A DNA stretch of 36,669 bases, taken from NCBI GenBank assembly GCA_016926955.1, contig JAFGNN010000041.1:1-36669 (forward strand), in the 5' to 3' direction. This DNA is from Spirochaetales bacterium. Its GTDB lineage: Bacteria; Spirochaetota; Spirochaetia; Treponematales; UBA12059. The position numbers were made by a program, and so were the translations under genes. The notes beneath the pieces were generated by a model, which was not told where the DNA came from, searched no databases, and worked only from the letters and a program-made list of their open reading frames with translations. This document shows, piece by piece, positions 1 to 36,669 of this stretch (the stretch's first letter is position 1; the number at the start of each line of letters is the position of its first letter).

Positions 1-1597
1 CGAGGAATTCCCCGCCGTCTACGCTGACCTCGGTTCCCTGCGCGAAATCCCTCGACGCCCCGTTCGAGACCAGGCGTTCGAAGCGCACCGCGCCCGGACC
101 ACGGTCGAGCGTGAATTTCAGGACAAGCGGCGCTCCGGCGGTTCCGTTTGAATCGACCGGAACGAGCGTGAGCGTCCGCGCCCCGGAAGGCGCGGAATCC
201 GGGAGGCTGAAGGACCAGGCTTCGGAGGCCGGTTCCTCCACAGGCTCGGAGCCGTCGAGCGACCACCTGAGGGACGAGACGCCGTCATCGTCGGCGATGG
301 CGCCGCGGACCGTCTCACCGGGACGCAGGAAGCCTCCGGCCTCGGGATAGGCGACCGAGACGACGGGCAGGTCTGCCTTCGCGTCGACCTTGACCTGCAT
401 CGAAAGCTTGGTGAGGTTGCCGATCCGGTCGCGCGCGCTCAGTACCAGCTCGGCCTTCTCGCCCTTGACGGCGGAGGCGTCGAGCACCTTCATGAAGTAG
501 GGGTCGCCGGGCACCAGCTCGATCTCGCCGAGCTCTACGCCGCCGAAGCTGACGCTCAGGGACGCGATGCCTACCTCGTCGCGCGCCGCGCCGACCAGTG
601 CAAACTCGCCGTTGACGGCGAGTTCCGGGAGCGGGCGGGCGATCTCGATGGCGGGCTTGGTGTTGTCCACGTAGACCAGGCTCGCCGACATCTCGGTGGA
701 GCCCACGTCGTCCACCGCCCGGAGCCAGACCACCAGCGGTCCGTCCGGAAGCTTCGCGGTGTCGACCGGGATCGAGAACGCCGCCTTGGTGCGGTCCTTG
801 CCCTGCTTGAGGGAGAGCGGAGCCCAGGTGAGGCGGTCGTCGAGGGAGCATTCGACCGAACGTACGCCGTTCGCGTCGAACGCGGTCCCCTGCAACACCT
901 GCTTGCCGGCTACGATGGATCCGGGAACAGGATCCTCGATGGCGGCGAGGGGCTTCGTGCGGTCAAGGTCGAACGAGACCCGCGTTTCCGGACCGACAAG
1001 CCCGTTGATGTCGACGCCCCGGACCGCCAGGGTCCGCCTTCCGTCCTCGAGCCCGGCGGTTTCGAGCGCGTGGGACCAGAAGGCCCCGCCCGTGGCGGCC
1101 ACGAACTCGCCGCCGTCGAGCGACACCTCGACGCGCGCGACTCCGTCGTCGTCCGCGCAGGTGCCGACCACGTTGAAATCGCCGCCCGCTCGCATCAGCG
1201 GGAAGGGATTCACGATGTTCACGTTCGGATAGTCGGACTCGGGGTCGACGAAGACGTTGATCGGCTCGGGCCTGAGGACATTGCCGGCCGCGTCGACCCC
1301 TTCGACCACGACGTTGTACTTTCCGGGCTTGAGCCCGGACAGGTCGATGCGGCCCGACCAGTTCTCGAGGCCCTCCGCCGGAGCGAGGCCTCCGGGAAGG
1401 GGGCTCGCGGGGGCGGCCCCGTCGGGCGGAGACGCCGGGGCTTCGACGGGCGTGCCGCCACCGGCGGCGTCCTGCGAACCGGCGGGCAGGACCAGGCCGA
1501 TGACGACCGCCGCGGCAAGCAAGAGGCGAGACGCGAGCCGGCCCGCCGCGGCGTGCCGCCTGTTTCCGTCGCCCACAAGGTTCGGTCTGTCGTCCAT
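1..1597 (-). CDS. Secreted Ig-like repeat protein, 5' part (runs off the left edge)
   Basis: An open frame reads from an ATG at 1597 without a stop to base 1, giving 532 residues of a longer protein. The start follows an AGAGGG ribosome binding site. Residues about 24-40 form a hydrophobic signal segment (LLLAAAVVIGLVLP) followed by a low-complexity Gly/Ala/Pro linker. The rest consists of repeated beta-sandwich-like units of roughly 90 residues with recurring signatures such as 'D-x-x-G-V-x-S/R-V', 'A-x-D-x-x-G' and 'D-N/R-T-K-P-x-A/I'. These are typical of bacterial Ig-like domains in large exported proteins. It probably acts in the periplasm or at the cell surface, perhaps as an adhesin or scaffold. 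The binding partner cannot be told. The C-terminus, and any enzyme or anchor domain there, lies outside the window. Confidence 0.8.
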   Translation of the reverse strand, partial: MDDRPNLVGDGNRRHAAAGRLASRLLLAAAVVIGLVLPAGSQDAAGGGTPVEAPASPPDGAAPASPLPGGLAPAEGLENWSGRIDLSGLKPGKYNVVVEGVDAAGNVLRPEPINVFVDPESDYPNVNIVNPFPLMRAGGDFNVVGTCADDDGVARVEVSLDGGEFVAATGGAFWSHALETAGLEDGRRTLAVRGVDINGLVGPETRVSFDLDRTKPLAAIEDPVPGSIVAGKQVLQGTAFDANGVRSVECSLDDRLTWAPLSLKQGKDRTKAAFSIPVDTAKLPDGPLVVWLRAVDDVGSTEMSASLVYVDNTKPAIEIARPLPELAVNGEFALVGAARDEVGIASLSVSFGGVELGEIELVPGDPYFMKVLDASAVKGEKAELVLSARDRIGNLTKLSMQVKVDAKADLPVVSVAYPEAGGFLRPGETVRGAIADDDGVSSLRWSLDGSEPVEEPASEAWSFSLPDSAPSGARTLTLVPVDSNGTAGAPLVLKFTLDRGPGAVRFERLVSNGASRDFAQGTEVSVDGGEFL

Positions 1598-1708
1598 GGT
1601 TCCCTCTCGTGGTGACTCGCCTCGCGGGCCCGCCACCTAGTTCTCAGCATAGACGAATATCGGCTTTTTTTCCCCTCCCGGGGCGGCTGTACGCGCGAAA
1701 GGCCCGCG

Positions 1709-1736
1709 TTGACACCCCGGATTCGGAGTGTAGAAT
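1709..1736 (+). promoter_or_regulatory. Sigma-70 promoter of the TRAP operon, apparently leaderless
   Basis: A perfect -35 box TTGACA (1709-1714) is followed after 16 bp by TAGAAT (1731-1736). Only six bases (GGAACC) separate the -10 box from the tatT ATG at 1743. A transcript starting at the usual distance would begin at or within one base of the start codon, leaving no room for a Shine-Dalgarno sequence in the mRNA. Confidence 0.7.
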
Positions 1737-1742
1737 GGAACC

Positions 1743-2648
1743 ATGCCCACCCGCAGACCTCGGAACGTCGTTTTTACCCTCCTGCTCGCCCTTGTCCTGC
1801 TCTCGCTCCCGTCCTGCGCGATCGGCCGGATCGGGCTCCGCGCCACCGAGGCCATGCTCGGCGAGGAAGATCCGGAACTCGTCGCGGAAGCCTTGCCGGC
1901 CTATCTCAAGGCCGCCGAGATCCTCGCCGCCACCTGGCCCGACGACGAGGGCTACGCGCTCGCCGCCGCCGGCATGGAGCTGCTGTACGCGAGCTCCTTC
2001 CTCGCGCCGGAATCACGCTCCGTGCCCGACTCGCGCTGGGAAGAGCGCAAGCGCCTCGTGGACCGCGCGGGCCGGCTTTACGCTCGCGGAGCGTCCCGCG
2101 CCTGGGCGGTCCTTGAACGTCGGGTGCCGGAGCTGCGGAAGCGGCTGGCGAGCGGGGACGGGTCCCGGCTTCCGCGGTTCCGCATCAAGGACGTTCCCGC
2201 CCTGTACTACGCCGCGGCCGGATCGCTCGGCGCCTTCTCGCTCGATCCTTTCGACCCGGAGCGGGCCGCCCTGCTCGGACCGGCCCTGGCCCTGCTGGAG
2301 CGGGCGCTCGAGCTGGACCCGGCCTGGGACCGCGGGGCGCTCCAGTCGCTCCTGATCCAGATCGCCCCTTCGCTGCCCGATGAGCTGGGCGGAGGGTACG
2401 CGCGAGCCGAAGCGGCCTATGCCCTCGCCCGTGAATACTCCCGGGGCTTGAAAGCTGACATCCATGTCGCATGGGCACGTTCCGTTTGCGTTCCCCGCGG
2501 CGATTACGATGGGTTCGAAGCCGCCTGCCTGAGCGCCCTGGCGGTCGATCCGGACGCCTTGCCCGAGGCGAGGCTCTCCAACATCCTCTCGCGACGCGAA
2601 GCCGAGGCCCTGCTCGCCGCCGCGGAGGACATCTTCCTCATCTTCTGA
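1743..2648 (+). CDS. tatT: TatT-family lipoprotein, TRAP transporter accessory component
   Basis: A 301-residue protein beginning with a positively charged N-terminus, a hydrophobic stretch and a lipobox LPSC with the acylated cysteine at residue 25, so a lipoprotein facing the periplasm. The body is almost entirely alpha-helical with TPR-like Ala/Leu/Glu-rich repeats and matches the TRAP-associated TatT component family described in Treponema pallidum. There it forms a trimer with pores and partners the substrate-binding protein TatP. The next two genes encode that binding protein and the permease, which supports the assignment strongly. The stop is 37 bp before the next start. The family's proposed role is to pass hydrophobic ligands to the binding protein; that is inference here. 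The start is the only ATG that keeps the whole signal peptide, and it sits directly after the promoter. Confidence 0.85.
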   Translation: MPTRRPRNVVFTLLLALVLLSLPSCAIGRIGLRATEAMLGEEDPELVAEALPAYLKAAEILAATWPDDEGYALAAAGMELLYASSFLAPESRSVPDSRWEERKRLVDRAGRLYARGASRAWAVLERRVPELRKRLASGDGSRLPRFRIKDVPALYYAAAGSLGAFSLDPFDPERAALLGPALALLERALELDPAWDRGALQSLLIQIAPSLPDELGGGYARAEAAYALAREYSRGLKADIHVAWARSVCVPRGDYDGFEAACLSALAVDPDALPEARLSNILSRREAEALLAAAEDIFLIF

Positions 2649-2685
2649 CTGTCCGCCTGATGCGGATATCCCATGGAGGCTCCCG

Positions 2686-3678
2686 ATGAAGCGCAACGTG
2701 CTCGTTCCACTCCTCGCGCTCGCGCTGACCTGCGCGGCCGCGGAAGCCCAGGTCCTTCAGATCAAGATCGCCACGGTCGCCCCGGAGAACAGCCCCTGGG
2801 CGACAGGCCTTCGCAAGCTCGCCGCCGACTGGGAGCGAGTCTCATCGGGCCGGATCGCGGTCAAGCTCTATCTCGGCACGCCGGGCGACGAGGCTGACAT
2901 ACTCCAGAAGATGCGCTTCGGGCTCGACGCCGGCGTGCTCTCGTCGACATCCATCGCGCGCATCACCGAGGACGTCATGGCCCTCAGCTTGCCCGGCCTG
3001 CTCGTCGACGACGCTTCCATAGAGCGGGGCCTCTCCGCGGCGCGCCCCATCCTCGAGCGCGAGATAGCGAAGGAAGGCATGGTCGTGGTCGCCTGGACAA
3101 AGGCCGGCTGGGCCCGAATCTTCTCGCGCAAGCCCATCGACTCGGTCGCAGCCTTCAAGGGGCTGCGCTTCGCCGTTCCATCTGACGACAGCCACCTGAC
3201 CCCCATACTCCAGGGCCTCGGCGCGGTGCCGATCCGCACCGAGACGAGCGCCGTCATCCAAAGGCTTACCACGGGCGCCCTCGACGCGATGGTCTACAGC
3301 CCTCTCTTGGTCTCGGCGCAATGGTCCTTCTTCAGGTCGAGCATCGCCGCGGTCTCCGATGATCCCGTCGCCCCGGTCTTCGGCGCCCTCGTCGTCACGA
3401 AGAAAACCTGGGACAAGGTCCCCGCGGAGCTCAAGCCCGCTTTGATCGCTGCCGCAGAGGCGGCCGCCGAGGAAATCTCGCGGGAAAGCGACCGCTACGA
3501 GGAACTCGGCATCGCCGCGATGGTCAGGGACGGCCTCGTGCGGACCAAGCTCGACGCCGCCGCGGCCGCGGAATGGCGCCGGACCTTCGCCGTCACGAGG
3601 GACCGCTACGCCCCGACGCTCTTCTCCAAGGAGATCGTGGACGCCCTCATGCGCGCCGCAGGGGCTTCCGCGCCATGA
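2686..3678 (+). CDS. dctP: TRAP transporter periplasmic substrate-binding protein (DctP/TatP type)
   Basis: 330 residues with a cleavable signal peptide (hydrophobic residues 5-19, cleavage likely after AEA at residue 21). The mature part is a DctP-family solute-binding protein: an early 'IKIATVAPENSPW' strand-helix, 'GDEADILQKMRFG', and the hinge region 'FKGLRFAVPSDD' near 158-168. It would capture a ligand in the periplasm and give it to the QM permease encoded next. At the position where classic carboxylate-binding members carry the ligand arginine (the pattern G-x-K-I-R) this protein has G-L-R-F-A, so Ala163 stands there. That fits the TatT-linked subgroup, thought to bind hydrophobic rather than organic-acid ligands. 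A good GGAG ribosome binding site lies upstream. The last bases overlap the permease start (ATGA). The ligand is unknown. Confidence 0.88.
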   Translation: MKRNVLVPLLALALTCAAAEAQVLQIKIATVAPENSPWATGLRKLAADWERVSSGRIAVKLYLGTPGDEADILQKMRFGLDAGVLSSTSIARITEDVMALSLPGLLVDDASIERGLSAARPILEREIAKEGMVVVAWTKAGWARIFSRKPIDSVAAFKGLRFAVPSDDSHLTPILQGLGAVPIRTETSAVIQRLTTGALDAMVYSPLLVSAQWSFFRSSIAAVSDDPVAPVFGALVVTKKTWDKVPAELKPALIAAAEAAAEEISRESDRYEELGIAAMVRDGLVRTKLDAAAAAEWRRTFAVTRDRYAPTLFSKEIVDALMRAAGASAP

Positions 3679-5573
3679 GCGACCATATCGCCCTGCCACA
3701 GGACTCCGCTTCCCGAGCCTCGGCCGTCGCGGCCGGCGCCGCCTGGATCGCGGCGATCCTCATGGTCGGCGCGCCGGTGCTGAATTTCTTCGCGGTCCTG
3801 CTTTTCGGCAGGGGCTTCGCGGAGGCTTCCATGTTCTCGCAGCACCTCGGCGTGGTGCTGGCCTTCGCCGGCGCGGTCATGGCCTCGGCCTCCCGCTCGC
3901 ACCTGGCCCTCGGCGCGCGCTCGCGCGAGATCAAGGGCGGCCACGGCCTCCGCGAGGGCTTTGTGCTCACGAGTTCGGTGGCAGTCGAGACCATCTGGGC
4001 GATTTCCGGGCTCTCGCTCGCCCTGCTGGGCTTCGGGGACGAGAAGGTCGGATTCCTGAGGGTGAGCCACCTGGCCTGGGCCTTCCCGATCGGGTTCCTG
4101 GGCATGGCCGTGGCGGACCTCGCGGCCAGCCCCCTCCCCTTCCCCGGACGCCTCCTCTCCGCCGTCGCCGGCATGGGATCCGGCCTCATCCTCGCCGGGG
4201 GCTCGGCGGCGAACGTCGCGTACGCGTTCGGATCCTCGGCGGCCTTCCTCGAGGGCTGGGCTGCCCTTTCGAGCGTCGTCGCGACCTGGGCCGCGTGGCC
4301 GCTCGCGCTGGCGCTCGTCGCGGCGGGTTTGCTCGGCGCGCCGCTCTTCGTGGTCATGGCGGGACTGGCCGCGGCGCTCTTCGTCAAGGACGGCATGGTC
4401 GTCGAGCTGGCCGCGAGCGAATCGTGGAGCATGCTCCGCAGCGCGAACGTCGCGGCCATACCGGTCTTCACCCTGACCGGCTTCCTGCTCGCCGCCTCGC
4501 GCTCCGGCGACCGCCTGGTCACGCTGTTCCGCTCGGCCTTCCACCGCATGCCCGGAGGCTCCGTGGTGGCGGCGGTGGTCGTGTGCGCCTTCTTCTCCAC
4601 CTTCACCGGCTCCAACGGCGTCGCCATCCTGGCGCTCGGTCCCGTGCTCGCCTTCGCCATCTCGAAGGGCGAAGGCATGGCCGAGGACAAGGCGCAGGGC
4701 CTCGTGACGGCGAGCGGCTCCATCGGCCTGCTCTTCCCGCCGAGCCTGGCGGTCATCGTCTACGGCGTCACGGCGCAGTTCGTCTACGGCCCCGGCCGCG
4801 CCATCGACCTCATGGACTTCTTCCGCGGCGGACTCATTCCGGGCCTCCTCTTCGTGCTGGCCACCATCGCCACCGGACTCGTTCCGCTCTGGGGACGCGG
4901 CAAACAGCCGCGCGAGGAGCCCGCGACGAAGACGGGACGCGCCATGCTGGACGCGATCCCGGAGCTCGCCCTCCCGCTCCTCATCGCCCTCCTCTTCTTC
5001 ACCGGGTCCGCCGGCGTGTTCGAGATCGGCGCGCTCTCGGTCACCTGGGTGCTCGCCTGGGGCTTCATCCGCAAGGAGTACAGCCTCGCCGGGCTGCTCG
5101 CTGCCGGACGCAGGGCCTTCCCGGTCATCGGCGGCACCCTCGTGCTGCTCGCTGCGGCCCGCGGGCTCTCCTACTTCATCATCGACGCAGGCATCCCCTC
5201 GCTCGTGACGGGTTTCGTCACGACCTGGATCACCTCGCGCCACGTCTTCCTCCTGGCCCTGACCCTCGTACTGCTCGCCGCCGGCTGCGTCATGGACGTG
5301 TTCTCGGCGGTCCTTGTGCTCGCGCCGCTCGTCATACCCGCGGCGGACCTCTACGGCATCCACCCGGTTCACCTGTCCGCGATCTTCATCTCGAACCTGG
5401 CGGTGGGCTTCCTGACGCCGCCCGTGGGCATGAACCTTTTCCTCGGCAGCTACGCCTTCGGGCGCCCCCTCTGGTCCGTCTGGCGCTCCGCCCGCCGCTT
5501 CTTCCTCGTGCAGCTGGCCATCGCGCTCGCCGTGGCCTACCTGCCCTTCCTCAGCCTCTCGTTCGTGAAGTGA
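3675..5573 (+). CDS. dctM: TRAP transporter permease, DctQ-DctM fusion
   Basis: 632 residues from the ATG at 3675, which overlaps the stop of the binding-protein gene as ATGA and implies translational coupling. The first 160-170 residues form four hydrophobic segments like the small DctQ subunit. The remainder is a DctM-like large subunit with about a dozen membrane segments, including 'FSTFTGSNGVAILALGP' and the late 'GFLTPPVGMNLFLGSYAFG' motif characteristic of the family. Length fits a fused QM protein. It would import the substrate in symport with Na+ or H+ across the inner membrane. An in-frame extension upstream to 3573 would lie inside the previous gene and is rejected in favour of the coupled start. 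Confidence 0.9.
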   Translation: MSDHIALPQDSASRASAVAAGAAWIAAILMVGAPVLNFFAVLLFGRGFAEASMFSQHLGVVLAFAGAVMASASRSHLALGARSREIKGGHGLREGFVLTSSVAVETIWAISGLSLALLGFGDEKVGFLRVSHLAWAFPIGFLGMAVADLAASPLPFPGRLLSAVAGMGSGLILAGGSAANVAYAFGSSAAFLEGWAALSSVVATWAAWPLALALVAAGLLGAPLFVVMAGLAAALFVKDGMVVELAASESWSMLRSANVAAIPVFTLTGFLLAASRSGDRLVTLFRSAFHRMPGGSVVAAVVVCAFFSTFTGSNGVAILALGPVLAFAISKGEGMAEDKAQGLVTASGSIGLLFPPSLAVIVYGVTAQFVYGPGRAIDLMDFFRGGLIPGLLFVLATIATGLVPLWGRGKQPREEPATKTGRAMLDAIPELALPLLIALLFFTGSAGVFEIGALSVTWVLAWGFIRKEYSLAGLLAAGRRAFPVIGGTLVLLAAARGLSYFIIDAGIPSLVTGFVTTWITSRHVFLLALTLVLLAAGCVMDVFSAVLVLAPLVIPAADLYGIHPVHLSAIFISNLAVGFLTPPVGMNLFLGSYAFGRPLWSVWRSARRFFLVQLAIALAVAYLPFLSLSFVK

Positions 5574-5581
5574 GGGCCCGC

Positions 5582-6373
5582 ATGAAGATACCCGTCCTGC
5601 CCGACCTGCGCCTCCACCCCGGCGCCCTCCCCATCGACGAGGCGCCGGAGGGGGCGCGCGGCGCGGTGCTCTACGTCCACGGCTTCACCGGCTATCCGGG
5701 CGAGGCGAGGCCCCTGGCGGACAGGCTGCTCCGCGCGGGATGGGCCTTTTGCGCGCCGCGCCTTCCGGGGCATGGCAGCAATCGTGCCGATTTCCTGTCG
5801 ACGACCAGGCGCGACTGGCTCAGGCGCTCGGTCGACGCCCTGCTCGAGCTCCGTTCGCGCTTCCCGCTCGTTCACGTCTGCGGACATTCCATGGGCGGCC
5901 TGCTCGCGACCATGGCCGCCGCGCGGGTGCCGGTCGACGGGCTCGTGCTCCTCGCGCCGGGCTTCCTCCTTCCCGAGCGCATCAAGGTCGCCCCCTTCCT
6001 CGCCCCCTTCGTCCCCTTCGTGCGCCGAGGCCTCCCCGTTCCGGCCTGGGACGCGGAGGAACCCCGCCGGACCTATCACGCCGAATACCGCTCCGACGAC
6101 ATGGTGCGGCCGGCCGCCGAGCTCCTCAGGCTCTCGCGCGAGGCGCTGCGGGAACTGCCAGCCATCCGCTGCCGCATTCTCGCCGTCGGGGCCGAGAACG
6201 ACCGCTCGGTTCCGGCCCGCGTTGTCGACCTGGTCAGGGAGCGCGCGACGGGAGCCGCGTCGGTGGAGACCGAAGTCATGGAGGGCGTCGGGCACCTGTT
6301 CCACTTTGTCGACGATCCCGACCGGGCCGCCGCGCGCGTGCTCCGCTTCCTCGCGGGCGGGCGGGAGGCTTGA
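5582..6373 (+). CDS. Alpha/beta hydrolase, carboxylesterase / monoacylglycerol lipase-like
   Basis: 263 residues starting 8 bp after the permease stop, so the fourth gene of the TRAP operon. The fold signatures are clear: oxyanion strand 'LYVHGFTGYPGE' (30-41), nucleophile elbow GHSMG with Ser103, and probable acid Asp207 ('GAENDRSVP') and His238 ('GVGHLFHF'). There is no signal peptide, so it is cytoplasmic. It most resembles Est30-type carboxylesterases and monoacylglycerol lipases acting on short acyl esters. Its place behind a TatT-type transporter suggests, as inference only, that it processes an imported acylated or hydrophobic compound. Confidence 0.85.
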   Translation: MKIPVLPDLRLHPGALPIDEAPEGARGAVLYVHGFTGYPGEARPLADRLLRAGWAFCAPRLPGHGSNRADFLSTTRRDWLRRSVDALLELRSRFPLVHVCGHSMGGLLATMAAARVPVDGLVLLAPGFLLPERIKVAPFLAPFVPFVRRGLPVPAWDAEEPRRTYHAEYRSDDMVRPAAELLRLSREALRELPAIRCRILAVGAENDRSVPARVVDLVRERATGAASVETEVMEGVGHLFHFVDDPDRAAARVLRFLAGGREA

Positions 6374-6413
6374 GGCGAGCGGCCGGGCCGGCGTGACGCC
6401 AGCCGGGCTCCCC

Positions 6414-6443
6414 TTGCCTCCCCCAGCCTCCATGTCGCATACT
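6414..6443 (+). promoter_or_regulatory. Candidate sigma-70 promoter of rnhA
   Basis: TTGCCT (6414-6419), 18 bp spacer, CATACT (6438-6443). It lies in the 106-bp gap between the hydrolase stop and the rnhA start, leaving a leader of about 30 nt with a GAGG motif. Confidence 0.45.
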
Positions 6444-6479
6444 GCGGGGCCAAAACCAGAGCGAAGAGGTCTCCCTTCC

Positions 6480-6920
6480 ATGGATCCCATCATCATCTAC
6501 ACGGACGGCGCCTGCTCCGGCAACCCCGGCCCCGGCGGTTGGGCTTTCGTGGTCGTCACGCCCGCCGAACGCGAGGGCTCGGGCGCCGAGCGCACCACGA
6601 CCAACAACCGCATGGAGCTCATGGCCGTCATCGAGGCGCTCAAGACCGTCCGCGGAGCCGAAGGGCCCGTCGAGGTCCGCACCGACAGCCAGTACGTCAA
6701 GAACGGCATCACTCAGTGGATATCCGGCTGGAAGCGGAACGGCTGGCGCACGGCCTCGAAAACGCCGGTCAAGAACAAGGAGCTGTGGGTGGAACTCGAC
6801 GCCCTTGTCGCCGAGACGCGCGCCAGCTTCGTGTGGGTGGAGGGACATGCCGGCGAGAAATACAACGAGCGCTGCGACGAGCTCGCCCGCGAAGCCATCG
6901 CCGCCCTCTCCCGCCGCTGA
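6480..6920 (+). CDS. rnhA: Ribonuclease HI
   Basis: 146 residues, the usual length of bacterial RNase HI. It cleaves the RNA strand of RNA-DNA hybrids in primers and R-loops. The catalytic set is intact: Asp9 in 'YTDGACSGNPGPGG', Glu46 in 'NNRMELMA', Asp69 in 'RTDSQYV', His123 in 'EGHAGEKYNE' and Asp133. The basic handle region ('WISGWKRNGWRTASKTPVKNKELW', written here as motifs around 80-103) is also present. The ATG at 6480 is chosen because the protein starts two residues before the first beta strand as in homologues. The open frame extends far upstream but only through non-homologous sequence. Confidence 0.95.
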   Translation: MDPIIIYTDGACSGNPGPGGWAFVVVTPAEREGSGAERTTTNNRMELMAVIEALKTVRGAEGPVEVRTDSQYVKNGITQWISGWKRNGWRTASKTPVKNKELWVELDALVAETRASFVWVEGHAGEKYNERCDELAREAIAALSRR

Positions 6921-6933
6921 CCGAAGATAAAAG

Positions 6934-7046
6934 AAACCACGGAGGCACGGAGGCCGGGAGGGAAGAGGGAGCGGGAAATGATCGAGGCTCGATCAAGTTC
7001 CTTGCCTGTCTCCTCTTCGCTCCGTGCCTCTGTGACTCCGTGGTTT
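6934..7046. repeat. Long imperfect inverted repeat between rnhA and fba
   Basis: The left arm starting AAACCACGGAGGCACGGAG (6934-6952) pairs with the right arm ending CTCCGTGGTTT (7036-7046); CTCCGTGCCTC stands at 7020-7030. The arms differ by one extra 8-base unit in the right arm. The inner parts (GGGAAGAGGGAGC against CTCCTCTTCGCTCC) pair less well. The centre holds the small palindrome GATCGAG-G-CTCGATC. The element fills the gap between two convergent genes. Similar 'CCACGGAGGCACGGAG' palindromic intergenic elements are common in many unrelated bacterial genomes. It may serve as a bidirectional terminator, but no long T-run follows either arm. Confidence 0.75.
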
Positions 7047-7066
7047 GATTCGACGGAGAATAGGCG

Positions 7067-8071
7067 TCAGGCGCGGCCGGCGGAGCCGAGCACTTCCTTG
7101 TTCTTGTGCGAGTAGAGCTTCTTGAGCTCGTCGCGGGCGGGGCCGAGGTACTTGCGGGGATCGAACTCGTCCGGCTTCTCGCTGAAGACCTTTCGGATCA
7201 GCGCGGTCATGGCGAGGCGGCCGTCGGAGTCGATGTTGATCTTGCAGACGGCGCTGGCCGCGGCCTTGCGCAGCTGCTCCTCGGGAATGCCGACCGAGTC
7301 GTCGAGCTTGCCGCCGTACTGCTCGATCATCTTGATGTACTCCACCGGCACGCTCGAGGAGCCGTGCAGGACGATGGGGAAGCCGGGGATGCGCTTCTCG
7401 ATCTCCTCGAGGATGTCGAAGCGGAGCGGCGGGGGAACGAGGACACCGTCGGCGCTGCGGGTGCACTGCTCCGGCTTGAACTTGGCGCGGCCGTGGCTCG
7501 TGCCGATCGAGATGGCCAGGGAGTCGACGCCGGTCTTCTTCACGAAGTCCTCGACCTCGTCGGGCTGGGTATAGTGGCTGTGTTCGGACGAAACGTCGTC
7601 CTCGACGCCCGCGAGCACGCCGAGCTCGCCCTCGACCGAGACGTAGTCCTTGCGCGAATGCGCGTAGTCGCAGACCTTCTTGGTGAGCGCGACGTTCTCG
7701 TCGTAGGGAAGGTGCGAGCCGTCGATCATGACACTCGAGAAGCCGTTCTCGATGCAGTCGACGCAGAGCTCGTAGCTGTCGCCGTGGTCCAGGTGCAGGA
7801 CGATGGGGACACCCGCGCCCTTCGTGAGCTCCTTAGCGTACTCCACGGCGCCGCGGGCCATGTGCCGGAGCAGGGTCGCGTTGGCGTATTTGCGCGCGCC
7901 CGAAGACACCTGCAGGATGACCGGACTCGCCGTCTCCGCGCAGGCCTGCAAGATGGCCTGGAGCTGCTCCATGTTGTTGAAATTGTAGGCGGGAATGGCG
8001 TAGCCGCCCGCCACCGCTTTCTTGAAGAGGTCGACCGTGTTTACGAGGCCGAGCTCCTTGTAGCTGGTCAT
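7067..8071 (-). CDS. fba: Fructose-bisphosphate aldolase, class II
   Basis: 334 residues. It cleaves fructose-1,6-bisphosphate to glyceraldehyde-3-phosphate and dihydroxyacetone phosphate in glycolysis, using zinc. Visible family signatures are 'AIPAYNFNNMEQ' (25-36), the metal/catalytic motif 'LHLDHGDS' with Asp95 and His96, 'SVMIDGSHLPYDENV', the glutamate-rich 'SVEGELGVLAG', the zinc histidine in 'GTSHG' (His193), and 'VLHGSSSVP'. The chosen ATG at 8071 follows an AAGGAG ribosome binding site at ideal spacing. The frame stays open further upstream but loses homology. The insertion 'DDVSSEHSHYTQPDEV' and the overall length are as in the longer class II subgroup found in spirochaetes. Confidence 0.95.
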   Translation of the reverse strand: MTSYKELGLVNTVDLFKKAVAGGYAIPAYNFNNMEQLQAILQACAETASPVILQVSSGARKYANATLLRHMARGAVEYAKELTKGAGVPIVLHLDHGDSYELCVDCIENGFSSVMIDGSHLPYDENVALTKKVCDYAHSRKDYVSVEGELGVLAGVEDDVSSEHSHYTQPDEVEDFVKKTGVDSLAISIGTSHGRAKFKPEQCTRSADGVLVPPPLRFDILEEIEKRIPGFPIVLHGSSSVPVEYIKMIEQYGGKLDDSVGIPEEQLRKAAASAVCKINIDSDGRLAMTALIRKVFSEKPDEFDPRKYLGPARDELKKLYSHKNKEVLGSAGRA

Positions 8072-8097
8072 AGGGTTCTCCTTGAAAAGGATATCGT

Positions 8098-9051
8098 ATG
8101 GAGCGTAGTCTAGGAGCGATGCAGAGCACAGGTCAATACCCGCCGTTTTCCCGCCGGGGGCGTCCCGTTCCGCGGCGGCGTTCGTTCCGGCCGGGCTTCG
8201 CCGCCCTGGCGGCCGTCCTGCTCGGCGTCGCCCTCGCCGGGTGCGAGCGACCCGTCGTCGCCGTAGTGCTCGATCCCTTGATCGCCGTCGCGTCCCCATC
8301 GGCCGCCGCGGCCCTTTCGGGATTCACCATGCCCGGCGCGCGCACGCGCGTCTCCACCCTCGACGCCCGCTCCCCCGACGCGGCCGCTGCCGTCTTCGAC
8401 TCGGTCGTGGCGCTGGCCTCGCCCCTCGCGCTCCGCTTCCTCGCGGAGCTGCCCCCGGAGCTCCTGCCTCCCTCGGTGATGGCCGTCGACGCGCCGGTCC
8501 CCCGCGAGCTCGCGGACCGGACCCGCGTCGCATCCTTCGACCGCTCCGCCGCCTGGAAGGCCGCCGGCGCGCTTTTCGGCGAGCTTTCCGCCATCGAGGA
8601 CGGTGGCATCGCCGCGGTCCTGCTCGTCGAAGGGCCCGCCAGGCCAGCCGCGCGAGCCGACGATTTCGCGCTCTCCTACCGTTCCGTCACGGGACGCGAC
8701 GCGACGAAGAGCGTCCTTCCCGCGGACGCGTCGCAGGCGGCCTTCGACTCGGCGATCTCGGGCCTCCTCAGGCTCGACCTGCGCTTCGCGGTCGTGGCCG
8801 CCGGCGCGAGGACGCCCGAGGCCGTGCGTCGCCTCGCCGCGGCCGGAATCGTGGTGGCCGCGGATTCCGCGCTTGCGGACGCCGCGCTCGTTCTCGAGGA
8901 CGACTGGACCGCCGCGCTCGAACGGCTCGCCGCCGGAGACGACGCGCCGGTGCTTCCCTCCCGCCTGGCGCGCGGGCCGGCCTTCGCCGCCGCCGCCGCG
9001 CGCTTCCCGGCCCTTGCCGAGGCCGCTGACGGGTTCCCGCGGGCCCGATGA
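8098..9051 (+). CDS. Unrecognised lipoprotein, possibly periplasmic-binding-protein-like
   Basis: 317 residues from the ATG at 8098 (AAAGGA upstream); an alternative ATG is at 8119. An arginine-rich N-terminus precedes a hydrophobic stretch and a lipobox ALAGC with the cysteine at residue 49 (residue 42 from the second start), so the product is probably anchored in a membrane. The mature part alternates short beta strands and Ala-rich helices, for example 'GGIAAVLLVEG', 'RFAVVAAGARTPEAVRRLAAAGIVVAADSALADAALVLEDDW'-like segments near 255-295, which suggests an alpha/beta ligand-binding fold such as the LacI-type periplasmic proteins. I do not recognise a named family and no catalytic motif stands out. 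It sits head to head with fba and just upstream of the flaA pair but is separated from flaA by its promoter. Confidence 0.7.
   Translation: MERSLGAMQSTGQYPPFSRRGRPVPRRRSFRPGFAALAAVLLGVALAGCERPVVAVVLDPLIAVASPSAAAALSGFTMPGARTRVSTLDARSPDAAAAVFDSVVALASPLALRFLAELPPELLPPSVMAVDAPVPRELADRTRVASFDRSAAWKAAGALFGELSAIEDGGIAAVLLVEGPARPAARADDFALSYRSVTGRDATKSVLPADASQAAFDSAISGLLRLDLRFAVVAAGARTPEAVRRLAAAGIVVAADSALADAALVLEDDWTAALERLAAGDDAPVLPSRLARGPAFAAAAARFPALAEAADGFPRAR
8107..8136 (-). promoter_or_regulatory. Sigma-70 promoter of fba
   Basis: On the minus strand TTGACC (8136-8131), an 18-bp spacer, and TAGACT (8112-8107). The predicted start is about 30 nt before the fba ATG. The promoter lies inside the first codons of the plus-strand lipoprotein gene, so the two genes share regulatory DNA. 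Confidence 0.6.
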
Positions 9052-9081
9052 GGCGTAATTTTCCATATTGAGCCTTTCGGT

Positions 9082-9110
9082 TTGACAAAGCACCTGGCCG
9101 AAAATATACT
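9082..9110 (+). promoter_or_regulatory. Strong sigma-70 promoter of the flaA pair
   Basis: Consensus TTGACA (9082-9087), 17-bp spacer, TATACT (9105-9110). The transcript would carry a leader of about 40 nt ending in an AAAAGGAG ribosome binding site (9142-9149). No sigma-28 box is seen, so flaA expression appears to be driven by the housekeeping factor. Confidence 0.85.
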
Positions 9111-9157
9111 TCGAAACGCTTCCTGCCAGGATACATGGGGTAAAAGGAGTTACCGGC

Positions 9158-9940
9158 ATGAAAGCATTCATGTCCAGCATCCTCGGCCTTGCCTTCGTCG
9201 CGTTCGCGCTGGTGCCTATCCAGCCGCTGGCGGCAGACGACGTCACGGTCAACATCGAATCGGTAGTCGTACAGGACTTCGACGATCCGGCGTCGCAGCC
9301 CTGGTTCGTCATGGGTTCCAAATTCGCGACCGAAGGGTTTCCCAAGGTGGCCTACGTCAATTCGTGGCCCCTCGCGGTTTTCGGATCCAACCCGACGAAC
9401 AGGGACGAACTCAAATCGCTCGGCGTCGCGATGCTCTTCGACCGCCGGGAGTACAACTGGATCGACCTGGTGCCCGGACAGAAGAGCGGCACCGGAGAGG
9501 AAGCGAGCTACTCGCCTGTCGAATTGCCCCTGCCCGGACGGGTATCGGCCATCGACCTCTGGATCTGGTCGCCCAACTTCTCGTACTACATCGAGGCGTA
9601 CATCAGGGACTACAAGGGGATCGTCCACGTCATAAACATGGGCGACCTTTCGCACGTCGGGTGGAAGAATTTCCGCATCAACATCCCGACCTCGATCCCT
9701 CAGTCCAAGAAGTACCTTCCCCGCCGCGAGAACCTCACGCTCGTGAAGTTCAGGATATGGACCCGCCCGACCGAGGTCGCCGCGAGCCCCGCTCCCGCGG
9801 GCTCCCCGGCGCACGAGAAGGCCGTCTACTTCTACTTCGACCAGCTGAAGGTGCTCACCGACACGTTCGAGTCGCTCTACGACGGCGACCAGCTCACGGA
9901 TCAGGACTTCATCGAGAAGACCTGGGGCTCCGGGGAATGA
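9158..9940 (+). CDS. flaA: Flagellar filament outer layer protein FlaA (first copy)
   Basis: 260 residues with a signal peptide ending near PLAA (residues 1-26), so exported to the periplasm where spirochaete flagella lie. The FlaA family builds the sheath around the FlaB core. Family features seen are 'VQDFDDP' with 'QPWFVMGSKF' near 38-55, 'DLVPG', 'GRVSAIDLWIWSPNFSYYIEAYIRD' around 128-152 (key residues Trp and Tyr), 'VGWKNFRINIP', and 'FYFDQLKVLTDTFESLYDG'. Length fits the family (about 240-350). It is followed 16 bp later by a second family member, an arrangement seen in treponemes. Both are expected to be co-transcribed from the promoter at 9082. Confidence 0.92.
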   Translation: MKAFMSSILGLAFVAFALVPIQPLAADDVTVNIESVVVQDFDDPASQPWFVMGSKFATEGFPKVAYVNSWPLAVFGSNPTNRDELKSLGVAMLFDRREYNWIDLVPGQKSGTGEEASYSPVELPLPGRVSAIDLWIWSPNFSYYIEAYIRDYKGIVHVINMGDLSHVGWKNFRINIPTSIPQSKKYLPRRENLTLVKFRIWTRPTEVAASPAPAGSPAHEKAVYFYFDQLKVLTDTFESLYDGDQLTDQDFIEKTWGSGE

Positions 9941-9956
9941 GGAAGGAGGTAAGGTC

Positions 9957-10691
9957 ATGAAGAAATTTGCAACGCTGAGCCTCGCGCTCCTCCTCCTCGC
10001 ATCCGGCGCCTGGGCCCAGGCCGCGTTCGGAGAGCCCGATCCGACAGCCATCGGGATCGACACCGCGCAGCAGAAGCTCAAGGAAGTCTCGGTCGAGAAG
10101 TTCGAATCGGCCGGGTTCTGGTCCGCAGCGATAAGCCCCGACGAGGGCGTCATCCAGGCCCGGCTCTTCGAAGGATCCCCCGCGGGGAAGGTCCCGATCG
10201 AGGACGAGACCGCGGCGGGCATCGATCCGGCCGTCGCGGACAAGTATGTCTTCGGCGCCCGCGTCGACTTCTTCCGCCGCGGCTTCAACACCTTCAAGAT
10301 GTTCCCGAGCCGCGCCATCCCGATCGAGGGAGTCACCAAGACGGTGTCCGTCTGGGTGGCCGGACGAAACAACAACCACATGCTGAAGCTCGTCATCCAG
10401 GACTTCTTCGGCAGGGAATACGAACTGACCCTCGGCAAGCTCAACTTCCAGGGATGGAAGAAGCTCACGGTGGCCATTCCCCCGCAGAGCCTCGACGGTT
10501 TCTCCGGCATCGTCCAGCGCAACCCGGCTTTCAAGGGGAAGATGGGGCTCAAGGTCGTCGGCTTCGTGGTCGAATGCGATCCCATGGAAGCCTTCGGCGT
10601 CTACTACATCTACCTCGACGACCTGCGCGCCGTCACCGACCTCTTTGCGGAAGAGAACCGCGACGAGGACGACATCGACGACGACTGGTAA
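9957..10691 (+). CDS. flaA: Flagellar filament outer layer protein FlaA (second, divergent copy)
   Basis: 244 residues with a clean signal peptide (MKKFATLSLALLLLASGAWAQ region, cleavage near residue 20). It shares with the preceding gene the FlaA core pattern of paired beta strands: 'KTVSVWVAGRNNNHMLKLVI', 'LTLGKLNFQGWKKLTVAIP' and 'YYIYLDDLRAVTDLF', where the first copy has 'AIDLWIWSPN', 'GWKNFRINIP' and 'YFYFDQLKVLTD'. The pair therefore looks like an old duplication. The C-terminus is strikingly acidic (EENRDEDDIDDDW). A GGAGG ribosome binding site sits in the 16-bp gap, and a strong terminator follows 29 bp after the stop, closing a two-gene operon. Which copy matches the FlaA1 or FlaA2 name of other spirochaetes cannot be decided by eye. 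Confidence 0.9.
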   Translation: MKKFATLSLALLLLASGAWAQAAFGEPDPTAIGIDTAQQKLKEVSVEKFESAGFWSAAISPDEGVIQARLFEGSPAGKVPIEDETAAGIDPAVADKYVFGARVDFFRRGFNTFKMFPSRAIPIEGVTKTVSVWVAGRNNNHMLKLVIQDFFGREYELTLGKLNFQGWKKLTVAIPPQSLDGFSGIVQRNPAFKGKMGLKVVGFVVECDPMEAFGVYYIYLDDLRAVTDLFAEENRDEDDIDDDW

Positions 10692-10720
10692 TCCGACAGC
10701 GGCCGTGTCGCCGCGTCGAG

Positions 10721-10752
10721 CCGCCCGCCTTTTTGGCGGGCGGTTTTTTTTT
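10721..10752 (+). terminator. Rho-independent terminator of the flaA operon
   Basis: A perfect 9-bp stem CCGCCCGCC (10721-10729) / GGCGGGCGG (10735-10743), a five-base TTTTT loop, then nine T residues (10744-10752). Confidence 0.95.
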
Positions 10753-10783
10753 GCCCTCGGGGAGGGGCTTTTATTACTATTTT

Positions 10784-10789
10784 TATAAT
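10784..10789 (+). promoter_or_regulatory. Candidate -10 box of the DOMON gene
   Basis: A perfect TATAAT inside a short AT-rich island (10769-10791) that stands out in this GC-rich sequence, 40 bp before the start codon. No good -35 box is visible at 16-18 bp, so an activator or an UP-like element may be involved. Confidence 0.45.
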
Positions 10790-10828
10790 CTTGATCCGCG
10801 TCCGCAAGCGGTCGCCATAGGAGCCATC

Positions 10829-11341
10829 ATGAAGACTGCCTTCCGAGCCCTGTTGATCGCATCGCTGCTCGGCTTTTCCGCCCTCGCCGGCGTATCGCAA
10901 ACCTTCCCCGTACCTGACGGCGTGTTCACTGACGGCGAGTACGCGATGGTCCGCGAAGCCTCCGGCATGCGCATGGGATTCCGGCTTTCAGTTGACGGCT
11001 CGACCGTACTCGCCTCCATCACCATGCGTACGGACGGCTGGGTGGCTCTCGGCTTCGGTTCCCCAAAGATGGACGGTTCGCGCATGATCCTGGCCTATGT
11101 AAAGGACGGAGAGGCGGAGTTCACCGAGGATCTCGGCAAGGGCTGGTCCCACGCGCCGATCGCCCCGTTCGCCCTCGCGCGCGCCGCGACCGAAAAGGAC
11201 GGCTGGACCACCCTCGAGGTTGCGTTGCCCGCGGAAGGCTTCCTCAAGGGGCGGACGCTCGACGTGATCGCCGCCTGGGGGCGCAACGACAACTTCCGTT
11301 CGAAGCATTCCGGCCGGGCTTCGCTCCCGGTGAGTTTCTAG
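10829..11341 (+). CDS. Secreted DOMON-domain protein
   Basis: 170 residues with a signal peptide (cleavage near residue 24) followed by one DOMON domain. This is a beta-sandwich of the dopamine beta-monooxygenase N-terminal type that binds haem or sugars. The core motif 'DGWVALGFGSPKMDGSRMILAYV' region (about 68-92) and the late 'WGRNDNFRSKHSGRASLPV' segment with a histidine support this. No second domain or membrane anchor follows, so it should be a soluble periplasmic protein. Its ligand and partner are not evident. The ribosome binding site is TAGGAG, 6 bases before the ATG at 10829. It converges on tatD. Confidence 0.8.
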   Translation: MKTAFRALLIASLLGFSALAGVSQTFPVPDGVFTDGEYAMVREASGMRMGFRLSVDGSTVLASITMRTDGWVALGFGSPKMDGSRMILAYVKDGEAEFTEDLGKGWSHAPIAPFALARAATEKDGWTTLEVALPAEGFLKGRTLDVIAAWGRNDNFRSKHSGRASLPVSF

Positions 11342-11385
11342 CCGCCGGCGCAGCGCTCCCGCGGCGTCGCTTCGTGAGCGCTGCG

Positions 11386-12284
11386 CTACCCGCTTCGGCG
11401 CCGAGCGAAAACGTGGTGCGCATTGGCTTGTACGAGCTCGGCGAGCCGCCCAGCGCTTGAGGCACGGCGTACCGCCGCGAAATCGTAGGTTCGCGCGACG
11501 TCAAGCGGAGAACAGGGCTTTCCTCTTATCCCTTCCGGTGCGAGATAGGGTGCGTCCGTCTCGAGCAGCAGCCTGTCGTCCGGGACGTAGCCGAGCGCAT
11601 CCTGGAGGGCGGAGGCTTTCCTGTAGGTCACGTTTCCGGCAAAGCTTACAAAACACCCCGCGTCGAGGAAAGTCCGGGCTGCCTCCCTGTCGTATCCGAA
11701 ACAGTGGATGACGACAGGCGTTTCGAGGCGGGCTTCGCGCAGGGCGCCCGCCGTATCCTCGAACGCGTCGCGCGAGTGCACGACCAGAGGCAGCGCGTGG
11801 TCGCGCGCTATGTCGGCCTGGCCCAGGAAGAGCGCGAGCTGGTCCGCGCGGGGCGCTTCGTCATGGAAGTAGTCGAGCCCGCACTCGCCTATCGCGACGC
11901 ACGCAGGATCGGCCGCCGCTTCGCGGAGCGCGGCGAGAGCCTGGGCCCGCCCCTCACGGGCCACCTTGCCCGGCCATGCTCCCGCGGTGAGCCTGACCCA
12001 GGGAAAGTCGCCGAAACGTCGTTTCCTTTCCGCGAAGTCGCGGGCATCCACCCCGACGTCCACGATGACAGGCCTGCGCTCAAACTCGCCGGACTCACGA
12101 TTCCCGCCGGGCCAGGCGCGTTCCAGATCGGCAAATGCGGCCTCGCCGAGACGGGCGACGACGAGCGAAAGGTGGGCATGGCTATCAGTCAGGAAGCGGC
12201 GGAGCGCCGGAACCGGCTCCGGCACTCCGCTCCCCTCGCCCTCCCGTCCCGAGGAGCGGGAACGGTCCGCGGATTCCGCGGCGT

Positions 12285-12288
<4 letters not shown>
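11386..12288 (-). CDS. tatD: TatD-family metal-dependent hydrolase (deoxyribonuclease)
   Basis: 300 residues. TatD proteins are metal-dependent nucleases with a TIM-barrel amidohydrolase fold. The metal ligands are visible: 'DSHAHL' (His37, His39), 'GECGLDYF' (Glu), 'LVVHSRDA' and 'VIHCFGYD' (His) and '[11 protein letters not shown]' (Asp). The last carries the signature E-T-D-x-P-[YFW]-L. The ATG overlaps the clpB stop as ATGA, so translation is coupled to clpB. The first 30 residues are charged and not conserved in the family. There is no sign of an export signal, so it is cytoplasmic. Confidence 0.9.
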
Positions 12289-14864
<2,576 letters not shown>

Positions 14865-15045
14865 GCGTCATGCTCCGCTTTTCCGAAGGCTGGCGCGCCG
14901 CTCAAGCCCCGGCGCCCCGTACAAGATACTCGCGTCTCGACGCGCCGGACAAGCTCGGAACGGGCCCGCGGTCCGGGTCGGGGGACAACCCGATGTCCGA
15001 TCTCGCGCTTGCATGCGAGGAACGCGCGGAGTACCTTGATGCACC

Positions 15046-15282
15046 ATGAGCACCCTACAGAACGACAGCGCGCCGGTCCGCCTCGTGTTCCTGCACGGCT
15101 TCGAGCCCGCGGAGGCCTTGGCAATACTGCGCGCAGCGAAGGCCGCGGTCGAGGATCCGGAGAACGTGGCCGCTTCCATGAGCACGCCTACGAACATGGA
15201 TTGGAAGGTGGGCGACCTGGTCGCCCATGTTTCGGAAGAACACGCCTGGTTCCGCGAACACGGCAGCCCGAAACCGGACTGA
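15046..15282 (+). CDS. Small DUF3783-like protein
   Basis: 78 residues: 'VRLVFLHGFEPAEALAILRAAKAAV', then 'MSTPTNMDWKVGDLVAHVSEEHAWF'. The pattern of a beta strand ending in GF, a helix, a strand ending in T-P-T/N and a C-terminal helix with 'EEH' fits the small DUF3783 proteins found in spirochaetes and clostridia. Their function is unknown. It is predicted to be cytoplasmic with no signal. A weak TTGCAT-17-TACCTT promoter ends eight bases before the ATG, and no ribosome binding site is seen in between. It converges on argR with 10 bp between stops. Confidence 0.65.
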   Translation: MSTLQNDSAPVRLVFLHGFEPAEALAILRAAKAAVEDPENVAASMSTPTNMDWKVGDLVAHVSEEHAWFREHGSPKPD

Positions 15283-15292
15283 GGCCTCCGCC

Positions 15293-15799
15293 CTAGTTCG
15301 TCGGGTCGGGCTTCGGGGGAAGGTCGAGCTCCAGGTCGAGGTCCGGCACGCGGTCCAGGAGCTCGCGGGCGAAGTCTTCCCCCGTGCTGCCCCTCCGGAG
15401 CGCCACGAAGATCGCGTCGTCTCCGGAAACCGAGCCGATAGTGCTCTCGAAGCTGAGGTTGTCGATGGCAAGGCCCACGGCTCCGCCATGACCCGTGAGC
15501 GTCTTCACCACCACAACCGCGTCGTTCCAGTCTATGGATACGAAGCCGCGCCGGAGGTCGAGCACGTAGCTCTTCTCGGACTCGCGGCGTTCCTCCTCGG
15601 ACGGAACCGTATAGAAGTAGCCGGACTTGCCGGCGGAAACCTTGCCGACCTTGAGCGCCTTGAGATCGCGCGAGAGCGTGGCCTGGGTCAGGGCGAAGCC
15701 CTCCGAATCGAGCAGGCGGAGCAACTCGTCCTGCGACGATACTCGGTTGCTCCTCAGCAGCTTCCTGATGGTCTTGAGCCGTTCGTTCCTGTCGGTCAT
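15293..15799 (-). CDS. argR: Arginine repressor ArgR
   Basis: 168 residues. The N-terminal winged helix-turn-helix (about 5-70) carries the ArgR signature 'TQATLSRDLKALKVGKV' (positions 38-54) and a 'YFYTVP' wing. The C-terminal domain (about 80-155) has 'SIDWNDAVVVVKTLTGHGGAVGLAIDN' features and the arginine-binding 'GSVSGDDAIFVALR' segment with the paired Asp residues. As a hexamer it would sense arginine and repress arginine biosynthesis or control catabolism. No arg genes lie in the window, so the targets are elsewhere. No convincing ARG box is seen upstream. The acidic, proline-rich tail (DLDLELDLPPKPDPTN) is unusual. GAGGGG precedes the ATG at 15799. Confidence 0.93.
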   Translation of the reverse strand: MTDRNERLKTIRKLLRSNRVSSQDELLRLLDSEGFALTQATLSRDLKALKVGKVSAGKSGYFYTVPSEEERRESEKSYVLDLRRGFVSIDWNDAVVVVKTLTGHGGAVGLAIDNLSFESTIGSVSGDDAIFVALRRGSTGEDFARELLDRVPDLDLELDLPPKPDPTN

Positions 15800-15996
15800 C
15801 GTTCGCCCCTCCGCGCTCCGGCCTCCCGTTCGGACCGTCGCCGACCGCGAGCATGCCACGACAGCGCGGAGCCCGGCAAGCGGCGAGCGCGCCGCGCCCG
15901 CATCCTGGGCGGCGGCCACCCGCGACGCGGCGATTCCCGGAAGCACTCGCAAAATCGCCCTCGGAACCGCTCGCGCTGGCGTCAGGCCCTCCGCTT

Positions 15997-16004
15997 GCCG
16001 ATAT
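15997..16004 (+). promoter_or_regulatory. GCCGATAT, sigma-28-like -10 box before the FapA gene
   Basis: The octamer matches seven of eight bases of the flagellar sigma-28 -10 box GCCGATAA and lies 23 bp before the start. No TAAA-like -35 box is found at the usual 15-16 bp, and the overlapping TATGAT (16002-16007) could equally be a sigma-70 -10 box. Confidence 0.3.
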
Positions 16005-16027
16005 GATATAAGGGAAGGAGGGGCTGC

Positions 16028-17473
16028 ATGCCGGATGACGAGCGCTCGGCCGGAAACGGACTCGCGTTTTCGTTCGAACACCGCAGGAACGACGGCTACG
16101 CCGAAGTGTCCGTCGAGGCCGACGGCATGCTCGCGCGCGCGGACTTCCATCCCCCGATCGGCGACGGGCTGCCTATCGCTCCGGACTACGTCGGGAACCT
16201 TCTCGCCCGCGCCGGCGTCGTCTCCGGCATACAGGAGGAGGCGATCGCGGAAGCCTGCCTTGGCGCGAACATCGACCGCAAATCGACGATCGCACTGGTT
16301 GTCGCGCGCGGCGTGCCGCCCGAGCCGGCGGTTCCGGAACACGTCGAACTTTCGCCGAAGGCCGCGGGCGCCCTGGCCAGGGCCGCCGAATCATCCGGAG
16401 AGGAAGCGCCCGAGGGCGACGCTGAACGCGAGGAGAATCCGGTCGAACGGATCGACTGGAGGGAGCGCAGTCCCTTCGTCGTGGTCGCCGCGGGCGAGGT
16501 GCTCGGCACGCTCTCGGGCGAACGACCGGGATCCGACGGGATCGACATCTTCGGGAAGCCCCTTCCGGCCCCTCGCCTCGCTCCCCCGTCCTTCGTCGAG
16601 GGCGAAAACGTCGAGTTCGCGGACGGCACGCTCCGGGCCAGAGTCGCGGGCGCCTTGGTCATCGCGGGGAACCGCGTCGCGGTGGATCCCGTGCTTCGAC
16701 TCAAGAACGGGATCGGCTACCACACCGGCCATGTGACCTTTCCCGGCGACATCGAGGTCTCCGGAGTGGTCCGGGACGGTTTCAGGGTGCAGGCGGGCGG
16801 AAACGCCGTCTTCCGCGACACGCTCGACGCGAGCGATGTCTCGGTCCACGGCGATCTGGATTGCCGCCAGGGCCTCATCGGCCGCGAGACGGCACTGGTC
16901 CGCGTGGGCGGTTCGGCCCAGGCGCGCTTCATCGAATCGTGCCGGCTGGCGGCCCGTGGCGACGTCAGGGTCGCCACCGCCATAGTGTCTTCCCACATCT
17001 GGACGCTCGGCCGCGTCGAGGCCGGCGACCGCGGGCGCATTGTCGGCGGGGAGACCTGGGCAGCTCGCGGAATCTCGTGCGGAGCGCTCGGAAACAGCGC
17101 GGGCATTCGCACCCTGGTCAGGGCCGGCAGCGATTTCGCCGTGCAGCAGCGCCTCGACGAAACCCGGACCCGGCTCGAGAAACTGGCGGCTCGGACCTCG
17201 AAACTCAGGTCGATCGCCAAGGAACGCCCGGGAGCCAGGGTCGAAGCGGCCCTCGCGGCCTCCGAACGCGAAGAGCTCGAGCTCATCAAGCTGATCGAGA
17301 CCCTGGTCGAGCGCCTCGACGTGGACGAGGGAGCCGTCGTCGACATCCATCTGGAAGCGAACGTCGGAGTGACGATCGAAATCTGCCGCGTCAGGCTGGA
17401 CGTCCACCAGAAGACGGGGAAATGCCGGTTCCGCCTCGACAGGAACGCTGGCAAGATCGTGACGGAGCGCTAG
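16028..17473 (+). CDS. FapA-family protein (DUF342)
   Basis: 481 residues, near the usual length for the FapA / DUF342 family. A variable N-terminal region (1-190) with 'RSPFVVVAAGEVLGTLSGERPGSDG' leads into 'IFGKPLPAP' and then the parallel beta-helix core (about 200-360) with 'NGIGYHTGHVTFPGDIEVSGVVRDGFRVQAGGNAVFRDTLDASDVSVHGDL' type repeats. A C-terminal coiled coil follows (about 375-440, 'RLDETRTRLEKLAARTSKL'). Members are cytoplasmic; one Vibrio member (FapA) affects flagellar assembly through glucose-PTS signalling. In spirochaetes the role is unproven. A strong GGAAGGAGG ribosome binding site supports the ATG at 16028. It is divergent from argR. Confidence 0.85.
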   Translation: MPDDERSAGNGLAFSFEHRRNDGYAEVSVEADGMLARADFHPPIGDGLPIAPDYVGNLLARAGVVSGIQEEAIAEACLGANIDRKSTIALVVARGVPPEPAVPEHVELSPKAAGALARAAESSGEEAPEGDAEREENPVERIDWRERSPFVVVAAGEVLGTLSGERPGSDGIDIFGKPLPAPRLAPPSFVEGENVEFADGTLRARVAGALVIAGNRVAVDPVLRLKNGIGYHTGHVTFPGDIEVSGVVRDGFRVQAGGNAVFRDTLDASDVSVHGDLDCRQGLIGRETALVRVGGSAQARFIESCRLAARGDVRVATAIVSSHIWTLGRVEAGDRGRIVGGETWAARGISCGALGNSAGIRTLVRAGSDFAVQQRLDETRTRLEKLAARTSKLRSIAKERPGARVEAALAASEREELELIKLIETLVERLDVDEGAVVDIHLEANVGVTIEICRVRLDVHQKTGKCRFRLDRNAGKIVTER

Positions 17474-17581
17474 CCGCCTTCCGGAACCGTTCCGCCTTTC
17501 CGCGCCCGAAGGGGTGAAGAAATTTTCCTTGCGCACGGGGCCCGGATATCCTACGCTGGGTCCAACGCCTTTCGGAGCTGC

Positions 17582-18037
17582 ATGGTGACGAGCGATACCC
17601 GGAAAATGCACATCCTCCTGGTCGAGGACAACGACGACCACGCCGAGCTCGTCTCGCGCAGCCTTGAATCCACCTGGACCAGGCTCGAGCTCGAGCGCGA
17701 ACCGGACGGCGAAAAGGCGCTCAGGCGCCTGTACGAGTTGCGCGAACTGTCCGCCGGCGGCTCCGGAGCCCTTCCCGACCTGATCCTGCTCGACCTTCGC
17801 CTGCCGAAAGTCGACGGCCTCGAGGTACTGAGGCGCATCAAGGAAGACGAGGTGCTCCGGCCCATCCCCGTGGTGGTCCTGAGCTCGAGCGACGAGGACG
17901 GTGACGTCACCCGGGCTTACGAACGCTTCGCCAATTCCTACGTCGTCAAGCCGCTCGACTTCTCGCGGCTGGGCGCGTTGCTCGACGAGCTCGGCGCCTA
18001 CTGGCTCGACCTCAACCGGAAACCCCGGCATGCCTGA
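17582..18037 (+). CDS. Single-domain response regulator, Rcp1-like
   Basis: 151 residues forming one REC domain. Acidic pocket residues Glu15 and Asp16 ('ILLVEDNDDHAELV'), phospho-acceptor Asp71 ('LILLDLRLPKVDGLEVLRRIK'), Ser101 and Lys123 ('YVVKPLD') are all present. No DNA-binding or enzymatic output follows. The 'EDNDDHAEL ... RxxYELRELSxxxS' pattern with a long insertion around 50-64 is typical of Rcp1-type regulators that serve phytochrome-like or stand-alone kinases. The stop overlaps the following kinase gene by 8 nt, so the two are translationally linked and probably work in one phosphorelay. GGAG lies five bases before the ATG at 17582. Confidence 0.9.
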   Translation: MVTSDTRKMHILLVEDNDDHAELVSRSLESTWTRLELEREPDGEKALRRLYELRELSAGGSGALPDLILLDLRLPKVDGLEVLRRIKEDEVLRPIPVVVLSSSDEDGDVTRAYERFANSYVVKPLDFSRLGALLDELGAYWLDLNRKPRHA

Positions 18038-19085
18038 TTCAGGCGCGAACCTTCCCGCTCGCATACTGCTCGTGGAGGATGACGACGACCACGCCGACCT
18101 CATGCGTTACGCCTTCGACGAGTCCGGCGGCTACGAACTGGAGCGTTCGACCGGCGTCGCTGCCGCCCGGAAACGCCTCGCTTCGGAAAGCTTCTCCCTT
18201 GTCGTATCCGACTATCGCCTTCCCGACGGCGAAGGGCTTTCGCTGATAGACCGGGACCTGGAGGGCGAAGTCCGCTTTCCGGTCCTGATACTGACCAGCC
18301 AGGGTTCGGAAGCCGTCGCTGCGGAGGCCATCAAGCTGGGCGCGCTCGACTACCTGGTCAAAAGCCCCGAGACCTTCGCGCGTCTTCCGGAATATGCCCG
18401 CATCGCGCTGCGCGCCTGGGGGGCGGAGCGCGAAAGGACCGAAGCCCGCCGCAGGCTGGAAGCCTCGCTCGCGGAGAAGGAAGTGCTGCTCCGCGAGGTG
18501 CACCATCGCGTCAAGAACAACTTCCAGGTCGTCTCCAGCCTGCTCTCGCTGCAGGCCGCGCACAACGCGGACGGCCCGGTCCGCGAGGCCCTCGCGGTCT
18601 CGGAGCAACGCATCCGGTCCATGGCGCTCATCCACGAAAAGCTCTACGAGGCGGGCGACTTCACCGGCATCGACTTCGCCGAATACGCGGAATCGATGGC
18701 GGCGCGCGTTGCGTTGGCACACGACGCGGGAAGCCGCGGCATCGCGGTCAGGCTTCGCCTGGAACGAGAGCGTCTTTCGCTCGACCAAGCCGTCCCGCTG
18801 GGGCTCGCGCTTAACGAACTCCTGACCAACGCCTTTACCCACGCTTTCGCCCCGGGTACGGGCGGGACCATCGAGCTCAGTCTTTCGCGCGGAGAGGGGC
18901 GCCTCAGGCTGGAGGTGGCGGACGACGGCGCCGGGCTTCCCCGCGGCGTCGACGGCCGGGACGCCGACACGCTCGGCTTCCAGCTGCTCAAGGTGCTGAC
19001 CCGCCAGGCGGGAGCCACCTATTCGGTGGAGTCCTCACCCGGCGCGGGAACCCGCGTCGTCATCCTCGTTCCGGGCCCCGCCTGA
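18030..19085 (+). CDS. REC-HisKA_2 sensor histidine kinase
   Basis: 351 residues. The N-terminal REC domain (10-125) has Asp61 in 'SDYRLPDGEG' and Lys111 ('YLVKSPE'). A short helix (130-150) follows, then a HisKA_2-type dimerisation/phospho-acceptor domain with 'LLREVHHRVKNNFQVVSSLL' (153-172), the likely phosphorylated histidine being His159. The HATPase domain has the N box 'ALNELLTNAFTHAF' (260-273), 'DDGAGLP' (298-304) and 'GAGTRV' (338-343). There is no transmembrane segment, so it is cytoplasmic and receives its signal from the N-terminal REC domain rather than a sensor. Such REC-kinases commonly act in general stress or light signalling. The preceding single-domain regulator is a natural partner. 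The 3' end overlaps the next, convergent gene by 51 nt. Confidence 0.88.
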   Translation: MPDSGANLPARILLVEDDDDHADLMRYAFDESGGYELERSTGVAAARKRLASESFSLVVSDYRLPDGEGLSLIDRDLEGEVRFPVLILTSQGSEAVAAEAIKLGALDYLVKSPETFARLPEYARIALRAWGAERERTEARRRLEASLAEKEVLLREVHHRVKNNFQVVSSLLSLQAAHNADGPVREALAVSEQRIRSMALIHEKLYEAGDFTGIDFAEYAESMAARVALAHDAGSRGIAVRLRLERERLSLDQAVPLGLALNELLTNAFTHAFAPGTGGTIELSLSRGEGRLRLEVADDGAGLPRGVDGRDADTLGFQLLKVLTRQAGATYSVESSPGAGTRVVILVPGPA

Positions 19086-20213
19086 ATCCTTCGCCGGATA
19101 CCCTTCCGCGGACCTCCGCGTCCCCCCGCCGCCGAGGCTGCCGATCCCGCTCATGAAGACGAGGTTCCGCAGGAAGCGGTTGTACATGACGATGCCCTTC
19201 AGGTTCTTTCCGAGTATGTTCAGCCGGAGCCGTGCCGTGCCGCGGCGGTACCGCGCGAGCCAGGCGGCGTCCGGTCGCTCGAGCGCGCGGGCCAGTGCTA
19301 CGGCGCTCGCGTACGCATAGCTCAGGCCTTCGGCGGAGCTCGGGCTGATGAAGCCCGCGGCTTCGCCGATCAGCGCCACCTTCCCCTCGCCAATCCGGAT
19401 GTCGCGCAACCGGGGGCGGAGCACGAAGCAGGCGTCGATCTTCGTCCTCGCGCCGAGACGGTACCCCTTGCGCCCGACCGCCTCGACCAGGCGCTCGAAC
19501 TTGCCGCGGGCGTCTTCCTCCCCGCGGAAGGCGCCGCCGAGGATGAGCGCGTCGTCCTTCGGTATGAGCCACGAGTAGAAGTCGGTGAGGGTCCGGTCGA
19601 AGAAGACGGCGTAGTGGCGGACCGGATCGAGGCGCACGAACTCGCCCTGCACCGCGAGATATTTCCGGATCGACGCGAAATCCCCGAGCGCCTTGGAGCG
19701 GACCCTGGAAAAGGCCCCGTCCGCCCCCACGAGAACGCCGCAGCTGATTTCCTCGACGCCCCCCTTCCCTTCGATTTCCACGACAAGCCCCCGGTCCGCC
19801 TCGCGGTGGCCGAGGTAGCGTGCGCCGCTCCGGAAATCGACGCCGCGCGGGAGGAGTTCGAGCAGGTACGCGTCGAAGGCCCCCCGGTCCACGTTGGTAT
19901 AGTGCCGCTGGTAGCGTCGCTCGCGGCCGGTCTCGAGGTCCACCGAGCGCACGTAGAAGAGTTGAGGATCGGCGACGACCCGCTTCGGTATGCCTATGTC
20001 GAAGCGCGCGAGCTGCGCCTGGGCGTCTGGCGCCACCAGGCCGCCGCAACATTTGACGCCCTCAGTCCGCCGGTCGACGAGCAGGACTCGATACCGCCGC
20101 GCCGCGAGCCGCGCGAAGGTGGCGCCCGCGGGTCCGGCCCCGACCACGACCATGTCGTAGTCAGTCCCGCGCCCGGCCTCCGCGGTCTCGCTTTCCATGT
20201 TCCTTTCCGACAT
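19035..20213 (-). CDS. FAD-dependent oxidoreductase, geranylgeranyl reductase family
   Basis: 392 residues. The N-terminal dinucleotide motif GAGPAG (25-30), the 'VKCCGGLVAP' cysteine/glycine segment (53-62), the middle 'GVLVGADGAFSRVR' FAD motif and the late 'IGEAAGFISPSSAEGLSYAYASA' motif place it in the geranylgeranyl-reductase / CbrA-like group of p-hydroxybenzoate-hydroxylase-fold flavoproteins. Members saturate polyprenyl chains or modify lipid carriers; the substrate here is not shown by context. The start is either 20213 (GGGGCGGA upstream) or 20198 (AAAGGA). The C-terminal 25 residues are Gly/Asp-rich, lie beyond the family core, and are encoded where the gene overlaps the kinase gene. 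It shares direction with guaA upstream but is separated by the hairpin repeats. Confidence 0.8.
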   Translation of the reverse strand: MSERNMESETAEAGRGTDYDMVVVGAGPAGATFARLAARRYRVLLVDRRTEGVKCCGGLVAPDAQAQLARFDIGIPKRVVADPQLFYVRSVDLETGRERRYQRHYTNVDRGAFDAYLLELLPRGVDFRSGARYLGHREADRGLVVEIEGKGGVEEISCGVLVGADGAFSRVRSKALGDFASIRKYLAVQGEFVRLDPVRHYAVFFDRTLTDFYSWLIPKDDALILGGAFRGEEDARGKFERLVEAVGRKGYRLGARTKIDACFVLRPRLRDIRIGEGKVALIGEAAGFISPSSAEGLSYAYASAVALARALERPDAAWLARYRRGTARLRLNILGKNLKGIVMYNRFLRNLVFMSGIGSLGGGGTRRSAEGYPAKDSGGARNEDDDAGSRAG

Positions 20214-20249
20214 CAGTCCGCCCCTTGATTTCCTGACCGACGAGACAGG

Positions 20250-20315
20250 GATGAGGCGGTCGCGCAAGCGACCACGACAATCCACTCCGCTCCGAAAGAG
20301 GCGCGGAGCGACGCA
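20250..20315. repeat. 66-bp hairpin repeat, copy 1
   Basis: Begins GATGAGGC and ends GAGCGACGCA. It contains two small hairpins: GGTCGC-GCAA-GCGACC and CGCTCCG-(9 nt)-CGGAGCG. It lies in the 217-bp gap between guaA and the flavoprotein gene. The second copy stands 32 bp further on in the same orientation. Confidence 0.85.
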
Positions 20316-20347
20316 TGGCCGAGCGCTGCCGCTACGAGGGCGCACAC

Positions 20348-20413
20348 GATGAGGCGGTCGCGGGAGCGACCACGATGATCCATTCCGCTCCGAAAGCGGC
20401 GCGGAGCGACGCA
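20348..20413. repeat. 66-bp hairpin repeat, copy 2
   Basis: Same length and orientation as copy 1, with six substitutions. The hairpin stems are unchanged: GGTCGC-GGGA-GCGACC and CGCTCCG-(9 nt)-CGGAGCG. It ends 17 bp from the guaA stop codon. Confidence 0.85.
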
Positions 20414-20430
20414 GGTGCGCCCCGTGATTA

Positions 20431-21965
20431 TCATTCCCACTCGATGGTCGCGGGCGGCTTCGACGAGACGTCGTAGACGACGCGGCCTATCTCGGGCACG
20501 CGGTTGGTGATCAGGCTCGATATCTCGAGCAGGTCCTTCCAGGGAAAGGCGAAGGGTTCGGCCGTCATGCCGTCGACGCTCGACACCGCGCGTATGGCCA
20601 CGGTGCGTCCGTAGCGGCGCTCGTCTCCCGCCACGCCCACCGTGCGCGTCGGCAGTAGCACCGCGAAAGCCTGCCAGATTTCGGAGTAGAGGCCGCGGCA
20701 TTTGAGCTCGTCGACGAGGATGGCGTCCGCCTCGCGGAGCGCGTCGCAGGCTTCCTTCGTCACCTCGCCGAGCACGCGCACGCCGAGGCCGGGCCCGGGG
20801 AAGGGGTGCCGGCCGACCACGTCCTCGCCGAGGCCGAGGAGTCGGCCGAGTTCGCGCACCTCGTCCTTGTAGAGCCGGTCGAGGGGCTCGACGACGAGAC
20901 CCGCCGCGCGTTTCCTCTCGACCAGCGGGGTGCCGACGTTGTGGTGGCTCTTGATGACGCGGGCCTTGTTCCCCACGCCTTTGCCGCTTTCGATGAGGTC
21001 GGTGTAGAGCGTGCCCTGGGCGAGGAGCGCGTCCTCCAAAGCGAGGCGCGCCACCTCGCGCTCCTGCACGCGGATGAAGACGTCGCCGATAGCCTTGCGC
21101 TTGGCCTCCGGCTCCTCGAGCCCGGCGAGCGCGGCGAAGAATTCGCGCGAAGCGTCCACGATGTGAAGGTGCTTCGCGCCGAGCTTCCCCAGGATGAGCC
21201 GGACCGCTTCCGTCTCGCCCTTGCGCATGAGGCCCGTGTCGACGTAGAGCAGGTGGACCTTCTCCGGGTCGAGCGAGCGGAGGAGCAGGGCGCCCGCCAC
21301 CGTCGAGTCTACTCCGCCAGAAATCAGGAGCAGCACAGGCTTTGGCCCCACGCGGGCGCGGAGCCTTTCCCCTTCGTCCGCGAGGAAGGCTTCCATGGTC
21401 CATTCGGGTTTCGCGCCGCAAATGCGAAGGACGAAATTGGAGATGAGCTCCAGCCCTTTTTCGCAGTGGCTGACCTCGGGGTGGAACTGGACGCCCCGGA
21501 GCGGCAGCTCGCGGTGGCGCACGGCGGCGGGTATCCCGTTGCCCGAGACGGCGAGAATCTCGAAACCGGGGGCGCATTCGTCGACCGAGTCGCCGTGGCT
21601 CATCCAGCTCGAGAAAGTCTCGCCCACCCCCGCGAAAAGCGGGTCGTCAGAAACCACGCGCACAGCCTGGCGGCCGTACTCGCGGTCGGGCAGGCGCCGC
21701 ACCTTCCCCCCGAACTCGAGGGTCATGCGCTGCATGCCATAGCACACGCCGAGCACGGGGAGCCCCAGGCGCCACACGCGCGGGTCGGGAGCCGGCGCTC
21801 CCTCCTCGTAGACGGACCAGGGCGAGCCGGAAAGGATGACGCCCTTGACGCCCCGGAGCCGAGCCTCGTCGAGGACCGCGTCGCCGGGGACTATCTCCGC
21901 GTAAACGCCGGCCTGTCGCGCGCGGCGGCCGATCAGCTGGGTGTACTGGCTGCCGAAATCGAGGA

Positions 21966-21981
<16 letters not shown>
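20431..21981 (-). CDS. guaA: GMP synthase (glutamine-hydrolysing)
   Basis: 516 residues, full length. It converts XMP to GMP with ATP and glutamine. The class I glutamine amidotransferase domain (1-190) has the nucleophile Cys80 in 'VLGVCYGMQ' and His167/Glu169 in 'VQFHPEV'. The ATP-pyrophosphatase domain carries the PP-loop SGGVDS (221-226), and the C-terminal dimerisation domain ends in the typical 'KPPATIEWE'. It overlaps the end of purA by 16 nt, so it is the last gene of the purB-guaB-purA-guaA cluster and probably translationally coupled. Confidence 0.97.
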
Positions 21982-23195
<1,214 letters not shown>

Positions 23196-23210
23196 GCTGC
23201 ATCCTCCCCG

Positions 23211-24662
23211 TCAGAGCGGGCGGCCGTAGTTGGGAGCCTCCTGCGTGATGGCCACGTCGTGCGCGTGGCTCTCGCGGAGGCCCGAGTTGGTGATGCGGAC
23301 GAAGCGGCGGTAGCGCCTGAGCTCCCCGAGGTCGCGGCAGCCGCAGTAGCCCATGCCCTTGCGGAGCCCGGCCACCAGCTGGTGGACGAATGAAGCGAGT
23401 TCGCCCTTGTAGGGCACGCGGCCTTCGACGCCCTCCGGCACCGGGCTCTCGTCCTTGCCGATGCCGTAGCGGTCGCCGGAACCTGCCTTGAGCGCGCCCA
23501 TGGAACCCATGCCGCGATACTCCTTGTACATGCGGCCTTCCCAGAGGACCTCGCGGCCCGGGCTCTCCCGAAGGCCCGCGAACAGGTTCCCGAGCATGAT
23601 GGCGCCGGCTCCGGCCGCTATCGCCTTGACCAGGTCGCCCGAGTACTTGACGCCGCCGTCCGCGACGACCGGTATCCCCGATTTGGCCGCTTCCTCGGCG
23701 CAGCGGAGCACCGCCGTGAACTGCGGCACGCCGACGCCCGCCACGACGCGCGTGGTGCAGATGGAACCCGGGCCGACGCCCACCTTGACCGCGTCCGCGC
23801 CGGCTTCGACCAGGCGCCGTGTCCCTTCCTTTGTGGCCACGTTGCCGCCGATCACCGCCACCTCGGGCCAGGCTTTCCGGATGGCGGCCACCGCCTCGAC
23901 CACGTTGCGCGAGTCGCCGTGCGCCGTGTCGAGCACCACGAAGTCGACGCGGGCTTCCTTGAGGAGCGGCATGCGGACCGCGTAGTCCTGGGGGCTGACC
24001 GCGGCGCCGGCCACGAGGCGGCCCGATCCGTCGAGGGCCGCGTTCGGGTACTTCTCGTGCTTCTCCATGTCCTTGACCGTGACGAGGCCACCGAGGCGGC
24101 CGGCGGCGTCGACGATGGGCAGCTTTTCGATGCGGTGCTCGTCGAACTTCGCGCGCGCCGATTCGGGCGTCGGCTCTCCGCGTACCACCACGGGATCCCG
24201 CGTCATGGCGTCCGACACCAGGGCATCGTCGTCGCGGCGGAAGCGCAGGTCGCGCGAGGTGATGATGCCGACCACCCTTCCATCGCCGTCCAGCACGGGC
24301 AGGCCCGACACGCCGCGCTTTTCCATGATGACGCGGACCTCCCGGAGGGTGCGGTCCGCCTCGACGGTCACCGGATCCTCGATGATCCAGTTGATCCAGC
24401 GCTTGACCGCGGCCACCTGGGCGGCCTGCTCCTGGGGCGAGAGGTTGCGGTGGATGACGCCGGCGCCGCCCTGAAGCGCGAGCGCGATGGCCAGCCGCTC
24501 CTCGGTGACGGTGTCCATGGCCGCGCTCACGAGCGGGATGCGCAACTCGACCCCGCGCGCGAGGCGCGAGCGGGTGTCGCACTCCCGCGGCAGCACCTCG
24601 GACCATCCCGGCTCGAGCAGGATGTCGTCGTACGAATAGGTTTCCTCGATCGTCCCGGGCAT
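23211..24662 (-). CDS. guaB: Inosine-5'-monophosphate dehydrogenase
   Basis: 483 residues. It oxidises IMP to XMP with NAD+, the committed step to GMP. The TIM-barrel catalytic domain is interrupted by two CBS motifs (about 95-205: 'DPVTVEADRTLREVRVIMEKRGVSGLPV', 'DPVVVRGEPTPESARAKFDEHRIEKLPI'). The active-site loop 'GPGSICTTR' has Cys302, preceded by 'DTAHGDS' and followed by 'ADGGVKYSGDLVKA' and 'YRGMGSMGA'. A very strong GGAGGGGAGGGG ribosome binding site precedes the ATG at 24662. It lies 86 bp after purB and 15 bp before purA. Confidence 0.97.
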   Translation of the reverse strand: MPGTIEETYSYDDILLEPGWSEVLPRECDTRSRLARGVELRIPLVSAAMDTVTEERLAIALALQGGAGVIHRNLSPQEQAAQVAAVKRWINWIIEDPVTVEADRTLREVRVIMEKRGVSGLPVLDGDGRVVGIITSRDLRFRRDDDALVSDAMTRDPVVVRGEPTPESARAKFDEHRIEKLPIVDAAGRLGGLVTVKDMEKHEKYPNAALDGSGRLVAGAAVSPQDYAVRMPLLKEARVDFVVLDTAHGDSRNVVEAVAAIRKAWPEVAVIGGNVATKEGTRRLVEAGADAVKVGVGPGSICTTRVVAGVGVPQFTAVLRCAEEAAKSGIPVVADGGVKYSGDLVKAIAAGAGAIMLGNLFAGLRESPGREVLWEGRMYKEYRGMGSMGALKAGSGDRYGIGKDESPVPEGVEGRVPYKGELASFVHQLVAGLRKGMGYCGCRDLGELRRYRRFVRITNSGLRESHAHDVAITQEAPNYGRPL

Positions 24663-24748
24663 GGCCCCTCCCCTCCGCTTTCCGTATCGTCCGAAGACCG
24701 CGCCGCGCGGCCCCGACGGGACTGCGGCGGGCCGGAAATGCCGCCCTT

Positions 24749-26245
24749 TCAGTCCGTCTTCGCCCCGTCCCCGGAGCTCCGCCCGCCGCCCGAGGCTCCG
24801 GCGCGCGCCGTCAAGGCCTCCATGCCGCCCTTCCAGCGTTCCGCCAGAGCCCGGTATTTCGCGCCGAGCCGGGCCGCCTTCTCCGCGGCACGCCCGCGGT
24901 ACAGCTCAGGCTTCTCGAAGAAGCCGGCCGGGTCTTCGTGCCCGAGCTCGCGGAGCTTTCCGTGGACCGCGTCCCTGAGCTCCGGATGCCGATCCAGCGC
25001 GGCGGCGAGCGGTACGCCGGAAGCCTCCGCCTCGAGGGTGAGCTGCCTCACCGCTTCGTGCGCGTCCGCCACGCCGGCTTCCGCGAGCAGGATGTAGGTC
25101 GGCTCGGCCAGCACCAGCCCTGCGCCGGACGCGAGGTTGGCCGCCATGCGCGCCCGGTCGACCTTGAGGCCCCGGAGGACTTTCAGCATGCGGTTCGCTG
25201 CCGCGCAGAGCCCCGCGACGAACTCGACGACGAAGCGCTCGCTCGCGGAGTTGGTCAGGTCGCGCTGGTGCTCGGAAACCTGGTCCATGAAGAAGGTCAT
25301 GGAGCGCGGGAAGAAGGCCTTCCAGAGGCTCTTCACGTGCTCGGAGTTCCAGGGATTCCGCTTTTGCGGCATGGTTGACGAGCCGACCTGCGCCGAGCCG
25401 AAGGACTCGCGCACCTCGTCGATTTCCTCGCGCTGCAGGTGGCGGAGGTCGTCGGCCAGGTTGGCAATAACGCCGAAGGCGACGTCCAGCTCGAGAAGCA
25501 GGCGGAGGGCGTGCTCGGGTTCCACCAGCTGGGTGGAATGCTCGGAGGGCTCGAGACCGAGGCGGGAAAGGCAGGCGCGCTCGATCTCCTCGGGGTCGGC
25601 GTAGCTCATGGCGAGCGCGTTGTACGAGCCCGTGGCGCCCGCCAGCTTGCCGCGCAGGTCCTTTGCCAGGTCTTCGAGGCGGGGCAGGCACTTTCCGAGC
25701 CGGGCGGCATACTCTGCCATCGCGAAGCCGAAGGTGATCGGCACCGCGTGGCGGCCGTGCGTCCGCCCCACCTGCGGCGTCTCCGCCTCCTCGACTGCGA
25801 GGCGAGCGAGCTCGTCGAGCACCGAGGCGAGGAGCGGCAGCACCACCTCGAGCGTGGCGTCGCGCAGGGTCAGGGCCCGAGCGGTGTCGAGGATGTCGAC
25901 GCTGGTGGCGCCGAGGTGCACGAGGGGCGACAGCTCCTCCGGCACCTTGCGCTTGAGCACGTTTACGAGGGCGCGCACGTTGTGGCGGGTCTTTTCTTCC
26001 TCGAGGGCCACCTCGGCGCCGTCTGTCGCGGCGGCGATCGATTCGAGCCGCGCGAAGAGCGCGGGGTCGGCGCGGCCGCGGGCCTCGAGGTGGGTCTCGA
26101 GCAGGGCCACCTCGACGCGCGCCTGCGCGCGCACCTGGGCTTCCTCCGAGAGGCGGTCGGCCAGGGCGTCGAAAAGCGCGGCGTTGGCTTCCCAATAGCG
26201 GTGGTCGAGCGGCGAGAGGTTGCGGAAGATGTCGCGGGAGTGCAT
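24749..26245 (-). CDS. purB: Adenylosuccinate lyase
   Basis: 498 residues. It cleaves adenylosuccinate to AMP and fumarate, and SAICAR in de novo purine synthesis. Fumarase/aspartase superfamily signatures are 'HLGATSVDILDTA' (110-122), 'GRTHGRHAVPITFG' with the catalytic His region (160-173), and the flexible serine loop 'GSSTMPQKRNP' (288-298). The C-terminal 20 residues are Gly/Ser-rich and not conserved. First gene of the cluster. The ATG at 26245 has almost no space between it and the candidate promoter. Confidence 0.95.
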   Translation of the reverse strand: MHSRDIFRNLSPLDHRYWEANAALFDALADRLSEEAQVRAQARVEVALLETHLEARGRADPALFARLESIAAATDGAEVALEEEKTRHNVRALVNVLKRKVPEELSPLVHLGATSVDILDTARALTLRDATLEVVLPLLASVLDELARLAVEEAETPQVGRTHGRHAVPITFGFAMAEYAARLGKCLPRLEDLAKDLRGKLAGATGSYNALAMSYADPEEIERACLSRLGLEPSEHSTQLVEPEHALRLLLELDVAFGVIANLADDLRHLQREEIDEVRESFGSAQVGSSTMPQKRNPWNSEHVKSLWKAFFPRSMTFFMDQVSEHQRDLTNSASERFVVEFVAGLCAAANRMLKVLRGLKVDRARMAANLASGAGLVLAEPTYILLAEAGVADAHEAVRQLTLEAEASGVPLAAALDRHPELRDAVHGKLRELGHEDPAGFFEKPELYRGRAAEKAARLGAKYRALAERWKGGMEALTARAGASGGGRSSGDGAKTD

Positions 26246-26250
26246 GTCCC

Positions 26251-26280
26251 ATGATGCCGGAAGCCCGCGAGGGTTGGCAA
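26251..26280 (-). promoter_or_regulatory. Candidate promoter of the purB-guaB-purA-guaA cluster
   Basis: On the minus strand TTGCCA (26280-26275), 18-bp spacer, CATCAT (26256-26251), then only five bases (GGGAC) before the purB ATG. If used, the transcript would begin at or inside the start codon, as for tatT. Confidence 0.5.
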
Positions 26281-26405
26281 GGGGTCGGCGACGTCACCGG
26301 ATCCTTTCTCGCTCCGGCCAGGCGCGGGCCATCGGCGGCCGTCGCTCTGCCTCCCCAATCCGTCGCGGGGCCTCCGGCCGCCCTGCGATACCGGGCGGGT
26401 TCCTG

Positions 26406-26434
26406 TTTCCAAGCGGGCCACGGGGGACTATATT
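26406..26434 (+). promoter_or_regulatory. Candidate sigma-70 promoter of the flavodiiron gene
   Basis: TTTCCA (26406-26411), 17-bp spacer, TATATT (26429-26434), leaving a leader of about 75 nt. Confidence 0.5.
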
Positions 26435-26517
26435 GGAACAGGGTCGCCGCCTCGCCGCGCCGGCCCGGCCGCGCGGGCCGCGGCCGCCAGAAGAGCATGC
26501 CGAAACGGAGCCGATCC

Positions 26518-27738
26518 ATGAAAGCCCACGCCATCAGCGATCACGTCCACGTCCTCCACGCGGACATCGAGACCGACGACCTCTTCGAGGGCATCTGGCC
26601 CATCCCCCACGGCGTCTCGCTCAACTGCTACGTCGTCAAGGGCGAGAAGACCGCCCTCGTCGACCTCGTGCGCGACTGGAGCGAGGCCCCGACCCGCCTC
26701 GAGGAGGAGCTCGCCTCCGTCGGCGTCAAATGGGGCGACATCGACTACCTGATCCTCAACCACATGGAGCCCGACCATACGGGCTGGCTCGCCGAATTCC
26801 GCGCCCTCAACCCCAAGGCCGAGATCCTCGCCACGGCCAAGGGCCTCGAGCTCGTCAAGAGCTTCTACAAGATCGAGGAAGGGCTCCGCGCGGTTAAGTC
26901 CGGCGACACCCTCGACCTCGGGGCCGGCATGGTCCTCTCCTTCCACGAGATCCCGAACGTGCACTGGCCCGAGACCATGGCCACCTTCGAGCCCGTTTCC
27001 GGCACCCTCTTCGCGTGCGACGCCTTCGGCGGCTTCGGCCGGCTCGGCGACCGCGTCTTCGACGACCAGTTCTCCGCCGAGGAGCACGCCTTCTACGAGA
27101 AGGAGAGCCTCCGCTACTACGCCAACATCGTCTCGAGCTTCAGCCTCTTCGTGAAGCGCGCCGTCCAGAAGCTCGAAGGCCTCGACATCAAGGTAGTCGC
27201 CCCGAGCCACGGCATCGTCTGGCGCAAGGAGCCCATGAAGATCGTCGACCGCTACCTCCGCTACGCCGCCTACCTCGACGGCCCGCGCGAGAAGGAGATC
27301 TGCGTGGTCTACGGCTCGATGTACGGCAACACCGAGAAGGGCCTGCGCGCCGTGCTCGACGGCATCGGGGACGAGGGCGTCCCGTACTGCGTCCACCGCG
27401 TCCCCAACGAGGATGTGTCCTTCGCGCTTGCCGACGCCTGGAAGAGCGAGGGCATCGTGGTCGCCATGCCCACCTACGAGTACAAGATGTTCCCGCCCAT
27501 GGCCTGGGCCCTCGACATTTTCGAACGCAAGCACGTCTGGGGCCGCAAGGCCCTCCGCATCGGCAGCTGGGGCTGGGTCGGCGGTGCGAAGAAGGAGTAC
27601 GACGAGCTCGTCGCGCCCCTCAAATGGGACTGCATCGAGCCCGTCGAGTGGGCCGGCTCCCCCGGTCCCGAGACCCTCGAGAACCTGCGCGAGGCCGGCC
27701 GCTTCCTGGCCCGCGAGATCAAGGGCACGAACGCCTGA
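26518..27738 (+). CDS. Flavodiiron protein (FprA-type O2/NO reductase)
   Basis: 406 residues. The N-terminal metallo-beta-lactamase domain keeps all di-iron ligands: 'NHMEPDHTG' (His82, Glu84, Asp86, His87), His149 ('NVHWPETM'), Asp168 ('ACDAFG') and His231 ('APSHGIVW'). The C-terminal flavodoxin domain binds FMN through 'VVYGSMYGNTEKG' (263-275) and 'GSWGWVGGAKKEY'. There is no rubredoxin or reductase extension, so it is a class A enzyme. These cytoplasmic enzymes reduce O2 to water (and in some cases NO) in anaerobes, with electrons from rubredoxin or coenzyme F420; the donor is not in the window. The ATG at 26518 has CGGAG seven bases upstream; the ATG at 26497 is less well placed. A hairpin pair follows. 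Confidence 0.95.
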   Translation: MKAHAISDHVHVLHADIETDDLFEGIWPIPHGVSLNCYVVKGEKTALVDLVRDWSEAPTRLEEELASVGVKWGDIDYLILNHMEPDHTGWLAEFRALNPKAEILATAKGLELVKSFYKIEEGLRAVKSGDTLDLGAGMVLSFHEIPNVHWPETMATFEPVSGTLFACDAFGGFGRLGDRVFDDQFSAEEHAFYEKESLRYYANIVSSFSLFVKRAVQKLEGLDIKVVAPSHGIVWRKEPMKIVDRYLRYAAYLDGPREKEICVVYGSMYGNTEKGLRAVLDGIGDEGVPYCVHRVPNEDVSFALADAWKSEGIVVAMPTYEYKMFPPMAWALDIFERKHVWGRKALRIGSWGWVGGAKKEYDELVAPLKWDCIEPVEWAGSPGPETLENLREAGRFLAREIKGTNA

Positions 27739-27743
27739 ATCCT

Positions 27744-27778
27744 GTCCGGGAGGGGAACCGGCGGTTCCCCTCCCGGAC
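27744..27778. terminator. Perfect 16-bp hairpin after the flavodiiron gene
   Basis: Arms 27744-27759 (GTCCGGGAGGGGAACC) and 27763-27778 are fully complementary, with a GGC loop. It starts 5 bp after the stop. No T-run follows, so termination may need Rho or the second hairpin; it may also protect the mRNA 3' end. Confidence 0.7.
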
Positions 27779-27793
27779 CCACCCTTCCCCAAG

Positions 27794-27830
27794 AGGCCGG
27801 GTGAGACACTTGAAGCGTTTCACCCGGCCT
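27794..27830. terminator. Second hairpin in the convergent gap, probable bidirectional terminator
   Basis: Arms AGGCCGGGTGA (27794-27804) and TCACCCGGCCT (27820-27830), 11 bp, loop of 15 nt. It lies between the convergent flavodiiron gene and trpB, 95 bp from the trpB stop. Only short T-runs flank it. Confidence 0.55.
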
Positions 27831-27925
27831 TATTCGCGATTCCTCAAAACGCTGCCGCGTTTCTGCGTAATTGCCGCATCGAGGCGTATCGGAACAGGCT
27901 CGATGGCCCGTTCAGGTACGATTTC

Positions 27926-29095
27926 TCAGAACCGCCCGAGGTCCTTGTCGCCGCGGCCGGACAGGTTGATGATCGCGAGCCGCCCTGAGCCCGCGAGGCG
28001 CTTCTCCGCCAGCGCCACCGCGTGCGCGCTCTCGATGGCCGGAATGATGCCCTCGAGCCGCGACAGCTTGCGGAAGGCCGCCACCGCCTCGTCATCCATC
28101 ACGGGTTCGTACCGCACCCGGCCCGCGTCCTTGAGCATTGCGTGCTCAGGGCCTATGCCGGGGTAGTCGAGCCCTGCCGAGATCGAGTAGGCGTCCACGG
28201 GGTTCCCGGAATCGTCCACCAGGCAGTAGGAGTACGAGCCCTGGAACACGGTCGGCTTGCCGCGCGTCAGCGTGGCCGCCGTGCGCAGGCCCGCCACGTC
28301 CGTGCCGCCGCCTTCCGCCCCGAAGAGCTCGACGCCCTCGTCGTCGAGGAAGGCGGAAAAGAGGCCGATGGCGTTCGAGCCGCCGCCGGCGCAGGCGAAG
28401 CAGGCGTCGGGCAGCCTGCCTTCCTTTTCGAGGATCTGGCGCCGCGCTTCCTCCCCGATGACGGACTGGAAGCGCCGCACGATGGAGGGGTACGGGTGCG
28501 GGCCTACCGCCGAGCCGAGACAGTAGAAGACGTCCGGGTGTCCGATGTAGTGGCTGAGGGCCGCGTCCACCGCGTCCTTGAGGGTGCCCGTGCCCGCGTC
28601 GGTGGTCACGACCTCCGCGCCGAGCAGCTTCATGCGCTCCACGTTCGGGGCCTGGCGCCGGGCGTCCTCGCTGCCCATGAACACGGTGCACTCGAGGCCG
28701 AAGAGGGCGGCCACGGTAGCGGTCGCGACGCCGTGCTGGCCGGCGCCGGTCTCCGCGATGAGCTTCCGCGCGCCCATGCGGCGCGCGAGCAGGCCCTGCC
28801 CGAGCGTGTTGTTGATCTTGTGGGCGCCGGTGTGGTTCAGGTCCTCGCGCTTCAGGTACACGGTCGCTCCGATTTCGGCCGAGAGCCTGCGGGCGAGGTA
28901 GAGCGGGCTTTCGCGCCCGACGTAGTCGCGGAGCAACGAGCGGTACTCGGCCATGAAAGCCGGGTCGGCCAGGGCCGCCTCGAATTCGCGGGCCAAGTCG
29001 AGCAGCTTTGGGGCCAGGACTTCCGGGACGAAGGCGCCGCCGTAGGCGCCGAAATAGCCGGAACGGAGGGCGGATTCTGCTTCGAGTGAACGCAT
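27926..29095 (-). CDS. trpB: Tryptophan synthase beta chain, without trpA nearby
   Basis: 389 residues, standard TrpB1 length. It condenses indole with serine using PLP. Signatures: 'GAYGGAFVPE' (16-25), the PLP-binding lysine in 'KREDLNHTGAHKINN' (Lys93), 'AETGAGQHGVATAT', 'YCLGSAVGPHPYP', the phosphate-binding 'GGGSNAIG', and C-terminal 'SGRGDKDL'. An AAGGAG ribosome binding site six bases upstream supports the ATG at 29095. The frame runs open to 29281 but through the leader region. No other trp gene is in the window and trpA is not adjacent, so it either pairs with a distant TrpA or salvages external indole. It is probably expressed from the promoter at 29252-29281. Confidence 0.95.
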   Translation of the reverse strand: MRSLEAESALRSGYFGAYGGAFVPEVLAPKLLDLAREFEAALADPAFMAEYRSLLRDYVGRESPLYLARRLSAEIGATVYLKREDLNHTGAHKINNTLGQGLLARRMGARKLIAETGAGQHGVATATVAALFGLECTVFMGSEDARRQAPNVERMKLLGAEVVTTDAGTGTLKDAVDAALSHYIGHPDVFYCLGSAVGPHPYPSIVRRFQSVIGEEARRQILEKEGRLPDACFACAGGGSNAIGLFSAFLDDEGVELFGAEGGGTDVAGLRTAATLTRGKPTVFQGSYSYCLVDDSGNPVDAYSISAGLDYPGIGPEHAMLKDAGRVRYEPVMDDEAVAAFRKLSRLEGIIPAIESAHAVALAEKRLAGSGRLAIINLSGRGDKDLGRF

Positions 29096-29184
29096 GGATG
29101 TCTCCTTTTTTCCCGCGTTGGCGCGGGGCAAGTTCGTGAGGCGGTTTTGAGGGACTGTAAACTGGGGTTTTTGCGGGTAGCGGC

Positions 29185-29244
29185 TCAGCGGCGCCAGAGC
29201 AGGACGCCGGGAATGCGGAAGAAGCGCAGGTCGCGATGGTTCAT
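29185..29244 (-). CDS. Candidate 19-residue leader peptide upstream of trpB
   Basis: An ATG at 29244 directly downstream of a strong promoter opens the short frame MNHRDLRFFRIPGVLLWRR, ending 89 bp before the trpB start. A single Trp codon stands three codons before the stop. This is the position expected for a tryptophan-sensing leader, though classic leaders have two or more adjacent Trp codons. No Shine-Dalgarno precedes it; the predicted transcription start is at the ATG. It may instead be a chance frame. Confidence 0.35.
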   Translation of the reverse strand: MNHRDLRFFRIPGVLLWRR

Positions 29245-29251
29245 GCACGGC

Positions 29252-29281
29252 ACCATACCGGACGCGTCGCGTTACTGTCAA
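29252..29281 (-). promoter_or_regulatory. Sigma-70 promoter of trpB
   Basis: On the minus strand a perfect TTGACA (29281-29276), 18-bp spacer, TATGGT (29257-29252). The transcript would start around 29244-29245, about 150 nt before trpB, at the first codon of the short leader frame. Confidence 0.7.
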
Positions 29282-29340
29282 TAGATACTTCCGCGAAACT
29301 TCTCATTTTCTCGCGCTTGCCCGACGCGCGCCGGATGTGT

Positions 29341-29531
29341 GTCACGAAGCTTCCGGGTATCCTCCGCCGCCGCGGCGGTGTCACGAAGCTTTCGGGTCCC
29401 CCCGCCACCGCGGCGGTGTCACGAAGCTTCCGGGTCCCCTCGCCACCGCGGCGGTGTCACGAAGCTTCCGGGCTCCCTCGCCACCGCGCTGGTGTCACGA
29501 AGCTTCCGGGTCCCCTCGCCACCGCGGCGCA
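29341..29531. repeat. Minisatellite: five tandem 38-39 bp units
   Basis: Units begin GTCACGAAGC at 29341, 29380, 29418, 29456 and 29494. The first is 39 bp and the others 38 bp, with only a few substitutions. Each holds a GAAGCTTC palindrome (altered to GAAGCTTTC in the second) and a CCACCGCGG-rich half. The array fills most of the gap between ybaK and the trpB promoter; units abut directly with no spacers. Because the unit length is not a multiple of three, all frames read through it without stops, which produces false ORFs. The rest of the gap (29532-29593) shows nothing recognisable. Confidence 0.92.
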
Positions 29532-29593
29532 GGGCTTTCCGGACGGGGAAGTGGCGAAGCGGGCTTGGGGGAAGCGTCCTGAAGGGCTCTTTT

Positions 29594-30073
29594 TCAGACC
29601 AAATCGGCGTAGCGCGCTTCGGAACCCTGCGCCCCCAGCGCCTCCAGGAGCGACTCGGGCGCGATGACGATCTGCAGGCCGCGCGCGCCTCCGCTCACGG
29701 AGATGCGATCGTGGAGCTGGGCCGCCTCCTCCACGAACACCGGTAGCGGCTTCTTCGTGGCCAGCGGCGAGCAGCCGCCCCGGACGTAGCCTGTCGCGCC
29801 GAGGAGCTCCTTGAGCGGCAGGAGCTCGACGGCCTTCTCCCCCGAGGCCTTTGCCGCCTTGCGGAGGTCGAGTTCCTCCCCGCCGGGCACAACGCAAAGA
29901 AAGACGCCCGCGCGCTCTCCGCGCAGGGCGAGGGTCTTGTATACCCGTTCGAGGTCTTGGCCGGTCTTTGCGGCCACAGCAGCCGCAGAGAGGTCCTCCT
30001 CGTCCACGTCATATGAGAGGAGCTCGAAGGCCGCGCCCCGGGACTCGAGAAAGCGGACCGCGTTGGTCTTCAT
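29594..30073 (-). CDS. ybaK: Aminoacyl-tRNA deacylase, YbaK/EbsC family (Cys-tRNA(Pro) deacylase type)
   Basis: 159 residues, the usual length. The family removes wrongly attached amino acids from tRNA, YbaK acting on Cys-tRNA(Pro). Signatures: 'KTNAVRFLESRGAAFELLSYDVDEEDLSAAAVA' N-terminal region, the active-site lysine segment 'RVYKTLALRG' (about 43-52), 'VFLCVVPGGEELDLRKAAKASG', and 'LGATGYVRGGCSPLATKKPLPVFVEE' with the GCSP loop. Cytoplasmic. It stands alone upstream of the minisatellite and trpB on the same strand and after the FNR-like gene, with 24 bp between. Confidence 0.92.
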   Translation of the reverse strand: MKTNAVRFLESRGAAFELLSYDVDEEDLSAAAVAAKTGQDLERVYKTLALRGERAGVFLCVVPGGEELDLRKAAKASGEKAVELLPLKELLGATGYVRGGCSPLATKKPLPVFVEEAAQLHDRISVSGGARGLQIVIAPESLLEALGAQGSEARYADLV

Positions 30074-30097
30074 GGCTTCAGCATGCGCCCTTCCCGG

Positions 30098-30844
30098 TCA
30101 GGACCCGACCCGCGCCGCGCGTCGGGCGATGCCCAGCGCGCGGAGAGCGCGCCGCACAGCCTTCGCCATGGGCGGCGGCCCCGAAACGAACCAGCGGGTC
30201 GCGGGATCGGCGAGGAAGGCTCCCGAAAGTCGCGCGAGCGACTCCGCGTCGGGTCGCCCGCGCTCCCCGTCCCAGAGCGGATCATGCGTCAGCGCGGCCT
30301 TCCAGGAAAAGCCGGGAAAGGTTCTCGCGTACGCGCCGAAGTCCCGGGAGGGCCCGAGTTCCTCGCGTGTTTTCGCCCACCAGAGCAACAAGGTCGGTCG
30401 AGCGGCATCGGCCCAGGCCAGATGCTCGAGCAGGCCCAGGAACGCGGCGATGCCAAAGCCTCCCGCCACCAGGACGAGGGGACCGCCCGGATCCCGCGAA
30501 CCCAGCCAGGTCGGACCGAAGGGCGCGCCGACCAACGCCGCGCAGTCCGGATCCAGGCCCGACTCGACGGCGGCAACGAAGCGGAGCGTCCAATCGTCCA
30601 CGGCCTTGACCAGGAACTCCATCCGGCCGCGCTCGTACGGAGGCGAGACTACGGGAAACGCGCGAGCCCCGCGCGGAGCCGACGGGGCCACGAGCGCGAG
30701 CATCGCGGACTGACCCGGCGCCCAAGCCGGGAACTCGCCCTCGACCGGCCGCAGCGAAAGGCGCGCGGTGCGGGGTCCCTCCATGAGCGCCCGCGATACG
30801 ACGCATGGAACGCGGGCGGCAACGGAGAGCACCAAGGACAACAT
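30098..30844 (-). CDS. FNR-like FAD/NAD(P)H oxidoreductase
   Basis: 248 residues. The N-terminal half forms a ferredoxin-reductase-type FAD barrel with 'WAPGQSAML' and the flavin motif 'RAFPVVSPPY' (about 60-69). The C-terminal half has a nucleotide-binding 'LVLVAGGFGIAAFLGLLEHL' segment (about 125-144), and ends with 'RWFVSGPPPMAKAVRRAL' near 217-234. It resembles the PyrK / sulfide dehydrogenase beta group, but the C-terminal cysteine cluster for a 2Fe-2S centre is absent, so electrons must go to a separate partner. The ATG overlaps the GH57 stop as TGATG, so it is translationally coupled to a carbohydrate-active protein, an unexpected combination. Substrate and partner unknown. Confidence 0.75.
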   Translation of the reverse strand: MLSLVLSVAARVPCVVSRALMEGPRTARLSLRPVEGEFPAWAPGQSAMLALVAPSAPRGARAFPVVSPPYERGRMEFLVKAVDDWTLRFVAAVESGLDPDCAALVGAPFGPTWLGSRDPGGPLVLVAGGFGIAAFLGLLEHLAWADAARPTLLLWWAKTREELGPSRDFGAYARTFPGFSWKAALTHDPLWDGERGRPDAESLARLSGAFLADPATRWFVSGPPPMAKAVRRALRALGIARRAARVGS

Positions 30845-32439
30845 CAGCGCCTCGGGCGGAACATGCGATAGTTTATGAAGGGGAACAGGTTGTTGCGCTT
30901 CTCGAGGCGGGTTATCCACTCGGTCCCGACCTGGTTGGCGCAGAGCATCTCGTAGATGCGATTGAAATTGGTAACCGCGTCCTCGACCTGCTTGCGGGCG
31001 AAGGAGCTCGACTTGCCGGCGCGCATGAGCAAGGCCCAGTCGGAGCACTGCGCCAGGAGAGTCTCGCGGGCGGCCTGGTTGAGCACGCGCTCCTTGAGGC
31101 CCGACTCGTTCGGGAAGCGCTCCGCCAGCTCGGCCATGCGCTCGGCCACCTTGATGGCGTGGCGGTAGATCCAGTCGTTGGAGCCGTTGAGCCAGACGTC
31201 CGCGTAGCCGCCGTCGCCCCAGGACGAGAACTCGGGCACCGATTCCTGCGAATCGGGGTGGAGCTTCAGGTATTCCTCGAGCGTGACGAATGAGAGCTTC
31301 TTGCCGTCATTGGCGCGACGGAACAGGGCCTCAAGCCAGAGCGGTCCTTCGAACCACCAGTGGCCGAAAAGCTCCGCGTCATAGGGGCAGACCATCAGCG
31401 GCGGACGGTCCAGATGGGGGCCCGCGGCCTCCGCTTGGGCGGAGCGGTCGCGAAGGAAGGCCTCCGCGTGCTCGAAGGCGCGGGTATACGCGGCACTCGG
31501 GTCGTAGGGCCGCTTCTGGTCTGTCTTTCCCGTCACCGCCCAGTACTTGAAACCGGTGAAAATTCGGGTGCGGTCCTCTTCGATGAAGGGAGCGACGTAG
31601 TCCAGTCCCAGGTCGAAGCCGATGTCGCGGTAGAAATCGCGGTAAACGCTGTCCGCGGGGTAGCCCGAGTTCTCTGACCAGACTGCGTCGGTGGAGTCCA
31701 CGTCGCGGATGAAGAACGAAAGTCCGTTCGCAGAGCGCGTCGGCGCGTAGGAGCCGCGCTCCGGCACCGGATCGCCGAGCAGGGCGCCCCGCGTCGAGAC
31801 GACGGTGAACTGGAGGTTGTTGGCCTTCAGCACGTCCTCCGCGCCGGGATACCAGCCGAGCTGGGGCATCCAGAAGCCCGCGGGCAGCTTGCCGAAGGCC
31901 GCGCGGTGTCCGGCCACCGCCGTCTCGACCTGGGCGGGCACCACTTGGCCCACGTCGCGGAAGATGGGCAGGAAGGCGTGGGTGGCGCCGCTCGTCATGA
32001 TGTCGATACGGCCCTTCTTGTAATAGAAGTCGAAGGCCGCCACAAGGTCGCGGCCATAAAGGCCGACGAAGTCGTCGCGGTCCATGCGATAGAGGTTTTC
32101 GTAGAGGCGGGCAAGGTTGTGGAAGGTCGGCTCGCCCGCGGTGCGCTCGAGCTCCCGGCGCGAAAGCTCGAGCTGCTGGTCTAGAAATCCGACGTAGCGT
32201 TCCTTGAGGAGCTCGTCCCCGAGCATGGCTATGAGGGTCGGCGAGAGCACGAGGGTGAAGCGGTACGGAACCGCGTCGGCCTCGAGCCTGCGCATGAGCC
32301 TCAATAGGGGCAGATAGGTCTCGCTCATGGCTTCGAAGAGCCAGCGCTCCTCGAGGAAGCGCGGATAATCGGGCTGCCTGACAAAGGGTAGGTGGGCGTT
32401 GAGCACCAGGGCGATGTAGCCGCTCCGGTCCGCGTTCAT
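30844..32439 (-). CDS. GH57 / DUF1957 branching-enzyme-like protein with nucleophile Glu replaced by Gln
   Basis: 531 residues, full length for the GH57 1,4-alpha-glucan branching enzymes (AmyC, TTHA1902 type). Conserved GH57 regions: region 1 'LNAHLPFVR' (13-21), region 2 'TSGATHAFLP' (149-158), region 3 'GFWMPQLGWYPG' (188-199), region 4 'CPYDAELFGHWWFEG' (351-365) with catalytic Asp354, and region 5 'SSWGDGGYADVWLNG'. The C-terminal helical DUF1957 domain follows. In active enzymes region 3 reads W-x-P-E and the Glu is the nucleophile; here the codon at 31861-31863 is CAG, giving Gln193. Either the protein is a non-catalytic glucan-binding relative or it uses another residue. Its ATG overlaps the DUF4912 gene stop (ATGA). 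Cytoplasmic. Confidence 0.88.
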   Translation of the reverse strand: MNADRSGYIALVLNAHLPFVRQPDYPRFLEERWLFEAMSETYLPLLRLMRRLEADAVPYRFTLVLSPTLIAMLGDELLKERYVGFLDQQLELSRRELERTAGEPTFHNLARLYENLYRMDRDDFVGLYGRDLVAAFDFYYKKGRIDIMTSGATHAFLPIFRDVGQVVPAQVETAVAGHRAAFGKLPAGFWMPQLGWYPGAEDVLKANNLQFTVVSTRGALLGDPVPERGSYAPTRSANGLSFFIRDVDSTDAVWSENSGYPADSVYRDFYRDIGFDLGLDYVAPFIEEDRTRIFTGFKYWAVTGKTDQKRPYDPSAAYTRAFEHAEAFLRDRSAQAEAAGPHLDRPPLMVCPYDAELFGHWWFEGPLWLEALFRRANDGKKLSFVTLEEYLKLHPDSQESVPEFSSWGDGGYADVWLNGSNDWIYRHAIKVAERMAELAERFPNESGLKERVLNQAARETLLAQCSDWALLMRAGKSSSFARKQVEDAVTNFNRIYEMLCANQVGTEWITRLEKRNNLFPFINYRMFRPRR

Positions 32440-33143
32440 CGTGATTCACCTCCGCCGAGTATGCGCGACGGATGCCGCTCGTCCTCGGGCTCAATGCGCA
32501 GGCCTTGGATACCCGAAAGCCGCAGCAGCTCGGCGGTCCTCGCCTCGAGCCCGGAAAGGGGCTTGGAGAGGGAGGCTCGGGGGGTCCTGACCGCGTTCGA
32601 CCTGGCGAGCGCCTTCTGCCGGCCGCCGAGACGCACGCAGATGTCGATGCGGTAGCGCGAATCCTGGTCCGGCAGGTTGAGGTACCACTGGACGTCCTCG
32701 TCACCCACCGCGATGTCGAAGTGGTCTGACGACGAACCTTCTCCACGCGGCTCCTCGACCACGCGGAGGAAGTAGCCCGAGAAGTCAGGGTCGCCTTCGA
32801 AACGGTCTCGGTCCTCGTCCTTTATGTCCCAGTAGGCAAAGGCCCAAGCGGGATCGCGAACCAGCACCTTGATGGCGGTTTCGTTGTAGCGACGCTCGAT
32901 GCAGGGCGCCGCGTCGAGCGATGCGTCGAAGTCGTCGAGTTCGGACCCCGAGTACTTCTTCTCTTCGACGTGGACGGGAGCGTCCCGATCCACGCGGCGA
33001 TCCTCGTGGTCTTCCTCGAAGGCCTCGACGAGGGTCTCCTGGACCACGGGCCGCTCCAGCCCCGGCGGCAGGTCGAGACCCATCTTCTCGGCGAGCGCGT
33101 AGAGCGCTTCCATCGAAAGGTCGTTCAGCTTGTCGGCGTTCAC
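32436..33143 (-). CDS. DUF4912 protein with Rho-N/SAP-like N-terminus
   Basis: 235 residues from a GTG at 33143. Residues 3-40 ('LNDLSMEALYALAEKMGLDLPPGL') look like a helix-extension-helix (Rho-N/SAP-like) motif seen at the start of spirochaete DUF4912 proteins. After a charged linker (45-75) comes the DUF4912 domain: 'NETAIKVLVRDPAWAFAYWDIKDEDRDRF', 'GYFLRVVEE', 'WYLNLPDQDSRYRIDICVR' (about 87-190). The domain resembles a carbohydrate-binding beta-sandwich and its gene regularly neighbours DUF1957. Function unknown; glycogen-related binding is inference. The annotated frame could start at a TTG at 33179, but that TTG belongs to a TTGACA -35 box, so the GTG is preferred. The stop overlaps the GH57 start. 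Confidence 0.75.
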   Translation of the reverse strand: MNADKLNDLSMEALYALAEKMGLDLPPGLERPVVQETLVEAFEEDHEDRRVDRDAPVHVEEKKYSGSELDDFDASLDAAPCIERRYNETAIKVLVRDPAWAFAYWDIKDEDRDRFEGDPDFSGYFLRVVEEPRGEGSSSDHFDIAVGDEDVQWYLNLPDQDSRYRIDICVRLGGRQKALARSNAVRTPRASLSKPLSGLEARTAELLRLSGIQGLRIEPEDERHPSRILGGGESR

Positions 33144-33149
33144 GGGCGC

Positions 33150-33179
33150 ATAGTGGCCGATCGCCCGGAGGGGTGTCAA
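33150..33179 (-). promoter_or_regulatory. Candidate promoter of the DUF4912-GH57-FNR operon, apparently leaderless
   Basis: On the minus strand a perfect TTGACA (33179-33174), 18-bp spacer, CACTAT (33155-33150), then six bases (GCGCCC) to the GTG start at 33143. No ribosome binding site fits between. Confidence 0.5.
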
Positions 33180-33208
33180 GTCGAGTGCGCCCGAGCCCTC
33201 CCGAGGGC

Positions 33209-34543
33209 TCAGGCCTGGTCCGTCTTCGTACCTTCGGCGCCGGGGCTCCGGGGAGTCCGGCGCCGGCGGCGGCGGCGCTTCGCGGCGGTTCCGCCGGAGC
33301 GGTCCGGGGCGGCCGCGTCCTCATCGAAGGGCGTTGGCCTCGAGGCGCGGACCTTCCCGGGCGCGCTTCCGCGCCCCTCGTCGGCGGGCTTCGGAGCCGA
33401 AGCCCGGGAAGCGGCCTCGACGGCCGTGTCGGCGGCCTGCCCTTCGTCGGCCGAGCGGCCACTCTTCCGCCGGCGCCTGGAACGCTTCCGCTTCTGGTGC
33501 GGAGCCGACTCGGGGGCCTTGTAGACGAGCCGCACCGCGGCTTCGAGCTCGACGCGCGGCATAACGAGGGGTTCGAGCAGGGCGCGGGCGGCCGCCACGG
33601 CAGCCCTCCAGGACTCGTTCGGGTCGGAATGGACGGGCGGGGAACAGACAGCTTCGACGTCGGCCCTGACCACGTAGGAAAGCAGTCGTGAGAGCGTTTT
33701 GTCGCGCGTTTCGTTCACGGTTTCATCCAGCTCGGCGAGCGCCTTCCCGAACGAGGCCTTGAATGCCGGTTCCGAGTCGCAACGAGCGGCGAGGGCGGGC
33801 ATGAAGCGCGGCAAGAGCTTGAAGCGCGCGAGTCCCTCGAAGATGGAAGCGGCGCGCCCGGAGCCGAGCACCTTCGCCAGCTCCTCGGACAATCGCGAAC
33901 TGGACGCTTCCGAAAGCAGTCGGGCGTCGCGTCTCATGGCCATCGCGAGGGCGAGCGGTATCCTGCACCCGGTGGTGGCGGAGTACTTTACGGCGCGGAA
34001 CATGCGCACCGGATCTTCCCGGAAGATGGTGGCGAGAGGAATGACCGGCTTGATCCGCTTCGCCATGACATCCTTGAAACCGCCCACATAGTCGACAAGG
34101 AGTTGTCCGATCGGATCGTAGTAGAGGGCGTTCATGGTGAAGTCGCGCCGGAGCGCGTCCTCGTCTATGGTGCCGTAGGTATTGCCCACCGTGCCGTCCT
34201 TGATGGACCGGAAGGTGGAAACCTCGTAGATGTGGGGACCGGCGTAGACGTGGACCAGGCGGAAGCGGCGCCCGATGACGCGGGAGTTGTGGAAGATCCG
34301 CCTGATTCGGGGCGGCTGGGCGTCCGTGACGATGTCGAAATCCTTCGGATGCCGGCCGAGCAGGAGGTCGCGCACGGCGCCGCCGACGATGTAGGCATCA
34401 TGTCCGGAGGCCCTGAGGCGCTCGACGATACGGAATGCGTCCGGGTCGATGTCCCTTGAATCGATCCGGTGCTCGCGCTCCTCGTAGACCAGAGCCTTCC
34501 TGACCGGCTTCCCCTCGGAATCCTTGCTGTAGCGTGTGAGCAC
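33209..34543 (-). CDS. pcnB: Poly(A) polymerase / CCA-adding nucleotidyltransferase (PcnB type) with basic tail
   Basis: 444 residues from a GTG at 34543 (AGAGG upstream). Class II nucleotidyltransferase: 'AYIVGGAVRDLLLGRHPKDFDIVTDA' (50-75, catalytic Asp68 and Asp70), 'RFRLVHVYAG', 'YEVSTFR', 'ALRRDFTMNALYYD', 'VGGFKDVMAKRI' and 'REDPVRMFRAVKYSA'. The 'GRRFRLVHV' and 'IEVSTFR' arrangement plus the N-terminal 'RIDSRDIDPDAFRIVERL' are PcnB-like. It adds A residues to RNA 3' ends or CCA to tRNA; the two activities cannot be separated by eye. The last 110 residues are of low complexity with two arginine clusters (KRKRSRRRRK near 354-363 and KRRRRRRR near 424-431), likely an RNA-binding tail. Confidence 0.88.
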   Translation of the reverse strand: MLTRYSKDSEGKPVRKALVYEEREHRIDSRDIDPDAFRIVERLRASGHDAYIVGGAVRDLLLGRHPKDFDIVTDAQPPRIRRIFHNSRVIGRRFRLVHVYAGPHIYEVSTFRSIKDGTVGNTYGTIDEDALRRDFTMNALYYDPIGQLLVDYVGGFKDVMAKRIKPVIPLATIFREDPVRMFRAVKYSATTGCRIPLALAMAMRRDARLLSEASSSRLSEELAKVLGSGRAASIFEGLARFKLLPRFMPALAARCDSEPAFKASFGKALAELDETVNETRDKTLSRLLSYVVRADVEAVCSPPVHSDPNESWRAAVAAARALLEPLVMPRVELEAAVRLVYKAPESAPHQKRKRSRRRRKSGRSADEGQAADTAVEAASRASAPKPADEGRGSAPGKVRASRPTPFDEDAAAPDRSGGTAAKRRRRRRRTPRSPGAEGTKTDQA

Positions 34544-34795
34544 GCGAACCTCTGTGTCGGGAGCCTCCGCCCGGGCGGGCGGGTCGTCTCCTCATGGATC
34601 TTGATTTGGCGAAAACGGGCGTGTCCGCGAAGCGACATCGTGCGTCGACTCGCGGGCGGGTCCGGGACACGGGATCCACCCGGCCACGCGGGCCCCGGCT
34701 CCCTTCCCTCGCGGATCTCCCGCTCCCGGATTATGGCCGCCCGGGGACGGCTCGGTCAAGCCTGCGCGTCCTTCCGGCGGCCGGGAACCGGCAAA

Positions 34796-35746
34796 TCAAG
34801 CGCGCGCGGCCTTCCGGGCCTCGGGAACGGCTCTCTCGAGCCAGGCGGCCAGATCGTCCATCACCTCGCCCCGGTTGGTCTCGTTGAGCATCTCGTGACG
34901 CCCTTCCGGGTATACCTTCGTCGTCACATCCCGCAATCCCGCGGCGCGGTACGCGGCTTCGAGGGCGACGACACCGCCGACGGCGGCGCCTACCGGATCC
35001 CGCGAGCCCGCGAAAACAAGGACCGGAAGGTCTTTCGGGACTCGATCGATCGTCTCGCGCCTGGCGATGAAGGCGCTGCCCTCGCTCATGTCGCGGAAGA
35101 AGTCCCAGGTGCAGGTGAAACCGCACTCGGGATCTGCGTTGTAGGCGTCGACCATCGCGGCGTCCCGGGAAAGCCAGTCGTTTCTGGTGCGGACCGGCTC
35201 GAAGGCCTTTGCGTAGCCGCCGAGCGTGATCGAGTCCGCGAACTTCGCGATGCCGCGGCCGCCCTGGAGCAGCCTTCCCAGCCCCACGACCACGCCGCTC
35301 GCGGCGGCCAGGACCGGCGACAAGGCGATGATGCCCGAAAGGGCGCAAGCGGCAAGCCCTTCGCCGTGAAGGGCGATGTAGGCGCGCGCCAGGCTCGAGC
35401 CCATGGAATGCCCCAGCAACGCCACGGGAAGCCCCGGCCAGGTCCGTTCGGCGAAGAGCCTGAACGCGTGCAGGTCCTCGATCACGCGGAAGAAGCCCTT
35501 CGAGGCGGCGAACCAGCCCCGGCCGCCGGAGGACGGCGCGGTTCGGCCGTGGCCGCGATGGTCGGGAACGACGAGGACCCAACCATCCCCGCAGAGGCGG
35601 GCGGCGAGCGGCGCGTAGCGGCCGGAATGCTCCGCGACCCCGTGCGCGACCAGCAGGACTCCCCGGGCCTTCGATTCCGGCTCGAAACGCCTCGCGAAGA
35701 CCTCGACGCCATCGTCCATCCGCACGGTGAAATCGCCTTGCTTCAT
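34796..35746 (-). CDS. Alpha/beta hydrolase, lysophospholipase / monoacylglycerol lipase-like (S33 type)
   Basis: 316 residues. 'GVLLVAHGVAEHSGRYAPLAARL' (29-51) is the typical oxyanion region of the serine aminopeptidase S33 / monoacylglycerol lipase family, followed by 'VVPDHRGHGRT' and the nucleophile elbow GHSMGS with Ser114. The acid is probably Asp in 'FAGSRDPVG' and the base His in 'EGRHEMLNE'. No signal peptide; cytoplasmic. It would hydrolyse acyl esters of glycerol or lysophospholipids; the exact substrate is unknown. The ATG at 35746 has a GGGGG-rich ribosome binding site. It is divergent from flaB and separated by 252 bp from pcnB. That gap (34544-34795) holds only short GC-rich palindromes such as CCGCCCGGGCGG and nothing coding that I can support. 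Confidence 0.88.
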   Translation of the reverse strand: MKQGDFTVRMDDGVEVFARRFEPESKARGVLLVAHGVAEHSGRYAPLAARLCGDGWVLVVPDHRGHGRTAPSSGGRGWFAASKGFFRVIEDLHAFRLFAERTWPGLPVALLGHSMGSSLARAYIALHGEGLAACALSGIIALSPVLAAASGVVVGLGRLLQGGRGIAKFADSITLGGYAKAFEPVRTRNDWLSRDAAMVDAYNADPECGFTCTWDFFRDMSEGSAFIARRETIDRVPKDLPVLVFAGSRDPVGAAVGGVVALEAAYRAAGLRDVTTKVYPEGRHEMLNETNRGEVMDDLAAWLERAVPEARKAARA

Positions 35747-35807
35747 CGTTTTCCCCCTTCGCGTTCCGAGTATAGCACCCGGCATCGGGCGCCGCGACGA
35801 TTTCCGC

Positions 35808-35835
35808 TCAAGTCCGGCGCGGGACCTGCCGATAA
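35808..35835 (+). promoter_or_regulatory. Sigma-28 promoter of flaB
   Basis: A perfect flagellar -10 box GCCGATAA (35828-35835) with TCAA (35808-35811) 16 bp upstream, close to the TAAA-N15-GCCGATAA consensus. The predicted transcript has a leader of about 145 nt. Confidence 0.75.
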
Positions 35836-35840
35836 GAAAG

Positions 35841-35982
35841 CATGGAGGTCTACCCGGAGCCCGGGTCGGCCGGAGGAGGAGCCTGGGGAGGGAAGGCACG
35901 CGAACCCGTTTTCCGACCGGACGCGGACCGGTGACCAACCGCGCGCGGGGCATGGACGTCCCGTGAACGTACCACACGGAGG
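35841..35982 (+). promoter_or_regulatory. Candidate CsrA-binding leader of flaB
   Basis: Three CANGGANG motifs: CATGGAGG (35841-35848), CATGGACG (35951-35958) and CACGGAGG (35975-35982). The last covers the Shine-Dalgarno sequence. This matches the layout of CsrA-repressed flagellin leaders in other bacteria. The first lies at the predicted transcription start and may be incomplete in the RNA. Confidence 0.5.
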
Positions 35983-35988
35983 AATCGT

Positions 35989-36669
35989 ATGATCATCAAC
36001 CACAATCTGAGCGCCATGTACGCCGACCGCCAGCTGCGCGTGAACGGCCTGTACCTCGACAAGAACATGGAGAAGCTCTCGTCCGGCATGCGCATCAACC
36101 GCGCCGGCGATGACGCTTCCGGCCTTGCCGTTTCCGAGAAGATGCGCTCGCAGATCCGGGGCTTGAACCAGGCCTCGAAGAACGCGGCCAACGGCATCAG
36201 CTTCATCCAGACCACGGAAGGCTTCCTCCAGGAGTCGCAGGACATCCTCCAGCGCCTCCGCGAGCTGGCCGTACAGGCGTCCAACGGCGTCTACACCGCC
36301 GAGGACCGCATGCAGATCCAGGTCGAGGTGAGCCAGCTGGTCGACGAGATCGACCGCATCGCCAGCCACGCCCAGTTCAACGGCATGAACCTCCTGACCG
36401 GCCGCTTCGCCCGCGAGGGAACCGAGAACATCGTCACCGCTTCCATGTGGTTCCACATCGGCGCCAACATGGACCAGCGCGAGCGCGTGTTCATCGGCAC
36501 CATGACCTCGAAGGGCCTCGGCGTCCGCCAGGTCGCCGACGAGTCCATCGTCACCCTCGAGGACCCCGACGGCGCGAACCGCACCATCGGCGTCGTCGAC
36601 GAGGCGCTCAAGAAGATAAACAAGCAGCGCGCCGACCTCGGCGCCTACCAGAACCGCCTCGAGCACGCG
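35989..36669 (+). CDS. flaB: Flagellin FlaB, core filament protein (runs off the right edge)
   Basis: The first 227 codons of a spirochaete class B flagellin. The N-terminal coiled-coil D0/D1 region is canonical: '[20 protein letters not shown]', '[37 protein letters not shown]', '[36 protein letters not shown]', '[27 protein letters not shown]'. A short central part follows and the C-terminal D1 helix begins with '[24 protein letters not shown]'. There is no signal peptide, as expected for export by the flagellar type III system. It forms the periplasmic filament core around which the FlaA sheath encoded at 9.2-10.7 kb assembles. About 60 C-terminal residues should be missing. Confidence 0.96.

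Follow-up and report, generated by a model that had tools for sequence, protein, structure and literature searches.

What holds a glycoside hydrolase in a spirochaete genome once its catalytic nucleophile is gone, with its gene overlapping one neighbour from a family of undescribed function and another encoding a flavoprotein? We addressed this question in a 36,669-nucleotide stretch of DNA from a Spirochaetales bacterium (the window). A preliminary description had proposed here a three-gene unit whose products form a complex coupling redox state with glycogen binding or storage. The genes concerned, and the two codons on which much of the argument turns, are as follows.

32436..33143, reverse strand: DUF4912 protein P0002, 235 aa with a GTG start (PF16258, E 4e-27); a Rho_N/SAP-like helical N-terminal segment (1-49), a linker and an FN3-like DUF4912 domain (~88-191)
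30844..32439, reverse strand: GH57 protein P0001 of the AmyC/branching-enzyme type, 531 aa (PF03065 and PF09210 BE_C)
31861..31863, reverse strand: codon of Gln193, at the GH57 nucleophile position (motif GFWMPQLGWY), computed from the gene start at 32439
31378..31380, reverse strand: codon of Asp354, the conserved GH57 acid/base (motif PYDAELFGHWW), computed from the gene start at 32439
30098..30844, reverse strand: FNR-like flavoprotein reductase, 248 aa, FAD/NAD(P) domains without [2Fe-2S] (PF00175, E 8e-8)

All three genes have the positions, identities and junctions first given for them. The DUF4912 and GH57 genes overlap by 4 bp (ATGA), and the GH57 stop and the FNR-like start have one base in common (TGATG). 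These overlaps suggest co-translation of the three genes; fixed stoichiometry, which had also been read from them, is more than an overlap demonstrates. Scanning the region for promoters and terminators yielded no usable signal above chance.

The GH57 protein passes the Pfam cut-offs for both PF03065 and PF09210, and sequence alignment identifies T. maritima AmyC as its closest solved structure (2B5D, E 4e-123). Its predicted structure (pLDDT 89) matches 2B5D with Z 48.8 and rmsd 1.6 over 511 aligned residues at 37% identity, and TT1467 with Z 45. Where AmyC has its nucleophile Glu, motif 3 of the window protein aligns Gln193; the acid/base Asp354 of motif 4 is present. The protein therefore does lack its nucleophile, as had been noticed, while keeping the acid and most of the groove. 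A GH57 relative occurs in all 23 genomes of the window's family. Among the 22 readable motifs the nucleophile position is Gln in 21 and His in one, and every copy examined has Asp as the acid; one genome (G421) has a second, intact-looking copy besides. We also compared three members of the family at the 97 positions that are at least 95% conserved among intact GH57 relatives, and found six changed in all three (S64V, E193Q, Y196W, Y480F, R484Q and H488A).

Selection on this protein is strong. Between the window genome (G000) and G089 it is 97% identical, with dN/dS of 0.035 (NG86) or 0.007 (YN00); the same comparison for trpB gives 0.053 and 0.010, and the family's GH57 is as constrained as trpB. 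Glutamine at the nucleophile is a standard inactivating change. Judging from PDB titles, E256Q nucleophile mutants of the A. aeolicus (Aquifex) GH57 enzyme were crystallised with maltopentaose, which makes it plausible by analogy that the window GH57 binds alpha-glucan without cutting it. The protein had been expected to bind glucan, probably, and not to cleave it: the missing nucleophile is in keeping with the second half, and binding is plausible on the strength of the mostly retained groove and the mutants.

DUF4912 and GH57 are an ancient, tightly coupled pair. Of 248 genomes of the class Spirochaetia, 204 hold a relative of P0001 and 196 a DUF4912 protein. The two genes adjoin at 81 of 81 Spirochaetia loci (61 sampled over 32 families, plus 20 further Treponemataceae, f2), with a median gap of 9 bp and no more than 20 bp at 61 of them. 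Searching named genomes with an alignment led by AmyC gave 80 loci of many other phyla, and at about 60 of these a DUF4912 profile match lies directly upstream of GH57, cyanobacterial loci being the main exception. The linkage of these two genes is thus strongly upheld in the class and beyond. We found no natural fusion of them at the 55 other-phyla loci with a called DUF4912 gene. Neighbours in other phyla include glgA (20/80 loci) and the glycogen phosphorylase gene glgP (8/80). Together with the finding that AmyC is a branching enzyme (PMC6616209), this indicates that the pair's ancestral context was probably alpha-glucan metabolism. Branching remains the ancestral function, because such genes neighbour the pair in other phyla and most members outside Treponematales look catalytically complete.

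The DUF4912 protein scores 95.2 bits against PF16258, where the Pfam gathering cut-off is 29.4. Its model was built from 31 sequences (pLDDT 82). The helical N-terminus (1-49) is confidently modelled, and the beta-sandwich (88-191) resembles fibronectin type III domains (Z 10.4, rmsd 2.8 over 92 aligned residues). The modelled DUF4912 core thus looks like FN3 and not clearly like any carbohydrate-binding module. No CBM family in Pfam matches the protein and FN3 folds dominate its structure matches; the carbohydrate-binding domain that had been thought probable here gains no support from these, and an unlisted CBM is possible. FN3 domains are typically protein-binding, and a common fold is no proof of function. 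A C-terminal Glucodextran_B-like domain occurs in some homologues of other phyla and is absent from the window protein. The N-terminus had been called nucleic-acid-binding-like. This description fits certain homologues, since Rho_N (PF07498) passes its cut-off in three from other phyla (L196, L221 and L235); it fits the window protein less well, as neither the window nor the T. pallidum DUF4912 N-terminus has a significant match to PF07498.

We clustered the neighbours of the pair in Spirochaetia, confirmed them by Pfam and then built mraZ and rsmH profiles from them. Outside Treponematales, an order name that we presume for the coded families, the pair sits directly upstream of mraZ-rsmH at the head of the division/cell-wall (dcw) cluster. 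MraZ, RsmH (MraW), a Mur ligase and MraY are encoded downstream of GH57, and upstream there is often an M23 peptidase. One or other of mraZ and rsmH follows the pair, in the same orientation, in all 30 sampled non-Treponematales families and, counted by locus, at 50 of the 54 non-Treponematales loci with enough sequence, with a median of 384 bp to the mraZ match. Neither gene was found beside the pair at 25 Treponematales loci, at 20 loci of other Spirochaetota classes or at 80 loci of other phyla. The window is among the 25: its pair has pcnB-like and ybaK-like genes as neighbours and no adjoining mraZ, rsmH or mur gene. At 16 loci a small opposite-strand ORF separates GH57 from mraZ, which leaves room for separate transcription of the pair and the cluster. 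As evidence for function this gene order is circumstantial, and in the literature searched we found no GH57 protein linked with the dcw cluster or with division.

We favour, at a probability of about one half, the reading that DUF4912 and a silenced AmyC-type GH57 make up a two-protein, non-catalytic scaffold or sensor whose task in the class is likelier envelope growth or division than glycogen turnover. An enzyme has probably been turned into a binding or scaffold complex, because the cutting residue is lost, the protein is otherwise nearly unchanged and the pair of its relatives stands beside cell-wall and division genes. We infer that DUF4912 and GH57 form a physical complex, and a non-catalytic one is the most likely. 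The module would have descended from a branching-enzyme module and be present here in catalytically silenced form. Gln193, an isosteric replacement of Glu, would make the GH57 a trap that holds alpha-glucan or maltodextrin uncut. DUF4912 would be its dedicated partner and pass its output to another macromolecule, contacting protein through FN3 and possibly nucleic acid through the Rho_N-like tail. From such a trap and adaptor it would follow that the complex serves as scaffold or occupancy sensor rather than as an enzyme; in the window's family it may bind alpha-glucan. The Spirochaetia-wide task, less certain than these steps, could be envelope growth or division; such a task would account for the pair's place at the dcw cluster and for its survival without glycogen or catalysis. 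The disappearance of the dcw link from Treponematales, the window included, counts against an envelope or division task. Only tentatively do we extend the proposal to its strongest form, in which the pair is an unrecognised, non-catalytic component of envelope growth or division that left glycogen metabolism for a place at the head of the dcw cluster, the T. pallidum protein TPANIC_0358 and its neighbour included.

The most serious competitor, which we nevertheless consider rather unlikely, leaves the pair in glycogen metabolism. The silenced GH57 and DUF4912 would be an accessory complex that attaches to glycogen as it is made and guides or shields the product of the synthase, and the dcw position would be a relic of gene order. 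The window genome has glgA, a glgC-like gene and a divergent phosphorylase, the groove is largely kept in its family, and the glgA and glgP neighbours in other phyla fit such a role. Within about 6 kb of the pair, however, neither glgA nor glgP occurs at any Spirochaetia locus, and the pair also stands in genomes that lack glycogen genes. Presence and absence lists, compared by hand, show the pair kept without GlgA or phosphorylase in G036 and in G084 and G037 of genus g23, the latter two with only weak nucleotidyltransferase matches. GlgA is absent from all seven g23 genomes, and the sole GH57 protein read from this genus (L034) keeps both catalytic residues. The 1.14-Mb genome G077, which we take to be the Nichols genome of T. 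pallidum, keeps the pair without recognisable GlgA, GlgC or phosphorylase, and Treponemataceae keep it with the groove destroyed. Because the pair outlasts both the glycogen genes and its groove, glycogen storage is not its class-wide function, and its retained role across the class is probably something other than glycogen turnover. We also rejected the idea that a GH13 GlgB replaces the lost GH57 activity: one of the 248 class genomes (G094, itself without a DUF4912 match) passes the TIGR01515 cut-off, and partial matches of about 200 bits occur in some others.

The single GH57 gene of G077 adjoins a gene for an RRM protein, matching TPANIC_0358 and TPANIC_0356; its product keeps the nucleophile Glu and has Pro at the acid position. 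TPANIC_0358 has been called an alpha-amylase in a structural-modelling study (PMC5956850), a label that the Pro makes unlikely. It appears in a table of the most highly expressed T. pallidum genes, with FPKM of 595 in culture and 260 in rabbit, values that point to the culture list (PMC8525777).

The T. pallidum protein is one instance of a wider pattern. On a FastTree phylogeny of 123 GH57 proteins, computed with the catalytic columns removed, the fewest changes required are six for the nucleophile, 11 for the acid and seven for overall intactness. Within the class, the pair has survived several losses of catalytic residues. The acid has been lost within four families (f15, f30, f33 and f3), and the window's family combines Gln with Asp. 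In Treponemataceae both residues are mostly lost, Glu being replaced by Ala, Tyr, Ser, His, Leu or Phe and Asp by Pro, Ser, Asn, Glu, Tyr or Arg, and other groove residues are gone too. Mean retention there is 0.48 at motif positions versus 0.66 at other conserved positions, and preferential loss of motif positions was set aside as not significant (p = 0.08). Pairs of these dead proteins show dN/dS of 0.02-0.12.

That the window's GH57 is nonetheless still an enzyme, with another residue or a substrate-assisted route in place of the nucleophile, or with a different substrate, strikes us as very unlikely. It does keep Asp354 and most motif residues, and most Spirochaetia relatives retain both catalytic residues. 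Glutamine is, however, the replacement used to inactivate such enzymes, as in the related mutant crystallised with substrate (judging from the PDB titles), and other lineages have repeatedly lost the acid as well.

We give equally little credence to the idea that the flavoprotein joins the other two proteins in a complex and there couples redox state to the binding of glycogen. Pfam matches only the NAD-binding domain of the FNR-like protein, confirming the earlier remark that it lacks an iron-sulphur centre, and its nearest sequences are the FAD/NAD parts of MmoC, BenC and NqrF. The TGATG junction in the window argues for a functional link, as does the same gene order in six of the 23 family genomes, spanning four genera (G000, G089, G421, G437, G426 and G192), where a flavoprotein relative directly follows GH57. 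Against this, no flavoprotein was found adjoining GH57 in the other 17 family genomes or at any sampled locus outside the family, and Gln193 is fixed in the family whether the flavoprotein gene is present or absent. Between G000 and G089, moreover, the flavoprotein is 72% identical (GH57, 97%), with dN/dS of 0.30 (NG86) or 0.10 (YN00), about ten times that of GH57. The flavoprotein is a later, lineage-specific, fast-evolving add-on outside the conserved pair. Neighbourhoods at the 81 class loci and the search of the 23 family genomes led us to reject a conserved three-gene unit, and the coupling of redox state with glycogen binding or storage is unsupported. The unit had been expected to fail if its genes parted in relatives; the flavoprotein gene is indeed unlinked in most of them, and DUF4912 and GH57 stay together.

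Least credible of all is a vestigial pair in neutral decay, kept only through slow loss: catalytic residues have eroded several times and Borrelia-like genomes (f22) have lost the pair, but the selection data contradict decay, with very low dN/dS in the window's family and among the dead Treponemataceae homologues, and the pair is retained in the 1.14-Mb G077 genome, where TPANIC_0358 is highly expressed (PMC8525777).

Several consequences follow for annotation and for spirochaete biology. DUF4912, a family of undescribed function, gains a dedicated partner in GH57, and an enzyme is seen to have become a pseudoenzyme several times within one bacterial class, under strong selection. In Treponematales, annotation of these genes as alpha-amylase, as for T. 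pallidum TPANIC_0358 (PMC5956850), or as branching enzyme is probably mistaken. Should the dcw link be functional, the pair would represent a new factor in spirochaete growth, and one whose gene in the agent of syphilis is highly expressed in culture.

In the literature searched we did not find the DUF4912 partnership, the dcw neighbourhood or the stepwise silencing of GH57, and DUF4912 was named only in an unrelated transcriptome. The FN3-like core, the Rho_N-like N-terminus and the GH57 partnership are described here for PF16258. The FNR-like protein shares its NAD-binding domain and general architecture with ferredoxin-NAD(P) reductase-like components (AntC, BenC and MmoC), but it has no [2Fe-2S], falls far under every equivalog cut-off and overlaps a GH57 gene. 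Branching-enzyme-type GH57 proteins with incomplete machinery were already noted in 2018, in a 'GBE-like' group of 60 published sequences (PMC6037648). The window GH57 resembles this group in being a bacterial protein of branching-enzyme type with incomplete catalytic machinery; in the part of that survey available to us, the group is defined by sequence only, and a DUF4912 partner, a dcw neighbourhood, repeated losses and purifying selection do not appear. AmyC shares with the window GH57 its fold over the full length, the BE_C domain and the acid Asp (PMC6616209). It differs in its nucleophile, Glu in AmyC and Gln193 in the window protein, which is further set apart from intact relatives by R484Q and H488A in the C-terminal domain.

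Two loci of genus g123, from another class of Spirochaetota (L263 and L264), encode DUF4912 with no GH57 gene nearby. DUF4912 occurs there by itself and so can function with no partner gene next to it.

Treponemataceae carrying glgA, glgC and a phosphorylase, such as genome G024 (locus L164), encode a GH57 protein at the DUF4912-GH57 locus that lacks the full set of catalytic residues. In these same Treponemataceae, the class-wide comparison found no GH13 GlgB over the TIGR01515 cut-off.

Within the window's own family, an additional GH57 with complete catalytic residues was observed in one member, G421:

G421:C174:1410-2909 (L312), second GH57, branching-enzyme type, both catalytic residues present

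This protein shares 34% identity with the GH57 of the window.

At 16 Spirochaetia loci (L033, L039, L042, L045 and about 12 more), GH57 and mraZ are separated by a small conserved ORF of ~93 aa that reads in the opposite direction. A conserved run of DUF5711-like, M23 peptidase and methyltransferase-like genes is found 5' of DUF4912, the pair and the division/cell-wall (dcw) cluster at L033 and many other Spirochaetia loci, and a recN-like gene stands upstream in other families. The window itself contains an intergenic repeat array, flanked by a trpB-like gene on one side and a ybaK-like gene on the other:

29339-29529, tandem repeat, 5 copies of the 38-bp unit GTGTCACGAAGCTTCCGGGTCCCCTCGCCACCGCGGCG, 89% matches

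Long, Lys/Thr-rich tails extend from the N termini of clostridial DUF4912 proteins (L206, L208, L216, L220, L222 and others), and L209, from a different phylum, gives a weak match to HC2. The clostridial tails resemble histone H1.

Follow-up and report, generated by a model that had tools for sequence, protein, structure and literature searches.

A GH57 branching-enzyme-like protein of spirochaetes with glutamine at the nucleophile position, a predicted pseudoenzyme whose gene is paired with a DUF4912 gene

The window (the whole stretch of 36,669 nucleotides analyzed here) contains, on the reverse strand at 30844-32439, a gene with an ATG start for a GH57 branching-enzyme-like (AmyC-type) protein of 531 aa that is predicted to be catalytically dead. 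The protein consists of a GH57 barrel and a BE_C helical domain (PF03065, 84.3 bits; PF09210, 114.7 bits; both above the Pfam cut-off). Directly upstream on the same strand (32436-33179) lies a gene for a protein of about 247 aa with an uncertain start codon, which belongs to the DUF4912 family (PF16258, 95.1 bits against a cut-off of 29.4 bits). Its stop codon shares an ATGA at 32436-32439 with the start codon of the GH57-like gene, an arrangement to be expected if the two genes are translationally coupled. The following gene (30098-30847, reverse strand) encodes a ferredoxin/flavin-reductase-like protein (PF00175), and its ATG at 30847-30845 again overlaps the stop codon of the GH57-like gene (ATGA, 30844-30847). 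Joined by these successive overlaps, the DUF4912, GH57-like and reductase-like genes probably form one operon. On the same strand, a gene for a pcnB-like poly(A) polymerase is located upstream (33209-34543; TIGR01942, 313 bits) and one for a YbaK/EbsC Cys-tRNA(Pro) deacylase downstream (29594-30073; TIGR00011, 160 bits), the latter being the probable last gene of the run. Within the family of the window (f1), pcnB was found at 23 of 26 loci, the reductase-like gene at 17 and ybaK at 16.

The closest solved relative of the GH57-like protein is AmyC of Thermotoga maritima (PDB 2b5d; 415 bits over residues 7-527, phmmer). An AlphaFold2 model (pLDDT 92.3, pTM 0.92) superposes on AmyC with a Z-score of 51.1 and 1.8 Å over 512 residues (VIA-align), and on TT1467 with a Z-score of 45. 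The incomplete (beta/alpha)7 barrel followed by a helical domain that defines GH57 is thus intact. The NCBIfam equivalog cut-offs for active GH57 branching enzymes are missed (NF041566, 292 vs 920 bits; NF041133, 246 vs 1000 bits). Window protein and AmyC share fold, domain order, the acid/base aspartate (Asp349) and most groove residues, but the window protein has Gln for Glu185, Asn for His10, Leu for Cys186 and Trp for Tyr188.

The sequence-only reading had placed a glutamine at the nucleophile position, so that the group forming the glycosyl-enzyme intermediate would be missing. Both the phmmer and the family alignments bear this out: Q193, with the codon CAG at 31861-31863 (reverse complement of ctg), corresponds to Glu185 of AmyC, the WMPQL of the window being paired with WLAEC. 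It lies within GFWMPQLGWYPG (residues 188-199, 31843-31878). We aligned homologues at this position across the window's clade, consisting of two families (f1 and f4) with 31 scorable sampled members. They carry Gln in 28 cases (24 CAG and four CAA codons), His in two and Asn in one; Glu was found in none. The kept acid/base aspartate, Asp354 (31378-31380, reverse strand), aligns with Asp349 of AmyC and is Asp in 31 of 31 members, in agreement with the same reading. Its statement that all other regions are intact does not hold. His10 of AmyC (CSR-1) polarizes the acid/base (active-site residues of GH57 branching enzymes are tabulated in PMC6616209, Table 1). Its equivalent is Asn14 in the window (32398-32400, reverse strand). 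Each of the 31 clade members has Asn here, and all homologues outside the clade have His.

Other fixed or nearly fixed differences from the intact homologues are Leu194 for Cys186, Trp196 for Tyr188 and Arg217 for His209. The clade-fixed differences cluster around the nucleophile (Gln193, Leu194 and Trp196), with Asn14 and Arg217 in addition. Judged by alignment, two catalytic residues are replaced, not one, while most putative glucan-contact residues are kept. In AmyC numbering, H12, W29, R237, F261, D349, W402, W411 and D463 are conserved in all 31 members; W356, S462 and F466 are variable. When a conserved position is defined as one with the same residue in at least 95% of the intact homologues, and the nucleophile and the acid are excluded from the pocket set, the clade keeps the ancestral residue at 96% of conserved pocket positions vs 92% of other conserved positions. 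The earlier claim that the substrate site was left in place is therefore largely right.

Among the clade-specific acidic columns, we found no sequence evidence for a compensating nucleophile. There are only five such columns (137, 256, 403, 409, and 486), none of them beside the nucleophile in sequence. E403 (31231-31233, reverse strand) is a glutamate in 31 of 31 members and uncommon outside the clade. Of the five columns, it alone has a tabulated groove residue nearby in the sequence, namely the aromatic gatekeeper W407 (Trp402 of AmyC) four positions further on. From this position, E403 might be proposed as a new acid, which is only speculative.

All 58 sampled genomes of the order have a homologue. 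In nearly every case it forms a single uninterrupted full-length reading frame, and the fragments are mostly found at the ends of contigs. Pairwise Nei-Gojobori dN/dS values, where computable, range from 0.035 to 0.19 in f1, from 0.026 to 0.043 in f4 and from 0.10 to 0.15 in Treponema, some pairs being inflated by a stretch of upstream non-coding frame and two f1 pairs being saturated. The gene is under purifying selection in the clade. In the class Spirochaetia, it was found in 165 of 198 genomes. On a tree of these 165 sequences, from which the two catalytic columns had been removed, the intact and lost catalytic states are separated by at least 12 parsimony changes, or 17 maximal all-lost clades when regain is disallowed; these counts are approximate, since the tree comes from a fast LG+G4 search and is moderately supported in some parts. 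The nucleophile loss is thus not peculiar to the window protein: it is fixed in two families and counts among the roughly 12 or more times that catalytic residues were lost independently in the class. All 68 non-spirochaete loci carry His/Glu/Asp, in a set drawn by pattern from the best 80 loci, where 46 carry a scan pattern not overlapping the catalytic motifs, 15 carry that pattern only, and a bias toward conserved sequences remains. The idea that the change of His10 to Asn came first and predisposed to the loss of Glu or Asp was unsupported, with too few independent contrasts. One genome also carries a second, intact Glu/Asp GH57 gene with its own DUF4912 gene on a 3.5 kb contig (L059; G002:C174). 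It groups outside the spirochaetes and probably stems from contamination or was transferred recently.

The genus Treponema (f3) shows a different state. Residues at the two catalytic positions are Ser/Ser, Tyr/Pro, Tyr/Glu, Tyr/Asn, Ser/Arg, Glu/Ser, or Glu/Pro, and the ancestral residue is kept at 19% of conserved pocket positions vs 67% of other conserved positions, which indicates that the scaffold outlives the pocket. The RDPxW...YW core motif of DUF4912 is kept in Treponema despite the lost GH57 pocket. Taken together, the percentages of both groups make the window's clade look inactive yet sugar-shaped, and Treponema like a scaffold without a site. One genome of 1,139,633 bases (G032), which we take to be Treponema pallidum from its proA/tmk ... 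cheA-cheW-cheX-cheY gene order, retains the DUF4912-GH57 pair and has no match for GlgA, GlgC, GH13 GlgB, GH77, or phosphorylase (GlgP). A literature search on Treponema with GH57 or branching enzyme, and on TP0357-TP0360, gave nothing relevant.

In spirochaetes, the immediate upstream neighbour of the GH57 gene is a DUF4912 gene in the same orientation at 150 of 152 loci, and the remaining two loci are at contig ends. Among the best 80 loci counted in a scan of named genomes (about 20 phyla), the same arrangement was found at 67, and seven of the other 13 are at contig ends. Genomes without the GH57 gene lack DUF4912 (20 of 20). Of ten genomes with the GH57 gene, nine have it by the Pfam model; in the tenth (G078, locus L154), a custom profile recovered a divergent copy. 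The two genes are a near-obligate pair and are lost together. In the model of the DUF4912 protein (pLDDT 80.7), a helical N-terminal region (residues 15-66, high confidence) accompanies an FN3-like beta-sandwich (residues 100-202). The fold search lists generic FN3-like matches only (Z up to 10.4) and so gives no support for a known carbohydrate-binding module, although the protein may still be one. No solved structure with sequence similarity to this protein was found, nor any literature giving DUF4912 (PF16258) a function. A Rho_N/SAP-like N-terminal domain (PF07498) is unmatched in the DUF4912 protein of the window and weakly matched, below the cut-off (E 0.11), in the relative L175. The two proteins presumably form a physical complex, and the DUF4912 pairing, which the sequence-only reading had overlooked, is the strongest lead to the function of the GH57-like protein.

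We consider the window protein to be, with fair probability, a pseudoenzyme that in this clade most likely binds and holds glucan as a subunit acting with the DUF4912 protein, and that in Treponema serves as no more than a scaffold. As both the nucleophile (Glu to Gln) and the polarizer of the acid/base (His to Asn) are replaced, the AmyC-type GH57 fold would be unable to form the glycosyl-enzyme intermediate. An alpha-1,4-glucan chain would still be held in the old groove, and the non-hydrolyzing subunit would act with the product of the upstream gene to sense or to anchor cytoplasmic glucan. In Treponema, this pair would persist without the sugar pocket. From the residues kept and lost, catalysis by the window protein appears unlikely, glucan binding in its clade probable and a scaffold function in Treponema likewise probable; we infer the absent catalysis, the kept glucan binding, and the sensor or anchor role in this protein. 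An analogy comes from PDB entries 9k7c and 9jlr, retrieved by the fold search, in which the E256Q mutant of the GH57 amylopullulanase of Aquifex aeolicus was crystallized with maltopentaose. This suggests that a GH57 groove with a Glu-to-Gln-type change can hold a glucan. We infer that E256 is the nucleophile from the E256Q/D352N pair in the entry titles; if so, the natural change in the window would be one used for trapping substrate. The Aquifex protein shares with the window protein a Glu-to-Gln change in a GH57 enzyme and a glucan groove, but it is engineered, belongs to another GH57 subfamily (17-18% identity) and presumably has an intact polarizer. What counts against a pseudoenzyme is the retention of Asp354 and of much the greater part of the groove, beyond the strict need of pure binding.

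A wider role may be considered from the surroundings of the pair. In most other Spirochaetia families, it is located directly before mraZ, rsmH, ftsL, and murF of the division/cell-wall cluster, with the cluster 0.1-2 kb downstream of the GH57 gene (L095-L154 and other loci of the class). This linkage was seen neither outside the spirochaetes nor in f1, f3, f4, and f5, four families of the window's order. It may point to an envelope role. DUF4912-GH57 could then be an old module of two proteins whose essential task has always gone beyond catalysis and which, in spirochaetes, couples cytoplasmic polysaccharide or the GH57 scaffold to envelope growth or division. We put this forward tentatively, on the grounds of the position before mraZ, about a dozen catalytic losses without loss of the gene, and the retention of the pair in the T. 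pallidum-like genome without the tested glycogen genes.

Somewhat less probable, and in our view doubtful, is that the protein is a pure scaffold in the window's clade as well, with sugar binding already irrelevant and the pocket kept through slow drift only. Scaffold and DUF4912 do outlast the pocket in Treponema, and the pair is still there in the T. pallidum-like genome, where GlgA, GlgC, GH13 GlgB, GH77, and GlgP are all missing. However, free drift would not leave the pocket positions of the clade at least as ancestral as the other conserved positions.

An unusual catalysis on alpha-glucan has to be weighed against the glycogen genes. The window's genome has GlgA, GlgC (2-3 bits below the strict cut-off), GlgX, and two GH77 enzymes, and most of the 58 genomes of the order likewise have GlgA and GlgC, as well as GlgX where it was looked for. 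GH13 GlgB was found above the family cut-off in none of the 58, which leaves the branching activity unaccounted for, makes the GH57-like protein a candidate and also counts against a pseudoenzyme. Either glycogen is branched by another protein, or it is little branched, or the GH57-like protein has an unusual activity. In the last case, with Asp354 as acid/base, the place of the nucleophile would be taken by water, by phosphate or by some other residue (e.g., Glu403), and the protein would supply the missing branching or hydrolysis. The missing GlgB is the main argument for this, next to the kept Asp354 and groove residues and the new glutamate at 403 in every clade member. Yet the likelihood of unusual catalysis is lowered by the loss of the polarizer in 31 of 31 members, and the presence of His and Asn at the nucleophile position within the clade speaks against a fixed replacement chemistry. 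By homology, Glu403 would lie near a groove-lining loop, off strand beta4. Treponema is also without GlgB, yet its pocket is destroyed, and the T. pallidum-like genome keeps the pair in spite of its missing glycogen genes. We therefore regard unusual catalysis as quite improbable.

Nearly every genome of the order encodes a second GH57 protein of about 630-680 aa (4-alpha-glucanotransferase-like; L241 at about 27.8 kb of G000:C85, homologues L242-L260), in which the CSR-4 acid region is unrecognizable and the nucleophile Glu is variable; going by their residues, neither of the order's two GH57 proteins may be an active enzyme any longer, and this would extend to the genome of T. pallidum size. 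In addition, a Spirochaetia genome without the DUF4912-GH57 pair carries a canonical GH13 GlgB (G147:C35:12484-14340; 906 bits), hinting at a replacement.

A decaying gene or a sequencing or assembly error at the codon, for which we found nothing except the substitution itself, has a negligible probability and is ruled out, as the earlier reading had held for decay, by a homologue in 58 of 58 genomes (nearly always with a full-length frame), Gln, His, or Asn with mixed codons in 31 genomes, and low dN/dS.

The window protein belongs, as far as the description of the group goes, with the branching-enzyme-like (GBE-like) proteins of GH57 that lack catalytic residues, which one study represents by 60 sequences (Martinovicova and Janecek, 2018; PMC6037648). 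That source, in its part on this group, agrees with the sequence-only reading that such proteins are known and their role is not; the text on the group differs in having no spirochaete, partner gene, polarizer loss, or analysis of repeated origin. The CE4 pseudoenzyme BA3943 (PDB 7bkf), listed by the fold search only, likewise keeps the barrel of a carbohydrate enzyme without its catalytic residues, but is of another family and chemistry. The GBE-like proteins, together with 4AGT-like ones, were reportedly taken up again in a Genetica paper of 2020. The clade-fixed combination of Glu-to-Gln and His-to-Asn, the repeated losses, and the near-obligate partner appear to be new.

With a fixed natural Glu-to-Gln change and a near-obligate partner, an unexplained class of ‘dead’ GH57 proteins becomes a testable case. 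The spirochaetes would offer a series of grades that starts with the intact enzyme, passes through a probable lectin and ends with a scaffold devoid of a pocket. The apparent T. pallidum has a conserved gene pair without an assigned role. The annotation of the GH57-like genes of the order as branching enzymes is probably wrong, in which case the order would be left without an assigned glycogen-branching enzyme. The fixed replacement and the constant gene pairing suggest that binding or holding something, and no longer the cutting and joining of sugar chains, is what the protein does today.
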